The position numbers were made by a program, and so were the translations under genes. From contig NZ_WOTG01000003.1 of assembly GCF_011516925.1 (NCBI RefSeq), forward strand, positions 1 through 64,000: a stretch of 64,000 nt of DNA. Direction: 5' to 3'. Below are positions 1 to 64,000 of this stretch, one piece after another. The stretch's first letter is position 1. Each line of letters starts with the position of its first letter. This stretch comes from Acetobacter fabarum. Its GTDB lineage: Bacteria; Pseudomonadota; Alphaproteobacteria; Acetobacterales; Acetobacteraceae. The notes beneath the pieces were generated by a model. It had not been told where the DNA came from. It was given only the letters and a program-made list of their open reading frames with translations, and ran no database searches.

Positions 1-107
1 CAACGCAGGTTACCCGTCGCCCATATCCTCAGATGGTCCGTCTTTCGACGAACACATCAGGCAAACGCTATGCGCTCTCACTCACAATACAAAATGCAAC
101 TGTAGTG
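1..107. other. Flank left of the first IS copy
   Basis: No gene or RNA can be supported here. If the IS-bounded unit from 112 to 2869 entered one CTAG site, this sequence was once directly downstream of the lytic transglycosylase gene now ending at 2870. That is inference from the CTAG on both sides. No terminator hairpin is obvious in it. Confidence 0.4.
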
Positions 108-111
108 CTAG

Positions 112-872
112 GCTCAGGACCTATTAATTTATTGAAATGAACGAGAGGTTGTGATCACAGGCTCACCGATGGAGGGTGGGCATGTGAGTGATGTGTTTAT
201 GCTGTCTGAGCGCCAGATGGAGCGGATTGAGCCGTTTTTGCCTCTGGCGTACGGAGTGCCACGCGTGAATGACCGGCGTGTTCTGAGCGGGATCGTTTAT
301 GTCATCCGCAACAGCCTTCAGTGGAAGGATGCTCCGCAAGCGTATGGTCCACACAAGACTTTATACAACCGCTTTATCCGGTGGAGCCGTCTGGGTGTCT
401 TTGACAGGATCTTTGTCGCCCTGACAGAGCAGGCTGGCCGTTCGAAGCGCTTGATGATTGATGCAACACACCTTAAGGCACACCGGACATCGGCGTCCCT
501 GCTCAAAAAGGAGCTTTTCCCCGCCATATCGGACGGACAAAAGGCGGCCTGAACTCAAAACTTCATGCCGTGTGCGATGATCAGGACCGACCTGTCCGCC
601 TTCATCTGACTGCGGGACAGGTCAGCGACTTCAGAGGCGCAGACGTGCTTCTGACAGATCTTCCCGATGAGATAGAAGAAGTCATCGGGGACAGAGGCTA
701 TGACAGCAACCGGGTCAGGTTATCGCTTGCAGAACGCAATATCACCGCCTGTATTCCCCCGAAAAAGAACCGGAAATCAAAGCAGCCTTACGACTGGCAT
801 CTATATAAGAAGCGCCATCTGATCGAAAACATCATCGCAAAGCTGAAGGACTGGCGACGTGTTGCAACCCGA
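112..872 (+). mobile_element. IS5-family (IS427-group type) element, right end deleted
   Basis: The left end starts GCTCAGGACC right after a CTAG (108-111) and matches the end of the second copy at 2869. The element carries the two-frame transposase typical of the IS427 group of IS5. Similarity to the complete copy (1977-2869, opposite strand) stops after GTTGCAACCCGA at 872, so about the last 110 bp, including the right inverted repeat, are gone. It should not be mobile alone. Many base differences from the other copy argue against a recent duplication. Related elements (IS12528, IS1031) occur in acetic acid bacteria; the exact name cannot be assigned from the sequence alone. Confidence 0.85.
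184..552 (+). CDS. IS5-family transposase, first frame (orfA)
   Basis: This is the N-terminal half of a DDE transposase. It starts with GTG at 184 (VSDVFMLSERQ), with GGAGGG at 170-175 as ribosome-binding site; the second IS has the same GTG. Visible family signatures are RVNDRRVLSGI, GLQWKDAP-like NSLQWKDAP, and MIDATHLKAHRT, where the Asp of MIDATH is the first catalytic residue. The frame stops at 552 and continues in the -1 frame; the four A's at 539-542 are the likely slip site. Both copies show the same arrangement, so it looks programmed. The element lacks its right end, so the product is probably not useful even if made. Confidence 0.8.
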   Translation: MSDVFMLSERQMERIEPFLPLAYGVPRVNDRRVLSGIVYVIRNSLQWKDAPQAYGPHKTLYNRFIRWSRLGVFDRIFVALTEQAGRSKRLMIDATHLKAHRTSASLLKKELFPAISDGQKAA

Positions 873-914
873 CAGCACAAAAAAAGTCGTTCAGCCGACG
901 TGATGCAGACATGA
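540..914 (+). pseudogene. IS5-family transposase, second frame (orfB), C-terminus replaced
   Basis: This is the -1-frame continuation of the transposase, read from about 540 (TKGGLNSKLHAV). It holds the second catalytic Asp (IGDRGYDS) and the Glu region (RHLIENIIAKLKDWRR). After WRRVATR the family sequence ends because the IS was truncated at 872; the frame runs on into unrelated DNA and stops at 914. About 20 family residues are missing compared with the other copy. An ATG at 570 (MCDDQDRP) could start a separate product, but translation by frameshift from orfA is more usual for the group. Confidence 0.75.
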
Positions 915-971
915 AGCAAGAATGATGCAAACTGCTGCCAATCAATGAATGATTTTGAGGCATTAAGCGGG

Positions 972-1532
972 ATGAATACCAAGCAACTCAACGAGACCAG
1001 CAAATTTCTTAGCTATGTTCTCAGGCATGAACCACACGCCATCGGCTTGCAGCTAGACAGCGAGGGCTGGGCAAATGTCGAATCCTTGGTAGCTGGTGCA
1101 GCTAAAGATGGGCGAATTTTAGATATCGCCCTGATTCAGGCTGTTGTCAGCAGCAGCGATAAAAAACGCTTCAGTCTCTCGGAAGATGGCCTGCGTATTC
1201 GCGCCGTACAGGGCCACTCAACTGCCAGTGTGAGCCTTCAGCACGTAGAGAAAGAGCCGCCAGAGTTTCTCTACCACGGCACCGCTACGCGCTTCTTGGA
1301 ATCGATCCGCCAGCAAGGCTTGATCGCAGGCGCTCGTCACCATGTACACCTGTCGCAAGACATAACTACGGCTACTGCTGTCGGGCAACGCTATGGCGAA
1401 CCTGTGGTACTAAAAATTGAAGCCCTGCGGATGCACCAACAGGGCTTCAAGTTTTTTCAGGCAGAGAATGGAGTCTGGTTAACTACACATGTACAAGCTG
1501 GGTTCATAAATCAACATAGCGATGACCTATAA
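972..1532 (+). CDS. kptA: RNA 2'-phosphotransferase (KptA/Tpt1 family)
   Basis: KptA/Tpt1 enzymes transfer an internal RNA 2'-phosphate to NAD+, giving ADP-ribose 1'',2''-cyclic phosphate. In eukaryotes this finishes tRNA splicing; the bacterial role is unknown. The 186-residue product begins at ATG 972 (MNTKQLNETSKFL), matching the family's usual start; an upstream ATG at 945 is less likely. The N-terminal winged-helix lobe includes YVLRHEP, and the NAD-binding lobe includes RAVQGHS, FLYHGT, HVHLS and FQAENGVWL. The expected Arg-His-Arg-Arg catalytic set is visible as R18, H19, R66 and R122, so the enzyme should be active. It lies between two IS5-family copies and its 3' end overlaps the convergent SMI1-like gene by 22 bp, which points to horizontal acquisition. 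Confidence 0.92.
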   Translation: MNTKQLNETSKFLSYVLRHEPHAIGLQLDSEGWANVESLVAGAAKDGRILDIALIQAVVSSSDKKRFSLSEDGLRIRAVQGHSTASVSLQHVEKEPPEFLYHGTATRFLESIRQQGLIAGARHHVHLSQDITTATAVGQRYGEPVVLKIEALRMHQQGFKFFQAENGVWLTTHVQAGFINQHSDDL

Positions 1533-1921
1533 TCTGACGACTCCTTCTTAGCCGTCTCAAGCCAATCTGAGAAACTCTGATAAGACCTATTCTCCCAAGG
1601 CGACGCTTTGGGATTGGAGTAGTCATATATTCTTACCGGCGGATTACCCGAGAAATCCGCCCCATCAAAACACGCCAAAACAACCCACCCGTCATTATAC
1701 AAGCCCGACTCATCATTAATTATTGCAAAGGGCACCAAGGGGTTATTAGGAAACTTCAAAAGCATCGCGCCAAAATAACACAGAGAGCCAGCCATATCTG
1801 CCGCCAGAACCCTCCAAGGATACAAATCTCGAGAGCAGCCACTAACAGCAAAATCAATATATTCTTGTGGCAATTTGAAACCATCAGGTAAGATGGGAGA
1901 GTCATACAGATATGCTTTCAC
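1511..1921 (-). CDS. SMI1/KNR4-fold protein (possible orphan immunity protein)
   Basis: The product has 136 residues. The start (LPQEYIDFAVSG), middle (FAIINDESGLYNDGWVVLACF) and a short acidic stretch near the C-terminus resemble the SMI1/KNR4 superfamily, small alpha/beta proteins that often act as immunity proteins for polymorphic toxins or as regulators. This assignment comes from pattern recognition and is moderate. No toxin gene lies beside it, so any immunity role would be as an orphan. The coding DNA is clearly more AT-rich than the host genes. It is convergent with kptA (22-bp overlap of 3' ends) and lies inside the IS-bounded segment. Confidence 0.6.
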   Translation of the reverse strand: MKAYLYDSPILPDGFKLPQEYIDFAVSGCSRDLYPWRVLAADMAGSLCYFGAMLLKFPNNPLVPFAIINDESGLYNDGWVVLACFDGADFSGNPPVRIYDYSNPKASPWENRSYQSFSDWLETAKKESSDYRSSLC

Positions 1922-1985
1922 TTCTTGCTCCCTGTAATTCGCGGAACCTCTGAAGTCCCATAAGCGTTGCTACTAGGTTCAGGAC

Positions 1986-2442
1986 TCATTCTTTAATATA
2001 GAAGATGGCGCTTGCTGCGATATGGGTTGCGGATATGAAGGTATGAGCGCACCGGTCATATCGGGTTGCAACACGTCGCCAGTCCTTCAGCTTTGCGAAC
2101 ATATTTTCGATGAGGTGGCGCTTCTTATACAGATGCCAGTTGTACGGCGGCTTTGATTTCCTGTTTTTCTTTGGCGGAATACAGGCGGTGATGTTTCGGT
2201 CTGCTAGAAACTGTCTGATTTTATTGCTGTCGTATCCCCGATCGCCGATGACTTCCTCTGTCTCATCCGGCAGGTCCGACAGCAGCGCATCAGCGCATCA
2301 GCGCATCAGCGCATCAGCGCATCAGCGCATCAGCGCATCAGCGCCTTTGAAATCACTGACCTGTCCCACAGTCAAATGAAGCCGAACGGGTCGGCCCTGA
2401 TCATCGCACACGGCATGAAGTTTTGAGTTCAGGCCGCCTTTT
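1986..2442 (-). pseudogene. IS5-family transposase, second frame, broken by 8-bp repeats
   Basis: This is the -1-frame continuation. It reads TKGGLNSKLHAVCDDQ and then VSDFKGADALMR before a stop created inside the tandem repeat at 2285-2340. Beyond the repeat the family sequence resumes (SDLPDE, IGDRGYDS) and would end at 1986 after a segment containing SATHIAASAIFYIKE. Reading the repeat shows that one unit restores the frame, two give a frameshift, and three or more introduce TGA. The present allele has seven, so it is inactive. Confidence 0.75.
2285..2340. repeat. Seven perfect tandem copies of GCGCATCA
   Basis: Seven consecutive identical 8-bp units lie from 2285 to 2340, followed by a partial GCGC. 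On the minus strand the unit is read GCTGATGC within the transposase second frame at the GADAL position, where the sister IS has no repeat. The unit length is not a multiple of three, so copy number controls the reading frame. Slipped-strand mispairing is the likely origin. Confidence 0.97.
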
Positions 2443-2797
2443 GTCCGTCCGATATGGCGGGGAAAAGCCGCTTTTTGAGCAAGGAGGCCGCTGTCCGGTG
2501 TACCTTGAGATGCGTTGCATCGATCATCAAGCGCTTTGAACGGCCAGTCTGCTCTGTCAACGAGACGAATATCCGGTCGAAGGCACCCAGTCGGCTCCAT
2601 CGGATGAAGCGATTATACAAAGTCTTGTGCGGACCATACGCTTTCGGAGCATCCTTCCACTGAAGGCCGTTGCGGATAACATAAACAATCCCGCTTAGAA
2701 CGCGCCGATCATCCACGCGTGGCACTCCGTGCGCCAGAGGGAAAAATGGCTCAACCCGTTCTATCTGCCTCTCAGACAGCAAAAACAAGTCACTCAC
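2429..2797 (-). CDS. IS5-family transposase, first frame (orfA)
   Basis: This is the counterpart of the orfA at 184-552. It starts with GTG at 2797 (VSDLFLLSERQ) with GGAGGT upstream. The signatures RVDDRRVLSGI and MIDATHLKVHRT are present, including the first catalytic Asp. The -1 frameshift site is conserved near 2442. It is intact as a frame, but its continuation is broken, so only a partial transposase can be made. Confidence 0.8.
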   Translation of the reverse strand: MSDLFLLSERQIERVEPFFPLAHGVPRVDDRRVLSGIVYVIRNGLQWKDAPKAYGPHKTLYNRFIRWSRLGAFDRIFVSLTEQTGRSKRLMIDATHLKVHRTAASLLKKRLFPAISDGQKAA

Positions 2798-2869
2798 AGT
2801 CTCACCTCCATCGGTAAGACTGTGAAACACAGAACACCGTTCAATTCAATAAATGAACAGGTCCTGAGT

Positions 2870-4294
2870 CTAGAGGTGTGATTCAGGCGAGATCACAACA
2901 CACCCGCTCAGTTTGCGGCAGGCGCCCACTGCATCGGTATGCGACAGGTTGGTGAGACGCGCACGATACAGCCGTCCCTTTTTTGCCTGCACCACAGCAA
3001 TTTGCACCCGTGCACCAGAGAGGGATGTGTTCTGGTGCTGTGCCCGCCCCGATGCCTGCTGCGCCAGAGCAGCGGAACCAAACGCGCCAACCTGAATAGC
3101 CCAGTTTCTGGCATCCACACCGCGTACCTTCCTGCTCAGTAAGGGGGCGGGTTCTGCGTGCGCCATGGGGATCAGGCGTAAACTGCCCCCTTTGCGCCCA
3201 TCTGCCACGCTTAGCCGGGCCGGTTCGGGATCAGACACACCCGATTCGGTCAGAGGAGCGGGAATATATGCGGGTTCATCTGTTTCCGCCTCCCCCGCCT
3301 GAGCAACCTGCACGGGTGTCTCTGGGGTGGTCTGCGCGGTTGCTCCCAACCGTTTGGCCCATATGGCCCGTACATCCGATGGGCTTTCCGTCAGCCCATC
3401 CACTCTTGTTTTACGTGAAACAGGATGCCAGTCCTGCCCATAGGTGGCTGCGGGGGCACTGGCGGTATCTACCGTATCATCCCCAATGGCGTCCGCCACC
3501 TGCACGGGCTGCATGCTCCCCTGCTGCCGGGCCGACCATGCAGCCTGTACAGCACTTATGCCGCCAGCATTCCGGCCAGCGCCATTGCCAACTGCCCTTT
3601 GTGTAAAGGAATCATGGCTGGCCACCTGCATATCGGCCTGAGAGCGATTGAGGGGTGAAATACCCACAATGCGCCGCCCGATGGAGGCCACGTAATTCCG
3701 TGTCTCCCGCGGGAGGGTCCGGTTGCGGGTGATAAAATCTTCCAGACGTCCAGGGCCCGCATTATATGCGGCCAGAAAGCCGGGGGAGCCATAAACATCG
3801 TATAACTGCCGTAAATACGCAGTCCCCGCCATGATGTTATCGTGCGGTTCGTAGGCATCCCCACCCAGATTATACGCGGCGCGCATTTCATCATAGGTTG
3901 GGGGCATAAGCTGCATCAGGCCCATCGCACCGGGGCCGGATGTCACAAGCTGGCCGTCATGGAACAGCTTGCCGCCGGATTCCTGCTGGATAACGGCGCG
4001 CACCCATTCTTCTGGCACATCAAAGCGTTTGGAAGCTTCGCGGATATAAGGGCCCCACGGGTCTTCCGCCGGGCCGGGAGGCGCATAGTAGGACCGGGCA
4101 TGAGCACGGTAGAACTCGGCTTCCTGCGCTATGGGAACATCCGTATCGCTTCCACCCGGCTGGCCAGCACAGGCCGCCAGCACAGCCAGCAGCCCCAGAG
4201 CAAGCACACCCCTGATACCACGCCCAAACCTGATGGGGGCATTACGGGCGGCACAACAGTCTTGCATCCTGGAAAAGGGCTGTCTGCCTGTCAT
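2870..4294 (-). CDS. Lytic transglycosylase lipoprotein with SPOR domain
   Basis: This predicted outer-membrane lipoprotein cleaves the glycan strands of peptidoglycan. Residues 1-42 hold a signal with lipobox (LAVLAAC). An SLT/MltC-type lysozyme-like domain follows at about 75-215, with the catalytic Glu in VIQQESGG, then GAMGLMQLMP and FLAAYNAGPGR. A long low-complexity linker leads to a C-terminal SPOR domain at about 395-474 (WAIQVGAFGS), which binds denuded glycan and often targets division sites. The 474-residue length fits this RlpA/SLT-SPOR type. The TAG stop (2870-2872) is part of the CTAG target where the IS inserted, so the protein kept its exact end. A shorter start at codon 10 is possible. 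Confidence 0.88.
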   Translation of the reverse strand: MTGRQPFSRMQDCCAARNAPIRFGRGIRGVLALGLLAVLAACAGQPGGSDTDVPIAQEAEFYRAHARSYYAPPGPAEDPWGPYIREASKRFDVPEEWVRAVIQQESGGKLFHDGQLVTSGPGAMGLMQLMPPTYDEMRAAYNLGGDAYEPHDNIMAGTAYLRQLYDVYGSPGFLAAYNAGPGRLEDFITRNRTLPRETRNYVASIGRRIVGISPLNRSQADMQVASHDSFTQRAVGNGAGRNAGGISAVQAAWSARQQGSMQPVQVADAIGDDTVDTASAPAATYGQDWHPVSRKTRVDGLTESPSDVRAIWAKRLGATAQTTPETPVQVAQAGEAETDEPAYIPAPLTESGVSDPEPARLSVADGRKGGSLRLIPMAHAEPAPLLSRKVRGVDARNWAIQVGAFGSAALAQQASGRAQHQNTSLSGARVQIAVVQAKKGRLYRARLTNLSHTDAVGACRKLSGCVVISPESHL

Positions 4295-4631
4295 GCTGTT
4301 TTATCCATCCTTGCCGTGGCACAGGAAAACCGGCCGGTTCCATGCTCACTCCCGCATGTCCGGACCAGAAAATACGCCCATGTGTTTATACGGGCCATAC
4401 CCCACATGCAAGAAAACGCTCCACCCGCGTTCAAGCGTTTTGTGGCAGAACCGGCTTTACTATACGCAAACAACACGGACATGGCTATTTTTACCCATGG
4501 GCTGGCCAGAACATGCCAAAATCCCCAGCCGGAGACTGTGTTCTTCAACTTGGCTTATTTTATGGCACGCACACCCGCACGTAACAATTCTGATGCGTGT
4601 GGTTTGCCCTGCCACATGCCACCAGCAGCTT
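4295..4631. other. Intergenic region, no gene seen
   Basis: This is 337 bp upstream of the transglycosylase gene and downstream of the CorA-like gene. Frames here are short or run antisense and show no family resemblance. It presumably holds the transglycosylase promoter, but no convincing -35/-10 pair was found. Confidence 0.4.
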
Positions 4632-5690
4632 TTACAAAAAGCGGATAAACTTGAGCAAAAACCATGTTCCCATCATGATCAGAAAACACAGTCCACCCGC
4701 ATCCACCGTGCCCCAGCGGCCATCGGTCAGGAACATGCCGCCCGTATTCATGCCAAAAAAGCCGGTGACCAGCGTTGCGGGGAGCATAAGAATGGTGCCC
4801 ACGGTCAAAATATACAGCCGACGGTTGGTTTCTTCCGCCTGATTGGATGTCAGTTCATCCTGCAAGGAACGGGCCCGGTCCTGAAGGGCCAGAAGGTCAT
4901 CGAGCGCAGCATGAACCTGCCGGTGCGAGCGGTCCTTCAGGTCGTCCTCGGCCCATTCGGGCAGTTCCAGTTCTTCATCACGGAAAATACGGTCCACGGG
5001 GGCCAGTACCCGCCGCAGTTCCGTGGAACGGCGGCGCACCATACCCAGCAGGCCGCTCACACGGCCCAGATCCGTATCCCGGTCGAGCATCAGCAGCACA
5101 TCTTCCGCCCGGTCAAGCTGGTCATCCAGCCGGGCAAAGTCACGCCGCAATGTATCTGCAAATTCCAGCAGGGCGCGGTCCACCACCTTGGCGGGGGAGC
5201 GGGGTACCAGCCCACGCTTGAGTTCGTGGAACACAACACCAAGGGCGGGAATAGGGTGGCGGCGGGTGGTGAGCAGCAGGTCCGGCTCAAGGGCAAAACG
5301 CCACGTGCTGACGTTGCGATCATCATCGGTGGAGGTATCGTCAAACGCGGGGAGTGCGCCGAACACAATATCCCCCTCGTTTTCCAGCCGGGTGCTACGT
5401 TCCAGGTTGGTCAGAACCTGCCGCACTTCTTCCGGCAGGGAGGGAATGGTCTCGATCTGATGGCGGGACATGGTGTGGACAATATCAAAATGAAACCACG
5501 CCCAGCCTTCACCCTCGGCAAATTCGGGGGGGAAGTTCCCCGTTGTCAGGCGGTGGACCACCACATCGCGCTCAAGCTCCTGCGGCTCTTGACCGGGGCG
5601 GCAGTAAATGGCCCAGACCAGACCATCACGCAGCAGGGTTCCCCCTTCAGAAAGCAGATCGGTCAGTTGAGACAAGGTGGTTCCAGCCAA
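4632..5690 (-). CDS. CorA/ZntB-family divalent metal transporter
   Basis: This inner-membrane protein should be a homopentameric channel or transporter for Mg2+, Co2+ or Zn2+. Its 352 residues begin with a large soluble cytoplasmic domain (1-285) with long charged helices, followed by two C-terminal membrane helices at about 293-315 and 330-350. The signature loop FFGMNTGG (GMN motif) joins the two helices. The N-terminal domain (WAWFHFDIVH, LPEEVRQVLTN) resembles ZntB-like members more than classical CorA, so zinc or proton-coupled transport is as likely as Mg2+. The frame starts with TTG at 5690, preceded by GGGAGA; no better ATG exists before conserved sequence. Confidence 0.85.
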   Translation of the reverse strand: MAGTTLSQLTDLLSEGGTLLRDGLVWAIYCRPGQEPQELERDVVVHRLTTGNFPPEFAEGEGWAWFHFDIVHTMSRHQIETIPSLPEEVRQVLTNLERSTRLENEGDIVFGALPAFDDTSTDDDRNVSTWRFALEPDLLLTTRRHPIPALGVVFHELKRGLVPRSPAKVVDRALLEFADTLRRDFARLDDQLDRAEDVLLMLDRDTDLGRVSGLLGMVRRRSTELRRVLAPVDRIFRDEELELPEWAEDDLKDRSHRQVHAALDDLLALQDRARSLQDELTSNQAEETNRRLYILTVGTILMLPATLVTGFFGMNTGGMFLTDGRWGTVDAGGLCFLIMMGTWFLLKFIRFL

Positions 5691-5809
5691 TTCCGATCTC
5701 CCTGCTCTGCTAATCTGTTATGGGGGTTTTTTCCAATGCACCGCAAACCATCTGATTCTGCGGTAATAAAGACGTCAAGCAAACGCTATAACACGCACAA
5801 GCCACACAG

Positions 5810-5840
5810 AAAGGGGAGAGGTCAACCACCTCTCCCCTTT
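5810..5840. terminator. Hairpin downstream of the small minus-strand gene
   Basis: There is a 13-bp perfect stem: AAAGGGGAGAGGT at 5810-5822 pairs with ACCTCTCCCCTTT at 5828-5840 around a 5-nt loop. It follows the stop of the gene at 5853 on the minus strand. There is no clean T tract, so its efficiency as a terminator is uncertain. Confidence 0.6.
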
Positions 5841-5852
5841 CTGGCTCATTAT

Positions 5853-6131
5853 TTAAAGAGACCGTATTGTTGGCCGCCGTGGTGCGTTCCCCCGCTCCTG
5901 CCGGGGGCGGGCAGTGCCGCTGGGCCGGTTGTTGGATTTGAGAACAGGAGCCGCCGTAAGCTCGGCCTCAAGCTGGGCAATGCGTTTGCGCACACTCTCC
6001 TTGAGTGCAGGAGATGTGTGGGACTTCATGGCAGCCAGCGTTTCCTTCAGGTCACGCAGCTGCTTCTGTTTTTCCGGCAGGGAGCGCCGGATTGGCTGGT
6101 TATCAGACATCTGGCCGCGAAAAGCGCGCAT
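5853..6131 (-). CDS. Small basic coiled-coil protein of unknown function
   Basis: The 92-residue protein is not recognised. Residues 15-60 are a charged, probably coiled-coil segment (LPEKQKQLRDLKETL, VRKRIAQLEAEL), and the C-terminal 35 residues are rich in Arg, Pro and Asn and look disordered. The ATG at 6131 is preferred because GGAGGG lies 7 nt upstream; ATGs at 6149 and 6107 are alternatives. It sits between hisC and the CorA-like gene on the same strand. Low-complexity basic tails like this can bind nucleic acid, but nothing specific supports that here. Confidence 0.6.
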   Translation of the reverse strand: MRAFRGQMSDNQPIRRSLPEKQKQLRDLKETLAAMKSHTSPALKESVRKRIAQLEAELTAAPVLKSNNRPSGTARPRQERGNAPRRPTIRSL

Positions 6132-6290
6132 GAACAGACCCTCCATCAAATCAAGACCGTGCGGCGGGGTCGCGGCACGGTTTATGTCTTAAAAATTTAA
6201 TACCTGACCGCCTTGCCAAACCCACCGCGCACACTGCGCGGCACAGGCCCGGGCAAGGCTGTAACGGCTGGGCGAATGACCAGACAGTTT

Positions 6291-7358
6291 TTACGAATTG
6301 CGAAGAACACTGTCGCGCAACACATCAAGCAAGGCCTGACACTGCTCTTGCGTTCCCACCGTAACGCGCAACCACGCCATTGTGCGTTCACCCTTGAGGT
6401 GGCGGACAAGAATGGCCCGGGCTCTCAACTGCGCCGCGAGTTCTCCTGCATCACGATCGGGATGCCGAGTGTAAACAAAGTTTGCCATGGACGGCAAGAC
6501 TTCAAAACCAAGTCCACGCAGTCCTTCGCTCAGCATCGTGCGGCTGTCCATAACCCGCTGCACGCTTTTGGCAAACCAGTCCTCATCCTCAACAGAGGCC
6601 AGAGCCCCCGCCTGTGCCAGACGGTCCAGCGGGTACGAGTTAAAGCTGTCCTTGACCCGCACCAGTGCCTCAATCAGATCAGGCTGCCCAAAGGCAAAAC
6701 CCACCCGAGCCCCTGCCAACGCGCGGGATTTGGAAAAAGTCTGCACAACCAGCAGGTTAGGATAATCGCGGACCAGTTCCACCGCACTCTGTGCGCCAAA
6801 ATCCACATAGGCTTCATCGACCAGCACCACCCGCTCGGGGTGCATCTCCAGCAGCTTGCTTATAGCATCCAGCCCCAGAGCAATACCTGTTGGCGCATTG
6901 GGGTTGGCAATGACCACGCCACTGCATGGACCGGTGTAATCCTCCACCGCAATGCCCATATCCGCACGCAATGGCACCATGCGGTAAGGCAGTTTGTACA
7001 GCCCACAGTAAACCTTGTAAAAACTGTAGCTGACATCGGGGAAGAGCAGCGGGTCCCCGTGTGCAAACAGAGCCTGAAAAGCGTGGGCCAGCACCTCGTC
7101 CGAACCATTACCAACAAACACATGGTCCGCACCCAGCCCCACACGCTGGCCCAGCGCCGTGCGCAGTGCCAAGGCTTCCGGGTCGGGGTAAAGGCGCAGG
7201 GTGTCATTAGTGGCGGCCTTTATGGCCTCCAGCGCACGGGGGGATGGGCCATAGGGCGATTCATTGGTGTTCAGCTTGATCAGATTAGCAATTTTTGGCT
7301 GCTCACCCGGCACGTAAGGCGTAAGGGTGTGAACAAGAGGGCTCCAGAAACGGCTCAT
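6291..7358 (-). CDS. hisC: Histidinol-phosphate aminotransferase
   Basis: This PLP-dependent class I/II aminotransferase converts imidazole-acetol phosphate and glutamate to histidinol phosphate in histidine biosynthesis; paralogues can act on aromatic amino acids. Seen are [24 protein letters not shown], the cofactor-binding [15 protein letters not shown], and [15 protein letters not shown], whose first Lys is the Schiff-base residue. Length is 355 residues from ATG 7358 (MSRFWSP); ATG 7367 and GTG 7376 in frame give slightly longer forms and the choice is uncertain. No other his genes are adjacent. A nested hairpin-prone segment lies at about 6205-6260 after the stop. Confidence 0.9.
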
Positions 7359-7384
7359 TCCGATCATTCCATGCACATAAGTTG

Positions 7385-7408
7385 AACGGCCTGCGCTGGC
7401 AGGCCGTT
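7385..7408. terminator. Hairpin between the ankyrin gene and hisC
   Basis: AACGGCCTGC at 7385-7394 pairs perfectly with GCAGGCCGTT at 7399-7408. An A run at 7414-7419 is the T tract expected upstream, not downstream, on the minus strand, so the hairpin may attenuate transcription or process the message instead of being a classical terminator. Confidence 0.5.
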
Positions 7409-7474
7409 GCTCAAAAAAGCTCAGTCAAAAAATCAGGCGCGGCACAGCCTTGCAGCAGTACCCCTGCATCAGGC

Positions 7475-8047
7475 TCAGGCGGAAACGCCTACCGCTTTTT
7501 TCAGGTCCTGCAACAATGCGCCATTGCCCTGCCGCTGGGCCAGGTCCAGGACATTCAGGCCCTCCCCATCACGCAGCAGCACATTGGCCCGCGCCCCAAG
7601 CAGCACACGGGCAACATCGTCCCGCCCGAACATGACCGCAAACATAAGCGGCGTGCGGCCTACGGCATTGGCGGCATCTACCTCGGCACCGGCGGCAAGC
7701 AGCATGCTCACCAAGGCAACATCCCCTTTAAACGCCACACCCGAAAGGGCGGTGGAGCCTTTTTCATCCTTCAGGTTCGGGTCCGCGCCACGGTCCAGCA
7801 GTATGCGCACGGCGTCCGTGTGCCCGTTATAGGCCGCCAGAATAAGGGGGGTGTACCCTTTTTCCATCCTGAGATTCGGGTCCATGCCAGCTTCAAGGAA
7901 GCGGGCCAGCAGGTCCGCATCCCCTTCTCTGGCTGCGTTAATAAACAGGGCTTCCACCTGCTCACGCGTAAAAGCCTGCCCGCCTTCTCCGGCTGCCGGA
8001 TTGGCGGGGGCCTGCTCGGACTGTGTCCGTGTAGACTCTTCTGTCAT
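7475..8047 (-). CDS. Ankyrin-repeat protein
   Basis: The 190-residue soluble protein has an N-terminal disordered stretch of about 30 residues and then four to five ankyrin repeats (EKGYTPLILAAYNGH, DEKGSTALSGVAFKGD, AVGRTPLMFAVMFGRDD). Ankyrin repeats mediate protein binding, and similar short bacterial proteins are often linked to catalase or stress functions, but the partner here is unknown. There is no signal peptide. ATG 8047 is chosen because GGAGGT lies just upstream; the open frame extends further upstream without homology. It is divergent from the tkt gene. Confidence 0.88.
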   Translation of the reverse strand: MTEESTRTQSEQAPANPAAGEGGQAFTREQVEALFINAAREGDADLLARFLEAGMDPNLRMEKGYTPLILAAYNGHTDAVRILLDRGADPNLKDEKGSTALSGVAFKGDVALVSMLLAAGAEVDAANAVGRTPLMFAVMFGRDDVARVLLGARANVLLRDGEGLNVLDLAQRQGNGALLQDLKKAVGVSA

Positions 8048-8376
8048 GGCTGACCTCCGGAAAAAACGGTTTATCCTGATCAGGGCAACGTCCTGCCCTG
8101 CGCGATTGTTCCATTTTGTCACATTGCCTACCCACCGCAAAGCAACTTGTTGGCATATGGCGGGCGGGGAACATGGCAGAACAACAACTCTTTTGATATA
8201 ATGGGTTGAACTGGATAACTCCGCAAGGGTTCCGCTCCCGGCAAGCTCGTCTCTTGCCGAAAAATGCAGAACCGTGGAATTGTGCAAAAACGTCTTTTCA
8301 TGGGGCCTCGTGCGCAGGCCCCAACCCTATATTTGCGGGCTTTGGCACTAAAGCCCAGCTGGAGGACAGGCCCGCT
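8048..8376. promoter_or_regulatory. Divergent control region between the ankyrin gene and tkt
   Basis: This 329-bp divergent intergenic region must hold promoters for both sides. The only clear element is TATAAT at 8197-8202, facing tkt, without a convincing -35 box. The 175-nt leader to the tkt start has no recognised riboswitch. Confidence 0.4.
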
Positions 8377-10479
8377 ATGCGCGTTTCTTTTTCTACCCCC
8401 CTGCGTGCACCTGCCGGGGCAGAAGCCGGTAGAGTGAACAGCCCCGATACGCTGTGCATCAACACCATCCGCACTCTGGTGATGGATGCCGTGCAGAACG
8501 CCAATTCCGGGCACCCCGGGGCCGCCATGTCCATGGCCCCTATTGCCTACACCCTGTGGCAGAACACCCTGAATTACGATCCCACTGCCCCGCTCTGGCC
8601 CAACCGTGACCGCTTTGTGCTGTCCATCGGCCATGCCTCCATGCTGCTTTACGCGCTTATTCATGTTGCAGGCATCCGGCAGGTCACCAACGGCAAGGTT
8701 ACGGACGAACCCGCCCTGAGCGTGGAAGACCTCCGCCAGTTCCGCCAGTTTGGTTCCAAAACTCCCGGCCACCCCGAATACGGCCACACAACGGGGGTGG
8801 AAACCACAACAGGGCCGCTGGGTGCAGGCTGTGGCAATTCCGTAGGCATGGCCATTGCCGAAAAATGGCTGGCCGCGCGCTACAACATGCCCGGTTTTAC
8901 GCTGTTCGACCACCATGTGTACACCCTGTGCGGGGATGGGGACATGATGGAAGGCGTATCCAGCGAGGCCGCTTCCCTTGCCGCACACCTGGAACTGGGC
9001 AACCTGACATGGATCTATGATTCCAACCGGATTTCCATCGAAGGCTCGACCGATGTTGCGTTTACCGAAAACGTAGCCGAACGCTTTGCCGCCTATGGCT
9101 GGCAGGTGCTTGAGCTCAAGGACGCCAACGACACAGCCGCTTTTGCAGAACTTCTGGCCCAGTCCCGCGCCCAGACCAGCAAACCCACCCTGATTATTGC
9201 GCACTCGGTTATTGCATGGGGGGCCCCGCACAAGGCTGGCAAGGCTTCCGCCCATGGTGAACCGCTGGGTGCGGAAGAAGTGCGCGAAACCAAAAAGTTC
9301 CTCAACTGGCCCGAAGACAGCAGCTTTGCCGTGCCCGATGCCGTTCTGCCGCACATGCGCGCAGGGCTTGGCGCACGCGGGCTGGCCGCACGCACGGCAT
9401 GGGAAAAACTGTTCGCGGACTACCGCACCGCCCACCCGGAAAAAGCGGGCGAACTGGACGCCATTTTCAGCGGTACCCTGCCCGAAGGCTGGGATGCGGA
9501 TATTCCGCTTTACCCGGCAGACGCCAAGGGCACTGCCTCGCGCGCCAGCTCGGGCGAAGTGCTGAACGCCGTTGCAGGCCGCCTGCCGTGGCTGCTGGGT
9601 GGTTCGGCCGATCTGGCCCCCTCCACCAAAACGCTGCTCAAGGGGCAGGAGAGTTTTCAGCCTGCCAAATGGGGTGGCAGCTATGCTGGCCGCAACTTCC
9701 ATTTTGGTGTGCGCGAACACGCCATGGGCGCCATTGTAAATGGCATGGCCCTGTATGGCCTGCGCCCATATGGTGCAGGGTTCCTGATTTTTTCGGACTA
9801 CATGAAGGCCCCTATCCGCCTGTCCGCCCTTATGGGGCTGCCGGTGACCTATATTTTCACCCACGATTCCATTGGCGTGGGCGAGGATGGGCCAACTCAC
9901 CAGCCAATTGAGCAACTGGTGCAACTGCGTGCAACCCCCGGCCTGACCACCCTGCGCCCGGCAGATGCCAACGAAGTTGCCGAGGCTTGGCGCTACCTTA
10001 TTGCCAACCGTTCCGGCCCTGCGGCACTGGCCCTGAGCCGCCAGAACCTGCCGACACTGGACCGCACACGCTATGCCCCGGCCTCTGGTCTGGCAAAAGG
10101 TGCTTACGTGCTGGCCAGCAGCGAACAGACCCCCCGGGTGATCCTGATCGCAACCGGCAGTGAACTTTCGCTGGCAGTCGAAGCGTATGAAACCTTGAGT
10201 GCCCAAGGCGTGCCTGCCCGCGTGGTTTCCATGCCAAGCTGGGAACTGTTTGAAGCGCAGCCACAATCTTACCGCGAAAGCGTTCTACCTTCCGCCGTTA
10301 CGGGGCGCGTGGTGGTAGAAGCCGGCTCCCCCATTGGGTGGGACCGTTACGCTGGCCCCACCGGCACCATTATTGCCATGAACGACTTTGGCGCGTCTGG
10401 CCCGGCCAGCCAGCTGCTCAAGCACTTCGGCTTTACGGTGGATGCTGTTGTAGACGCCGCCCGCAAACAGGCAGGCTGA
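8377..10479 (+). CDS. tkt: Transketolase
   Basis: This thiamine-diphosphate enzyme moves two-carbon ketol units between sugar phosphates in the non-oxidative pentose phosphate pathway. The 700-residue cytosolic product starts at ATG 8377, with GGAGGA 10 nt upstream. Seen are NSGHPGAAM with the substrate-contacting His, the TPP motif GDGDMMEG near residue 186, WIYDSNRISIEG, the catalytic Glu region VREHAMGAI, and THDSIGVGEDGPTHQP. It is the first gene of a same-strand run with tal-pgi, gnd, a HAD phosphatase, pgl, rpiA and gntK. The 87-bp gap to the next gene contains a hairpin, which may tune downstream expression. Confidence 0.96.
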   Translation: MRVSFSTPLRAPAGAEAGRVNSPDTLCINTIRTLVMDAVQNANSGHPGAAMSMAPIAYTLWQNTLNYDPTAPLWPNRDRFVLSIGHASMLLYALIHVAGIRQVTNGKVTDEPALSVEDLRQFRQFGSKTPGHPEYGHTTGVETTTGPLGAGCGNSVGMAIAEKWLAARYNMPGFTLFDHHVYTLCGDGDMMEGVSSEAASLAAHLELGNLTWIYDSNRISIEGSTDVAFTENVAERFAAYGWQVLELKDANDTAAFAELLAQSRAQTSKPTLIIAHSVIAWGAPHKAGKASAHGEPLGAEEVRETKKFLNWPEDSSFAVPDAVLPHMRAGLGARGLAARTAWEKLFADYRTAHPEKAGELDAIFSGTLPEGWDADIPLYPADAKGTASRASSGEVLNAVAGRLPWLLGGSADLAPSTKTLLKGQESFQPAKWGGSYAGRNFHFGVREHAMGAIVNGMALYGLRPYGAGFLIFSDYMKAPIRLSALMGLPVTYIFTHDSIGVGEDGPTHQPIEQLVQLRATPGLTTLRPADANEVAEAWRYLIANRSGPAALALSRQNLPTLDRTRYAPASGLAKGAYVLASSEQTPRVILIATGSELSLAVEAYETLSAQGVPARVVSMPSWELFEAQPQSYRESVLPSAVTGRVVVEAGSPIGWDRYAGPTGTIIAMNDFGASGPASQLLKHFGFTVDAVVDAARKQAG

Positions 10480-10518
10480 ACCAGACAGCCCCTCTGGCGT
10501 AACGGTTACAGGACTAAA

Positions 10519-10547
10519 GCCCGGCTACTGCCAAACAGCAGCCGGGC
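10519..10547 (+). other. Hairpin in the tkt/tal-pgi spacer
   Basis: GCCCGGCT at 10519-10526 pairs with AGCCGGGC at 10540-10547, with further pairing inside. No T tract follows, and the tal-pgi start is 20 nt downstream, so an mRNA-stability or processing role is more likely than termination. Confidence 0.45.
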
Positions 10548-10566
10548 AGGATAAGGATATGCACGT

Positions 10567-13422
10567 ATGACCGCCTCTGTGCCAACAGGCAGCAACCCAT
10601 TACAGGCCCTGGCCACGGTCCATCAGTCCCCCTGGCTGGACTTTATCCGCCGTTCCTTTGTGGAAGACGGCTCGCTGGCCAAACTGGTGCACAGTGGCGA
10701 CATACGCGGCGTAACCTCCAACCCGGCCATCTTCCAGAAAGCCATGGGAGAAGGCACGGAATATGACCCGCAGATACGCGATATTCTGGCACATGAAACA
10801 CTCTCCCCCGGCGCTCTGTACGAGCGGCTTGCCGTAGCCGACATTCAGGCCGCGGCCCATGTTCTGGCCCCTGTTTACGAGCAGACCAAAGGCCGCGACG
10901 GGTTTGTAAGCCTTGAAGTGTCCCCCTATCTGGCGCGGGACGAGGCCGGGACTGCGCATGAAGCAAAACGGCTGTGGGCAGATGTAAACGCCCCGAACCT
11001 GATGATCAAAATCCCTGCAACACCGCAGAGCATTCCGGCCATCCGCCAGAGCATTGCCGCAGGGATTAACGTTAACGTCACACTCATTTTCTCACTCGCA
11101 GCCTATGCGGATGTGGTGGAAGCATGGCTGAGCGGGCTGGAAGACCTCAAGGCCCGCGGGGGGGATCTGTCCCGCGTGGCCTCTGTGGCCTCGTTCTTTG
11201 TCAGCCGGATTGATGGCAAGATTGACGCCGTCATAGACCAGCGGACCAAAGCAGCGGACAAGGACGCAGAGCACCTTAAAAGCCTGCGCGGCAAGGTTGC
11301 CATAGCCAACGCCAAAATGGCCTATGCCTACTGGCAGAACATCATGCAGACCCCGCGCTGGAAAGCGCTGGAAGACGCCGGGGCACAGACCCAGCGCCTG
11401 CTATGGGCTTCCACCGGCACCAAGGACAAAACCTATAGCGATGTGCTGTACGTGGACACGCTTATAGGCCCGCAGACAGTCAACACCCTGCCCCCTGCCA
11501 CCATGGATGCCTTCCGCGACCACGGCACGGTCAGCGAAAGCCTGACACAGGGCGTGGCCGAAGCCCGCAAGGTGATGGAAGAGGCCGAACGCCTTGGCCT
11601 TGATCTGGATAGCGTAACCACCACGCTGCTCAATGAAGGTGTGAGCGCGTTTGAAGATGCGTTTGACGCCCTCCTTGGTTCCGTTGCGGCCAAACAGATC
11701 GCCCTGATGGGCAACAAGCTGACCACATCCAAAGCCAACCTGCCAGCCGACCTGCAAACGGCGCTGGATACGGGGCTGGAAGCATGGCGCAAGGATGGCA
11801 CCATCCGCCGGCTGTGGCGCAAGGATGCCTCCGTCTGGACCGGCAACTCCGAATCCGACTGGCTGAACTGGCTGGATGTTGTGGACGAACGGCTGGCCCA
11901 TGTGGATGAGCTGGAAGCGTTTCAGGCCGAGGTCAAGGCGCGCGGCTTCAAGCAGGTGCTGCTGATGGGCATGGGCGGCTCCAGCATGGGGCCGGAAGTG
12001 CTGGCCATGACCTTTGGCAAGCACGAAGGCTTTGGCCACCTGTATGTGCTGGACAGCACGGACCCGCAGCAGGTTGCGGCCTTTGAGCGCAAAATAGACC
12101 CCGAGCACACGCTGTTTATTGTTGCCTCCAAATCCGGCAGCACGCTTGAGCCCAATATTATGCTGTCCTATTTTCAGGATCTGGCCAAGCGCGCCCTCAA
12201 GGATAAAGCAGGCGCGCATTTTGTAGCCATTACAGACCCCGGCTCCAAGCTGGAGGCACTGGCCCGGCAGGAAGGGTTCTGGAAGGTTTTTGCAGGCGAC
12301 CCCAAAATTGGCGGGCGCTATTCCATTCTCTCCAACTTCGGGCTTGTACCAGCGGCTGCCGCCGGTGTGCCCATCCGCCTGTTTTTGGAAGATGCCCTGC
12401 GTGGCGTGCGCCTGTGCGATGCCAGCGTGCCACCCGCGCTCAACCCCGGTGTGCAGCTTGGCACACTTATGGGCGTTGCCGCTCAGGCACTGGGCCGCGA
12501 CAAGCTGAGCATTATTGCCACACCCCAGATTGCAAGCTTTGGTGCATGGCTGGAGCAGCTGGTGGCGGAATCCACCGGCAAGCACGGCAAGGGCATTATT
12601 CCGGTTGATAACGAAACTCTGGGTGGTCCCAGCCGCTATGGCCACGACCGGCTGTTTGTTTACCTGCGTCTGGCCCCCGAACACCGGCATGAGCAGGATG
12701 AAGCCATTGCAACCCTGATCGAAGCCGGGCAGCCGGTGCTGACCATCACCTTGCACAACAAGCGCCAGATTGCGCAGGAGTTCTTCCGCTGGGAGGTGGC
12801 AACCGCTGTTGCCGGGGCTTTTCTGGGCATAGACCCGTTTGACCAGCCCGATGTGGAATCCACAAAAATCGAAACGCGCAAGCTGACCGCAGCTTACGAA
12901 CAGACCGGCACGCTGCCTGCACAGGCTCCGTTTGCCGAATTTGGGCCTCTAGCCTTTTATACGGACCCCACCAACGCCGCTGCCGTAAAGGCCGAGAGCG
13001 CCTGTGGTGTTCTCAAGGCCCATTTTGACCGCGTAAAACCGGGTGACTACGTGGCCCTGCTCGCCTTTATCGAGCGTAACCGCGAAACGGCAGAATGGCT
13101 CCAGCACATCCGCCTGCATGTGCGTGATGCCAAAACCATTGCCACCTCAACAGGTTTTGGGCCGCGCTTCCTCCACTCCACAGGGCAGGCTTATAAAGGT
13201 GGCCCCAATACGGGGGTGTTCCTCCAGATTACGGCAGACAATGCGCGTGACCTGCCCGTACCCGGCACCAGCTACACGTTTGGCGTGGTCAAGGCCGCAC
13301 AGGCCCGTGGTGATTTTGACGTGCTGAGCGAGCGCAAACGCCGCGCCCTGCGCGTGCATATCCGTGGCAATCTCAAGGAAGGGCTTGCAGCACTGGCCTC
13401 CGCCCTGCATGACGCCCTGTAA
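10567..13422 (+). CDS. tal-pgi: Bifunctional transaldolase / glucose-6-phosphate isomerase
   Basis: This is one 951-residue polypeptide with two pentose-phosphate/glycolytic activities. Residues 1-375 are transaldolase: GVTSNPAIFQKAM, the Schiff-base Lys (K148) in LMIKIPAT, and NVNVTLIFSL. Residues 390-951 are glucose-6-phosphate isomerase: LLMGMGGSSMGPEV, VASKSGSTLEPN, GRYSILSNFGLVPAA, and the C-terminal lobe with STGQAYKGGPN. This fusion is known from Gluconobacter and other acetic acid bacteria as well as some other proteobacteria. Joining the two links the transaldolase product fructose-6-phosphate to glucose-6-phosphate and back into the oxidative cycle. It is cytosolic, in the operon after tkt and 25 bp before gnd. 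Confidence 0.96.
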   Translation: MTASVPTGSNPLQALATVHQSPWLDFIRRSFVEDGSLAKLVHSGDIRGVTSNPAIFQKAMGEGTEYDPQIRDILAHETLSPGALYERLAVADIQAAAHVLAPVYEQTKGRDGFVSLEVSPYLARDEAGTAHEAKRLWADVNAPNLMIKIPATPQSIPAIRQSIAAGINVNVTLIFSLAAYADVVEAWLSGLEDLKARGGDLSRVASVASFFVSRIDGKIDAVIDQRTKAADKDAEHLKSLRGKVAIANAKMAYAYWQNIMQTPRWKALEDAGAQTQRLLWASTGTKDKTYSDVLYVDTLIGPQTVNTLPPATMDAFRDHGTVSESLTQGVAEARKVMEEAERLGLDLDSVTTTLLNEGVSAFEDAFDALLGSVAAKQIALMGNKLTTSKANLPADLQTALDTGLEAWRKDGTIRRLWRKDASVWTGNSESDWLNWLDVVDERLAHVDELEAFQAEVKARGFKQVLLMGMGGSSMGPEVLAMTFGKHEGFGHLYVLDSTDPQQVAAFERKIDPEHTLFIVASKSGSTLEPNIMLSYFQDLAKRALKDKAGAHFVAITDPGSKLEALARQEGFWKVFAGDPKIGGRYSILSNFGLVPAAAAGVPIRLFLEDALRGVRLCDASVPPALNPGVQLGTLMGVAAQALGRDKLSIIATPQIASFGAWLEQLVAESTGKHGKGIIPVDNETLGGPSRYGHDRLFVYLRLAPEHRHEQDEAIATLIEAGQPVLTITLHNKRQIAQEFFRWEVATAVAGAFLGIDPFDQPDVESTKIETRKLTAAYEQTGTLPAQAPFAEFGPLAFYTDPTNAAAVKAESACGVLKAHFDRVKPGDYVALLAFIERNRETAEWLQHIRLHVRDAKTIATSTGFGPRFLHSTGQAYKGGPNTGVFLQITADNARDLPVPGTSYTFGVVKAAQARGDFDVLSERKRRALRVHIRGNLKEGLAALASALHDAL

Positions 13423-13447
13423 TAAAGACTGAAAGCGGAGAGAGATC

Positions 13448-14446
13448 ATGCAGATAGGCATTGTTGGGCTGGGCAGGATGGGGGGCAACATTGCCGTCCG
13501 CCTGACACGCTTTGGGCACGACGTTGTTGTGTACGACCGGGACGCCGCAGCGGTGGAAAAAACCGTGGCACGGGCAGAACCCGGCCGCGCAGCAGGGGCA
13601 AGCAGTCTGGCCGATGTTGTTGCGCAGCTACGTGGCCCCAGAAAAATTGTGTGGTCCATGCTCCCCGCCGGCGACATTACGGAAGAAACCGTTATGTCTC
13701 TTGCCGGGCTAATGGGCCGGGGCGACATCGTTATTGATGGTGGCAACACCTACTACAAGGACGATATTCGCCGCGCCAAGGTGCTAGCCGAAAAAGGGAT
13801 TGATTACCTTGATATTGGCACATCCGGCGGCGTGTGGGGGCTGGATCGGGGCTACTGCATGATGTACGGCGGCGCCAAAGAAGCCGCTGACCATATTGAC
13901 CCCATTCTGGCAGCACTTGCTCCGGGCATGGGGGACATCCCCCGCACTCCCGAGCGTGACCGCGAAGGGCTGGACCCGCGGGCCGAGCAGGGGTACCTGT
14001 ATTGTGGTCCGGCGGGGTCGGGTCATTTTGTCAAAATGGTCCATAACGGCATTGAATACGGCATGATGCAGGCCTTTGCCGAAGGCTTTGACGTTATGTA
14101 CCGCAAGGACTCCCCGCTTCTGGCCGAGGACGAACGGTTCTCGCTTAACATGGCCGATATTGCCGAAGTCTGGCGCCGGGGTAGCGTGGTGTCCTCCTGG
14201 CTGCTGGACCTGACGGCACAAGCCCTTGCCAATAACGGCGAACTTTCCAAATTCAGTGGGGAGGTCAGCGATTCGGGCGAAGGCCGCTGGACCATTGAAG
14301 CCGCGATTGAAGAAGCCGTGCCCGTGCCGGTCATGACGGCCGCACTGTTTACGCGCTTTCGTTCACGCAGTGACAATACATTTGCAGAAAAAATCCTGTC
14401 CGCCATGCGCTTCGGCTTTGGCGGCCACGTAGAAAGCAAAGGCTAA
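13448..14446 (+). CDS. gnd: 6-phosphogluconate dehydrogenase, short form
   Basis: The enzyme oxidatively decarboxylates 6-phosphogluconate to ribulose-5-phosphate. The 332-residue length marks the short (GntZ/YqeC-like) class, which tends to prefer NAD+; the classical enzyme is near 470 residues. Seen are the dinucleotide-binding [33 protein letters not shown] and [15 protein letters not shown], with the catalytic Lys in the last motif. GGAGAGAG precedes the start closely. It is cotranscribed with its pathway partners; zwf, which is often adjacent to gnd and pgl, is absent. Confidence 0.94.
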
Positions 14447-14457
14447 ACGCCTTTTAC

Positions 14458-14481
14458 CCCCGGCCCTTATACGGGCCGGGG
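14458..14481. other. GC-rich hairpin between gnd and the HAD gene
   Basis: CCCCGGCCC at 14458-14466 pairs perfectly with GGGCCGGGG at 14473-14481. No T tract follows, so it is probably an intercistronic stem and not a strong terminator. Confidence 0.5.
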
Positions 14482-14499
14482 CATTGGGGGAAGAACACA

Positions 14500-15408
14500 A
14501 TGGCAGGCTTTGGGCAGAACAGGCATGGCCCCGAACGCCCCCCTGCCCGCCAGATCCGCCTTGTTGTTTCCGACATGGATGGCACACTGCTCACCCCGGA
14601 CAAGCAGGTTACCCCCCAAAGCATGGCGGCAGCGCAGGCATTACAGCTTGCGGGCGTGCCCCTCTGCCTTGTTAGCAGCCGCCCCCCCGGTGGGATGGAA
14701 ATGTATTTTGGGCAGTTAAGGGTCAGCACTCCTTATGGCGCGCTTAATGGCGGCACCCTGTTCAACCCCGACCGGACCATCCGCTCCAGCCTCTCACTCG
14801 CCCCGCAAACCGTGCAGGAAGCACTGAACCTGCTGGCTGCCCCGCAGGTGGACCCGTGGCTGTTCCGTGGGCATGAGTGGCTTGTACGCGATGCGCAGAA
14901 CCCCCTTGTGCTGGCAGAAAGCCGGACCGTGCAAAGCACACCAACACAAGTGAGCGACCTGCGTGCCTACGTGCATGATATTGGCAAGGTTACCGGCTCC
15001 ACCACAGACCACGCCATGCTACAGGCGCAGGAAGCCCTGATAGGCCGCAAACTGGCAGGGCAGGCCAGTGTTGCCCTCTCCAGCAAATGGTTTTTGGACA
15101 TTACCCCCCTGCACGCCAACAAAGGGCATGCCGTGCGCCAACTGGCCGCTGACTACGGCATAAGTGTGAGCGAAGTTGCCTGTATTGGGGATATGAACAA
15201 CGACATTCCCATGCTGGCCATTGCCGGGCTTGCTATTGCAATGGGCCAGTCCACCCCGGATGTGCAGGCCTACGCGCATTGCATAACCACCCCCAACACG
15301 CAGGAGGGCTGGGCCCGCGCGATAACGGAGTTTGTGCTGCCCCGTTGCCATACAGCCCCCACCCTGCACTATGCTCCCGCCCCTGCAAATGCGGCACCCG
15401 CTCCATGA
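14500..15408 (+). CDS. Cof-type HAD-superfamily phosphatase
   Basis: This predicted cytosolic Mg2+-dependent sugar-phosphate phosphatase has 302 residues. The nucleophile motif VSDMDGTLL is near residue 25, motif II is around CLVSSRPP, a C2-type cap covers about 90-200 (PYGALNGGTLF, DITPLHANKGHAV), and motif IV is GDMNNDIPML. The Cof subfamily acts on varied phosphosugars and PLP; the substrate cannot be read from the sequence. Its place inside the pentose-phosphate operon suggests an intermediate of that pathway. It overlaps pgl by ATGA, so the two are translationally coupled. Confidence 0.88.
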   Translation: MAGFGQNRHGPERPPARQIRLVVSDMDGTLLTPDKQVTPQSMAAAQALQLAGVPLCLVSSRPPGGMEMYFGQLRVSTPYGALNGGTLFNPDRTIRSSLSLAPQTVQEALNLLAAPQVDPWLFRGHEWLVRDAQNPLVLAESRTVQSTPTQVSDLRAYVHDIGKVTGSTTDHAMLQAQEALIGRKLAGQASVALSSKWFLDITPLHANKGHAVRQLAADYGISVSEVACIGDMNNDIPMLAIAGLAIAMGQSTPDVQAYAHCITTPNTQEGWARAITEFVLPRCHTAPTLHYAPAPANAAPAP

Positions 15409-16175
15409 GTATGAAAGACCCCATGATGCCCGGACAGACCACCGCCACTGGAACCATGCATGTTTTTCCCCACCGGGAGGCGCTGATAACCGGACTGGCG
15501 GACTGGCTGCTCGAACGCAGCCTTGCCAAGGCTGATACAGCACCGTTCCGGCTGGCGCTTAGCGGGGGTTCCACCCCCCAGCATCTGTATGCCCTTATGG
15601 CCAGCACACCCTATGTTGCGCGCTTTCCGTGGCATAATATGCAGTTTTTTATTGGGGATGACCGCTTTGTGCCCCATGACCATGCCGATAGCAATTTTGG
15701 CATGATGCAGCGTCTGCTTTTTTCAAAAGCCCCTATTCCTGCCGACAACATTTTTCCCATGCCAGACCATGGGCTGGCCGAAAATGCTGCTGGAGCGTAC
15801 GAACAGACCCTGAAAAACCTTTACGGAGCCAAGGATTTTTCACCAGAGCGGCCTTTTTTTGATGTGCAGCTGCTGGGCATTGGCACGGACGGGCATACGG
15901 CCTCACTTTTTCCAGGCCAGCCTGTGCTCGACAACCGTAGCGCATGGGTTGCAAGCTGCGTGCCTCCCGTGGCACCCCATACCCGCCTGACGCTGACCTA
16001 CCCTGCCATTCATTCCAGCCAGCATGTGGTTTTTTTGGTGGAAGGTGCCGCCAAACGGGATATTCTGGCCCGCATTCGTGCGCAGGACCCCGCATGCCCG
16101 GCCAGCGCGGTTACGGCGCAAGGCGAACTGATATGGTTTACAGACCAGGCCGCAGCCCCATCGGGCCAAGAATAA
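15405..16175 (+). CDS. pgl: 6-phosphogluconolactonase
   Basis: This enzyme hydrolyses 6-phosphogluconolactone to 6-phosphogluconate, the second oxidative pentose-phosphate step. The 256-residue product has the NagB/RpiA fold with ALSGGSTPQHLY, FFIGDDRFVP, DSNFGMM and LGIGTDGHTASLFPG. ATG 15405 overlaps the TGA of the HAD gene; ATG 15411 is an alternative. It is cytosolic. Its natural substrate comes from zwf, which lies outside the window. Confidence 0.94.
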   Translation: MSMKDPMMPGQTTATGTMHVFPHREALITGLADWLLERSLAKADTAPFRLALSGGSTPQHLYALMASTPYVARFPWHNMQFFIGDDRFVPHDHADSNFGMMQRLLFSKAPIPADNIFPMPDHGLAENAAGAYEQTLKNLYGAKDFSPERPFFDVQLLGIGTDGHTASLFPGQPVLDNRSAWVASCVPPVAPHTRLTLTYPAIHSSQHVVFLVEGAAKRDILARIRAQDPACPASAVTAQGELIWFTDQAAAPSGQE

Positions 16176-16192
16176 CAAGGACAAACAGACAG

Positions 16193-16906
16193 ATGACAAC
16201 CACCACACCCGACCCCGCCGCAGCCTTTAAGCAGCAGTCCGCCGTAAAAGCCGCATCTCTGGTGCAAAGCGGTATGGCCGTGGGCCTTGGCACCGGCTCC
16301 ACCGCCAAATTTGTGGTTGCTGAACTTGGCCGCCGCATTCGCGAGGAAGGGCTGCGGATTACCGCCATTCCCACATCCATCGTGACAGAAAAGCAGGCCC
16401 GTGAAGAGGGTATTCCCCTGACCACCTTTGGCCAGCAGCCCGAGCTTGATCTGGCCATAGATGGCGCGGATGAAATTGAACCCAAAACCCTGAACCTGAT
16501 CAAAGGGCTGGGCGGCGCACTCCTGTGGGAAAAAATTGTGGCAGCCGCAGCAGCCCAGTTTGTGGTGGTAGCTGATGCCAGCAAATACGTGGACCACTTA
16601 GGCATGCGCTGCCCCCTACCTGTAGAGGTTATTCCCTTTGGATGGGAAAATGCTGCACGCAAGCTGGGGCTTTTGGGGGCGCAGGTTACACCGCGCCGCA
16701 TGCGCGATGGGTCTTTTTTTCTCACGGATGAGAAAAACCTGATCATGGATTGTGTTTTTCCAGCCATTATGGAGCCCGAAGAGCTGAGCCACGCCCTGTA
16801 TGGCATTGTTGGCGTGGTAGAACATGGGCTGTTCCTGCACATGGCCACACAGACCATTACCGCAGGCCCGGAAGGTATTCGGATCATCACACCACAAGGG
16901 AGCTAG
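16193..16906 (+). CDS. rpiA: Ribose-5-phosphate isomerase A
   Basis: RpiA interconverts ribulose-5-phosphate and ribose-5-phosphate. Its 237 residues carry GLGTGSTAKF, AIDGADEIEP with catalytic acids, KGLGGALLWEKIV and PVEVIPFGW. The start at 16193 (MTTTTPDP) follows pgl by 17 bp with a weak Shine-Dalgarno site. A two-base gap separates it from gntK, so coupling is likely. Confidence 0.95.
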   Translation: MTTTTPDPAAAFKQQSAVKAASLVQSGMAVGLGTGSTAKFVVAELGRRIREEGLRITAIPTSIVTEKQAREEGIPLTTFGQQPELDLAIDGADEIEPKTLNLIKGLGGALLWEKIVAAAAAQFVVVADASKYVDHLGMRCPLPVEVIPFGWENAARKLGLLGAQVTPRRMRDGSFFLTDEKNLIMDCVFPAIMEPEELSHALYGIVGVVEHGLFLHMATQTITAGPEGIRIITPQGS

Positions 16907-16908
16907 GC

Positions 16909-17487
16909 ATGTCTTTGAACAGTTCAGCTTTTCCGCCCGGGCATGTTCTGCCCGCCCAGCCTGCGGCACATGGTATTGGCAAACGCCTTATTGTTGTCAT
17001 GGGGGTTTGTGGGTCTGGTAAAACCACTATTGCCGAGGGCCTGCATAACGAACTGGGCTGGCCATGGCTGGATGCAGACACCCTGCACGATGCCAGCAGC
17101 ATTACCAAAATGCGCGATGGTATTCCCCTGACCGACACAGACCGCAAAGCATGGCTGGAGCGGTGCCACGCATGGCTCAAATCCTGCGCGGAACGCAATA
17201 CCGGTGGTATTCTGGCGTGCTCGGCACTCAAGCGTGCATATCGCACGATGCTGCGTGCACAGGGGCTGACTGTGCAGTTTGTTTATCTGCATGCAGATGA
17301 AGGAACTTTGCACACGCGCCTAAGCACACGCACAGGCCATTTTATGCCCCCCGAACAACTGCCCAACCAGTTGGAAACACTCGAACCCCCACACCCGGAC
17401 GAGGCTGCATGGTCCTTGCCAACCCTGCACCAGCCAGCAGAAACCATTGCCGAGATCATGGGTCTGCTCAAAGCCAGCAAACACTGA
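16909..17487 (+). CDS. gntK: Gluconokinase
   Basis: GntK phosphorylates gluconate with ATP to 6-phosphogluconate. The 192-residue product has the P-loop GVCGSGKTT, LDADTLHD, ITKMRDGIPLTDTDR and a lid region with STRTGHFMPP. ATG 16909 is two bases after the rpiA stop, with AAGGGA upstream. It brings gluconate made by periplasmic glucose oxidation (a PQQ dehydrogenase is encoded at 47-49 kb) into the pentose-phosphate route, which suits an acetic acid bacterium. Confidence 0.95.
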   Translation: MSLNSSAFPPGHVLPAQPAAHGIGKRLIVVMGVCGSGKTTIAEGLHNELGWPWLDADTLHDASSITKMRDGIPLTDTDRKAWLERCHAWLKSCAERNTGGILACSALKRAYRTMLRAQGLTVQFVYLHADEGTLHTRLSTRTGHFMPPEQLPNQLETLEPPHPDEAAWSLPTLHQPAETIAEIMGLLKASKH

Positions 17488-17500
17488 AAGACCGCCAGTT

Positions 17501-17728
17501 ATGGGGCATAACTACGCCAAACCACTGACCTCGGGCCAAAAAATGGAACGCCTGTTAGGCCGCATTCCCCCATCGTGGCATGTGGTGGTGGAGCGGCAGG
17601 CGGGGGAGGCCCAATGGCGGGCACTGGCCCATGCCCCCGGGCAGGATGGCGCATGGAGTGACCTCCACCCCGACCCGGCCGATGCACTGGAAGATAGCTG
17701 GCGCCGTAACCGCACGGTTACGGTCTGA
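17501..17728 (+). CDS. Hypothetical 75-residue protein
   Basis: The protein is not recognised. It starts 13 bp after the gntK stop and may be the last gene of the operon. The sequence is Trp-rich (SWHVVVERQ, AQWRALAHA, AWSDLHPDP, SWRRNRTVTV), acidic in the middle and basic at the ends, without a signal or membrane helix. The ribosome-binding site is weak. Host-like codon use and position make it plausible but unproven. Confidence 0.5.
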   Translation: MGHNYAKPLTSGQKMERLLGRIPPSWHVVVERQAGEAQWRALAHAPGQDGAWSDLHPDPADALEDSWRRNRTVTV

Positions 17729-17778
17729 CGTTAAAAACCCAATAGTTCGCCATCCGCGCATAACATGAGCCATAAAGC

Positions 17779-17985
17779 TCAGGCTTTCCGTTTTGCTGCC
17801 TGCCTGCCGGTCTGGGGTTTATTGTAAGGCTTGCCGGTCAGGGGGTTTATGCGTGCTGTGCGGGTGCGCTGGGGCGTTGGGTCTGGCACAACATAAGCCT
17901 GTATGCCCTCCACCTGCCGGGCACGGGCAAAACGCTGCGCGTGCGATAACTGCGCTGCGTAATACAGAACCCTGTCCCCCACCAT
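17779..17985 (-). CDS. Possible 68-residue basic protein
   Basis: This is a low-confidence gene. The frame from ATG 17985 encodes a very basic product ending in RINPLTGKPYNKPQTGRQAAKRKA-like sequence, which looks like a protein tail and not a random shadow. It is convergent with the small gene at 17501-17728 and no clear Shine-Dalgarno site was found. The same frame stays open upstream under the binding-protein gene, where it reads as nonsense. Confidence 0.35.
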   Translation of the reverse strand: MVGDRVLYYAAQLSHAQRFARARQVEGIQAYVVPDPTPQRTRTARINPLTGKPYNKPQTGRQAAKRKA

Positions 17986-18111
17986 AACACTATGTTTGCG
18001 CACGCTCTGCCGCCTTCTGCTGGTATGGCTGCGGGGCTTTTGCCTCCCCCGCCGATGTGGCTTGCAAGCCGCCTGTCCATATTTTAATATATCTGAAATT
18101 AGGATAAGCGC

Positions 18112-19146
18112 ATGACCTTCCACCGCCCCAGATATTTCAGCCTGCCACGCATTATGGCAGCCATGGCTGCAAGCCTCGCTTTTTGCGCTCCCCTGCACGC
18201 ACAGGCCCGCCTTGTAACAGATATGAGTGGCGCAACGGTCGAGATCAAGGATGGCGCCCCCCCCATTGCCGACCTGTGGTTTGCCCATAACGAAATAAGC
18301 GTCATGCTGGGTGCGGCACCGCGCATACGGGTCACGGCGGAAAATCCGGGCGATAATCCCTGGCTTTTCAAAATTTCTCCCGTTCTGTACATGGCGCATA
18401 TGGGTGTCAAACCCGATACGGCCAGCGCGGAATACCTGCTGGCCAACAGAATTGGCCTGACATTTGTGCCCACCAAAGCCAAGGCAGAAGAGCTCAGGCG
18501 CGCAGGCGTGGCAGCCCTTGCTGCCGAATACAAGACCATGCCAGACCTGCTGAGTTCGCTGGACATGAGTGCCGAGGCCATTGGCACGCAGGAGGCCCAT
18601 AATACCGCCAAGCGTTACCGCCAGGAAATGGAGCGTGTGCTGGAGCTGCTCAAGTTCCGCACGGCACAGGTTCCTGCGACCGAGCGCCCGCGCGTGCTCC
18701 ACATTGCCCGTTTTTCCCCCCTGCAGATTGATGGGCAGAAAACCCTGATTGATGCCTGGATTCAGGCCGCCGGGGGCATCAACGCCGCAAAAATTGCAGG
18801 CAATCACCGGCCAGTCAGCTTTGAGCAGATCGCTGTGTGGAACCCCGATGTGGTTATTGTGGATTCCGCCGCCGGGGAACTACCCGAATCTTCCCCCCTG
18901 CGTACGCTCAACGCATTCCAGCAGCAAAAATGGTGGACCAACCCCAAAGGGGTATTTGCGTGGGACCGCTACGGCTGCGAGGCCCTGCTACAGGTCCAGT
19001 GGGTTGCAAAAAAACTCCACCCCACCTTGTTCGCGGACCTGGATATACGGACCGCACTGCGCAATTTTTACAATATCTTCTTCCGCTACCATCTGAGCGA
19101 GGATGATATTTCGCGCATTCTGGCAGCACAGCCCCCTGCCCCATAA
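18112..19146 (+). CDS. TroA/BtuF-like periplasmic binding protein
   Basis: This is a predicted exported substrate-binding protein of the helical-backbone class (Fe-siderophore, haem or cobalamin ABC systems). The 344 residues start with a signal peptide ending near APLHAQA (about residue 30). The two lobes are visible as ADLWFAHNEISVML and FEQIAVWNPDVVIVDS, followed by the C-terminal KGVFAWDRYGCEALLQVQW. No permease or ATPase gene is adjacent, so it is either an orphan receptor or works with a distant transporter. The ligand cannot be told from the sequence. Confidence 0.8.
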   Translation: MTFHRPRYFSLPRIMAAMAASLAFCAPLHAQARLVTDMSGATVEIKDGAPPIADLWFAHNEISVMLGAAPRIRVTAENPGDNPWLFKISPVLYMAHMGVKPDTASAEYLLANRIGLTFVPTKAKAEELRRAGVAALAAEYKTMPDLLSSLDMSAEAIGTQEAHNTAKRYRQEMERVLELLKFRTAQVPATERPRVLHIARFSPLQIDGQKTLIDAWIQAAGGINAAKIAGNHRPVSFEQIAVWNPDVVIVDSAAGELPESSPLRTLNAFQQQKWWTNPKGVFAWDRYGCEALLQVQWVAKKLHPTLFADLDIRTALRNFYNIFFRYHLSEDDISRILAAQPPAP

Positions 19147-19235
19147 GCCAGCGCAATAGCAGGCTGCCCCATAAGCGGTATGGCATTCATACATCTTATT
19201 GGACGCCCTGCCCCCATGCTGTTATGCCATGCAGC

Positions 19236-21005
19236 ATGACAGCGTTGCTGGAACACCTGCGCTCCCATAAGACGCCAGCCCGGTGGCTTGCGGCCCTGCG
19301 GGCACTGGTGCGCACGGATTCGCTCTGGCTGCTTGTTCTGGGGGCCATAACCGGCGTGCTGGCAGGGCTGGCCGTAAGCCTGATCACCTTTACCACCCTG
19401 CTCGCCCATAATCTGCTGGCTCCCGGTTACAAGCGTCTGTCCGGGCTGGAGCATGTGGCTCCCTGGCGCGCCCTGCTGGTACCAGCCATTGGTGGCCTGC
19501 TGCTGGGGCTTTGGCATTACACCTTGCAACGCCACAACCGCCACAGACCGGTTGACCCGATCGAGGCCAATGCCCTGCATGGGGGGCGCATGTCCCTGCG
19601 GGATAGCCTGATTGTAACGGGGCAGACCATTCTTTCCAACGGCTGTGGTATTTCTCTTGGGCTGGAAGCCGGATTTACCCAGATTGGCGCGGCCTTTGGC
19701 TCGCGCATCGGGCGCAACCTGCGCATGCACCGGGCTGATGTACGCCTGCTTGTGGGGTGTGGCGCAGCCGGGGCCATTGGTGGCGCTTTTGATGCCCCCC
19801 TCGCAGGGGCATTTTACGCATTTGAACTGATTATAGGTTCCTACGCTTTTCCCCTGCTGGCCCCGGTTGCCTGCGCCTCCTTATGTGCGCTGGCTGTTGT
19901 GCATCTGACGGGGGAAACACTCCCCGCCATTACCATGACCATTCCGCAGGATATTCCAGCACTGGCCTACCCCCTTCTGACGGTGCTGGGGGGCATTTCC
20001 GCCCTGATCGGCGTTGCACTCATGAAAAGTGCCGCCTACGCGGAACAGATTTTTGCGGTGTGCATCAAACCCCTGTGGCTGCGGCCCATGGTGGGGGGGC
20101 TGCTGGTCGGCGGGCTGGCCATTATATCCCCCACCGTTCTGTCTTCGGGCCATATTGCCATGCGGGCGGGGCTGGTCAGCCCCCCCCTGTTCTGGGCCGC
20201 ATTGGGGCTTTTGCTGCTCAAGGCGGCCGCCTCTACCCTCTCAATCGGGTCGGGGTTCAGGGGGGGACTGTTTTTTGCCTCGCTTTATCTGGGGGTGCTG
20301 ACCGGGGCCGCTTTTGCCAGTGTGGTTGCTCCTGTTATGGATCTTTCTCTGGGGCTGTGCACGATTGCAGGCATGTGCGCGCTGGCCACCGCCATTATTG
20401 GCGGACCGCTGACCATGATCCTGCTCACGCTGGAAACCACCCACAGCGCCAACCTGACCGCCGCCGTAGCCCTGACTGCCCTTGTTGCCTCCTTTACGGT
20501 CAAACGCATTTTTGGCTACTCCTTCGCCACATGGCGCTTCCACCTGCGGGGAGAAAATATTCGCTCCGGTGTAGATGTGGGGTGGATGCGCACCTTAACC
20601 GTAGGCCGCATGATGCGCACGGAGCTGGATACGCTAGCCGCAGACACAACCGTTGCTACGGCCCGCACAAACTTTGCCGGGCGCATGCCCCGCTATATCG
20701 TGCTGCACAATGGCCAGAACCATTACGCCGGACTGCTGGAAAGCAACCTGATCCAGTCTATTACCATTGCCCCCGACCAGCCCCTTTCCGCTCTGGTGGA
20801 GCATGACGGGGAAGTGCTTTCCCCCGATTTTTCAATCGGGCATGCCGTCGCCGCCTTTGAGCGCACAACCCGCCCGGCACTGGCCGTAACAGACAGGGAA
20901 GGCCATGTGCTGGGTATTCTCAGCGAGCGTTACGTCCTGCGCCGTTACGCGGAAGAACTCGAACGCACCCGCCGCGAACTGGCGGGGGAAAAACACGGCA
21001 AATAA
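19236..21005 (+). CDS. ClC-family chloride channel/antiporter with CBS region
   Basis: This inner-membrane protein of 589 residues belongs to the ClC family (Cl-/H+ antiport or channel). About ten membrane helices fill residues 25-430, and a C-terminal cytoplasmic part (about 450-585: VGRMMRTELDTL, PALAVTDREGHVLGIL) looks like a CBS pair. The canonical filter GREGP reads GLEAG here (ISLGLEAGFTQIG): the gating Glu is kept while Arg, Gly and Pro are changed. The later filter reads SGFRGGLFFASL in place of the usual GGIFAP form. ATG 19236 or 19224 may start translation; neither has a strong Shine-Dalgarno site. Confidence 0.85.
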   Translation: MTALLEHLRSHKTPARWLAALRALVRTDSLWLLVLGAITGVLAGLAVSLITFTTLLAHNLLAPGYKRLSGLEHVAPWRALLVPAIGGLLLGLWHYTLQRHNRHRPVDPIEANALHGGRMSLRDSLIVTGQTILSNGCGISLGLEAGFTQIGAAFGSRIGRNLRMHRADVRLLVGCGAAGAIGGAFDAPLAGAFYAFELIIGSYAFPLLAPVACASLCALAVVHLTGETLPAITMTIPQDIPALAYPLLTVLGGISALIGVALMKSAAYAEQIFAVCIKPLWLRPMVGGLLVGGLAIISPTVLSSGHIAMRAGLVSPPLFWAALGLLLLKAAASTLSIGSGFRGGLFFASLYLGVLTGAAFASVVAPVMDLSLGLCTIAGMCALATAIIGGPLTMILLTLETTHSANLTAAVALTALVASFTVKRIFGYSFATWRFHLRGENIRSGVDVGWMRTLTVGRMMRTELDTLAADTTVATARTNFAGRMPRYIVLHNGQNHYAGLLESNLIQSITIAPDQPLSALVEHDGEVLSPDFSIGHAVAAFERTTRPALAVTDREGHVLGILSERYVLRRYAEELERTRRELAGEKHGK

Positions 21006-21126
21006 CCCGGCAACCGCCTGCCTCCGCGCCACGTAGCACGGACGTGATCGCCCGGCCTCTTTTGCCCCGCACGGCTACCCCCCATAATAACAGGGTCTGA
21101 TTGTTATCAAAAACCGGCGGTGTCCC

Positions 21127-22152
21127 ATGCCTGCTGCACCTGTTGTTCCATCCTCCATGCAAGCAATCTGCTTTACCGAACCCGGAGAGCCAGACGTTTT
21201 GCACCTTGAAACCCTACAGGTTCCCCAACCCGGCCGGGGGGAAGTGCTGGTACGCGTCATGGCCGCAGGCGTTAACCGCCCCGACCTTATGCAGCGCAAG
21301 GGACTTTACCCCCCTCCGCCCGGAGCCTGCCCCCGGCTTGGGCTGGAAATAGCGGGCGAAGTGGTCGCCTGTGGCCTGCCACAGGAGGGCACCCCCATGC
21401 CCGAACCCGGCAGCCGTGTATGCGCCTTAACCAATGGCGGCGGCTATGCGCAGTACTGCCTTGTGCCCGCAGGCCAGTGCCTGCCATGGCCCAAGGGTTT
21501 TAATGCCGAGCAGGCCGCCGCACTGCCGGAAACCTATTTTACCGTCTGGTCCAACCTGTTCATGCCGACCATGCCCGAACCCGGTGCACGGGTGCTGATC
21601 CATGGCGGCACCAGCGGTATTGGTACAACGGCCATTCAGCTTGTCAAAGCCTTTGGCGGGCAGGCTTTTGCAACCGCTGGCACAGATGAAAAATGCGCCC
21701 TGTGCACGGAGCTGGGGGCCACTGCCATTAACTACCGCACAGAAGATTTTTTAACCCGTATTCGCGAACTGACCCACGATCAGGGCGTGAACATTATTCT
21801 GGACATGATTGGCGGCGCGTACTTCAACCGCAACCTCAAATCCCTCACGCTTGATGGCCGGCTGGTCATTATTGCCCTTCAGGGAGGAGCCAAGGCGGAA
21901 CAGGCCGATCTGGCCCGGATTATGACCCGCCGCCTGACCGTAACAGGTAGCAGCCTGCGCCCCAGAGACAGCGCCAACAAGGCCCGCATTGCCCGCGAAC
22001 TGCATGAGCGGGTATGGCCCCTGCTGGACCGGGGGAGCATAAAACCGCTTATCCATGCCACCTTCCCGCTCGCACAGGCCAATCAGGCGCACAAGGCGCT
22101 GGAGGAAGGTAACCACATTGGCAAAATTGTCTTAACGGTCTCCCCCGCCTAA
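21127..22152 (+). CDS. NAD(P)H-quinone oxidoreductase, PIG3/Qor family
   Basis: This zinc-free medium-chain reductase of 341 residues is related to PIG3 and quinone reductases. Seen are the N-terminal GroES-like domain (VLVRVMAAGVNRPDLMQRKGLYPPP), and the Rossmann domain with VLIHGGTSGIGTTAIQL and LDMIGGAYFNRNL. The RPDLMQRKGLYPPP segment is characteristic of PIG3 members. It probably reduces quinones or enals with NADPH in the cytosol. An internal ATG at 21157 is an alternative start. YggS follows after 63 bp. Confidence 0.88.
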   Translation: MPAAPVVPSSMQAICFTEPGEPDVLHLETLQVPQPGRGEVLVRVMAAGVNRPDLMQRKGLYPPPPGACPRLGLEIAGEVVACGLPQEGTPMPEPGSRVCALTNGGGYAQYCLVPAGQCLPWPKGFNAEQAAALPETYFTVWSNLFMPTMPEPGARVLIHGGTSGIGTTAIQLVKAFGGQAFATAGTDEKCALCTELGATAINYRTEDFLTRIRELTHDQGVNIILDMIGGAYFNRNLKSLTLDGRLVIIALQGGAKAEQADLARIMTRRLTVTGSSLRPRDSANKARIARELHERVWPLLDRGSIKPLIHATFPLAQANQAHKALEEGNHIGKIVLTVSPA

Positions 22153-22215
22153 AAGGAAAGATACAAGAGCAGGGGCAACCCTGCCTTTCCGTTTTGCAAG
22201 CACTTCCGGGGCCCC

Positions 22216-22914
22216 ATGGATACGTCTCTCCCTTCCGCCACGTCCAGCATTGCCGATCGGCTTTGCGCCGTGCGCCGCAGCATGCACGCCGCAGCCCTTG
22301 CCGCCGGGCGCGACCCGGCTGAGGTGACTCTGGTGGCCGTCTCCAAATTCCACCCCCTGCAAAGCGTGCAGGAGGCTCTTGCCGCGGGGCAGTGCGTGTT
22401 TGGTGAAAACCGGGTGCAGGAGGCCACAGCCAAGTTCCCGCCCCTGCGGGCCGCCAACCCCGACCTGCGGCTGCACCTGATTGGGGGCCTACAGACCAAC
22501 AAGGCGCGCGATGCAGTCCGCATTGCCGATATGATTGAAAGCCTCGACCGCCCCGCACTGGTGGATGCCATTGCCCGTGCGGCAGATGCGCAGGGCCGGC
22601 TGCCCGACCTGCTGGTGGAGGTCAACACAGGCGATGAACCCCAGAAGTTTGGTGTGCCAAAAGAAGAGGCCGATGCGTTTATACGCCTGTGCCAGAAACG
22701 ATTTGGCCCATCCCTGCGGGGGTTGATGTGCATCCCCCCTGCAGAGCAGAATCCGGTCCCACATTTTCAGCTCCTGCGCAGTATGGCCCAGACCCATGGC
22801 CTGCCTGTGCTGTCCATGGGCATGTCGGCCGATTTTGAGCAGGCCATTGCGCACGGTGCCACCCTTGTACGGGTTGGCAGCGCCATATTTGGCCCACGCC
22901 CGGCACTAGCCTGA
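22216..22914 (+). CDS. yggS: YggS/PLPBP pyridoxal-phosphate homeostasis protein
   Basis: This 232-residue single-domain PLP protein has the alanine-racemase N-terminal barrel fold. It keeps free PLP and amino-acid pools balanced and has no known catalytic turnover. The PLP-binding Lys is in VAVSKFHPL (about residue 40), followed by FGENRVQEA, LHLIGGLQTNK, LVEVNTGDEPQKFGV and LSMGMSADFEQAI. ATG 22216 is the natural start. Confidence 0.94.
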   Translation: MDTSLPSATSSIADRLCAVRRSMHAAALAAGRDPAEVTLVAVSKFHPLQSVQEALAAGQCVFGENRVQEATAKFPPLRAANPDLRLHLIGGLQTNKARDAVRIADMIESLDRPALVDAIARAADAQGRLPDLLVEVNTGDEPQKFGVPKEEADAFIRLCQKRFGPSLRGLMCIPPAEQNPVPHFQLLRSMAQTHGLPVLSMGMSADFEQAIAHGATLVRVGSAIFGPRPALA

Positions 22915-23035
22915 ACGGCCCATTCTCAATAATGGTAGCCGGTATGCCTTGCCTCTGGCACTCTGCGCACTTTATGCAGGGCATCCTAGAATTTCTTTTT
23001 TCTTCTTCTGCCCCTGACGCGGAGCCAGAAATGCC

Positions 23036-25027
23036 ATGACCGACGCCGACAGTACAACGCCCAAAGGTTCCGCCCCGGCTCCGGGCGAGACGCCCCAGAC
23101 CACCGGAGCACCAGAACCACGGCGGATTGCCGAGTTCGACGCGGATCAACCACAACATGCCATGGCACCCGTAGGCTTTGCTGCCCTGCTGAGCGTGCTG
23201 GGTGTTGTTTATGGTGATATTGGCACAAGCCCGCTTTACGCCTTTCGGTCCACGGTGGAGGTCATTTCTGACCACCACAAAGTGGAACCGTGGGAAATCA
23301 TGGGGGTTGCCAGCCTTATCTTCTGGACCCTGATCCTGATCGTGACCGTTAAATATGTGCTGCTCATCATGCGGGCAGACCATAATGGCGAGGGCGGTAT
23401 TCTGGCGATCATGTCCCTGGCCCAACGCGTAACCACCAGCACGCGAACGCGGCTGGTGCTTGGTATGGTCGGGATTATTGGCACCTGTCTGTTTTTTGGG
23501 GATGGCATTATTACCCCCGCCATTTCCGTGCTTTCAGCCATCGAAGGGGTGGAAGTCAGTATTCCCGCAGCGCACGAGGTGGTTATCCCGGTTGCCATAC
23601 TGGTCATTATCAGCCTGTTTAGCGTGCAATGGGTGGGTACGGGCCGGGTGGGCACCATATTTGGCCCGGTGATGCTGCTCTGGTTTGGTACGCTGGGTAC
23701 GCTCGGCGTTATCGAGATCATGCACCACCCGCATATTCTGCTCTCCCTCTCCCCCACCTATGCGCTGGAGTTCGTGTTTTACCACGGCAAACTCTCCTTT
23801 CTGGCTCTTGGGGCGGTTGTGCTGTGCGTAACCGGGGCAGAGGCGCTGTATGCGGATATGGGGCATTTTGGCCGCGCTCCCATCCGCTACGCATGGCTGT
23901 TTTTTGTGCTGCCCATGCTGGTACTGAACTATTTTGGGCAGGCCGCACTGGTTATTGCAGACCCCAAGGCGCTGGCTAACCCGTTCTTCCTGCTATGCCC
24001 GCACTGGATGCAGGGACCAATGGTGGTGCTGTCCACACTGGCAACGGTTATTGCCAGCCAAGCCGGGATTTCGGGCGGGTTCTCGCTCTGCCGCCAGCTT
24101 ATTCAGCTCGGTTACATGCCGCGCCTGCGCATTACCCACACCAATGCGGAAGAAGAAGGCCAGATCTATCTGCCCGACTTCAACCGCTTCCTTGCTGTGG
24201 GTGCCGTGCTGCTGGTGCTGGCCTTCCGCAGTTCGGATGCTCTGGCCTCGGCCTACGGCATTGCGGTTACGGGCACGTTTATCTGCACCTCCATTCTGGC
24301 CATTGCGGTCTTTCGCAAGCACTTCAACTGGCCCGCATGGCAGGTTGGCATGGTGTTTGGTGGCTTTTTGCTGCTCGATGGCACGTTCTTTACCGCCAAT
24401 GCGCTCAAAATCCCTGATGGCGGGTGGGTACCCGTAATGCTCGGCTGCGTGCTGACACTGATGATGACGACATGGAAAAAGGGCCGCGGTCTTATTATTG
24501 CCCGCCAGCGGCAGGACAGCCTGCCCATGGGCTCCTTTATTGCCCGTCTGCCCCAGTCGCGCACCATTATCCGCGTGCCGGGCATGGCCGTGTTCATGAC
24601 CAGCACGCCCGACTTTGTGCCGCCCTGCCTGCTGCATAACCTGCGCCACAACAAGATCCTGCATGACCACGTGCTGTTTGTAACCGTGCAGAACCTTGAC
24701 CAGCCGGAAGCCGAACGTGGCCACCGCGTAACGGTGGAAGAACTGGCACCGGATGTGTACCGGGTCATCCTGCGCTACGGCTTTATGGAAATGCCCAACA
24801 TCCCCCGCGCGCTGGAAGAGCTCAAAGCCAATGGGGTGGACTTTGATGCCCTTCAGGCCTCGTACTTCACATCGCGCGAACTGGTCACACGTTCCTCGGT
24901 GCCGCGCATGTCGCGGTGGCGGATGTCCATCTTCCTGTTCATGCTGCGTAACTCGACTTCGAGCATGGAGTTCTTCCGTATTCCGCCCGATCGCGTGGTG
25001 GAACTGGGCGTAAAGGTAGCCATCTGA
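23036..25027 (+). CDS. kup: Kup-type potassium uptake transporter
   Basis: This inner-membrane K+/H+ symporter has 663 residues with a disordered N-terminus of about 45 residues. Twelve membrane helices follow, starting at [19 protein letters not shown], the family signature, with [16 protein letters not shown] and a soluble C-terminal domain from about 500 ([21 protein letters not shown]). The length is typical of the family. The hemW GTG start is 4 bp after its stop, so the two are probably cotranscribed. Confidence 0.95.
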
Positions 25028-25031
25028 GCGC

Positions 25032-26186
25032 GTGCAGCACGAACCACTCGCCCTTTACATCCACTGGCCGTTCTGTCTGGCCAAATGCCCGTACTGTGAC
25101 TTCAACTCCCATGTACGCGAGCATATTCCGCAGGCCCGGTTTGCCAAGGCACTCCGGGCCGAGCTGGCGCACGATGCCGCACGGCTGGGCCGCCGGAAGC
25201 TGACATCCATCTTCTTTGGCGGCGGCACACCCTCGCTCATGGCGCCAGAAACCGTGGCAGCCCTGATAGAAGATGCCCGCACCCTGTTTGACGCAGCTCC
25301 GGACATGGAGATCACGCTGGAAGCCAACCCGACCAGTGTGGAGGCCGGGCGGCTACACCAGTTCCGTCAGGCGGGTATCAACCGTGTCTCCCTTGGCATT
25401 CAGGCGCTAGAGGACCGGGCTCTTGCCTTTCTGGGCCGGGAGCATTCCGCGGCACAGGCCCGCGCGGCGCTGGAGACAGCACGCAGCCTGTTCCCCCGCC
25501 TGACATTTGACCTGATCTACGCCCGGCCAGAGCAGAGCATTGCCGCATGGCGGCAGGAACTGGCCACGGCCCTGCAACTGGCGGATGACCACCTTTCCCT
25601 CTACCAGCTCACAATCGAGCCGGGCACGCGGTTTGAAGCCCTCTACCGCCAAGGCACGTTTACCCTGCCCGACAGTGATACAGCCGCCGCCCTGTACGAA
25701 ACCACGGCCGAACTCACACAGGCCCACGGCATGGCGGCGTATGAAGTGTCCAACTACGCGCGCCCCGGCAGCGAGAGCCAGCACAACCTGACCTACTGGC
25801 GGTATGGAGATTATCTGGGCATTGGCCCGGGGGCACATGGCCGCCTGAGCTTTGGCAATGCGCTCAAGGCCACACGCCGCCACCGTGCGCCCGAACCCTG
25901 GGCCGAACGGGTGGAACACACAGGCACCGGCCAGACATCGGAAGAAGACCTCACACCCCATGACCGTGCGCAGGAAATGCTGCTGATGGGCCTACGTGTG
26001 CATGAGGGTATTCATCTGGCCCGTTTTGTAGCCCGCACCGGCATGGAACTGGACAACGCCGTGGACCAGACCATTCTGGCGCAGGCACTGCGCGAAGGCT
26101 ACCTGATACGCGACGACCAGACACTCCGCGCCACAGCAGAAGGCAGGCTGCGGCTTGAGGCCCTTTTGGCCGCTCTTGTGCTCTAA
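25032..26186 (+). CDS. hemW: HemW-like radical SAM haem chaperone
   Basis: HemW is a radical-SAM relative of coproporphyrinogen III dehydrogenase that binds haem and is thought to deliver it to membrane proteins. The 384-residue product has the C-x3-C-x2-C cluster motif (FCLAKCPYCDF), FFGGGTPSL, EANPTSVE and GINRVSLGIQA, and ends in the HemN C-terminal domain. It starts with GTG at 25032, four bases after kup. A bd oxidase and bacterioferritin elsewhere in the window are possible haem users, which is inference. Confidence 0.9.
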   Translation: MQHEPLALYIHWPFCLAKCPYCDFNSHVREHIPQARFAKALRAELAHDAARLGRRKLTSIFFGGGTPSLMAPETVAALIEDARTLFDAAPDMEITLEANPTSVEAGRLHQFRQAGINRVSLGIQALEDRALAFLGREHSAAQARAALETARSLFPRLTFDLIYARPEQSIAAWRQELATALQLADDHLSLYQLTIEPGTRFEALYRQGTFTLPDSDTAAALYETTAELTQAHGMAAYEVSNYARPGSESQHNLTYWRYGDYLGIGPGAHGRLSFGNALKATRRHRAPEPWAERVEHTGTGQTSEEDLTPHDRAQEMLLMGLRVHEGIHLARFVARTGMELDNAVDQTILAQALREGYLIRDDQTLRATAEGRLRLEALLAALVL

Positions 26187-26230
26187 CTCCGGCAGGGTGT
26201 TCCATACCTGACCACCACCATGTGAGGGAC

Positions 26231-26662
26231 ATGATAAACCTGATCAAACTTGTTGTTGGTGTTTCCTCGCTAGATGAGCTGGCGGAACGCCAGCGTTTAC
26301 CCGCCAACCAGCGCCGCCACCCCGGCAGCGGCACAATGCTGCCTGTTGTGCACACACGGACTTTTCCCAAGCAGGCGGCAGCACTGCTCCAGGGTGGTTC
26401 ACTTTACCGGGTTATTGCGGGGCTTATTCTGTGCCGCCAGCGCCTTGTGGACATTCAGCCCGAAACACGGGCCGATGGCACAAATGGCACATTGCTTTTT
26501 ATCGACCCCACCATCATCCGGGTGGAAGCCCGCGCCCTGCGCCCTTTTCAGGGCTGGCGGTACCTGAACCCGGCTGACGCACCGCCCGACCTGAGCAGCA
26601 GCGCGCGGCATGACGACCTTCCCCCCGCGCTACAAAAGGAACTGACCCTACTTGGGTTATAA
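26231..26662 (+). CDS. DUF1489 family protein
   Basis: This 143-residue alphaproteobacterial protein of unknown function is recognised by its start MINLIKLVVGVSSLDELA and by TLLFIDPTIIRVE and PFQGWRYL. There is no signal or membrane segment. ATG 26231 has GAGGG just upstream; a GTG at 26222 in frame is less likely. It lies between hemW and tRNA-Glu. Confidence 0.75.
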   Translation: MINLIKLVVGVSSLDELAERQRLPANQRRHPGSGTMLPVVHTRTFPKQAAALLQGGSLYRVIAGLILCRQRLVDIQPETRADGTNGTLLFIDPTIIRVEARALRPFQGWRYLNPADAPPDLSSSARHDDLPPALQKELTLLGL

Positions 26663-26761
26663 GGCAGCCCCAACCCGGCATGGAACAGCGCGCCTGCATG
26701 GGGGAATGTCAGGGCGTTGGCCCCTCGTTTAAAAAAAAATGCACAAATGTCATTTAGTTGC

Positions 26762-26790
26762 TTGACGCTCCGTACATTCCACTCTAAACA
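26762..26790 (+). promoter_or_regulatory. Promoter of tRNA-Glu
   Basis: TTGACG at 26762-26767 and TAAACA at 26785-26790 are separated by 17 bp, a sigma-70-like arrangement 20 bp before the mature tRNA start. Confidence 0.6.
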
Positions 26791-26809
26791 GCGGCTCAAC
26801 AACGCCTCT

Positions 26810-26885
26810 GTCCCGTTCGTCTAGAGGCCTAGGACACTGCCCTTTCACGGCGGCAACACGGGTTCGAATCCCGTACGGGATACCA
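26810..26885 (+). tRNA. tRNA-Glu (TTC)
   Basis: A cloverleaf can be drawn: acceptor arm GTCCCGT with ACGGGAT, D-arm TCTAGAGG..CCTAGGA, anticodon stem CTGCC/GGCGG with loop CTTTCAC giving anticodon TTC at 26844-26846, and T-arm ACGGGTTCGAATCCCGT. The 3' CCA is encoded (26883-26885). Confidence 0.97.
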
Positions 26886-26998
26886 TATGGTATCAAGCGC
26901 GTTGTTACTTTTCCACACATTGCTGAATTATGCTGCACATGGCACCATACAAGTGCTGGATAGCATCTGCTATGGCCCTGTTGGCAGGTAATAAAAAA

Positions 26999-27023
26999 CC
27001 CCTTGCCGGGCAAGGGGCTTTTT
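26999..27023. terminator. Bidirectional terminator between tRNA-Glu and the MFS gene
   Basis: The stem CCCCTTGC/GCAAGGGG (26999-27017) has an A run before (26993-26998) and a T run after (27019-27023), so it can stop transcription in both directions: after tRNA-Glu on the plus strand and after the MFS gene on the minus strand. Confidence 0.85.
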
Positions 27024-27038
27024 AAGGCTATGAACCCA

Positions 27039-28274
27039 TTATGTTATGGGCTGGCGTTCTTCCGGCACCCCGCTTTTTTTGAGAATAAAAAGAGCCAGCA
27101 GATAAACCAGCAGCCCACCAGCAGAAAGCAGCGCCCCACCCACACCCAGTGCAGCATACCCAAACTGCTGCCCCAGCAAGACACTCCCCAGCGACGCCCC
27201 CAGCGCATTGGCAATGTTAAATGCAGAATGATTAAGGGAGGCAGCCAGAGTTTGCGCATCGCCTGCAAAATCCATCAACCGTGTCTGCAAGGCGGGGCCT
27301 AGCGCGTTTACACAGGCCGGGATCAGAAATACATCAAGCATCAACGCAAGATTGCTGTGTAAAAGTGCTGAAAAAACCAGCATGGCTACCGCGCTGCCTG
27401 CCAACGCAAAAATAGCTGCCAGATTGATGTTACGGTCCACCAGCCACGCCCCGATATTGGCACCCGCCAGCATACCCACACCCCAGACCACCATATACAG
27501 CATGACCTGCCATTCGGGTACGTGCGTAACATTTTGCAAAACACTTGTCAGGTACGTGTAAATTGCAAACATGCCACCAAAGCCAATTGCTGCGGTCAGC
27601 AACGTGAGCAGCACCTGTGTATTACCCAGTGCCGTAACCTCCCTGAGCGGAGAATTGGCACGGTTTGGTGTATCCACCGGAATAAAGCGCCACACCCCGG
27701 CAAAGGTTAAAAGCCCGAACAGGCCAATAATCAGGTACGCAATGCGCCAGCCAAAATGATTGGCTGCAAAAGTGGAAAACGGTGCCCCGACCAGAGTAGA
27801 AATTGCAATGCCGGACAAAACACGCCCAACCGCCCAACCCCGGCGTGCACGCTCCACCATGGAGGCCGCAACCAGAGCCGATACGCCAAAAATGGCACCA
27901 TGAGGCAATCCGGTAATAAACCGCGCCACCTCGACCAGCCTCGGTGTGGGCATGGCAACACTAAGCAGATTACCAAAAACAAACAGTAACAGCAGCACAA
28001 GCAGCAGTTCCCGCCGCGACAGGCGCGCACCCAGAATGGTAATGAGCGGCGCACCAATAACAACCCCAAGCGCGTAAGCTGTAATGGCATAACCCGCATC
28101 GGCCGTGGACAAGTGCAGGGATGCTGCAAATTCGGGCAGCATTCCCATAATGGCAAATTCACCAGTGCCAACAACAAATGCGCCAAAGGTCAGGACAAGG
28201 AGTGCCGCAGCTCTACCCGCGGGTGGGGCCATTGGGGCCATGCTGCCTACTGGGGGAGTGGTCTGTTCTGTCAT
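27039..28274 (-). CDS. MFS transporter, AraJ/YdhP-like (DHA1)
   Basis: This inner-membrane drug or sugar-type efflux permease has 411 residues in 12 predicted membrane helices. It resembles the AraJ/YdhP group (FVVGTGEFAIMGMLPEFA, ITAYALGVVIGAPLIT, GLPHGAIFGVSALVAASMV). The substrate is unknown. It is the last gene of a minus-strand set after the IclR regulator and the GlcG/HbpS-like protein (26-bp spacing to the latter), so the exporter is probably under that regulator. Confidence 0.88.
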   Translation of the reverse strand: MTEQTTPPVGSMAPMAPPAGRAAALLVLTFGAFVVGTGEFAIMGMLPEFAASLHLSTADAGYAITAYALGVVIGAPLITILGARLSRRELLLVLLLLFVFGNLLSVAMPTPRLVEVARFITGLPHGAIFGVSALVAASMVERARRGWAVGRVLSGIAISTLVGAPFSTFAANHFGWRIAYLIIGLFGLLTFAGVWRFIPVDTPNRANSPLREVTALGNTQVLLTLLTAAIGFGGMFAIYTYLTSVLQNVTHVPEWQVMLYMVVWGVGMLAGANIGAWLVDRNINLAAIFALAGSAVAMLVFSALLHSNLALMLDVFLIPACVNALGPALQTRLMDFAGDAQTLAASLNHSAFNIANALGASLGSVLLGQQFGYAALGVGGALLSAGGLLVYLLALFILKKSGVPEERQPIT

Positions 28275-28300
28275 GGTTTATGCTCTGTGCCAGAAACCCA

Positions 28301-28699
28301 TCAGGCCGAAAGGGTTTTTGCAGCCACACGGGCAATGGCAATATCTTCTTCCGTGCTTGCGCCTGAAACACCAATGGCACCCAGCACCTTGCCATCTGCA
28401 GCCTTAAGCACCAGACCGCCGCCAAAGCTGGTCATACCGCCATTGGTGTTTTCCAGCGTATAGGCACGACCATCGGGATGACCAATTTTTGCAAAATCCG
28501 CGCTGTCCATCTGGAATAGAACCGCCGTGCGGGCCTTTTTGCTGGCCACATCAACCGCCCCCAGAATAACGCCTTCCATACGCAGGAAGGCAACAGGCCA
28601 TGCTGCCGCGTCCAGAATGGAAATGCAGACAGTTACACCCATGCGCCGTGCCTCGGCATGGGCGGCATCCAGCATGGCGGTTGCGAGTGTTGCGTTCAT
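28301..28699 (-). CDS. GlcG/HbpS family protein
   Basis: This 132-residue single-domain protein (DUF336) has the typical ISILDAAAWPVAFLRMEG, ASKKARTAVLF and GGLVLKAADGKVLGAIGVSG segments. Family members include haem-binding HbpS and GlcG of glycolate operons; the exact role is often unknown. There is no signal peptide, so it is probably cytosolic. It sits between the IclR regulator and an MFS exporter, suggesting a small-molecule utilisation or detoxification unit. ATG 28699 is selected over upstream non-homologous codons. Confidence 0.85.
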   Translation of the reverse strand: MNATLATAMLDAAHAEARRMGVTVCISILDAAAWPVAFLRMEGVILGAVDVASKKARTAVLFQMDSADFAKIGHPDGRAYTLENTNGGMTSFGGGLVLKAADGKVLGAIGVSGASTEEDIAIARVAAKTLSA

Positions 28700-28787
28700 G
28701 GTTCGTACATTCCTTTTGTGCAAAGGCGGGTACGTTAGCCACACGGGCAGATAAGGGAACCGGAAAAACAGGGAAAAGTTTATTTAT

Positions 28788-29519
28788 TCAATATTGTTGA
28801 ACATCAAGCTGCTCAAGTGAGCGCATCATCATCCACGCAAGCCTGATCAGGCGGTGTTGCGGAAACTGCGCAGGGGGGCCGGTCAGGCACAGGCTTGCCC
28901 TGACCTCCCCATTTATCCGCCATGGAATGGCAACACCGTTCAGCCCCGGCCTGTAGGCCTGCAGGTCCAGCGCATATCCTTTGATCCGTACATCTTCTAT
29001 GCGGCTCAGTACATCTGCATCCAGCGCATTGGCACGGGTTGCCATTACCCGCTTGCCCAGACCGGGCACACAGGCCAAGAATACCCACCCAACGGCTGAA
29101 CCTTCCAGATTTTCCCGCACTGGCACGCTGGGCCAAGCAGCACAAAGCCCATTGGGATCGACAATATCCAGATATGCTGCCTGATCCCCGCTAGGCACGG
29201 CCAGCCATGCCGTGCCACCACTTTTATGGGCAACGGCTTCCAGCACAGGGCGCAGGCGGGCCCGCACGCTGTTATCATCCCCCGCAATACGGGCGAGGTT
29301 GAGTATGCGTCCGCCCAGATGGTAACGCATATCCCCTGCCCTGCGCTGGACGTATCCCAAATGGTCCAGCGTTTGCAGAATATTGTGCACCGTTGTTTTG
29401 CCTATGCCCGAAATACTGGCAATCTGCTGCAAACGTGCACCACCGCCCTGCTGGGCTATAATTTCCAGAATAGCTGCGGACCGCTCTATGGACTGGATAA
29501 GCCTTGGCGTTTTGCTCAT
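28788..29519 (-). CDS. IclR-family transcriptional regulator
   Basis: The 243-residue regulator has an N-terminal winged helix-turn-helix (LQQIASISGIGKTTVHNILQ) and a C-terminal ligand-binding domain (GGTAWLAVPSGDQAAYLDIV, GYALDLQAYRPGLNGVAIP). IclR proteins respond to small organic acids or aromatics. It is 88 bp upstream of the GlcG/HbpS gene on the same strand, so it probably controls that gene and the MFS exporter. Confidence 0.92.
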   Translation of the reverse strand: MSKTPRLIQSIERSAAILEIIAQQGGGARLQQIASISGIGKTTVHNILQTLDHLGYVQRRAGDMRYHLGGRILNLARIAGDDNSVRARLRPVLEAVAHKSGGTAWLAVPSGDQAAYLDIVDPNGLCAAWPSVPVRENLEGSAVGWVFLACVPGLGKRVMATRANALDADVLSRIEDVRIKGYALDLQAYRPGLNGVAIPWRINGEVRASLCLTGPPAQFPQHRLIRLAWMMMRSLEQLDVQQY

Positions 29520-29623
29520 GCCGCATTCCCACTACCCAAGGGGCTGACCATACTCCGCCCGCCTTATGGCACGCAGCATAACAGCACCTTGGCAGAACGC
29601 CTGACTTTTCTGGCCACCATCCT

Positions 29624-30268
29624 TCAGGATGGAATACCGCTCATGACCAGCCTGAATGCAAAAAAGAGGAACACTACCCCCGTAAGCACATCCAGCGCAC
29701 GCACCACTCTGGGGCTGGACAGAACACGACCGAGCGAAAACGCCAGACAGGCCAGAACCGCATACCATGCCACAGCCATAACCACCTGCACCCCCGCCAG
29801 CAGAAGGGAATAGCTGACCCGGTGCACACCTGCGGGAATAAACTGGGCAAAGGCAGTCAGGTCGAACACACCAACAAGTGGGTTAAGGCATGTGGTCAAC
29901 AGCCCACGCTGGTAGCCAGCCCCCATACCGCCAACAGACCGTGCCTGAGCATCTGCCCGCGCCTGATCATGCGCCCCGGCAGAAGGCATAAGCAGGCGCA
30001 CCCCCAGATAAGCCAGATAAAGCGCCCCGGCCCATTCCAGCGCCAGATACAGTGTGGGAGAGGCCGCAACCAAAGCGCTTACCCCAAACGCTGTGCCTGC
30101 TCCCCATATGGCAAGCCCTGTGCCGGTGCCCAGCGCAGCCCCAAGGGCCGCCTTGCGGCTCACATTCATGCCCAGACGGATAACAAGGGCCGTTTCTGTC
30201 CCCGGTGTGAGCACCAGAACACCCCACGCGGCGGCAAAGGTCAGTAAAGGCAAAAAAGCATGGGGCAT
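29624..30268 (-). CDS. LysE/RhtB-family exporter
   Basis: This inner-membrane amino-acid exporter family protein has 214 residues and about six helices. The family start LTFAAAWGVLVLTPGTETALVIRLG and the loop TCLNPLVGVFDLTAFAQFIPAG are visible. The substrate (homoserine, threonine, lysine or other) is unknown. ATG 30268 (MPHAFLPL) is chosen; an upstream in-frame ATG at 30307 lies within a hairpin. It is cotranscribable with the IclR gene downstream (104 bp). Confidence 0.88.
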   Translation of the reverse strand: MPHAFLPLLTFAAAWGVLVLTPGTETALVIRLGMNVSRKAALGAALGTGTGLAIWGAGTAFGVSALVAASPTLYLALEWAGALYLAYLGVRLLMPSAGAHDQARADAQARSVGGMGAGYQRGLLTTCLNPLVGVFDLTAFAQFIPAGVHRVSYSLLLAGVQVVMAVAWYAVLACLAFSLGRVLSSPRVVRALDVLTGVVFLFFAFRLVMSGIPS

Positions 30269-30297
30269 GGCCAGGTCCTGCACAGTGCATTGAGCAA

Positions 30298-30341
30298 CAC
30301 GCACCACCCTATGGCCGGTTCAGCCCATAGGGTGGTGCGTG
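30298..30341 (-). terminator. Perfect 17-bp hairpin upstream of the LysE-like gene
   Basis: Arms at 30298-30314 and 30325-30341 pair without a mismatch (core ACCACCCTATGG). It lies after the stop of the riboswitch-controlled gene (30418) on the minus strand and before the LysE start, consistent with a terminator separating the two, although the T tract is poor. Confidence 0.65.
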
Positions 30342-30417
30342 CTGGGTGCTAAAAAAGAACAAAAGCCACAAAAAGTCCAAGCCAACAGGCAAAAAAATAC
30401 CTGTGATCACTCTAACG

Positions 30418-30864
30418 CTATCTGCGGTTATATAACTCCATAGCCATGTGGCGTGCGCCCACAACGTGCTGGGCCGCAATATAGGCCATGAGCATGGCAT
30501 GGGCTGCGGGGTTTTCGGCCTTTTCCTCTCCCTCCTGCTTGGGGGCACAACGGGCCTTTATGGCCAGACTTAGTGCGTGCTCCAGCATGCCGCGGAAGAG
30601 GGTCTCAAGCTGCAAGGCTCTGGCGCGGTAAGGTAAGGGCTGCTCTGGCATAAACATCCCCAGCATCTGCCCTCCGGCCTGTTGCAAGGCGGCCTCTTCG
30701 GCCAGTTGAGGGGGCTCGCTGAACAGGGCCAGAACCTCCGCCCTGTTCGGCGCAACGCGCAGCAGATGCCGCAGCAAAGGGTGCAGACTCCCCACTCCAC
30801 CCGCTATAGGCGCGGAGCAGGAGGAAGCATGCGGGTAAGAACCCGGCAGTAAATAGCGTGACAT
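30418..30864 (-). CDS. Unknown protein behind a cobalamin riboswitch
   Basis: The 148-residue product is not recognised. It starts with MSRYLLPGSYPHASS from ATG 30864 (GGGGGCTGAG upstream); an in-frame ATG at 30903 is also possible. After a Gly/Pro-rich N-terminus it is mostly helical: LLRHLLRVAPNRAEVLALF, LPYRARALQLETLFRGMLEHAL, MLMAYIAAQHVVGARHMAMEL. Several His and Met residues (H-P-LL-R-H, GQMLGMFM, GARHMAM) could contact a metal or cofactor, but that is speculation. The cobalamin riboswitch at 30915-31096 is directly upstream on the same strand, so expression should respond to adenosylcobalamin. No transmembrane helix or signal peptide is clear. An overlapping frame at 30605-30871 was judged less protein-like. 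Confidence 0.6.
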   Translation of the reverse strand: MSRYLLPGSYPHASSCSAPIAGGVGSLHPLLRHLLRVAPNRAEVLALFSEPPQLAEEAALQQAGGQMLGMFMPEQPLPYRARALQLETLFRGMLEHALSLAIKARCAPKQEGEEKAENPAAHAMLMAYIAAQHVVGARHMAMELYNRR

Positions 30865-30914
30865 CAGACATCTCAGCCCCCGGTCAGTCCCGCCCGGTGA
30901 CATGGTTTGCAAGA

Positions 30915-31096
30915 CGAAGGCAGGTCTCCTGACTTGCAGATACGCGACACACCCTGCCTTCCCGGTTATGCACCAGTGGCCGCCCCTTCCGGGGCAACGG
31001 GTGTAAACTACTGCCTACAGTTGCGGGTACAGTCTCCGACTGACTTCTGGCGAAGCTTACGGTGTTCCCTTTTCATCCGCTCGCGCGGAACCTTCG
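30915..31096 (-). promoter_or_regulatory. Cobalamin riboswitch
   Basis: Read on the minus strand, this is a complete B12-element. P1 closes by CGAAGG (31091-31096 on the plus strand CCTTCG) with CCTTCG (30915-30920). GAAAAGGGAACACCG, GTACCCGCAACTGTAGGC, CCACTGG and the B12 box AGTCAGGAGACCTGCC (30919-30934) all match the known consensus. It lies upstream of the unknown gene at 30418-30864 and downstream of a histidine-phosphatase-like gene. Binding adenosylcobalamin normally turns such elements off. The expression platform probably involves the GC-rich stretch at 30870-30900 before the start codon; this was not folded. Confidence 0.95.
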
Positions 31097-31153
31097 ACTA
31101 ACAGGGGCAGGCTATAGCGGCATGCGCGCTTTGCCGCGAGCAAAAAAACAGGC

Positions 31154-31750
31154 TCACGCCCCTCCCGCCGGCACTCCCAGCAGACCCAAACGCCACTGAC
31201 CCGCATGGCAACTGATCAGGCTGTAACTCAGGGGCGGTACATCAACCCGTGCAGCATGGGCCAGACCCACAGCTCCTTCCCCCTGATACAAAACCCGCAA
31301 CAGCAGATTGCGCACCACAGCAGGCCGTGCCAGCACAATGGCTGCGGGCAGGGTCTGGCTTATATCATCCAGCCAAAGGGTCGTTCTGTGGTAAGATGCG
31401 GCAAAGCTTTCCCCTTCTGGTGGGGCAAAAGTCGCATCGGTTAAAAAGGCATGCTGCTGCACAGGGTTCAGAGCTTGCAGGCCTGTGCCCGCCCATGTTC
31501 CGTAATCCCTGTCCCGCAGGGCATCCTGTGGCCGCATGATGTGCCCTTGCCCATCCGGCACGGCCACATCCGGGGCATAGAATACCGTTAACTGGCTCAC
31601 GGACGGTAGATAAGCTGCGGCTGTCTGGGGGGTATAGCCATGCGCAACCTGTTCAGCCCCATCAGGCAGTACACCCTTGCGCACAACACCGGGTAGTGCA
31701 GACGCACAGCAAAGCAGCTTCAACCCACAAACCTTTCCCGACTGGGCCAT
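31154..31750 (-). CDS. Histidine-phosphatase-fold protein lacking catalytic histidines
   Basis: The middle of this 198-residue protein matches the histidine phosphatase (CobC/phosphoglycerate mutase) fold: LRDRDYGTWAGTGLQAL, PPEGESFAASYHRT and a C-terminal LARPAVVRNLLLRVL. The hallmark RHG near the N-terminus is replaced (LKLLCCASA), and the second catalytic His (usually SHGG) is LARPA, so it should not be an active phosphatase. It is upstream of the cobalamin riboswitch on the same strand; CobC members act in cobalamin assembly, which makes the neighbourhood suggestive. ATG 31750 is preferred; the frame is open upstream but overlaps the divergent lipoprotein gene. Confidence 0.65.
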   Translation of the reverse strand: MAQSGKVCGLKLLCCASALPGVVRKGVLPDGAEQVAHGYTPQTAAAYLPSVSQLTVFYAPDVAVPDGQGHIMRPQDALRDRDYGTWAGTGLQALNPVQQHAFLTDATFAPPEGESFAASYHRTTLWLDDISQTLPAAIVLARPAVVRNLLLRVLYQGEGAVGLAHAARVDVPPLSYSLISCHAGQWRLGLLGVPAGGA

Positions 31751-31832
31751 GACTGTACAGGATTTGCCAGCATGCCGCAGACACCCTACACCATCAGGCA
31801 TTATTTTACCGCGATTTAAAACCGAGAATCGG

Positions 31833-33788
31833 ATGCCCGCTTTTTCCAGCACTTTATCCAGCGCTCTGTGTTCCCGTTTTTCGTGGGTCGCGGTCTGTCT
31901 GGCCGTTTCAGGCTGTGCGGCCCCCATTACCGTGCAGCGCCTGAGCCTGACAGACAGCTACAAGGAACGCAGCCAGAGCACACTGAGCGGGCAGAAACTG
32001 AGCAACACCACCCGTATTGTGCTTGAGCGCCAGAACCTGTTGGCCATATGGAAGAAAAATCCCGAACAGGCACTGGCCATCCTGCGCGCCAGCACACAGG
32101 CGCAGTTTTACACCCCCGACCTGCAGGACCAGCTTTTTGCCCTTGCGGAACTGAACTACCTACTGGGTCGCCAGAACACGGACCGTGCGGCCTTTATGGC
32201 GGCAGCCCTGTACGCCTATGCCTACCTGAACCCCAACGGGCCGGATAACGCAAAACCCAACCCGTATGACGTACATTTCCGCCAGGCGTGTGATCTTTAC
32301 ATGTTTGGCCTGACCGAAGCACTGGGCAACCCTGTGGAGGTGGCACCACAACGCTGGACGCTCCCCTTCGGCACGCTGGACCTGTCCACCACCCCCGCGC
32401 AGAAGGAATGGTACGGCTATACGCTGACCGACTTCCGCCCTACAGCGCGCCTTTCGGTGCGGGGGATAAAAAATATCTATCGCAGGGCGGGGCTGGGGGT
32501 GCCACTGGCAGCAGTACCCCACCCACCAGAAAACAGCCAGATTTCCTTCTCCATTACCGACAAGCTGCGTATTCCCGTTAACCTGCTGCTGGAAATCCCC
32601 AACCCACGCGAGCAGATTTTTACAAACCATATTGATGCGCGCCTGACACTGGCAACCATTGACACAACAAGCAGCCTGCCAACCACAGACGGTGTTATTC
32701 CCCTACAATATGACCAGACCGCCTCCCGCGCGATCAGCCTGAGCAACGCGGTTGACTGGTCCGTGGAATACAAGGGTTTTCTGGATGGCAATCTCTTTAA
32801 CAAACGTGCCCAGCTTATTGCCATAGAACCGCACCAGTATGGCCATATGCCCGTTGTGCTGGTGCATGGCACGGCCTCCAGCCCCGGACGCTGGGCAGAT
32901 ATGGTCAATGACCTGCTGGAAGACCCGCAGATACGCGCACATTATGAGTTCTGGTTTTTCTCCTACGCCACGGGCAACCCTATCCCCTACTCCGCCTTGC
33001 AACTCCGCGATGCCCTGAACCGCACCATCCATGACCTTGGTGGCACGCAGGCAGACCCGGCACTGGGGCAGATTACCCTGATCGGGCACAGCCAGGGCGG
33101 ACTTTTGGCAAAAATGCTGGCCATTGACCCGCATGATGCCCTGTGGAACGGGCTGACCCACCGCGCGCTCTCCAGCCTCCACCTTTCACCCAATGTACGG
33201 CAGTTTCTGGAACAGGCTCTTTTCCCTACCCCCATGCCTGAAGTCAAAAGTGTTGTGTTTATCTCCACTCCACAACATGGCAGTTATCTGGCCGACTTTT
33301 CCATTGCGCACCTTATAGGACGGATGGTCACTTTTCCCGCAGCCATTACGGAAGTGACCCAGCAGGTCCTTGAGGGCAACACCGGCGCGCTCAAGGTGGA
33401 CATGAGCCCCAGCCGTTTTGGCAGTGTTTATGGCATGTCCCCCCGCAGTGCGTTCATACAGGCGCTGGCGACTGTTCCTGTTGTGCCGGATGTGCAGAGC
33501 CACTCCATTATTCCCGTGCTGGGCAACGGGGCGCTGGAAAATGCGGATGATGGTGTGGTGGCTTACGCCAGTGCACATGACCCACGGGTGCAGAGCGAAC
33601 TGGTTGTGCGCAATTCGGGCCACTCCACACAGGCCAACCCGATCACCATTGCCGAAGTACGCCGTATTCTGCTGCAACAGTTAGCAGCCACCATACCCGA
33701 CCTGCACGTTAAGGGGGATATAAACCACACCAACATCATGCGTATTGGTGGGGATTACGTCATCCCCGCCACATGGGCAAAGCCATGA
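31833..33788 (+). CDS. Lipoprotein alpha/beta hydrolase (esterase/lipase-like)
   Basis: This predicted envelope lipoprotein of 651 residues has a signal with lipobox LAVSGC (Cys about residue 27). The N-terminal 300 residues are unfamiliar and partly helical. The C-terminal hydrolase domain has the oxyanion motif VLVHGTASSPGRW, the nucleophile Ser in GHSQGG near residue 421, an Asp in ENADDGVVAY and a His in NSGHSTQ. The substrate could be a lipid or other ester. It overlaps the next gene by ATGA, so the two are coupled. Confidence 0.85.
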   Translation: MPAFSSTLSSALCSRFSWVAVCLAVSGCAAPITVQRLSLTDSYKERSQSTLSGQKLSNTTRIVLERQNLLAIWKKNPEQALAILRASTQAQFYTPDLQDQLFALAELNYLLGRQNTDRAAFMAAALYAYAYLNPNGPDNAKPNPYDVHFRQACDLYMFGLTEALGNPVEVAPQRWTLPFGTLDLSTTPAQKEWYGYTLTDFRPTARLSVRGIKNIYRRAGLGVPLAAVPHPPENSQISFSITDKLRIPVNLLLEIPNPREQIFTNHIDARLTLATIDTTSSLPTTDGVIPLQYDQTASRAISLSNAVDWSVEYKGFLDGNLFNKRAQLIAIEPHQYGHMPVVLVHGTASSPGRWADMVNDLLEDPQIRAHYEFWFFSYATGNPIPYSALQLRDALNRTIHDLGGTQADPALGQITLIGHSQGGLLAKMLAIDPHDALWNGLTHRALSSLHLSPNVRQFLEQALFPTPMPEVKSVVFISTPQHGSYLADFSIAHLIGRMVTFPAAITEVTQQVLEGNTGALKVDMSPSRFGSVYGMSPRSAFIQALATVPVVPDVQSHSIIPVLGNGALENADDGVVAYASAHDPRVQSELVVRNSGHSTQANPITIAEVRRILLQQLAATIPDLHVKGDINHTNIMRIGGDYVIPATWAKP

Positions 33789-34789
33789 TCATGCGCAAAC
33801 ACCGCAGCCGCCACACAAGACACTGGAAACTGACCGCAATAACCCTGCTTTTTGCAGTCTATGCCTGTGCGGCCCTTTACTATTCCACGCTTGAGCCAGA
33901 CCTGCTGCGCCTTGGGGCAACCGGCCTGTGCGGGCTACTGTTTGTGGCAACATCCTGTATCCGCCAGCCCATACGCCGCATTGCAGCCCTGTGTGGGCTT
34001 TGTGCGGGCTTTGCCATATGGTTCTGCACCAACCTCCCCAGCAATAACCGCGAATGGGCCGGGGAATATGCCGTGCTGGCCGATGCCATACAGGATGGTC
34101 GTATGGTCCATGTGCGCAATATCCGGGATTTTACCTATAAAACCGAAACCGATTATACCCCGCACTATTACAACGCGGACTTTGATCTGGACCACCTTGC
34201 CACCATAGACCTGATAACGTCTTACTGGGCGGGGGACAGCATTGCCCATGTGTTCCTGTCCTTCGGGTTTGATGATGGCCGGCACCTTGCCGTTTCCATT
34301 GAAACACGCCGCCAGAAAAAGTTTTCCTATTCCACCATCGCCGGTTTTTTCCATCATTATGAACTGACCTACGTTACAGCCGATGAACGCGACCTGATTG
34401 GTGTGCGCACGGATATACGCAAAGAACGTGTGTATCTTTACCGGCTGGAACTTTCTGCCCAGACCCGGGAAGCCGTTTTTAAAAACTACCTGACGGAAAT
34501 ACACAAACTGACCACCACCCCACGGTGGTACAATACGCTTATGGACAACTGCACGACCGAAATTCTGGCCCGTGCCAATGCCCGCACCCGTTACCGGCTG
34601 GACTGGCGGGTGCTGCTGAGCGGGTACACAGCCTCCCTTGCCTATGATCTGGGGCTACTGAACACACACTATGATTTTGCCACGCTCCACGAACTCAGCC
34701 GAATAAAGCGCCCTGCAAATGCTGTGCCAGATGCGAATTACTCTAATGAAATACGGGAATCCCTCCCGCTCGCACTTGCGAATAAATAA
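33785..34789 (+). CDS. Lnb/DUF4105-domain membrane protein
   Basis: The 334-residue protein has two or three N-terminal membrane helices (about 12-30, 38-58, 60-78) and a periplasmic domain matching DUF4105, the Lnb domain: SIAHVFLSFGFDDGRHLAVSIETR and WYNTLMDNCTTEIL. Lnb is the lipoprotein intramolecular transacylase of some Gram-positive bacteria, and the conserved His and Cys are present here. Whether it acylates lipoproteins in this bacterium is unknown. The start ATG 33785 overlaps the stop of the lipoprotein hydrolase gene, so the two products probably act together. Confidence 0.8.
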   Translation: MIMRKHRSRHTRHWKLTAITLLFAVYACAALYYSTLEPDLLRLGATGLCGLLFVATSCIRQPIRRIAALCGLCAGFAIWFCTNLPSNNREWAGEYAVLADAIQDGRMVHVRNIRDFTYKTETDYTPHYYNADFDLDHLATIDLITSYWAGDSIAHVFLSFGFDDGRHLAVSIETRRQKKFSYSTIAGFFHHYELTYVTADERDLIGVRTDIRKERVYLYRLELSAQTREAVFKNYLTEIHKLTTTPRWYNTLMDNCTTEILARANARTRYRLDWRVLLSGYTASLAYDLGLLNTHYDFATLHELSRIKRPANAVPDANYSNEIRESLPLALANK

Positions 34790-34955
34790 AAACAACGGAA
34801 ATACATGCATATCGCTCGCATTTAGAAGTAAGTTTGTTGCAAGTGATAATTATTTTTCCAAAAGCACTTGATTTTGAACATTTTTTTGTTTGCGAGTGGT
34901 TGCGTTTTATATTATGGTCCGCTTCAGTTCCTTTTGTAATCGAGAGTAAGCCACC

Positions 34956-35441
34956 ATGGTCAAAGACCCTAAAGTTATTGAACACCTGAACATCCAGCTC
35001 ACCAACGAGCTGACCGCCATCAACCAGTATTTTCTGCATGCCCGCACCCTGCGCCACTGGGGCGTGACCCTGCTGGGCAAAAAAGAATACGAAGAATCCA
35101 TTGAGGAAATGCGTCACGCTGACTGGCTGATCGAACGCATTCTGTACCTGGGCGGCCTGCCCAACGTGCAGCGCCTGAACACGATTCTGATCGGTCAGGA
35201 CGTCAAGGAAATCCTTGAATGCGACATGAAGCTGGAAGAAAAGGCCATGAGCGACCTGCGCGAAGGCATTGCGTACTGCGAAAGCGTGCGTGACTTCGTA
35301 TCCCGCGACCTGCTGCTGAAAATCCTGTCCAATGAAGAAGAACATGAAGACTTCATTGATCGCCAGTTCGACCTGATCAAGCAGATTGGCGTTGAGCGTT
35401 ACATCCAGCTCAACTCCGCCTCCGCTCCTGAGCAGGAATAA
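34956..35441 (+). CDS. bfr: Bacterioferritin
   Basis: This 161-residue subunit forms a 24-mer that stores iron as ferric mineral and binds haem. The full ferroxidase set is visible: E18, E51, H54, E94, E127 and H130, with the haem axial ligand M52 in EEMRHADW. The start is ATG 34956 with GAGAG-type purines upstream. The AT-rich 165-bp leader contains TATTAT at 34910-34915, a possible -10. A hairpin terminator follows. It is separate from the lipoprotein operon. Confidence 0.97.
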   Translation: MVKDPKVIEHLNIQLTNELTAINQYFLHARTLRHWGVTLLGKKEYEESIEEMRHADWLIERILYLGGLPNVQRLNTILIGQDVKEILECDMKLEEKAMSDLREGIAYCESVRDFVSRDLLLKILSNEEEHEDFIDRQFDLIKQIGVERYIQLNSASAPEQE

Positions 35442-35449
35442 AAATTGCC

Positions 35450-35482
35450 CTGCTGCCCGGCTTATAACGAGCCGGGCAGCAG
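35450..35482. terminator. Terminator hairpin between bfr and the HIT-ArsC gene
   Basis: CTGCTGCCCGGCT (35450-35462) pairs with AGCCGGGCAGCAG (35470-35482). It lies between convergent genes and probably serves both. Confidence 0.75.
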
Positions 35483-35497
35483 CCTGCTTTTACCTGC

Positions 35498-36316
35498 TTA
35501 GTTTTTACCCAATGCCGCAGCGTAAAGCTCCGGCTTAAAGCCCACCTGCAAACCCTGCTGCGTTTCAAGCACCGGGCGTTTGATCAGTGTTGGATGGGCG
35601 ACCATAAGGGCTATGGCCCGCTTTTCGGTCAAATCAGCTTTATCGGCATCAGGCAGTTTTCTAAACGTTGTGCCTGCTTTGTTCAGCAGTTTTTCCCACC
35701 CTACCTGTGCGGCCCATGCTTCCAGTTGTTGCGCGGTAACACCGGCCAGTTTGTAGTCATGGAAGATATACGCAACGTCATGCTCTTCCAGCCAGTTGCG
35801 GGCCTTGCGCACGGTATCGCAGTTTTTAATGCCATATAATGTCAATCCGCCAGACACGGTGTTCTCCTTTACGGGACCAATCCCCAAAACATTGCGCATT
35901 TTTTGCATGAATGCTGCATCTTCTGCCAGATTGAACTCCCGCGCCTGCGCAATATTATACGCCACGCATAAAGGCAGTAATCGCTGGGCCTGCGGTTCCG
36001 TTACATAGCGCGGCACAATATGGGTATGCAGCGATGGCGCCTGATTACACCATGTTTCGTAATTAATGCGCGCAGCCCCTGTCACCTCAAGCAAGGCATC
36101 CCCCACCCGCACAACATCCTGCAGGTAGTCCAGCCGCTGCTGGCCTTGCAGGTCATTCACACTGGGCACGGCTGGGTCTGCCAGCAAAATGCAGTATCCT
36201 TCCACCGGCTGCGTATCGGCCACCACCAGCCAGCCGGATGCCATACGGCCGATAACCTTGGGGTAGGCCCCCTTGCGTGCAAGCTCCACGCGCTGCTGTA
36301 TGACATTCTGGGTCAT
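35498..36316 (-). CDS. HIT-domain / ArsC-like (Spx/YffB) fusion protein
   Basis: One continuous 272-residue frame joins two domains. Residues 1-150 resemble a HIT-family nucleotide hydrolase (KVIGRMASGWLVVADTQPVEGYC, LDYLQDVVRVGDALLEVTGAARINYE). The usual H-x-H-x-H reads S95-L-H97-T-H99-IVPRY, so the first His is lost while the catalytic and third His remain. Residues 157-272 are the thioredoxin-fold ArsC/Spx/YffB domain (LTLYGIKNCDTVRKARNWLEE, KLLNKAGTTFRKL, LIKRPVLE) with one Cys (C166) and R247. The combination is unusual. The HIT part may act on dinucleoside polyphosphates and the ArsC part on thiols; neither is proven. It is divergent from the efflux operon. Confidence 0.85.
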   Translation of the reverse strand: MTQNVIQQRVELARKGAYPKVIGRMASGWLVVADTQPVEGYCILLADPAVPSVNDLQGQQRLDYLQDVVRVGDALLEVTGAARINYETWCNQAPSLHTHIVPRYVTEPQAQRLLPLCVAYNIAQAREFNLAEDAAFMQKMRNVLGIGPVKENTVSGGLTLYGIKNCDTVRKARNWLEEHDVAYIFHDYKLAGVTAQQLEAWAAQVGWEKLLNKAGTTFRKLPDADKADLTEKRAIALMVAHPTLIKRPVLETQQGLQVGFKPELYAAALGKN

Positions 36317-36453
36317 TACTTTGCCTCTACGGTGTTGGTGTGGGTTAGTGTAATGTTAACAATTATATCTTATCCGAAAAATGGCACATAAATACCAATA
36401 ATGACTGCATTTTCTTGACAGTAAAAGCATGTTCACGTCCTAATGCCACAACC

Positions 36454-36726
36454 ATGCGCTACCGTCCCCTCCAGCGCGCCATACCTGTTCTGCTTCTGCC
36501 TCTGGCGGGCTGTAAGGTTGCGGGCGCCCCGTCTTTTCCACTGGCTGGAGCCTACTTCCCCAGCTGGATGCTCTGCAGCCTGCTGGGCATTCTGGTGGCA
36601 GTGGGTTTGCGCGTGCTGTTCCTTGCCACGGATATTGACGCCCTGCTCCGCCTGCGGCTGTTCACCTATGTCTCGCTTGGCACCATAACGGGCCTGCTGT
36701 TCTGGCTTTTGGCATTTGGGCCGTAA
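36454..36726 (+). CDS. YtcA-family small lipoprotein
   Basis: The 90-residue product starts at 36454, with a lipobox LLPLAGC (C20), and has two membrane helices (about 37-55 and 68-86). Small proteins of this type sit directly before hlyD/fusC genes in fusaric-acid/aromatic-acid efflux operons, which matches the gene order here (4 bp to hlyD). The function is unknown. TTGACA at 36415-36420 may be part of its promoter. Confidence 0.7.
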   Translation: MRYRPLQRAIPVLLLPLAGCKVAGAPSFPLAGAYFPSWMLCSLLGILVAVGLRVLFLATDIDALLRLRLFTYVSLGTITGLLFWLLAFGP

Positions 36727-36729
36727 CGC

Positions 36730-37779
36730 ATGAAAAAAATATCCCTTTCCAACCGCAACCCCATTGGCCTTGCTGTAGCTGTGCTCTGCATTGCGGCGGC
36801 CTCTGCGCTTGGCTACTACGTTCTGGGGCAGGATGAATCCTACCCTTCCACCGATAGCGGAACGGTAGATGCCGAGCTGGTGCATATTGCCTCCACTGTT
36901 GGTGGGCGGTTGCAGGCTTTGAATGTGCATGTCAACCAGTCGGTCAAGAAGGGGGATGTGCTTTATCAGCTGGACCCTGAACCCTATAATCTGGCGGTGC
37001 AGCAGGCCACAGCCGGACTGGCGCTGACACAGGCAGGGGTAGAGCAGCAGCAGCGTCTGGTTGCCGTGGAAGCCGCCAATGCCGACATTGCCAAAAATCA
37101 GGCTGCCCGGGCCAAAACCAACCATGACCTTGCCGCCCGCACCGTGGAGCGCCTGCGCCCACTGGCCAGCAAATCCTATATTCCGTGGCAGCAATATGAT
37201 CAGGCTCAGGTTGCCCTGCATGATTCGGGCATTACTCTGGACCAGAGCCACCTGCAGGCCACAGCAGCACAGGTTGCTGTTGGGGACCTGAACAGCTCCA
37301 TTGCCGCCCGGCAAGTAGCCGAGGCTACGCTGGCCCAAGCCCGGTACGCCCTGCGCCAGACCACCGTTACGGCCCCAGCTGATGGTTATGTGACCAGCCT
37401 GCGGGTTATTCCGGGGGAAGTGCTTATTCCCTCGCAGGTTCTGTTTACGCTCATCGCCAATGACGGCTGGTTTGTTACCGCCAACATGCGTGAAGGCACG
37501 CTCCATGCCATTCACCCGGGCGACTGCGCCACGGTTTACTCCATGATTAACAGGAACACCCCCATACGCGGCCATGTGGAAAGCATTGGCTGGGGGGTGT
37601 TTTCCGCTGATTCCGCAGGTTTGAGCCGCACTTTGCCTTTTGTCCCGCGGGAGATGGACTGGGTGCATGTGGCCCAGCGTTTTCCTGTTCGGATCAGGCT
37701 GGAACAGGCCAACCCGCAACTGCTGCGGCTTGGAGCCACAGCCACAGTGGAAATACGCCATGGCGCCGCCTGCGACTGA
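36730..37779 (+). CDS. HlyD/EmrA-type membrane-fusion protein
   Basis: This is the periplasmic adaptor of a tripartite efflux pump. Its 349 residues begin with one membrane helix (about 14-32), then a biotinyl-lipoyl-like domain (GTVDAELVHIASTVGGRLQAL, VNQSVKKGDVLYQLDP), a long coiled-coil hairpin (about 85-205) and a beta-barrel (TVTAPADGYVTSLRVIPGE). It belongs with the FUSC-type pump and TolC-like channel that follow. Its end overlaps the fusC start by 20 bp. Confidence 0.92.
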   Translation: MKKISLSNRNPIGLAVAVLCIAAASALGYYVLGQDESYPSTDSGTVDAELVHIASTVGGRLQALNVHVNQSVKKGDVLYQLDPEPYNLAVQQATAGLALTQAGVEQQQRLVAVEAANADIAKNQAARAKTNHDLAARTVERLRPLASKSYIPWQQYDQAQVALHDSGITLDQSHLQATAAQVAVGDLNSSIAARQVAEATLAQARYALRQTTVTAPADGYVTSLRVIPGEVLIPSQVLFTLIANDGWFVTANMREGTLHAIHPGDCATVYSMINRNTPIRGHVESIGWGVFSADSAGLSRTLPFVPREMDWVHVAQRFPVRIRLEQANPQLLRLGATATVEIRHGAACD

Positions 37780-39556
37780 CACAGGCAAAAGCACTCTGGC
37801 CCGGATATGGTGGCTGATCCGCGCGCCCCTGCCGGGCCGTGGCGGCCACAGCCTGCGCATGGCCGCCGCCTGCACCATGGTCGTGCTGATTGGTGAGATC
37901 TGGCAGATCCCCGATGTGGCCGTGCCCGCCCTGTGCACCATGGCTATCTGGCAAAAAGACCGCACGACCAACATGCTGGCAGGTGTTGCGGTCAACCTTT
38001 TGATCGTGGCCATTCTGGCACTACTTTTTGTGCTGATCCATCTGACACTGGACCATCCGTTTGGTCAGGTCGTGGCGATCATGCTGCTGTCCTTCTGCTT
38101 CTTTTTTCTGGGGTCAGCCAGCAAGCTCAAGCCTGTTGCCTACCTTCTGGGCTTGATTGTTGTCTTTGCCCTGGTTGTTGCCGACCAGGTCCCGATTGGG
38201 GAAATTGCAACCCGCGCCCTGCTTTATGCCGACCTGTTCATTCTGGTTCCCGGCGCGGTGATGATTGTGTGCGGCCCGCTCATATGCCCTTCCCCCGCAA
38301 CACTGATGATGCGTGAAATTGCCGCACGCCTGCGCTTATGCGCCACATTACTCGAACAGCCTGACAGCTACCAGCTGGACTACGCCCGCGCCACATTGCG
38401 TGCAGGAGCCAGCGGCATGCTCAAACTGCTGAAAATGGCAAAGCTGGAGAAGATTCTTCACAAGGACCCGCTTGCCCATCTGGAGCAGTCCGCCTACTCC
38501 AGTGTTGCGGCCCTTGCGTTGGCCCACACGGCCTTTCGGGATGGGGAAGAACAGCCAGACACTCTGGAATTTTCACAAACCCTGCGCGATATGGCAGAAA
38601 TTTTTTCGCATAATGGCTACCCGCAGGATATTCCTCGCCTCAACGCACCAGACCATGCGCCCGCACTGGCCCAACTAGCCAATGTGCTGCATGGTTTTAC
38701 TGAGCCGGTCCTTCCCGCAACACAGAACACACCAGTACCTGAGCCAAAATCGGGCTTTTTTACCCCAGATGCCTTCAGCAACCCCGAACACGTGCGCTTT
38801 GCCGTCAAAGGCACGGTGGCTGTGCTGATCAGCTATTTTATCTTTATCATCCTCAGCTGGCCGGGCATCCACACCTGTATCATCACCTGTTTTATTGTTG
38901 CCCTGCCAACCGTGGGGGAAATGACAACAAAGCTGCGGCTACGTATTAGCGGGGCACTGGTTGGAGGGGCCATTGGCATTGCCTCCATTATTTTTGTCAT
39001 GCCCCATCTTTATAATATTGCGGCTTTTCTACTGCTGATTTTTGTTGTGTCCCTTTTTGCCTCATGGATCAAAAATGGGGATGAGCGCATAGCCTATGCA
39101 GGCTTCCAGATTGGCCTTGCCTTTTTTCTGAGCGACCTTAAAGGCTACGGCCCCACGACAGATATGACCACGGCCCGTGACCGTATTATCGGTATTCTGC
39201 TTGGCAATTTTATAACCTACGCCGTTTTTGTCACTTTCTGGCCCTCCAGCGCATACGGCCCCATTGCCCAGCGCTTTAGCAGTTTGCTTGATGCCTTAAA
39301 AAAACAGATCACCACCCCCGACCCCGCCGAACATACCCGGCTGGCTGCCACCGTTCAGGAAGACCTGTCCAGCGCGGAGCGTGCTCTGGAACTGGCCGAA
39401 GCCGAGCCCCAACACATGCGTGCACGCATGCCGCTTTTGCCCATTTACGCCACGTTAACACGGCAGGCCGCCATTGCCGCCGAGGATGGGCTACTGCCCT
39501 CCCGGCAACAGGCCGTTCAGCAACACATACAGGACATGGAACAGGCCCTGACATGA
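37760..39556 (+). CDS. FUSC-family (AaeB/fusaric acid resistance) efflux protein
   Basis: The 598-residue inner-membrane protein has two blocks of about six helices (30-190 and 355-480) around a cytoplasmic segment, the layout of the FUSC/AaeB family that exports aromatic acids and weak organic acids. It overlaps the hlyD gene by 20 bp and the tolC gene by ATGA. Export of toxic acids fits an acetic acid producer, but the true substrate is not visible. Confidence 0.88.
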   Translation: MAPPATDTGKSTLARIWWLIRAPLPGRGGHSLRMAAACTMVVLIGEIWQIPDVAVPALCTMAIWQKDRTTNMLAGVAVNLLIVAILALLFVLIHLTLDHPFGQVVAIMLLSFCFFFLGSASKLKPVAYLLGLIVVFALVVADQVPIGEIATRALLYADLFILVPGAVMIVCGPLICPSPATLMMREIAARLRLCATLLEQPDSYQLDYARATLRAGASGMLKLLKMAKLEKILHKDPLAHLEQSAYSSVAALALAHTAFRDGEEQPDTLEFSQTLRDMAEIFSHNGYPQDIPRLNAPDHAPALAQLANVLHGFTEPVLPATQNTPVPEPKSGFFTPDAFSNPEHVRFAVKGTVAVLISYFIFIILSWPGIHTCIITCFIVALPTVGEMTTKLRLRISGALVGGAIGIASIIFVMPHLYNIAAFLLLIFVVSLFASWIKNGDERIAYAGFQIGLAFFLSDLKGYGPTTDMTTARDRIIGILLGNFITYAVFVTFWPSSAYGPIAQRFSSLLDALKKQITTPDPAEHTRLAATVQEDLSSAERALELAEAEPQHMRARMPLLPIYATLTRQAAIAAEDGLLPSRQQAVQQHIQDMEQALT

Positions 39557-41163
39557 CACACCGCGCCCCGCCCCCGGTCCTGCTTGGCCTTCCCTGCCTT
39601 CTGCTTGGCCTTTCAGGCTGTGCCACACAGGCGCTTGAGAGCGCTCCTGCCCGGCCAGACATGCCCTGGCAGCCCAACATTGCCGCCAATGGGGAGCTTC
39701 TGCCCGGCAAGGCTGGACGCCGGGGGCTTATGCTCCCCCCCGGCTACGTACTGCCCGCAAACCATGCCCTTGCCCCCCGCCCGGCAGATAGCAACATCAA
39801 CACCTCGCACATCTATACGCTGCCCGAACTCATTGATATTGCCCAGTCCAACAACCCCAGCACACGCCGGGCCTGGAATGCCGCGCGCGATGCCGCATTG
39901 GCCGTGGGCATTGCCCGCACCACCTACGTGCCCCACCTTACGGCCTCCATTGTTGGGGGGTATGGCACCCGGCACAACAACAACTCCTTTAGTGTTGAAA
40001 ACGGCGGGCTGGCTGGCAACATTATCAACAACACCAACACTCCACGCACCCAGAATAACGGGCATGGTGAAGTGCAAACGCTGAACATGGAATGGCTGCT
40101 GTTTGACTTTGGCAAGCGCGAAGCCATGATTGATGCCGCATCCCAATTACAACTCGCCAGCAACGTGCTGTTTACCGCTGCCCACCAGAAGGTCATTTAC
40201 GGTGTTACACTGGCCTTTTATACGCATGCCGCAGCCGTAGCCCGTGCAGGGCTGGTAGAGCAGGCACTGCGCAATGCCCGCAATGTGCAGGCCGCAGCCG
40301 AGGCGCGCCTGCATCAGGGCCAAGGGACAATTGTGGATGTCGCCCAGACCCAGCAGATGACCGCACAGGCCGAACTCCGTCTGGTTCAGGCCCAGAACGG
40401 GATTGAAAACACGTATCTGGAACTCATGACCTCCATGGGTATTTCCCCCTCCACCCAGCTACGCACGCAGGACGTGGCAGGGCGCCCACTTAACATTAAC
40501 GACATGCGCATGACGGATGACATGATCCGCACGGCCGTTTCCCAACGGCCGGATGTACTGGCCGCCTATGCTGCGGCCAAGGCGGCGCGCAGCAATGTAA
40601 CGGCAGCAAAAGCCGAGTTCTTGCCAAAAGTTTTTGTTACCGGCAACGTGGCCTATACAACCGGGCATCTGGCGCTTTCCTCCGTGCCTGGTGCGGGGTC
40701 AGATTCATCACCAACCCTTAATCTGTCCTCCAACAACTTCAGCAGTCTTGTGCTGGGGGGTATTTCGGTCCCGATTTTTGATGGCGGGATGCGTGCCGCC
40801 GTGCTGAAGCAGGTTCAGAACCGGGCAGACAGCACACAGGTTACTCTGGAGCAAACGCTGGACGACTCCGCCAAGCAGATTGTCGCGGCAGAAAACGGCC
40901 TGCACACAGGGTTGAGCGCTTACCGGGCCGCCACCAAGCTGGAAGCCGCAGCCCAAACCAGTTTTGATGCCGCCTTTACAGCCTACCGCAGTGGTGTTGG
41001 GTCCATAACACCCGCAACACTCGCCCAAAGCGGGCTGCTCGATGCCCAGCTCGCCCAGTCGGATGCGTATTATGCCGCCCTTATTGCAGCTGCCAGCCTT
41101 GGCTTTGCAACCGGCGCCATTGGCAATGTGCCAGATCAGGGGGTGGATGAACCTGCCCGGTAA
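39553..41163 (+). CDS. TolC-family outer-membrane efflux lipoprotein
   Basis: This is the outer-membrane channel of the pump, 536 residues. The signal ends in a lipobox LGLSGC (C23), so it is probably lipid-anchored like NodT/OprM. The twin repeats of the TolC fold are visible (LPELIDIAQSNNPSTRRAW and DMIRTAVSQRPDVLAAYAAA). It completes the ytcA-hlyD-fusC-tolC operon. It converges with tag with a 28-bp overlap of 3' ends. Confidence 0.9.
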   Translation: MTHRAPPPVLLGLPCLLLGLSGCATQALESAPARPDMPWQPNIAANGELLPGKAGRRGLMLPPGYVLPANHALAPRPADSNINTSHIYTLPELIDIAQSNNPSTRRAWNAARDAALAVGIARTTYVPHLTASIVGGYGTRHNNNSFSVENGGLAGNIINNTNTPRTQNNGHGEVQTLNMEWLLFDFGKREAMIDAASQLQLASNVLFTAAHQKVIYGVTLAFYTHAAAVARAGLVEQALRNARNVQAAAEARLHQGQGTIVDVAQTQQMTAQAELRLVQAQNGIENTYLELMTSMGISPSTQLRTQDVAGRPLNINDMRMTDDMIRTAVSQRPDVLAAYAAAKAARSNVTAAKAEFLPKVFVTGNVAYTTGHLALSSVPGAGSDSSPTLNLSSNNFSSLVLGGISVPIFDGGMRAAVLKQVQNRADSTQVTLEQTLDDSAKQIVAAENGLHTGLSAYRAATKLEAAAQTSFDAAFTAYRSGVGSITPATLAQSGLLDAQLAQSDAYYAALIAAASLGFATGAIGNVPDQGVDEPAR

Positions 41164-41714
41164 CAAAAACACGTGGCCTCGTGCCCATCCAGCATACCAA
41201 CCGCCTGCATCCATGCCTGCACGGTTGTAGGGCCAACAAAGCGGAACCCTTTATGCTTAAGGGCTTTTGCAACGGTTACGGATAAAGGGGAATGTGGCTC
41301 CAGCCCGCTCCCGCGCTCATGGGCCTGTGCCGTGCGCACCATGCCCCACGCAAACGTGGCAAAATCCTCCCCCCGTTCCTGCATGGCAAGCCATGCCTGC
41401 GCATTGGCTACAGTCGCGGCAATTTTGGCGCGGGAGCGGATAATGCCTGCATCCCCCATAAGCCGTGCCTGATCATCCTGTGTAAACGCGGCAACCCTGT
41501 GCGGGTCAAACCCACAAAAAGCGCGCCGAAAATTCTCACGCTTTTGTAAAACAGTATTCCATGACAACCCGGCCTGAAAGGTTTCCAGCACCAGCGCCTC
41601 CCATAAAGCGCGGCTGTCGGTAACGGGTTGGCCCCATTCCTGGTCATGGTATGCGCGGAGCAGAGCATTGGATTCGGCCCACCCACAGCGCACCAGCGCA
41701 CCAGAGCTGCTCAT
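41136..41714 (-). CDS. tag: DNA-3-methyladenine glycosylase I
   Basis: The 192-residue base-excision enzyme removes 3-methyladenine from DNA. Seen are the zinc-ligand segments RCGWAES and HEATCFC, YHDQEWGQP, and the helix with LETFQAGLSWNTVLQKRE containing the catalytic-site Glu. Length and order are typical. It is the last gene of a minus-strand run after arsR, but its link to that locus may be chance. Confidence 0.94.
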   Translation of the reverse strand: MSSSGALVRCGWAESNALLRAYHDQEWGQPVTDSRALWEALVLETFQAGLSWNTVLQKRENFRRAFCGFDPHRVAAFTQDDQARLMGDAGIIRSRAKIAATVANAQAWLAMQERGEDFATFAWGMVRTAQAHERGSGLEPHSPLSVTVAKALKHKGFRFVGPTTVQAWMQAVGMLDGHEATCFCYRAGSSTP

Positions 41715-41726
41715 CCCCTGCCCGTA

Positions 41727-42152
41727 TTACGAACGTGGCACATCTGGCGTGCGGATAAAGGCGAACTGCGCCCCTCCCTCCGCTTCCCGCTGGGCTGTGG
41801 TGCGGCGGGATGCGGCATACCGTTCGGATACGGCCCGCAGGGCAGGCAGAGCAGCACGGTCCCCACGAAGCAGCCCGATAAGGGCACGCACACGCAGGGA
41901 TTCCTCCTCACTGGCAAGGCTGTAATGGATTGTGCGGGATTCGCGCCTTGGCACCACAATTTCTGCCCGCCGCAAAGCCCCGAGTTGCTGGCTGAGCGTA
42001 GGCTGGCCAATGCCGGTGCAGGATTCCAGCTCCCCCACGGCAAGGGAGCCCTGCTCCAGCAGTGCATCCAGAATCATCAACCGCTGTGGCTGGGCAAACA
42101 GCTTCATCCGTTCCACAAGCTGCCGGGCTTCTTCCACCCCCAGAGCACTCAT
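41727..42152 (-). CDS. ArsR-family repressor, BigR/SqrR-like
   Basis: The 141-residue winged-helix repressor has its recognition helix in IGQPTLSQQLGALRRAEIV and MKLFAQPQRLMILDALL before it. Its neighbours, an MBL hydrolase and a TauE exporter, resemble the BigR biofilm/sulfide operon, where a pair of cysteines senses persulfide. Only one Cys (C45, in ELESCTG) is present here; the second is absent, so sensing would need another residue or a dimer disulfide. It is coupled by ATGA to the peroxiredoxin gene and probably binds the divergent region at 42.81-42.91 kb. Confidence 0.85.
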   Translation of the reverse strand: MSALGVEEARQLVERMKLFAQPQRLMILDALLEQGSLAVGELESCTGIGQPTLSQQLGALRRAEIVVPRRESRTIHYSLASEEESLRVRALIGLLRGDRAALPALRAVSERYAASRRTTAQREAEGGAQFAFIRTPDVPRS

Positions 42153-42808
42153 GCCTCGGTATCCTTGCTCATGTTCATGAACCAGTCTGGCCCCGCAGCT
42201 ATGACATCTTCATGTGTCTGACCTGTGGGGAGCACCACATCCGCCCCCGGCGTCCAGCCTTCGGGGGTCATGACATCCCCCCGCTCAACCCGTTGCAGGG
42301 CACGCAGCACCCGCAGCATTTCCGCCACGGAGCGGCCAACCGTTGCGGGGTACCATGTGATCACGCGCACAATACCGTTGGGGTCTATAAAATACGCGGC
42401 GCGCACGGTCGCGCTATTGCGCGCATCCAGATCAAGCATACCGTAGGCACGAGCAATGGCCAGCGAAGGGTCTTCAATAACAGGAAAGGAAACAGTGACG
42501 CCAAAACGCACCCGTATGGCTTCCAGCCATGCCAGATGGGCAGGCAGGCTATCCACCGACAGGCCGACCAATGCGCAGTCCATGGCCTCAAACTGGGGAA
42601 CAGCCCGCGCCATGGCAATAAATTCGCTGGTGCAGACCGGCGTAAAGTCCGCTGGGTGCGAAAACAGAATAACCCACCGCCCACGCAAACTGCTGAGCGT
42701 AAAATCCCCCTGCGTGGTGCGGGCCGTAAAATCAGGTGCTGCATCCCCGATCTTCAGGGACGAGGAGAGGGGCACCAAAGGGCAGGCATCTGCTATGCGA
42801 TCGTTCAT
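42149..42808 (-). CDS. 1-Cys peroxiredoxin (Prx6-type)
   Basis: This thiol peroxidase of 219 residues reduces H2O2, organic hydroperoxides or persulfides. The peroxidatic Cys is C59 in HPADFTPVCTSE. No resolving Cys is in the 2-Cys position and the long C-terminal domain is of the Prx6 type (WYPATVGRSVAEMLRVLRAL). It is the first gene of a two-gene unit with the ArsR repressor and divergent from the MBL hydrolase gene, which suggests a common control by sulfur or oxidant stress. Confidence 0.93.
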   Translation of the reverse strand: MNDRIADACPLVPLSSSLKIGDAAPDFTARTTQGDFTLSSLRGRWVILFSHPADFTPVCTSEFIAMARAVPQFEAMDCALVGLSVDSLPAHLAWLEAIRVRFGVTVSFPVIEDPSLAIARAYGMLDLDARNSATVRAAYFIDPNGIVRVITWYPATVGRSVAEMLRVLRALQRVERGDVMTPEGWTPGADVVLPTGQTHEDVIAAGPDWFMNMSKDTEA

Positions 42809-42856
42809 GGCAGTTTCCTTTACGCGAAATCCTGATCTTGACGCAAGATGGTTTCA

Positions 42857-42889
42857 TATTTAGTGAAATAAAATATACACTGTTACAGT
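42857..42889. promoter_or_regulatory. Candidate operators in the divergent sulfur-locus promoter
   Basis: Two perfect short inverted repeats lie in an AT-rich stretch between the divergent genes: TATTT-AGTG-AAATA at 42857-42870 (flanked by TTTCA/TGAAA) and ACTGT-T-ACAGT at 42879-42889. AT-rich dyads are the known type of site for BigR-like repressors. Binding is inference. Confidence 0.5.
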
Positions 42890-42914
42890 AAATTATAAAC
42901 AGTTGGAGTCTCCC

Positions 42915-43841
42915 ATGTCGGACACCGCCATCACAACAGCAACGGCCCAGATTCTGATGATGCTCCGCCATCCACAGACCCGCCCTGTGGTGCAGAGTTT
43001 TTTTGACCCGGCCACCTTTACCGCAAGCCATGTTGTGCATGACCCGGCAACAAAGGAGGCTGCTGTCATTGACAGCGTTCTGGATTATGACGCCGCATCT
43101 GGCCGGACCAATTACACCTCTGCCCAGCAGATTGTGGATTATGTTAAAGCGCAGGGCCTGAACGTGATCTGGCAGCTGGAAACACACGCCCATGCCGACC
43201 ACCTTTCTGCCGCGCCGTGGTTGCAGGAGCAGCTTGGCGGCAAGTTGGGCATCGGGGCGGATATTGTGCGGGTGCAGGAGGTATTTGGAAAAATATTCAA
43301 CGCCGGCACGGAATTTGCGCGCGATGGCTCCCAGTTCAACCACCTGTTCAAGGATGGAGAGCAGTTCAAGCTGGGGAATCTGGACTGTATTGCCCTGCAT
43401 GTTCCCGGCCACACCCCGGCGGACATGGCCTTTGTTATCGGGGATGCCGCCTTTATCGGGGACACACTGTTCATGCCCGATTACGGCACCGCCCGGGCGG
43501 ACTTCCCCGGTGGGGATGCCCGCATGCTCTACCGCTCCATCCGCCGCCTGCTAACCCTGCCCCCCCAGACACGCCTGTTTTTGTGCCATGATTACAAGGC
43601 CCCCGGACGCGATACCTTTGCGTGGGAAACGACCGTAGGGGCCGAACGCGAACACAACATTCATGTGCATGATGGCGTGGACGAAGAAGCTTTTGTGGCC
43701 ATGCGCACCACGCGGGATGCCACTCTGGACCTGCCGAACCTGATCATGCCCTCCGTGCAGGTCAATATTCGGGGGGGGCACATGCCCGAGCCGGAAGATA
43801 ACGGGGTTAGCTATATCAAAATCCCTGTAAACCGCCTGTAA
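42915..43841 (+). CDS. MBL-fold hydrolase, Blh/persulfide-dioxygenase-like
   Basis: The 308-residue metallo-beta-lactamase-fold protein resembles Blh of BigR operons and ETHE1-type persulfide dioxygenases, which oxidise glutathione persulfide to sulfite. Metal ligands are in THAHADHLSAA (H91, H93, D95, H96), then HVPGHTPADMAF, GDTLFMPDYGTARADFPGG and FLCHDYKAPGR. No rhodanese domain is fused. The start is ATG 42915 with GGAG upstream. It is followed 39 bp later by a TauE-type exporter, as in bigR operons. Confidence 0.88.
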   Translation: MSDTAITTATAQILMMLRHPQTRPVVQSFFDPATFTASHVVHDPATKEAAVIDSVLDYDAASGRTNYTSAQQIVDYVKAQGLNVIWQLETHAHADHLSAAPWLQEQLGGKLGIGADIVRVQEVFGKIFNAGTEFARDGSQFNHLFKDGEQFKLGNLDCIALHVPGHTPADMAFVIGDAAFIGDTLFMPDYGTARADFPGGDARMLYRSIRRLLTLPPQTRLFLCHDYKAPGRDTFAWETTVGAEREHNIHVHDGVDEEAFVAMRTTRDATLDLPNLIMPSVQVNIRGGHMPEPEDNGVSYIKIPVNRL

Positions 43842-43880
43842 GCACCCCAGCGCCCTGACCACGCACACCCCGGAGTTCCC

Positions 43881-44666
43881 ATGTTAACACCCCACCTTCT
43901 ACACATCGCGCTGGAAATTGCTTCTGGCGCAACCGTGGGGTTCACCCTTGGGCTGGTCGGGGGGGGCGGGTCCATTCTGGCCGTGCCGCTTATGGTCTAT
44001 CTGGTTGGGGTGCCCAACGCGCATGTCGCCATTGGCACCAGTGCCCTGTCTGTTTCCATCAATGCACTGGTTGGACTGGCCCAGCATGCGCGCAACAAAA
44101 CCGTAAAATGGCGGTGTGCAGGTATTTTTGCCCTCTGTGGCGTGGGCGGGGCCTTTTTGGGGGCGTCCCTTGGCAAGGCTGTGGATGGCAAGCACCTGCT
44201 GCTCCTGTTCGCCCTGCTCATGATCGGGGTTGGTGTGCTCATGATCCGTGGCCGCCATAATACCGGCTGCCCGGGTGCCAGCTGTAACAGGGAGAACGCG
44301 CCCAAGGTCATGGGCTGCGGGTTTGGCACGGGCCTGCTTTCAGGTTTCTTTGGTATTGGCGGCGGCTTTCTGATTGTGCCGGGCCTTATGGCTTCCACCA
44401 GCATGCCTATTCTTAATGCTGTTGGCACATCGCTGGTGGCTGTGGCGGCATTCGGGTTTAGCACCACCATCAGTTACATGCTCTCCGGTTATGTGGACTG
44501 GCAACTGGCAGGGCTGTTTATTCTGGGTGGGGCCATTGGGTGCAGCATCGGCACCAGGGCATCACGCGCGCTGGCAGGCTCTACCGGCAGGCTGACCACA
44601 GTTTTTGCCAGCCTGATCTTTGTTGTTGCCGCCTATATGATCTGGCAGAGCATCCGCCAGTTCTAG
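43881..44666 (+). CDS. TauE/SafE-family sulfite exporter-like protein
   Basis: The 261-residue inner-membrane protein has about eight helices with the TSUP family motifs (GFTLGLVGGGGSILAVPLMVYLVG, FGIGGGFLIVPGLMA). It is thought to export sulfite or related sulfur anions. Following the MBL hydrolase in the same operon, it would remove the sulfite formed by persulfide oxidation. Confidence 0.9.
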   Translation: MLTPHLLHIALEIASGATVGFTLGLVGGGGSILAVPLMVYLVGVPNAHVAIGTSALSVSINALVGLAQHARNKTVKWRCAGIFALCGVGGAFLGASLGKAVDGKHLLLLFALLMIGVGVLMIRGRHNTGCPGASCNRENAPKVMGCGFGTGLLSGFFGIGGGFLIVPGLMASTSMPILNAVGTSLVAVAAFGFSTTISYMLSGYVDWQLAGLFILGGAIGCSIGTRASRALAGSTGRLTTVFASLIFVVAAYMIWQSIRQF

Positions 44667-44753
44667 GGGCGGAATCGTCTCTTCCTTTCCAGCCATTCTG
44701 ACGGCACTGACCTGCCTGCACCCGCAGCTGATGCAAAGCGCAACCTATCAGCC

Positions 44754-46436
44754 TTAGAGCTGGGCCTGTGGCCGGGGTTGCTCCGCCACTGTTTGCTCCG
44801 CACTGGCCATGGCCTGATGCAGCTGGGCATAAACATTCCCCTCCCCCAGAGCACTGACAATATGGTGCCGCTCCATGTCCGCCAGTGCATAGGAAGCGAC
44901 CCGGCCAAAAATAACCCGCACACCTTGCATGTGCAGCCGGAACAGCACATCGCGCACAACACTGGCGGCAGAATAGTCAATATCTGTAATCGCGCTGCAA
45001 TCCACAACAAGGCAGCGCACCGGCGCAGGCGCACTGGCAAGGAGCAGGTCAATATCTTCCGCAAAAAGCGAGCAGTTTGCGTAAAACAGATCCGCACAGA
45101 ACCGGTAAACCACAAGCCCCGGCGCCGTCTGCTCTCCTGCACTTACGGGAACGGCCTCAAGTGCCTGTGTTGCCGGGTCTGGCTTGAGCACCATGGTATG
45201 GGGCCGGTAGCTGTGCCGCACATGCCGGAACAAGGAGAGGGCAATCGCAATAAAAATGCCTTGCTCCACACCAATGCTCACCACTGTTGCCATGGTCACC
45301 AGCGCAAGCCGGAACTCCCCGGGGCTTTCCTTCCGGATATGATTCAGGGCGGCGGTATCAATCATGCCCACAGCAACACAGAACACAACCGAACCCAGAA
45401 TACAGCGGGGCAGATACTGGAGTGGCCCAGTAAAAAACAGCAGCACACATAACGTAACGGCAGCAAAAACAAGCTGGGCCTTCTGGCTGGTGCCCCCGGC
45501 CTGCACGGCCATGGCGGTCTGGGTTGGGCTGCCATTAACCGTAAAGGTGCCACTTAGCCCGGCTGCTGCATTGGCGGCACACAGGCCAACAATATCTGCA
45601 TTGGCATCAACAGTTTCATGCAACCTGTAAGCAAAAGCGTGCGATGTTGCCGCACTTTGCGCAATAATGACAAAAACGCATGATGCAGAAACCGGCAGAA
45701 GTGCCAAAAACTGATGCCAGGACACCACAGGAACCGCAAAGTGCGGCAAGCCACCCTGCATAGGCCCCAGAACCGTTACGCCATACTGCGCCAGCCCCAA
45801 CAGCCAGCTTAACCCCAATGCCCCCAGCACCACCACCAATGCCACAGGCCGACCGGGCAAAAAGCGAGCACCACACAGCAAGATCACACAGGCCACGCAG
45901 GAAATACCGACCGAGAGCAGGTGCATGTGCGCGCCAGCCTGCACAAGCCCCACAAACTGGGCCACGGTATTGTGCGAGCTGACATCCAGCCCCACCATGT
46001 CATACAGCATGCTCATGCTGACCTGCACACCCACGCCAGCCAGAAACCCCACCAAAACAGTGCGGGACAGAAAATCTGCCAAAAACCCAAGCCTGCACAG
46101 GCGGGCCGCCAGCAAAAACCCTGCATTAAGCAAGGCAACAGCGCTGACCAGATGGATATAGGCCGCACTACCCACCGGCTCCATTTCCGACAGGGCGCTG
46201 GAAAAAATGGCTGCTGTGGCGGAATCTGCGGCAACTACCAGATGGCGGGATGAACCAAAAAGCGCAAACGCCACCAGCGGGAACAGCACCGTATACAACC
46301 CGGTAACCGTAGGCATGCCCGCAATACGCGCATAACCCAGCACCTGCGGAATGTTCATGGATGCCAAAGACACCCCTGCCCACACATTTTTGCTGACAGA
46401 GAACGTTTTTTGCCACCAGCCGGTTAATGTACGCAC
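44754..46436 (-). CDS. SulP-family anion permease with STAS domain
   Basis: This membrane permease for sulfate, bicarbonate or another anion is 560 residues from the preferred start. Helices fill the first 400 residues (WAGVSLASMNIPQVLGYARIAGMPTVTGLY is the family start), and a C-terminal STAS domain (VVDCSAITDIDYSAAS) follows. GTG 46436 is chosen because AGGGGGA lies just upstream; an ATG at 46544 would leave only 5 bp to the divergent arsC start. It probably belongs with the sulfur genes on its right-hand side of the map by function, but it is not in an operon with them. Confidence 0.85.
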   Translation of the reverse strand: MRTLTGWWQKTFSVSKNVWAGVSLASMNIPQVLGYARIAGMPTVTGLYTVLFPLVAFALFGSSRHLVVAADSATAAIFSSALSEMEPVGSAAYIHLVSAVALLNAGFLLAARLCRLGFLADFLSRTVLVGFLAGVGVQVSMSMLYDMVGLDVSSHNTVAQFVGLVQAGAHMHLLSVGISCVACVILLCGARFLPGRPVALVVVLGALGLSWLLGLAQYGVTVLGPMQGGLPHFAVPVVSWHQFLALLPVSASCVFVIIAQSAATSHAFAYRLHETVDANADIVGLCAANAAAGLSGTFTVNGSPTQTAMAVQAGGTSQKAQLVFAAVTLCVLLFFTGPLQYLPRCILGSVVFCVAVGMIDTAALNHIRKESPGEFRLALVTMATVVSIGVEQGIFIAIALSLFRHVRHSYRPHTMVLKPDPATQALEAVPVSAGEQTAPGLVVYRFCADLFYANCSLFAEDIDLLLASAPAPVRCLVVDCSAITDIDYSAASVVRDVLFRLHMQGVRVIFGRVASYALADMERHHIVSALGEGNVYAQLHQAMASAEQTVAEQPRPQAQL

Positions 46437-46549
46437 GCAGTCCCCCTGCCCTACCCTGCGTTCCCTGCTGGCCTGCTCCGGGCTGGGTCGGCCCTTGCCA
46501 GCCTTGCAGAACATGCAACAATCGCGCCTTTGTAAAAGAGGCATGTAAC

Positions 46550-46900
46550 ATGACTGTAACAGTTTACCACAATCCGTCCTGCGGCACGTCCCGCTCCGTG
46601 CTGGAACTTGTGCGCAATGCGGGCATAGAACCCGAGGTGGTGCTTTACCTTAAAACACCCCTCAGCCGTGACCAGCTTGAAGAGATTGCACGCCAGGATA
46701 CACTTGGGGCGCGCGACCTTTTGCGTACAAAAGAAAAACTCTGTGCAGAGCTTGGCCTGGACAAACCCGAAGTCACAGACGCCCAGATTCTGGATGCCAT
46801 TGCCCAGCACCCCACCCTGCTCAACCGCCCTGTTGTGGTAACACCCAAAGGGGCAAAAGCCTGCCGCCCAGCCAGTGTGGTGGAAGAACTGCTGCCATAA
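46550..46900 (+). CDS. arsC: Arsenate reductase, glutaredoxin-dependent type
   Basis: The 116-residue thioredoxin-fold enzyme reduces arsenate to arsenite. The catalytic Cys is C11 in YHNPSCGTSR, and the Arg residues that hold the anion are seen in DLLRTKEK, LLNRPVV and KACRPAS. It stands alone without arsR or an arsenite pump beside it, so another thiol-anion substrate is conceivable. It is divergent from the sulP gene and followed by a hairpin terminator. Confidence 0.93.
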   Translation: MTVTVYHNPSCGTSRSVLELVRNAGIEPEVVLYLKTPLSRDQLEEIARQDTLGARDLLRTKEKLCAELGLDKPEVTDAQILDAIAQHPTLLNRPVVVTPKGAKACRPASVVEELLP

Positions 46901-46937
46901 CCACGCGCCTGCCCCGGCGTGGAGAGCATAAAAAAGT

Positions 46938-46970
46938 GGCCTGTCCGGCTTACGATAAACCGGACAGGCC
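46938..46970. terminator. Terminator between arsC and the PQQ dehydrogenase gene
   Basis: GGCCTGTCCGG (46938-46948) pairs with CCGGACAGGCC (46960-46970), with an A run before (46931-46935) that acts as a T tract for the minus strand. It lies between convergent genes. Confidence 0.8.
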
Positions 46971-46995
46971 CCTTACTGCCTAACACATACAGTTG

Positions 46996-49440
46996 TTAGT
47001 GCGTTGCGGCACCTGCAACTTCTGGCAGGGCGTAGGCGATAATATAATCCCCTACATCTGGTGAGTGACTGGCCCCACCTGCAGAAATAACCACATATTC
47101 CCGCCCGGTTTTAGGGGAGCGGTAAATAAGGGGTGCGGCCACAGCCCCTACCGGCAGGCGCTGCTTCCACACTTCCTGCCCGGTCCGGGAGTTCAGGGCA
47201 CGCAGGTAGTAGTCCTGTGTTCCGGCAAAAAAGACCAGACCAGAGGCAGTAGAGGTAGGCCCACCCAGCGTAGGCATGCCAATTGGCACCGGCAGATGGG
47301 TTTTAATGCCCAGCGGCCCAAGGTCTTCCACCGTACCCATAGGCACCTGCCAGACAATTTTTTTGGTGTGCAGGTCTATGGCTGTCATGGTGCCAAAAGG
47401 CGGCGTGTTGCACGGCACAGCCAGCGGGGACTGCAGAACGTCAATTTTAACCCCGCCATACGGTCCGGCCAGTTGAGGGCGGATAGTGCCCATGAACCCC
47501 GGCACCTCGTCTGTGGAGACCTTGAACTTGCGGGCATTTTCCCGCGTAACCAAGGACATCCGCAGCGGCATGCGCATGTCATTCACAAACATGAGCCCGC
47601 TGTTTTCATCCACCGAGATACCGCCCCAGTTCATGCCACCCAGCAGGCTAGGCCATTCGATGTACGGTTTTTCGCCCGGTGGGGTAAACGGCCCGGTATA
47701 AACCGAACTTTTGAACATGATCCGGCAATAAAGCTGGTCAAACGTGCTCACCCCCCACATGGCGCTCTCGCTCAGCGGGTCCGCACCAATGGTGGGCATG
47801 CCAACAGAAAACGGCTGGGTGGGGGAAAGGTGTTCGCCCTGCGCCGCGGGAGCTGTGGCAACCGGTGTTTCCACCACTTCAGTCACAGGCTTGCCTGTGC
47901 GCCGGTCGAGCACAAAAATATGCCCGGTCTTGGTCGTCTGGATCAGGGAGGGGATTTTCTCACCCTGTGCATTGGTCACATCATACAGCACCGGCTGTGA
48001 GGGCAGGTCATAATCCCACACATCATGGTGTATCAGTTGCGAGACCCAGCGGGTTTTCCCTGTAGCGGCATCCACGGCCACAACCGCAGCCCCGAAGCGG
48101 CCATTAGCAGCATTCCGGTCGCCACCCCAGTAATCAGGGGGGCCGTTACCGGTTGGCAGGTAAACAAGGTTGAGTTCCTTGTCGTATGTCGGCACCGTCC
48201 AGACATTGGGGGTGGAGAGCGTGTAGGTCTGATCGGGGGCGGGAGCCTGCGTGTTATCGGGGTTCCCCACATCCCACGCCCAGGCAAGGGAACCATCACG
48301 CACATCAAACGCCCGCACAACGCCTGAGGGTTCACCGGGCATGATGTCACGCACCCAGCCGCCAACAACCGCCAGATGCCCCATAACCACGGGGGCGGCT
48401 GTAGGGTGGTAGCGTTTGCTGTTTTCGGTTGGACCCATCTGTTTTTTAAGGTCCACAAACCCTGCATTGCCAAAGCCCGCACACACTGCACCGCTATGGG
48501 CATCCAGCGCAAACAGGCGTGCATCAATGGAGGATACCAGAATACGCTGGCGGCAGTCTGGTGCAGTGTAGCTAGCCTTCTGCTCCTGCGTCAGGCTGGT
48601 ATCTGCATCCATGTCATAATACCCAACGCCGCGGCAGCTTACATGCTCGGCCGTGACAGCATTGGGGTTGAACTTCCAGATTTTCTGCCCTGTATCGGCA
48701 TCTATGGCGGTAATCAGGTTTTCTGGCGTGCAGGAATACAGCACGTTCCCGATCTGCTGGGGCGTGTTCTCATCCGTGCCAAAAGCCCCTCCGCTTATAC
48801 GGCGGCCGGTGCGGTACACCCACGCAACCTTAAGCTGGTTCACATTGGCGGGGGTAATCTGGCTATACGGCGCAAAGCGTGTGCCGCCAGCGCTCCGGCC
48901 ATAGAACTCCCAGTCCTGCGGGGCATCTGGCGCACCAGCCTGCACCACCTTGGCGGCATCACTCAGCGCGTCAGGGTTGCTCAGTGTTCCATGCGGGAAA
49001 AACGCCAGAACCAGCGTACCCACCAAACCCGCCATAACGGCCAGACCGCCCCATGCACTCCACCGCCGTGCATCCGCCCGAACGGTGGGGAAGAGGGCTG
49101 CAAGCCACAGGCCAAAGGTCAGCAGTATGGCGGGCACAACCAGACGGGGCAGCAGCTCCCAGTAGCCAATCTGCGGGGCATCGTAAAAAGCCCACAGGCA
49201 GGTTACCGCAAACACGGCAATGGAGGCCGGCAGCGCACTGCGCTTACGCAGGAAAAACAGGGCCGCCAGCCCCACATAAGCCAGCCCCGCCAGCAGGTAG
49301 TACGCCGAGCCCCCAAGGACCAGCAATTGCCCGCCACCATAAGCCAGAACAAGCCCCACCCCTGCACTCAGCAATGCAAAGAGAACCCGGTATATATCGG
49401 CCCCTGTTATCCGGCGCTCAGTTTTGAATGGTTCATCCAT
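46996..49440 (-). CDS. gcd: Membrane-bound PQQ-dependent dehydrogenase (glucose/quinate/shikimate family)
   Basis: This periplasm-facing quinoprotein oxidises glucose (or quinate/shikimate) and passes electrons to ubiquinone. Of 814 residues, 1-150 form five membrane helices (IYRVLFALLSAGVGL to GLVGTLVLAFF). The rest is an eight-bladed PQQ propeller with WEFYGRSAGGTRFAPYSQI, VSCRGVGYYD, LIHHDVWDYDLPSQPVLYDV and GGMNWGGISVDENSG. Family resemblance cannot fix the sugar; glucose is most likely in this group. It is divergent from pdc across a 508-bp gap, with an OprB porin gene two genes away. Confidence 0.92.
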   Translation of the reverse strand: MDEPFKTERRITGADIYRVLFALLSAGVGLVLAYGGGQLLVLGGSAYYLLAGLAYVGLAALFFLRKRSALPASIAVFAVTCLWAFYDAPQIGYWELLPRLVVPAILLTFGLWLAALFPTVRADARRWSAWGGLAVMAGLVGTLVLAFFPHGTLSNPDALSDAAKVVQAGAPDAPQDWEFYGRSAGGTRFAPYSQITPANVNQLKVAWVYRTGRRISGGAFGTDENTPQQIGNVLYSCTPENLITAIDADTGQKIWKFNPNAVTAEHVSCRGVGYYDMDADTSLTQEQKASYTAPDCRQRILVSSIDARLFALDAHSGAVCAGFGNAGFVDLKKQMGPTENSKRYHPTAAPVVMGHLAVVGGWVRDIMPGEPSGVVRAFDVRDGSLAWAWDVGNPDNTQAPAPDQTYTLSTPNVWTVPTYDKELNLVYLPTGNGPPDYWGGDRNAANGRFGAAVVAVDAATGKTRWVSQLIHHDVWDYDLPSQPVLYDVTNAQGEKIPSLIQTTKTGHIFVLDRRTGKPVTEVVETPVATAPAAQGEHLSPTQPFSVGMPTIGADPLSESAMWGVSTFDQLYCRIMFKSSVYTGPFTPPGEKPYIEWPSLLGGMNWGGISVDENSGLMFVNDMRMPLRMSLVTRENARKFKVSTDEVPGFMGTIRPQLAGPYGGVKIDVLQSPLAVPCNTPPFGTMTAIDLHTKKIVWQVPMGTVEDLGPLGIKTHLPVPIGMPTLGGPTSTASGLVFFAGTQDYYLRALNSRTGQEVWKQRLPVGAVAAPLIYRSPKTGREYVVISAGGASHSPDVGDYIIAYALPEVAGAATH

Positions 49441-49948
49441 TCCTTATTCTCCCAATTCCCTAAGTTCCCAAAGACCACATGGCTGCAGGCCAGCTAGCGC
49501 CGCCTTGAGCTGCCCACACCCTGCCGTTCCTGAGCAAAGACGGTGGTCTGTGTTCCATGACCTTGGATGCTGTCAATAATAATTCCGTATTTTACAAATC
49601 ACGACTTGCCACGCACAAGAATATGACCCGGTTTTTCATACGAATTATACTGTATAAATCCGCCCTGTATCACGTTGAGGTGAGACACAGAGCACCCCGC
49701 GCGGTGCGTAAAGCCCGCTCATTCCCATGCTCTGCCCTGCTGTGGTCCTTACATGTTTTGCAAACCTTTGAATTATCAGACTTACTTGCATACTCCCACG
49801 TTAAAATGCCTCCATATTGCCCCCAAGCCATACTGGAAACATATGGGTTATAACAGCTTCATATATTGGACATTCCCACGGCATCGCGCGTTTAAATGAT
49901 GCAACACCCCTGCGCGCAGGACCATTTTTTAAGGAATTTGCATCTACC
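49441..49948. other. Divergent intergenic region between gcd and pdc
   Basis: This 508-bp, comparatively AT-rich stretch holds promoters for two highly expressed metabolic genes. A 98-codon frame at 49557-49853 has no protein-like features and was rejected. AAGGAA at 49931-49936 is the pdc ribosome-binding site. No specific operator is recognised. Confidence 0.4.
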
Positions 49949-51625
49949 ATGACCTATACAGTTGGAATGTATCTGGCCGACCGTCTGGCTCAGATTGGCC
50001 TGAAACATCATTTTGCGGTCGCCGGGGATTACAATCTGGTCCTGCTCGACCAGCTCCTGCTCAACAAGGACATGCAGCAGATCTACTGCTGTAACGAACT
50101 GAACTGTGGCTTTAGCGCAGAAGGCTACGCCCGCGCGCACGGGGCTGCCGCAGCCGTGGTAACCTTTAGCGTTGGTGCCATTTCCGCCATGAACGCCATT
50201 GGCGGTGCCTATGCGGAAAACCTGCCCGTTATCCTGATCTCCGGCTCCCCCAACAGCAATGACTACGGCAGTGGCCACGTGCTGCACCACACGCTGGGCA
50301 ACACGGATTACGGCTACCAGCTTGAAATGGTGCGCCACGTAACCTGCGCGGCCGAAAGCATTACAGACGCCGCCTCCGCCCCGGCCAAGATCGACCATGT
50401 CATCCGCACCGCGCTGCGTGAGCGTAAACCGGCGTATCTGGAGATCGCCTGCAACGTCTCCTCCGCAGAATGCGCACGCCCCGGCCCGGTTACGTCCCTG
50501 CTGGCAGAACTGACCCCCGACACCACAAGCCTGAATGCAGCCGTGGATGCCGCAGTCGCCCTGCTGGAAAAATCCGAACGGGCCGTCATGCTCGTTGGCA
50601 CCAAGACCCGCTCTGCCCATGCACTGAGCGAAACAGAAGCACTGGCAGACCGTATTGGCTGCGCCGTGACCATTATGGCCGCCGCCAAAGGGCTGTTCCC
50701 CGAAGATCACGCCAGTTTCCGTGGCCTGTACTGGGGCGAAGTCTCTGCCCCCGGTGCGCAGGAACTGGTGGAAAAAGCCGATGCCGTGCTGTGCATCGCT
50801 CCCGTGTTCAATGACTACTCCACCGTTGGCTGGACCGCATGGCCCAAGGGTGAAAACGTGCTGGTGGCCGACCCCAACCGCGTAACCGTTGGCGGGCAGA
50901 CCTTTGAGGGCTTTACCCTGCGTGAATTCCTGACCGCTCTGGCCAAAAAAGCTCCCCATCGCCCCGCCAGCGCGCGTGACACCCAATACACGCCCACCAA
51001 AATTGCGCCCGCCGCTCCGGATGCACGCCTGACAAATGACGAAATGACCCGTCAGATCAACGGCATGCTCACATCCAAAACCACGCTGGTGGCAGAAACG
51101 GGGGATTCCTGGTTCAACGCCATGCGCATGCATCTGCCACGCCATGCCCGCGTGGAAACAGAAATGCAGTGGGGCCATATTGGCTGGTCCGTGCCCTCCT
51201 CCTTTGGCAACGCCATGGGCTCGCAGGAACGCGAACACATTGTTATGGTGGGGGATGGCTCCTTCCAGCTCACCGCGCAGGAAGTCGCCCAGATGGTGCG
51301 CTACGAACTGCCGGTTATTATCTTCCTTGTAAACAACCGTGGCTACGTCATTGAAATTGCCATTCATGACGGCCCTTACAACTACATCAAGAACTGGGAT
51401 TACGCCGGTCTGATGAACGTGTTCAACGCTGGCGAAGGCCATGGCCTTGGCATGACGGTTACAACCGGCGCAGAACTGGCAGAAGCCATTAAAAAGGCAC
51501 AGGCCAACCACCGTGGCCCAACCATTATTGAATGCCAGATCGAACGCACGGACTGCACGGACATGCTGGTCCAGTGGGGCAAGCGCGTTGCGTCCGCCAA
51601 TGCCCGCAAGCCGCACGTTTCATAA
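49949..51625 (+). CDS. pdc: Pyruvate decarboxylase
   Basis: This thiamine-diphosphate enzyme turns pyruvate into acetaldehyde, rare in bacteria and typical of acetic acid bacteria and Zymomonas. The 558-residue product starts [13 protein letters not shown] with AAGGAA 12 nt before it. Seen are [15 protein letters not shown] with the catalytic Glu, HHTLGN with the two active-site His, and the TPP-binding [17 protein letters not shown]. The acetaldehyde would be oxidised to acetate, so lactate or pyruvate can feed respiration. A strong terminator follows. Confidence 0.97.
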
Positions 51626-51652
51626 CAAACAGCCTGATTTTTCCGTTCAGGA

Positions 51653-51684
51653 AACGCCCCGGATGCAGGTCCGGGGCGTTTTTT
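51653..51684 (+). terminator. Rho-independent terminator of pdc
   Basis: AACGCCCCGGA (51653-51663) pairs with TCCGGGGCGTT (51670-51680), followed by a T run to 51684. This is a textbook terminator 28 bp after the pdc stop. Confidence 0.92.
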
Positions 51685-51913
51685 ATACCCACACCCGCAG
51701 AACTCACCGAGACGTTATTTAAATCACGTTATCTTATAATAAGTTTTCAAAAAAATAATGTTACGCAAAGCCCAGTTCACCAGACCTTAAAAGGATTACT
51801 GGCCGCGGCATGTTCCGCACCACGCAACTGGCAAGAGTAAATTGGAAAACATATTTTTTTGAATGTGTTTTTCCAAAAAATCTTTGCATGAAAATACATT
51901 AGAAAAACACCAT

Positions 51914-53551
51914 ATGACCATAAAACCATCAGGACTGCTGGCTCTGGCCACATGGGGCTTTGCGACCTTTTGCCACGCCACGTCCGCACAGGCGCAAACA
52001 CCTCCCCCCGCCCCTGCCAATTCCGCAGAGCTGGTTGAGCACGCTGTGCGCCAGAGCGATGAGCAATCCCTCCTGCCCGACCCCCATGTGCTGCAACGCC
52101 CGCTCAACTCCCCCCTGCCCCCCAGCGGTGTGCCTGTGGCCCCCTGGCCGGGCCTTGCAACCATGAACATTCCCAGCGTGAATGATTACGGCGCCAAAAA
52201 GCCGCACCATATCATGACCCTTGAGCCCCTGAGCCTGCATGAAGGGCCATCATGGCTCTTACCCTCCGAGGTGGACGCCCAGCGCCGCACGGACATGGAG
52301 GACCCCTACTACGTGCCCACAGCTGGCAGCAGCCACCTTATACCCCAGATCATGCCTTTCCGGACCCGCTTGCAGCAGAAGGGGTTTGCCTTTTCCTTTA
52401 CCTACAAGGGGGAGGCCATGGGCAATATCAATGGCGGCATCAAACGGGGCATGGACTACGTGCATGAGCTGACATTGCAGATGAATTTTGATCTGGGCAA
52501 AATGGCCGGGCTGGAAGGCTGGTCAGTGCATACGCTGCTCATGAACCGCGCTGGCCGCGAAGTCTCGCACGATATGGTGGGCGAATATTATGTTAACCTC
52601 ATGGAAGTTTATGGCCTTTCCGGGCATGTAGTGGCGCATCTGGTTGATCTGTACGCCGAAAAGCAGTTTCTCAACAACCGTATGGACATAACCTTTGGCC
52701 GCATGTCGCTCACGCATGTTTTTGCGACATCTCCACTGATCTGCTCCTTCATGGTCACCTGTTCGGCTCCCGTGGCGCTAAAGCTGGACCCCGGTTTTTC
52801 CGTTTACCCAAAAGCGACATGGGGGGCGCGTGTGCGCTTCCGCCCCACGCGGGACACCATGGTACAGCTCGGGACGTATCAGGTCTCCCCCCTCAACGGG
52901 AATCCCAGCGGGTGGTCCTGGGGGAGTGAGGATACGACAGGCATGATGCTGCCCATAGAATTTACCTGGCAACCCTTCCTGACCCGCAACCGCCTGCCCG
53001 GCCACTATGTTTTTGGTTATGCCCACGATACATCGCGCTACGCTGACCAACTGGGCAACAAACCCGCCAGCCTGTTAAGCCAGCCCGGCCGCGAACGCAG
53101 TGCACCCATGGATATTTTCTGGTTTGAAGGCGACCAGATGATCTACCGTATGGGGGGCCGCAACCAGATGGCAGGCGGCTACCTGATGGCGGGGTACATC
53201 CATAATACCCCCCATGTTTCAACCATTTCGGACGAGGCCTATGGCGGCCTCTCCTTTAACGGGCTTATACCCACCCGCCTGACGGATAGGCTGGGTATCC
53301 TGTATTCATGGTACCATGTGAGCGACCGCAAGCGGCTTGGGCAGATGTACGCACTGGATGCAGGTATGTCGCTTGGTGCGCAGGTCCGGGGGCCACAGAC
53401 GGACTCCCATGTGATTGAAGCGTATTACGCCATTGACGCCATGCCCGGCGTGACCGTCCAGCCAGAATTTGAATACATGATCCGGCCGGGGGAAACATCA
53501 CACATTCCCGATGCGGCTCTGGTGGGCCTTAAGGTTATTGCCAACCTGTAA
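51914..53551 (+). CDS. OprB-family carbohydrate porin
   Basis: This predicted outer-membrane beta-barrel of 545 residues has a signal peptide ending near SAQAQ (about residue 28), a Pro-rich linker, and the OprB barrel from about 140 (FAFSFTYKGEAMGNINGGIKRGM, LTLQMNFDLGKMAGLEGW). It ends in an aromatic/hydrophobic strand (ALVGLKVIANL). OprB porins admit glucose and other sugars and often sit near PQQ dehydrogenase genes in these bacteria. ATG 51914 is preferred over 51863. The 230-bp AT-rich leader presumably holds its own promoter. Confidence 0.88.
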   Translation: MTIKPSGLLALATWGFATFCHATSAQAQTPPPAPANSAELVEHAVRQSDEQSLLPDPHVLQRPLNSPLPPSGVPVAPWPGLATMNIPSVNDYGAKKPHHIMTLEPLSLHEGPSWLLPSEVDAQRRTDMEDPYYVPTAGSSHLIPQIMPFRTRLQQKGFAFSFTYKGEAMGNINGGIKRGMDYVHELTLQMNFDLGKMAGLEGWSVHTLLMNRAGREVSHDMVGEYYVNLMEVYGLSGHVVAHLVDLYAEKQFLNNRMDITFGRMSLTHVFATSPLICSFMVTCSAPVALKLDPGFSVYPKATWGARVRFRPTRDTMVQLGTYQVSPLNGNPSGWSWGSEDTTGMMLPIEFTWQPFLTRNRLPGHYVFGYAHDTSRYADQLGNKPASLLSQPGRERSAPMDIFWFEGDQMIYRMGGRNQMAGGYLMAGYIHNTPHVSTISDEAYGGLSFNGLIPTRLTDRLGILYSWYHVSDRKRLGQMYALDAGMSLGAQVRGPQTDSHVIEAYYAIDAMPGVTVQPEFEYMIRPGETSHIPDAALVGLKVIANL

Positions 53552-53578
53552 GCCCGAATCTGTGGTGGAAAAGAGCTG

Positions 53579-54013
53579 TCAGTTTTCTGCCTGCGCCTTC
53601 TGCTCCGCCAGAGGCCATTCCTTGTCCAGAGTCTGCGGTCGCCCGGCATCATCCACGGCAACAAACACAAAGTTCCCGGATGTGACCTTCTGCCGGATAT
53701 TGGTCCGCCGGATACGCCGCACGGATTCTGCACAGATGGTAATGGATGTACGCCCCACCTTGACGATGCGCGTGTAAACATTCAGCTCATCTCCCACGGC
53801 CATGGGATGATGAAAAACCATACCGTTAATAGCTACGGTTACGCATTTGCAGCCTGCAAACCCTTCCGCCGCAGTGCTGGCGGCAAGGTCCATCTGTGCG
53901 GCAACCCAGCCACCAAAAATATCACCCGCGGCATTTGTATCCCTGCGCATGGCCACAACCCGCACAGCCAGATGGGCATCTGTTGCCCAGTCACTTGGTT
54001 CGGTATTCCCCAC
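53579..54013 (-). CDS. Acyl-CoA thioesterase, YciA/hotdog family
   Basis: This predicted cytosolic thioesterase of about 144 residues hydrolyses acyl-CoA. It carries the hotdog motif DTNAAGDIFGGWVAAQMDLAAS with the catalytic Asp, followed by VTVAINGMVFHHPMAVGDELNVY. The start is uncertain: GTG 54013 has AAAAGGG upstream, while the open frame extends to 54196 without homology. It converges with the OprB gene. Confidence 0.82.
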   Translation of the reverse strand: MGNTEPSDWATDAHLAVRVVAMRRDTNAAGDIFGGWVAAQMDLAASTAAEGFAGCKCVTVAINGMVFHHPMAVGDELNVYTRIVKVGRTSITICAESVRRIRRTNIRQKVTSGNFVFVAVDDAGRPQTLDKEWPLAEQKAQAEN

Positions 54014-54303
54014 GATCACCCCTTTTGCCTGCGCATGGTCCCTGCTTGAATGCTGGCACCATGTTTCTCCATTCCGGGCAAAACATACAGCGGAATCTGT
54101 GCGCGCCACCCATGCCTGTAGCAAACGTGAAAACCCGGGCAGCAACGCAGGCGAGAGCCTAGGGAGCGCAGGTGCCCAAAAACACACACTGATCACGCAT
54201 TTGTTATATTGACCCCCGCAATATCATGGTCACAGAAGGAAAATTATTTTACACGAATCTACAGATTCGTTCATAATTAAGTCGAGAGAGGGAGGCCTAT
54301 ACA

Positions 54304-54537
54304 ATGTACAGATATGCAGTTTCCTTTACGGACCAAACACATACCAATATCCGGGACACCATACTGCAAGCAAAGAGCAACAATGCTAGCAGCAATATTC
54401 AAGTCGCAACGAATGGTTCCGGCGAAGTTTACGCAAGCGACCTGAAAGAGGCCCGTGTTAACGCCAACGAAAAATTCGTGGATAAAACCGTTGAATCTGT
54501 CCTGAAAGAGAAAAACTCGGGGGCTTTTTACGCATAA
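54304..54537 (+). CDS. Unknown 77-residue protein
   Basis: The protein is not recognised. It starts at ATG 54304 with GAGAGGGAGG upstream, a strong ribosome-binding site. The sequence is hydrophilic (NIRDTILQAKSNNASSNIQ, EARVNANEKFVDKTVESVLKEK) with no Cys, signal or membrane helix. Flanking DNA is AT-rich compared with the rest of the window, suggesting recent acquisition. Confidence 0.65.
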   Translation: MYRYAVSFTDQTHTNIRDTILQAKSNNASSNIQVATNGSGEVYASDLKEARVNANEKFVDKTVESVLKEKNSGAFYA

Positions 54538-54869
54538 TCTGCATAGCAGAACTTACCGGAAACTCAGATTTACGATTTTTTTTATCATACTTTCCTAAAA
54601 ATTATCATTACTTGATCAGGACATTATGGCGCTATGCCGCATACAGCGGTCATAATTGCCTTTGTGCACCCCGGCATCCCCCCTTCTCTCCACTCTACCA
54701 GCGCCCAGAGTCACACCGCTAAGCCACCAGCACACCGCAGGCTTGAACGCTCTATTATCTCTTCCCCTTGAGCATGCTGAAAAACCATCATTGCCATTTA
54801 GAGCAGACAATCAAAGGAAGAGTGCTCAAAAGCCTTATGAATACTCCCATATAAAGACCCACCACATCG
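54538..54869. other. AT-rich gap, nothing recognised
   Basis: These 332 bp between two small unknown genes contain long T/A runs and no convincing gene, hairpin terminator or RNA. It could hold untranslated ends or a degraded gene. Confidence 0.35.
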
Positions 54870-55163
54870 TTAAAATTCATAATATTTTAACTTTTTCATA
54901 ACCAGTTTATTCTGTGCGTATTTTTCCTCAAAATACGTCTGTTTTTTATAGATATCTGAACAGTTCTTTTCCATTGCATACGATAATTCGTTTTTTCTTT
55001 TCCGAGGCAGAGTGTTATCCCACTCCCCTGCCAGATACTGACAAAGATCTGCATCATGGAAAAACCCGGCAACATCATCTGGAAAATGGTCTTCAGCTTT
55101 TGCAATGACGGGTGAAAAAATCATGCCATATAAGAGTATAAGCAACAGTCTTTTCATGATCAT
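54870..55163 (-). CDS. Small secreted protein of unknown function
   Basis: The 97-residue product has a signal peptide (MIMKRLLLILLYGMIFSPVIAKA, cleavage about residue 23) and a mature part with two Cys (DLCQYLAGEWDN, EKNCSDIYKK) that may form a disulfide. The pattern C-x-x-x-x-GE followed by basic helical repeats is seen in many small uncharacterised proteobacterial periplasmic proteins, but no function is known. GAGGTG 5 nt before the ATG supports the start. The DNA is AT-rich. Confidence 0.75.
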   Translation of the reverse strand: MIMKRLLLILLYGMIFSPVIAKAEDHFPDDVAGFFHDADLCQYLAGEWDNTLPRKRKNELSYAMEKNCSDIYKKQTYFEEKYAQNKLVMKKLKYYEF

Positions 55164-55347
55164 GCGTCACCTCATTCTGGTTTATTGTCGGGCTTAAATG
55201 TGATGGCAAGAACAACCCGCAATTGTGCAGCACACACCATACCAACGATAGCGCATGGATTTTAAATAGCTTTTCCATTTCACCTAAAATCAATAAAGCA
55301 CCAGACCAAGGTATATTCCCACCCCGGATCAGGACACCGAATTTTTT

Positions 55348-56709
55348 ATGACCTCACAGCCCGTTTCCGACACACAGCGCCGTCTGGTCATGCTTTGCGC
55401 CGTGCTTGGCATTGTTCTGGGCGGACTGGATGGAGCGATTGCCAATATCGCACTCCCCACCATCGCCCATGACCTCCATTGTAGCGAGGCGCAGACGGTC
55501 TGGGTCGTCAATGTCTATCATCTGGCAGTTGCAGTCAGCCTGTTGCCCGTTGCCGCTCTGGCGGACTCACTGGGCCTGAAGCGGGTTTACGGGTTCGGGA
55601 TCGCTCTGTTTACAGCAGCGTCCCTTGCCTGCGCCCTTGCGGGTTCGCTGGGCGCACTTATTACAGCGCGTGTCGTACAAGGCTTAGGAACAGCCTGTAT
55701 GGCCGCACTAAGCGGCGCGCTGGTGCGCAGTGTGTACCCCAGAGCCATGCTGCATCAGGCTTTTGCCATTATTGCGTTAGCCGTTGCCATTTCTGCCGCT
55801 GTTGGGCCTACGCTGGCCGCAATGGTGCTGGCTGTTGCTCCTTGGCCGTGGCTGTTCCTGATCAACGTGCCGATTGGCATAATGGCAGTCGCTCTTTTTT
55901 TACGGGCAGCCCCCGCCAGCCCTCGCGCCCCGTTCTCGTTCGACTGGGTGGGCACACTGCTCAATATAGGTGCTCTGGGGTTAGGTATTCTTGGCGTTGA
56001 TGCGCTGGGGCAGAAGGAAACCGGGCTGGCAACGCTTGAGATCGGGGCCGGTTTGCTTTGCGCCATTGCACTGTATAGCCAGCAGAAAAAGCTGCAAACG
56101 CCTATGCTGCCACTGGACCTGCTGGCTATTCCGCTGTTCTCGCTTTCAATCCTGACATCTATCTGCGCTTATGCCGCGCAGATTCTGGCGTATGTTGCAC
56201 TGCCATTCCTGTTCCAGACAGTTATGCACCTTTCCGCCGTAACCACTGGCCTGCTTGTCACACCCTGGCCTGTGCTTGTTGCCATTGCCGCCCCTTTTGC
56301 AGGCCGACTGGCCACCCGGCATCCTGCCTCGGTTTTAAGCAGTATGGGGCTGGCACTTCTGGCAGCAGGGCTGGTAACTCTGAGCCTGATGCCAGCACAA
56401 CCTGCCTTTTGGGACATATGCTGGCGAATGGCGCTTTGTGGCATTGGGTTTGGCTTTTACCAGACACCCAATAATCTGACAGTCATGACCTCTGGCCCGG
56501 CAACCCGCAGTGGTGCAGCCAGCGGGATGATGGCCGTTGCCCGCACACTGGGCTGGGCGCTGGGCTCCGCTCTGGTCGCCCTGATCTTCGGTTTTTCCCA
56601 AAGCAGTAGTGGCGCGGTACATTGCCTTGAACTGGCTGCAGGGTTTGCTCTTCTGGGTGCTGCATTGAGTGTCTCACGCCGGATTATTCGTCGGGAGGAA
56701 AAACCGTAA
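55348..56709 (+). CDS. MFS exporter, DHA2 (EmrB/QacA) type
   Basis: The 453-residue inner-membrane multidrug-type exporter is predicted to have 14 helices. It has the DHA2 start GGLDGAIANIALPTIAHDL and motifs WVVNVYHLAVAVSLLPVAALAD and AISAAVGPTLAAM. No regulator or adaptor protein is adjacent. The substrate is unknown. Confidence 0.88.
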   Translation: MTSQPVSDTQRRLVMLCAVLGIVLGGLDGAIANIALPTIAHDLHCSEAQTVWVVNVYHLAVAVSLLPVAALADSLGLKRVYGFGIALFTAASLACALAGSLGALITARVVQGLGTACMAALSGALVRSVYPRAMLHQAFAIIALAVAISAAVGPTLAAMVLAVAPWPWLFLINVPIGIMAVALFLRAAPASPRAPFSFDWVGTLLNIGALGLGILGVDALGQKETGLATLEIGAGLLCAIALYSQQKKLQTPMLPLDLLAIPLFSLSILTSICAYAAQILAYVALPFLFQTVMHLSAVTTGLLVTPWPVLVAIAAPFAGRLATRHPASVLSSMGLALLAAGLVTLSLMPAQPAFWDICWRMALCGIGFGFYQTPNNLTVMTSGPATRSGAASGMMAVARTLGWALGSALVALIFGFSQSSSGAVHCLELAAGFALLGAALSVSRRIIRREEKP

Positions 56710-57009
56710 AAGACTGAAACGACAAAATACCTGTTTTGACAAACTCAAGGCTACAGAACAGAGGTTCAGAATAACTTTCGCACATACCGGGTTAGGACAG
56801 ATAAAAAACGCCCAATATTGCCGCAGTTCTGCTGCGGCACTGCCGGTTCGGTTTCCATATCGACCCAACGGACATTACGAAAAACCATAACCAGTTTATA
56901 ACCACTGCTGGACACAATCTGGCAGCTTATGCCGTGTTATTGCCTTTGGGAGACGGTAATTTTTCAGTGGGAGACATGGTTTAAACCGCAGAATACTGCG
57001 GCTCAGGAA
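56710..57009. other. Intergenic region after the DHA2 exporter
   Basis: The only structure seen is the hairpin TGCCGCAG/CTGCGGCA (56819-56839) with a T-rich tract on its minus-strand 3' side, possibly the terminator of tRNA-Val, which is transcribed toward it. No gene is supported. Confidence 0.45.
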
Positions 57010-57084
57010 TGGTGGGCGCAACAGGGATTGAACCTGTGACCCCTACCATGTCAAGGTAGTGCTCTACCGCTGAGCTATGCGCCC
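57010..57084 (-). tRNA. tRNA-Val (GAC)
   Basis: On the minus strand a complete cloverleaf can be drawn: acceptor GGGCGCA/TGCGCCC, D-arm GCTCAGCGGTAGAGC, anticodon stem CTACC/GGTAG with loop TTGACAT giving GAC (57050-57052 on the plus strand), T-arm CACAGGTTCAATCCCTGT. CCA is encoded at 57010-57012. Confidence 0.97.
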
Positions 57085-57150
57085 ATTCCTGATGTGTGTG
57101 GGCCTTTTATCCTCCTTGCCTTGCAAGCGCAAGCCCACAATAGTGGGAAT

Positions 57151-58095
57151 ATGAAAAATTTTGCGTCTTCTTTATTCCCACCCAGCCTGAAGCGGTTGTT
57201 TCAGCCTCAGCAGGACATGCAGGAAGAGAACACAGCCAACCGGCAGGCGGCCCCCAATCCGGTTCTGGTCTGCGGCACACCCGCAACCAGCCCCGTGGTG
57301 CTGGGCTCCCCCCATTCAGGGCATTTTTATCCGGAGGCGTTTATACGTATTGCCCGCCAGCCCCTAGACATCCTGCGTAGTGGTGAAGACAGCTTTGTGG
57401 ATGAACTGGCCCTTGGTGCCCATAATCTGGGGCCACCGCTGCTGAGCGCCACCTTCCCCCGTGTGTTTTGCGATGTAAACCGCGCAGCATGGGACCTGGA
57501 CAGCCGGATGTTCCATGGTGCCATTCCATCCTTTGTCGCACCCTCTGAGCGGGGGTTGGCGGGGCTGGGTTCCATACCCCGTATTGTTGCAGACCGCCGC
57601 CCCATTTACCGGCAACGCATCCCCTTTATGGAGGCCGCCTTACGCATCCGTCATTACTGGATGCCCTACCACGCTGCCCTGGCAGACCTGCTACAGGCCG
57701 CTCATACACGGCATGGCTTCTGCCTGTTGCTGGACCTGCATTCCATGCCCGATGCGCCACAAGCTGGCTCGCCCGACTTTGTGCTGGGGGATCGCTATGG
57801 CACATCCTGCACGCAACGCCTGACAGATCTGGCAGAGCAGACCTTGCAGGGGCTGGGGTTTAAAACCGCCCGGAACGCGCCATACGCAGGCGGGTATATT
57901 ACGCGCCATTACGGCCGCCCCACCCAGAACATGCACGCCCTGCAAATAGAAATGCGGCGCGGCCTGTATATGGATGAAGCCACACACACACCGCATGATG
58001 GCTTTGCCACCTTGGCCGAAGCCCTGACCATTCTGGTCGCTCAGGTGCTGGCGCATTTTCCAGCGCAGGAAAAACCAGCCCATAATTCTGGCTGA
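57151..58095 (+). CDS. N-formylglutamate amidohydrolase family protein
   Basis: This predicted hydrolase of 314 residues belongs to the family that releases formate from N-formylglutamate in histidine degradation, though many members have other roles. Seen are VVLGSPHSGHFYPEAF, EDSFVDELALGAHNLG, LLLDLHSMPDAP and QIEMRRGLYMDEAT. The N-terminal 45 residues are extra and could be disordered. ATG 57151 is chosen; codon 23 (MQEENTA) is an alternative. No hut genes are adjacent. Confidence 0.85.
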   Translation: MKNFASSLFPPSLKRLFQPQQDMQEENTANRQAAPNPVLVCGTPATSPVVLGSPHSGHFYPEAFIRIARQPLDILRSGEDSFVDELALGAHNLGPPLLSATFPRVFCDVNRAAWDLDSRMFHGAIPSFVAPSERGLAGLGSIPRIVADRRPIYRQRIPFMEAALRIRHYWMPYHAALADLLQAAHTRHGFCLLLDLHSMPDAPQAGSPDFVLGDRYGTSCTQRLTDLAEQTLQGLGFKTARNAPYAGGYITRHYGRPTQNMHALQIEMRRGLYMDEATHTPHDGFATLAEALTILVAQVLAHFPAQEKPAHNSG

Positions 58096-58233
58096 CATGC
58101 CCCCGCCAGATATTGAAAACAGGCCCACTCCACCACATCTGTGCAACCAGAACAGGCAGGGATGCACGCCCCCATCAGGTGTGGCATACACTGCCCATGT
58201 GCAGAGTTTATAAGAAGCAACAGGGCCAGTAGC

Positions 58234-60114
58234 ATGACAGAAACAACCTCCAACGCCACGGCACATCAGGGAAGTGAAACACGCGAGTTCAGCGCCGAAG
58301 TAGGGCGGCTGCTCGACCTGGTTGTGCACTCACTGTATTCCGAGCGCGAAATCTTCCTGCGTGAACTGGTCGCCAACTCAGCGGACGCCACCGATCGCCG
58401 CCGCTTTGAAGCCCTGACCGATGCCGCACAGGCCCTGCCCGAAAATGCCAAGATCAGCATCAACCCCGACAAGGACGCCCGCCTGCTGACGATCAGCGAT
58501 GACGGATCAGGCATGAGCCGGGATGAACTGGTTGCCAACCTTGGCACCATTGCCCGCTCCGGCACCCGTGCTTTTGGCCAGAAGCTTGAAACCGCCAAAC
58601 CTGAAGACCGCCCAAGCCTGATTGGCCAGTTTGGCGTTGGTTTTTACGCGGCCTTCATGGTGGCGGACAAGGTGGATGTTGTCTCCCGCCGGGCCGGGTC
58701 GGATGAGGCATGGCGCTGGTCGTCCGATGGTAAAGGGGCCTACACGCTTGAACCCGCAACACGCGAAAAAGCGGGAACAGACATTACACTCCACATTAAA
58801 TCCGATGCGGATGAATTTCTGGACCCATGGCGCCTGCAGGCCATTATTCGCAAATGGTCGGACCATATTGCATGGCCCGTGACCATCATGCGTGATGGCA
58901 AGGAAGAAGCCGCCAACGAAGGCACGGCCCTGTGGCGCAAGTCCCGCAATGATGTGACGGAAGAACAGCTGGAAGAGTTCTACCGCCATATTTCCCACAA
59001 CTTTGATAAACCGTGGGATACGCTGCACTGGCGTGCAGAGGGCATGATGGAATTTTCCGCCCTGCTGTTCATCCCCTCCTCCCGCCCGTTCGAGTTTGGC
59101 GAGCAGACGCGTGAGAGCAAGGTGCGCCTGCATGTGCGCCGGATGTTCATTACCGATGATGCTGAAATCCTGCCCCCATGGCTGCGCTTTGTGCATGGTG
59201 TGGTGGATACGGAGGACCTGCCGCTCAATGTCTCACGCGAGATGTTGCAGGCAACCCCCGTTCTGGCCCGTATCCGCAAGGCCGTGACCACGAAGGTTGT
59301 GAACGAGCTGAAAACCCGCGCCAAGGACGCGCAGGCCTATGCAACGTTCTGGGACAACTTTGGCCCCGTGCTCAAGGAAGGTATGTGGGACGACCCCACC
59401 TATAAAACCGATGTGGCAGCCCTTAGCCGCTTCCGCTCCAGTGCCGTGGATACCCTGACCTCGCTGGACGATTACATAAGCCGTATGAAGCCCGAGCAGG
59501 ACGCCATTTACTACGTAACAGGCGACAATGCAGACGTGCTGAATGCCTCCCCCCAGATTGAAGGCTTCAAGGCCCGTGGGGTGGAAGTGCTGCTGCTGTC
59601 CGACCCGGTGGATTCCTTCTGGCCGGAACGGCTTGGCACATATGAAGGCAAAAGCCTGCGCAATGTGGCACAGGGCCTGAATGACCTTGAAAAATTTGGG
59701 GCCCCTGAAGCCAGCACCGCCGAAAAAGCGGATATGGACACCCTGCTGCCAGCCCTGAAAACCGCTCTGGCGGATGCTGTATCCGACATCCGGGCAACGG
59801 ATCGTCTGGTTTCCAGCGCCATGGTGCTGAGTGCGCCAGAAGGCGGGCCGGACCTGCAACTGCGCAAGCTCATGCAGCGGAGCGGGCAGGACATTCCGGA
59901 CGTAACCCCTGTGCTGGAGCTTAACCCTGCACACCCCATTATCCACTCTCTGGCCCAAAAGGTGCAGGCCGGGGATAACATTGATACGCTGGCCCATATC
60001 CTGCTTGATGTTGCCAGCATCCAGAATGGTGAAACACCAAAGGATGTTAACGCCTTTTCCCGCCGGATCATGGATTATCTGGCCGGTGGCACGCAGGACG
60101 CCAACGCACAGTAA
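58234..60114 (+). CDS. htpG: Hsp90 chaperone HtpG
   Basis: This cytosolic ATP-dependent chaperone has 626 residues. The ATPase domain has [13 protein letters not shown] (catalytic-site Glu and Asn), [14 protein letters not shown] and [16 protein letters not shown]. The middle domain has [11 protein letters not shown] and [16 protein letters not shown] with the phosphate-contacting Arg. A dimerisation domain follows. The start is ATG 58234 (MTETTSNAT). Two hairpins follow the stop. Confidence 0.96.
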
Positions 60115-60130
60115 CGTCACGCTGACCAAC

Positions 60131-60154
60131 CGTAAGGGAGCGCGCTCCCTTACG
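60131..60154. terminator. Palindromic hairpin after htpG
   Basis: CGTAAGGGAGCG at 60131-60142 is followed directly by its exact complement CGCTCCCTTACG to 60154, a 24-nt perfect palindrome. Confidence 0.6.
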
Positions 60155-60160
60155 CCCACA

Positions 60161-60200
60161 AACCAGAACGGCTGGAGCAAAGGCTCCAGCCGTTCTGGTT
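60161..60200. terminator. Bidirectional terminator between htpG and mazG
   Basis: An 18-bp perfect stem (60161-60178 with 60183-60200, core CCAGAACGGCTGGAGC) with a 4-nt loop lies between convergent genes and ends in TT toward mazG. It probably stops both transcripts. Confidence 0.8.
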
Positions 60201-60201
60201 T

Positions 60202-61113
60202 TCAGGGCTTTTCAGTTTGCTTCACCGCATTCCACACGGCGTCCAGCTTCTCCACGCTCTGGTCCTGCATGCTCAGGCCATCCTGCGCCAGACGGGCTTC
60301 CACCGCCTCGAACCGGCGGGTAAACTTGTCACAGGCCTGCCGCAGGCAGGCTTCCGGGTCCAGCTTCAGGCGGCGTGCAAGACTGGCGACAGAAAATAGG
60401 ACATCACCCAGTTCATCCTGCATTTTTTCCCGGTCATTCTTCTGCATTTCCACCGCAAACTCGTTTATTTCCTCATGCACCTTGTCCAGCACACCGGAGA
60501 CATCGGGCCAGTCAAACCCGACACGGGCCGCGCGGGATGCCAGTTTGGAAGCCCGCAGCAGAGCGGGCAGAACAGGCGGCACACCCGCCAGCGCACCGGG
60601 GCGCTGCGCTGCCTGCCCCCCGGATTGGGCCAGACGTTTGCGCTCCTGCTCCTTGATTGCCTCCCACTGCCCCGGCATGGCACGTGCGGACAGTTCAGCC
60701 GCTACGGGCTGGGGTTGAGCGGCATTCCCCAGCACGTCCTTGCCAAAGGTAACGTGCGGGTGCCGACGGATCATTTTTTCCGTAACAATTTCCGCCACAT
60801 CGGCAAAAGCGAATTTCCCTTCCTCTTCCGCCAGTTGCGCCTGATAGACCACCTGCAACAGAAGATCCCCCAGTTCATCGGGGAAAGCCTGCCAGTCCTG
60901 CCGCTGAATAGCATCGAGCACCTCATAGGCCTCTTCAATGGCATAGGGGGCTATGGTCTGATGTGTCTGCTCGCGGTCCCACGGGCAGCCTTCCTCCGGG
61001 TCGCGCAGGCGCGCCATAAGAGCAAGCAGCCGCTCAATATTCTGCGCGGCCTTGTGCCGGTTCTGCACGGCATCCACAGGGGAGGTTGCGGGGGTTTGTG
61101 CTCTGCTGGTCAT
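60202..61113 (-). CDS. mazG: Nucleoside triphosphate pyrophosphohydrolase MazG
   Basis: This 303-residue enzyme hydrolyses (d)NTPs, and possibly ppGpp-related nucleotides, to monophosphates. Two MazG domains are seen, each with the metal-binding E-x-x-E..E-x-x-D pattern ([42 protein letters not shown]). The first is the more complete. ATG 61113 follows a strongly open frame; longer forms up to 61182 are possible. Confidence 0.93.
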
Positions 61114-61252
61114 GCTCTCTGCCTGTTCTGGTGGCCTGCCGCGCGGGCAGCGCGGGACTTTATGTGTTAAACATTGTGCCATAATCCTGTGCCGCGTCTA
61201 TGCGCTTGCAGGCAGAAAGCCTAACCTACCGCCAGAATCAGAAGAGGAAGGC

Positions 61253-62173
61253 ATGACACAGAAACCCGTTATCTTCATTGATGGCGAAGCAGGCACCACA
61301 GGGCTGGAAATACGCGAGCGCCTCTCGGCCCTGCCTGTTACGCTGTTTTCAATCGACCCCGCCCGGCGTAAGGACCCGGCTGCCCGCAAGGACGCCATGG
61401 CCGCAGCCGATCTGGTTGTTCTGTGCCTGCCAGACGATGCCTCGCGCGAGGCCGTGCATATGGCAGCAACTCTGGGTGATGCCGCCCCCCGCCTGCTGGA
61501 TGCCAGCACCGCTTACCGCACGGACCCGGCATGGATTTACGGCTTTCCCGAACTGGCAAAAGGTCAGGACCGGGCCATTGCCAGCGCACTGCGTGTGTCC
61601 AACCCCGGCTGCTACCCCACGGGGGCCATTGCCCTGCTCCGCCCACTGGTAGATGCCGGGGTGCTGGATGCCCGCTACCCGGTATGCATTAACGCGGTTA
61701 GTGGATACTCCGGGGGTGGCCGCAGCATGATTGAGGCGCACGAGCATGAAGGCGGGCCAGCATTTGAGCTGTATGGGCTCAGTCTGGAACACAAGCATGT
61801 GCCCGAAATCCACCAGCACGCCAACCTTACGCGGCGTCCGGTTTTTGTGCCTTCGGTCGGACATTTTGCGCGGGGAATGATTGTTTCCATCCCCTTGCAC
61901 CTGGATGACCTGAAAGGCCATATAACCGGGAGTGATCTGCACACCATTCTGCACGAACACTATGCCGGACAGGCCCATGTGCGGGTTATGCCGCACGAAC
62001 CCAAACTCTCGGCCGAAGCTTTGGCTGGGAGCGACAACATGGAACTGCGTGTGCATGCCAGCACCCAGAACAGGCAGGCCCTGCTAACGGCTCGGCTGGA
62101 TAATCTGGGCAAAGGTGCATCTGGCGCTGCATTACAGAACATCAGCCTGATGCTGGGTTTGAACGACGCCTGA
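61253..62173 (+). CDS. argC: N-acetyl-gamma-glutamyl-phosphate reductase, short type
   Basis: ArgC performs the NADPH-dependent third step of arginine biosynthesis. The 306-residue length and [16 protein letters not shown] are typical of the short (type 2) class. The catalytic Cys is in [15 protein letters not shown] and the base His in [12 protein letters not shown]. The start ATG 61253 is preceded by AGAGGAAGG. It is divergent from mazG. No other arg genes are adjacent. Confidence 0.94.
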
Positions 62174-62207
62174 AAACAGGCATGAATTTTGAAAGGTTTT
62201 AACGATC

Positions 62208-62939
62208 ATGAGCAATCGAGTTGCTATTGTAACCGGTGGTAGCCGGGGCATTGGAGCCGCCATTGCAGAAGCTCTGGCAAAAGATGGGTACGATATTGCC
62301 ATTTCCTATTCCAGCAGTTCGGGTGCTGCTGAAAAGGTAGCGGAAAAAATCCGCGCCATGGGCCGCAAGGCGCTGACCATTAAAGCCAACAGCACGACAG
62401 TTGAAGGCAACCGTGAGGTCATTGCCGAAACCATTATTGCCTTTGGCCGCATTGACGCACTTGTATGCAATGCGGGCACATACCCCTACGGCCCGATTGA
62501 TGAAATGACGGTCGCACAGATTGAAAATATTCTGAACCTGAATGTGCGTGCCGTTATGGTGGAAACCATGGAAGCCGTAAAACACATGAAGGAAGGCGGG
62601 CGGATTATTTACATCGGCTCCGCTTTTGGTGCACGCGCGCCTTTCCCCGGCATTTCGCTTTATGCTGCCACAAAGGCGGCCCTGCGCGGTTTTGCCAAAG
62701 GCGTAGCACGCGACCTGGGGAGCCGTGGCATTACGGCCAACGTGATCGAACCCGGCCCGATCCACACCGACATGAACCCAGAAGATGGGGAAGGTGCTGC
62801 CCTGATAAGCAGTTTTGTTGCAACCGGTGCTTACGGCAAGGTGGATGACATTGCCGCCATGGCTGCTTTTCTAGCAAGCCCCAAGGCATCCTACATTACA
62901 GGTGCCGCCCTGCCGGTTGATGGCGGACTGGAAGCCTGA
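62208..62939 (+). CDS. SDR-family oxidoreductase (FabG-like)
   Basis: This 243-residue Rossmann-fold NAD(P)-dependent reductase has TGGSRGIGAAIAEAL at the cofactor site, VCNAGTY, the catalytic Ser in YIGSAFGARAPFP, and Y-x-x-x-K (LYAATKAAL). The C-terminal FLASPKASYITGAALPVDGG is typical of the classical SDR group. The substrate is unknown; acyl carrier protein reduction is possible but there are no fatty-acid genes nearby. Confidence 0.9.
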   Translation: MSNRVAIVTGGSRGIGAAIAEALAKDGYDIAISYSSSSGAAEKVAEKIRAMGRKALTIKANSTTVEGNREVIAETIIAFGRIDALVCNAGTYPYGPIDEMTVAQIENILNLNVRAVMVETMEAVKHMKEGGRIIYIGSAFGARAPFPGISLYAATKAALRGFAKGVARDLGSRGITANVIEPGPIHTDMNPEDGEGAALISSFVATGAYGKVDDIAAMAAFLASPKASYITGAALPVDGGLEA

Positions 62940-62948
62940 TCAAACCCG

Positions 62949-62976
62949 TTATTCCTTAAACCTCCATAAGGAATAA
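62949..62976 (+). terminator. Hairpin after the SDR gene
   Basis: TTATTCCTTA (62949-62958) pairs with TAAGGAATAA (62967-62976). It may be a weak terminator before the stronger one at 62987. Confidence 0.55.
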
Positions 62977-62986
62977 TGGATTTTAT

Positions 62987-63026
62987 AACCCACCTCTATG
63001 CCCTACGCATGGAGGTGGGTTTTTTA
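62987..63026 (+). terminator. Rho-independent terminator of the SDR gene
   Basis: AACCCACCTC (62987-62996) pairs with GAGGTGGGTT (63012-63021), followed by a run of T to 63025. Confidence 0.9.
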
Positions 63027-63045
63027 CGTACCCATAAAACAAAAC

Positions 63046-63072
63046 AGCCTGCATACCAGAGGTATGCAGGCT
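63046..63072 (-). terminator. Terminator of the bd-oxidase operon
   Basis: AGCCTGCATACC (63046-63057) pairs with GGTATGCAGGCT (63061-63072). On the minus strand it is followed by GTTTTGTTTTAT, a good T-rich tail. Confidence 0.85.
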
Positions 63073-63211
63073 ATTCCTTTGTGAGACTTCCCTGATGCTC
63101 GAATTACAGGCTAGGGAAACATCCTTCTTATAACAGAAAATGCTATTATATAAAACGATAAATACAAAAAAGGCACAAAAAATATAATAGCCTCCAGATC
63201 TCCCATCATCG

Positions 63212-63409
63212 TCAGAACTCCCCTTCCGAGACAGACGCATCTGCCTGCGCATCAAACAGGACGCCACCGGCGGCTGCGACCAGAATAATCATGACCGTGC
63301 CAACCGCCCATGCAAAATACCAAGGCCCCTGGTCACCCACAAAAACGGCAAACAGAAGAGCCACTACCAGAGCCAGACCCAGCCCCGCAAAACGCAGCAA
63401 TGTGATCAT
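63212..63409 (-). CDS. cydX: CydX-like small subunit, extended form
   Basis: The 65-residue membrane protein lies 14 bp after the cydB stop with GGAGAGGG upstream. Its second half contains WYFAWAVGT (W30-T38), matching the CydX signature (usually at the very N-terminus of a 35-40-residue protein), and a membrane helix to about residue 50. Unlike classical CydX, it has an added N-terminal membrane helix (LLRFAGLGLALVVALLFAVFV). CydX stabilises the haems of cytochrome bd oxidase. The short acidic C-terminus (SEGEF) is also unlike the classical form. Confidence 0.75.
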   Translation of the reverse strand: MITLLRFAGLGLALVVALLFAVFVGDQGPWYFAWAVGTVMIILVAAAGGVLFDAQADASVSEGEF

Positions 63410-63423
63410 GCGCCCTCTCCTTT

Positions 63424-64000
63424 TCAGTAACTATGCGTATCTTTGATGATATCCGCCGTGTGAACTTTCCCGCGCATAACGTAATAGCACCAGGATGTGT
63501 AACACAGGATCAGCGGCACAAAGATCAGGGCCACGGCCAGCATGCAGGTCAGGCCGTACTGGCTGGCTGAACTGTTCCAGATTGTCAGGCTCTGGTCCGG
63601 GCGTGTGGTGGACGGCATGAAGAACGGGAACATGGCGGCCGCAACCGTACCAATTGTACCCACCCAGGAGCCAAGGCCCATCCACCAGGCCACATGGGAG
63701 CGGTTAGCCAGCACAAGCATGACACCGGCCAGCATGCTCACCACACCGAGCACAGGCAGCAGCCACAAAACGGGGTGTGCTGCATAGTTGTGCAGCCAAG
63801 CCCCTACCTGCACACTTACCTGCTGCCCCTGCATGGGGTTTGCTGGCATGGCAGGGTTCCCTTGCTCAAGCACAAAACCCGGCATGCCGCGAATCCATAC
63901 GCCACCGGCAAGGAACAGAGCAACTGCGGCAAGCCCTGCACGGCTGGCATAGCGCCGCGCCCGGTCGTGAATGGGGTTCTCAGAGCGGATCATCAGCATG
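63424..64000 (-). CDS. cydB: Cytochrome bd-type oxidase subunit II, C-terminal part
   Basis: Only the C-terminal 190 residues lie in the window; the gene continues past its right edge. Seen are a long loop region (MPGFVLEQGNPAMPANPMQ), four or more helices (PVLWLLPVLGVVSMLAGVML, WWMGLGSWVGTIGTVAAAM) and the family end TIWNSSASQYGLTCMLAVALIFVPLILCY..DTHSY. Subunit II pairs with CydA to oxidise ubiquinol; in acetic acid bacteria this oxidase is often the cyanide-insensitive CIO type. It is followed by the CydX-like gene and a terminator. Confidence 0.9.
   Translation of the reverse strand, partial: MLMIRSENPIHDRARRYASRAGLAAVALFLAGGVWIRGMPGFVLEQGNPAMPANPMQGQQVSVQVGAWLHNYAAHPVLWLLPVLGVVSMLAGVMLVLANRSHVAWWMGLGSWVGTIGTVAAAMFPFFMPSTTRPDQSLTIWNSSASQYGLTCMLAVALIFVPLILCYTSWCYYVMRGKVHTADIIKDTHSY

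Follow-up and report, generated by a model that had tools for sequence, protein, structure and literature searches.

The window analyzed is a stretch of 64,000 nucleotides from Acetobacter fabarum, in which a cobalamin (B12) riboswitch of a known kind precedes a gene for a 148-aa protein, designated P0001. We searched the region against Rfam using cmscan. The cobalamin riboswitch model RF00174 matched at 99.4 bits (E 1.3e-23), far above its gathering score of 31.5 bits, and was aligned from position 1 to 189 of 189, including P1, the core, and the B12 box. A complete B12 element with these three parts had been claimed in an earlier note made from the letters of the DNA, and is confirmed by this match; the failure of the Rfam cobalamin model to give a hit, which the note had named as a ground for refutation, was not what we found. 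The span of 30418–31096 proposed there was correct to within 14 nt at the 5' end of the aptamer, and the strand is minus. The 148-residue protein does lie right behind the element, as had been stated, with 37 nt between the aptamer and the start codon. The features of the locus are summarized in Table 1.

Table 1 Features of the riboswitch locus in the window.
Feature	Position	Strand	Basis or remark
LysE-type exporter, next gene downstream	29624..30307	-	PF01810, E 5.7e-27, form starting at 30271
20-nt inverted repeat, 95% complementary, 10 nt between arms, not terminator-like	30295..30344		Between the P0001 and LysE genes
148-aa protein P0001, first gene past the aptamer, no Pfam/NCBIfam family	30418..30864	-	ORF, dN/dS
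Hairpin 3' of the aptamer, stem 30897–30894 with 30883–30880	30880..30897	-	Covariation in 22 loci
Cobalamin riboswitch aptamer, RF00174	30902..31110	-	cmscan, full length
Histidine-phosphatase-like protein, upstream of the riboswitch	31154..31927	-	PF00300, E 1e-8, form starting at 31750

The reading frame of P0001 is real and under purifying selection, as judged by comparison with its closest relative (L031). The two proteins share 77% amino-acid identity, with dN of 0.12, dS of 0.45, and dN/dS of approximately 0.28, and the differences by codon position number 19, 14, and 41. An out-of-frame ATG at 30871 lies 7 nt upstream of the start codon at 30864. L031 does not have the first ATG and keeps the second; thus, the start at 30864 is better supported. 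The distance of 37 nt from the aptamer to the start was the same in all six loci of the window's subtype (the window and five close relatives).

The LysE-type gene downstream is possibly co-transcribed with P0001. The upstream histidine-phosphatase-like protein had a weak match, under the cut-off, to TIGR03162 (alpha-ribazole phosphatase CobC; E 2.7e-6), and its PF00300 match covers only positions 69–191 of the 194 in the profile. The RHG region, which we take to be the catalytic region of histidine phosphatases, seems to be absent, so the protein may be a non-enzymatic relative of CobC.

The A. fabarum genome contains three RF00174 elements, including that of the window. The riboswitch on contig 10 is followed by DUF1636, CobW, and CobN genes. 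Another RF00174 element is located on contig 14 (L071/L002, 408–629, minus strand), ahead of the start of a protein which by eye resembles the carbohydrate porin that A. pasteurianus plasmids carry ahead of CbtB-CbtA; this porin-like gene is cut off by the contig end.

Expression platform

A 4-bp hairpin starts 4 nt past the aptamer, and its 3' arm enters a G-rich stretch (30881–30877). This stretch is a putative ribosome-binding site, approximately 12 nt from the start codon used and approximately 5 nt from the out-of-frame ATG. The hairpin was present in all 22 aligned loci (20 distinct rows), which were taken from 25 aptamers by excluding the near-duplicates L017, L029, and L060, and 80 of 80 cells were paired. 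Compensatory changes were detected in two of the four pairs, from C-G to U-A in three rows and from G-C to C-G in one row. Shuffle controls reached the observed value for paired cells in 0 of 500 cases and that for pairs changed on both sides in 9 of 500, and one of the five measures, further pair types, was no better than shuffles (222/500). When the partner was shifted by 1 to 3 columns, at best 57.5% of the cells were paired.

Within positions 30200–31300, no intrinsic terminator or site resembling one was found. Together with the covariation of the hairpin, this result suggests that B12 probably blocks translation, and control by translational repression fits both observations. The platform of the window, folded in isolation, favors another structure over the conserved hairpin, and the hairpin would thus need the help of the aptamer. 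The direction of control, the translational mechanism, and the role at low B12 are what we infer here: when B12 is plentiful, the riboswitch would repress translation of a small soluble helical protein, and when B12 is low, the aptamer would have no ligand, the hairpin adjoining the ribosome-binding site would open, and the protein would be made.

Distribution and predicted structure of the P0001 family

P0001 gave no match to Pfam or NCBIfam up to E 1, and at these settings the earlier description of a protein of no recognised family is true. When 25 family members were searched against Pfam, NCBIfam, and PHROGs at E 0.1, no single family matched more than two members, and the best E values were 0.012 (PHROGs), 0.023 (NCBIfam), and 0.057 (Pfam). 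No PDB chain was matched by a sequence profile at an E value below 0.015. No description of the family was seen among the listed open-licence papers on B12 riboswitches, MesX/MesD, PepSY/CbtA, and acetic acid bacteria, and the family appears to be undescribed in the literature searched.

Using P0001 as the sole query, we detected homologs in 7 of 299 genomes of the taxonomic family, its own genome included, and no match in the set of genome contigs. One of the seven matches (L006) contained an internal stop and was absent from the profile matches, so it was dropped, and the other six formed the rows of profile A1. The profile search identified 31 strong loci (E below 1e-10 with the profile) in 29 genomes. 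These comprised 21 loci in 20 of 49 genomes of Acetobacter, the genus of the window, and 10 loci in 9 genomes from two further genera, out of 397 sampled genomes of the taxonomic family. Weak rows were left out of the counts, namely four genomes at E 0.0009–0.006 in the 397-genome search and, in the genus search, every row with E above 0.03.

The named loci of a related alignment (n = 23) belonged to Acetobacter, Komagataeibacter, Novacetimonas, Gluconacetobacter, and Gluconobacter, all of which are acetic acid bacteria. A profile of 25 members matched 1 of 385 genomes in a class-wide sample, the window's own. Twenty plasmid records had a family match (16 from Acetobacter, 3 from Komagataeibacter, and 1 from Novacetimonas); the annotation under the match was a hypothetical protein in 18, one of which also overlapped a Rieske gene, and none in the other 2. 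One family copy (L032) has an in-frame stop.

The AlphaFold model of P0001 (pLDDT 83.5, pTM 0.74) was compared with that of a Rieske-linked homolog (pLDDT 86.3, pTM 0.79), whose five helices are ordered as in the P0001 model. Comparison with solved structures gave no match above the level that the tool regards as usual for helical bundles; a resemblance to photosystem I chains was not clear of background and was set aside. The invariant residues in a 17-row alignment include P39, R41, E57, P76, R82, E87, F90, G136, A137, A141, and M142. Neither Cys nor His was invariant or nearly invariant at any position of this alignment, and metal binding is therefore not suggested.

Riboswitches and gene neighborhoods of the homologs

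Repeated occurrence of homologs behind B12 elements had been set beforehand as a test by the earlier note, and we found same-strand evidence of a B12 riboswitch upstream of 29 of the 31 strong loci. These are 27 RF00174 matches and two contig-truncated copies (L022 and L036), in which the contig ends inside the element and the B12 box is kept, with no Rfam match there. Within Acetobacter, 20 of 21 loci had such evidence. RF00174 was directly upstream in 14, and in L060, L061, L063, and L064 it leads a Rieske gene, and the homolog comes after this gene. The exception is A. musti (L042/L062), with no RF00174 in the 18 kb around the copy and no CobN or MesX match in the genome. In the other genera, nine of ten loci had a riboswitch, eight upstream of the homolog and one (L059) via a Rieske operon; the exception (L008) has a transposase-type gene upstream, located at the contig start. 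A 171-aa ORF is located between the riboswitch and the homolog in seven of these eight loci, and only a remnant is left in L005. This ORF (L007, 882–1397, and its relatives) is without any Pfam or NCBIfam family.

Shared descent among the loci means that they do not count as 31 independent events. Their gene contexts are different, which is evidence against simple hitch-hiking. It is highly probable that the P0001 family belongs to the B12 regulon, and the riboswitch and its control of the family are well supported.

The neighbors of the family in relatives are low-B12 genes, namely those for a TonB receptor and PepSY protein, CbtAB, Rieske oxygenase, MesX/MesD, and MetE. One context of the homolog combines a PepSY-type protein with a TonB receptor, which in L021, L023, L034, L037, and L040 has a divergent RF00174 of its own. 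Among seven PepSY-type neighbors scanned, PepSY_TM exceeded the cut-off in L046, L047, L063, L065, and L069 and fell short of it in L048; the L068 protein had no PepSY_TM match and matches by BLAST at 53%. In L046, L065, L068, and L069, the homolog ORF shares 4 bp with the PepSY ORF.

In another arrangement, a Rieske/VanA_C oxygenase gene is followed by the homolog and adjoined by MesX (PF08908) and MesD genes; on an A. ascendens plasmid, 4 bp are shared by the Rieske and homolog ORFs. A short ORF starting with MPVCL was observed between the riboswitch and the Rieske gene in L059, L060, L061, L063, and L064. In Komagataeibacter-type loci, the 171-aa ORF precedes the homolog, near MetE or MesX/MesD genes. 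The gene beside the Komagataeibacter-type Rieske gene was considered as a core methionine synthase and rejected, as its main Pfam match is the MetE N-terminal domain. Such a MetE N-terminal-domain protein (360–428 aa) adjoins the Rieske oxygenase on the same strand in L055 (9133–11311), L097 (8728–10906), and L057 (9824–12209), and RF00174 is directly upstream of it in L097.

A. pasteurianus plasmids carry one RF00174 ahead of porin-CbtB-CbtA and a second ahead of the homolog. The order on pAPA01-011 is riboswitch, porin, CbtB, CbtA, riboswitch, homolog, riboswitch, and two hypothetical proteins, the RF00174 right after the homolog (L095, 6477–7551) leading the last two. CbtA and CbtB are presumably cobalt transport proteins. 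The earlier note had expected the product to be connected to cobalamin or cobalt, and this is supported by the recurrence of the riboswitch (29/31) and by the CbtA/CbtB and B12-independent methionine synthase neighbors.

In the six loci of the window's subtype, the homolog is alone behind the riboswitch and the histidine-phosphatase-like gene is always upstream. The downstream gene is of the LysE type in four (the window, L049, L050, and L053) and a dehydrogenase in two (L051 and L052). Other subtypes have different genes after the homolog, but the position of the small gene behind the riboswitch, or within the operon that it leads, is retained. The homolog in L054 is divergent from CysG, and none of the sought neighbors was found in L062, L066, and L067. 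The window's own copy is without a PepSY, TonB, or Rieske neighbor. No CbtA match was found in its genome, whose Rieske paralogs show only 60% and 52% identity and are not of the B12-linked type.

Proposed role and comparison with known systems

Relatives of P0001 are nearly always behind the same kind of switch, and the protein is thus probably part of how acetic acid bacteria cope with scarce B12. Our leading reading, held tentatively and rated somewhat short of an even chance, is that P0001 is an accessory factor of the low-B12 response, from an apparently undescribed B12-regulon family of acetic acid bacteria under a translational riboswitch. An accessory role at low B12 is by itself likely. 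As to the step, we favor one in which corrinoid or cobalt would be acquired or handled inside the cell; involvement in the B12-sparing methionine pathway comes close to it in likelihood. The co-occurrence with MesX given below also speaks for the leading reading. Counting against it are the neighborhood and genome content of the window's own copy, the absence of conserved Cys or His, the A. musti locus, the in-frame stop in L032, and the 13 of 29 non-carrier genomes that have MesX.

As a separate explanation, the family may serve the B12-sparing methionine pathway as an oxygenase partner that would aid the Rieske enzyme and/or MesX-MesD in making methionine without B12; we regard this as possible, if doubtful. 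The Rieske gene and the homolog do form a single riboswitch-led operon adjoining MesX/MesD, and excerpts of a report on MesD (PMC7857596) state that it needs MesX and oxygen. Co-occurrence among the 49 Acetobacter genomes points the same way: MesX was found in 18 of 20 carriers versus 13 of 29 non-carriers (Fisher p 0.002, ignoring relatedness; split or interrupted copies included). The 13 genomes with MesX and without the family and the two carriers without MesX nevertheless weigh against it. In addition, MesX/MesD were not among the neighbors found at PepSY/TonB and CbtAB loci, except in L063, and the same excerpts state that MesD and MesX suffice in E. coli. The B12-linked Rieske type, defined by a match of at least 76% identity and present in 10 genomes (a partial copy in G375 included), was found in 8 of 20 carriers versus 2 of 29 non-carriers (p 0.009, again ignoring relatedness). 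The MetH activation domain was present in 48 of the 49 genomes, CobN in 41, and the MetE N-domain in 4. Matches to MetH, MesX, and CobN were obtained in the window's genome, and none to the MetE N-domain.

The overlap of the homolog gene with a gene for a redox protein, either the PepSY membrane protein or the Rieske oxygenase, suggests that the two are working partners in some relatives. A broader proposal, which we consider rather unlikely, is that acetic acid bacteria have an undescribed low-B12 module, dependent on oxygen and electrons, in which the protein is a shared partner that links the PepSY membrane reductase, the Rieske oxygenase, and MesX/MesD or MetE. It might, for instance, handle a corrinoid or a methyl-donating intermediate that is oxidized or reduced by these enzymes.

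It is improbable that P0001 is a regulator or sensor, such as an adaptor or anti-activator, tuning other low-B12 genes. A small helical protein without a recognized enzyme domain, found in several different B12-regulated contexts, would suit such a role, but no DNA-binding domain was matched, and overlap with single redox genes would be more typical of partners than of regulators. That the LysE-type exporter is the real target of the riboswitch and the 148-aa gene incidental is very improbable: the LysE gene has the same orientation, is separated from the 148-aa gene by no terminator-like site, and follows in four of the six loci of the subtype, but another gene follows the homolog in the remaining two and in the other subtypes, and the small gene, 37 nt from the aptamer, is under purifying selection. 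A switch controlling a gene other than the 148-aa gene, the second refuting outcome named in the earlier note, is accordingly disfavored.

These results name an uncharacterized protein family whose link to B12 is recurrent and testable, and the genera concerned have vinegar and cellulose producers among them. One regulated set groups uptake genes, the Rieske oxygenase, and B12-independent methionine synthases, and provides a handle on what else the oxygen-dependent MesX/MesD route needs.

Excerpts of an RNA-seq paper on Gluconobacter (PMC5756330) describe one cobalamin riboswitch, ahead of a TonB receptor. Compared with RF00174 riboswitches in general, the aptamer studied here is ordinary: it is full-length, scores well over the gathering score, and has a B12 box and a hairpin near the gene start. 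The difference lies in the controlled gene, which belongs to a family without a model in the libraries searched. The DUF1636 protein on contig 10 of the same genome is likewise a small uncharacterized first gene behind RF00174; however, DUF1636 is another Pfam family and is followed by cobalamin synthesis genes, whereas P0001 has no Pfam match. The B12-independent methionine synthase MesX/MesD (PMC7857596) adjoins the P0001 family in several relatives and is part of B12-independent metabolism, but P0001 matches neither of the two Pfam models, and MesX is another family of approximately 330 aa.
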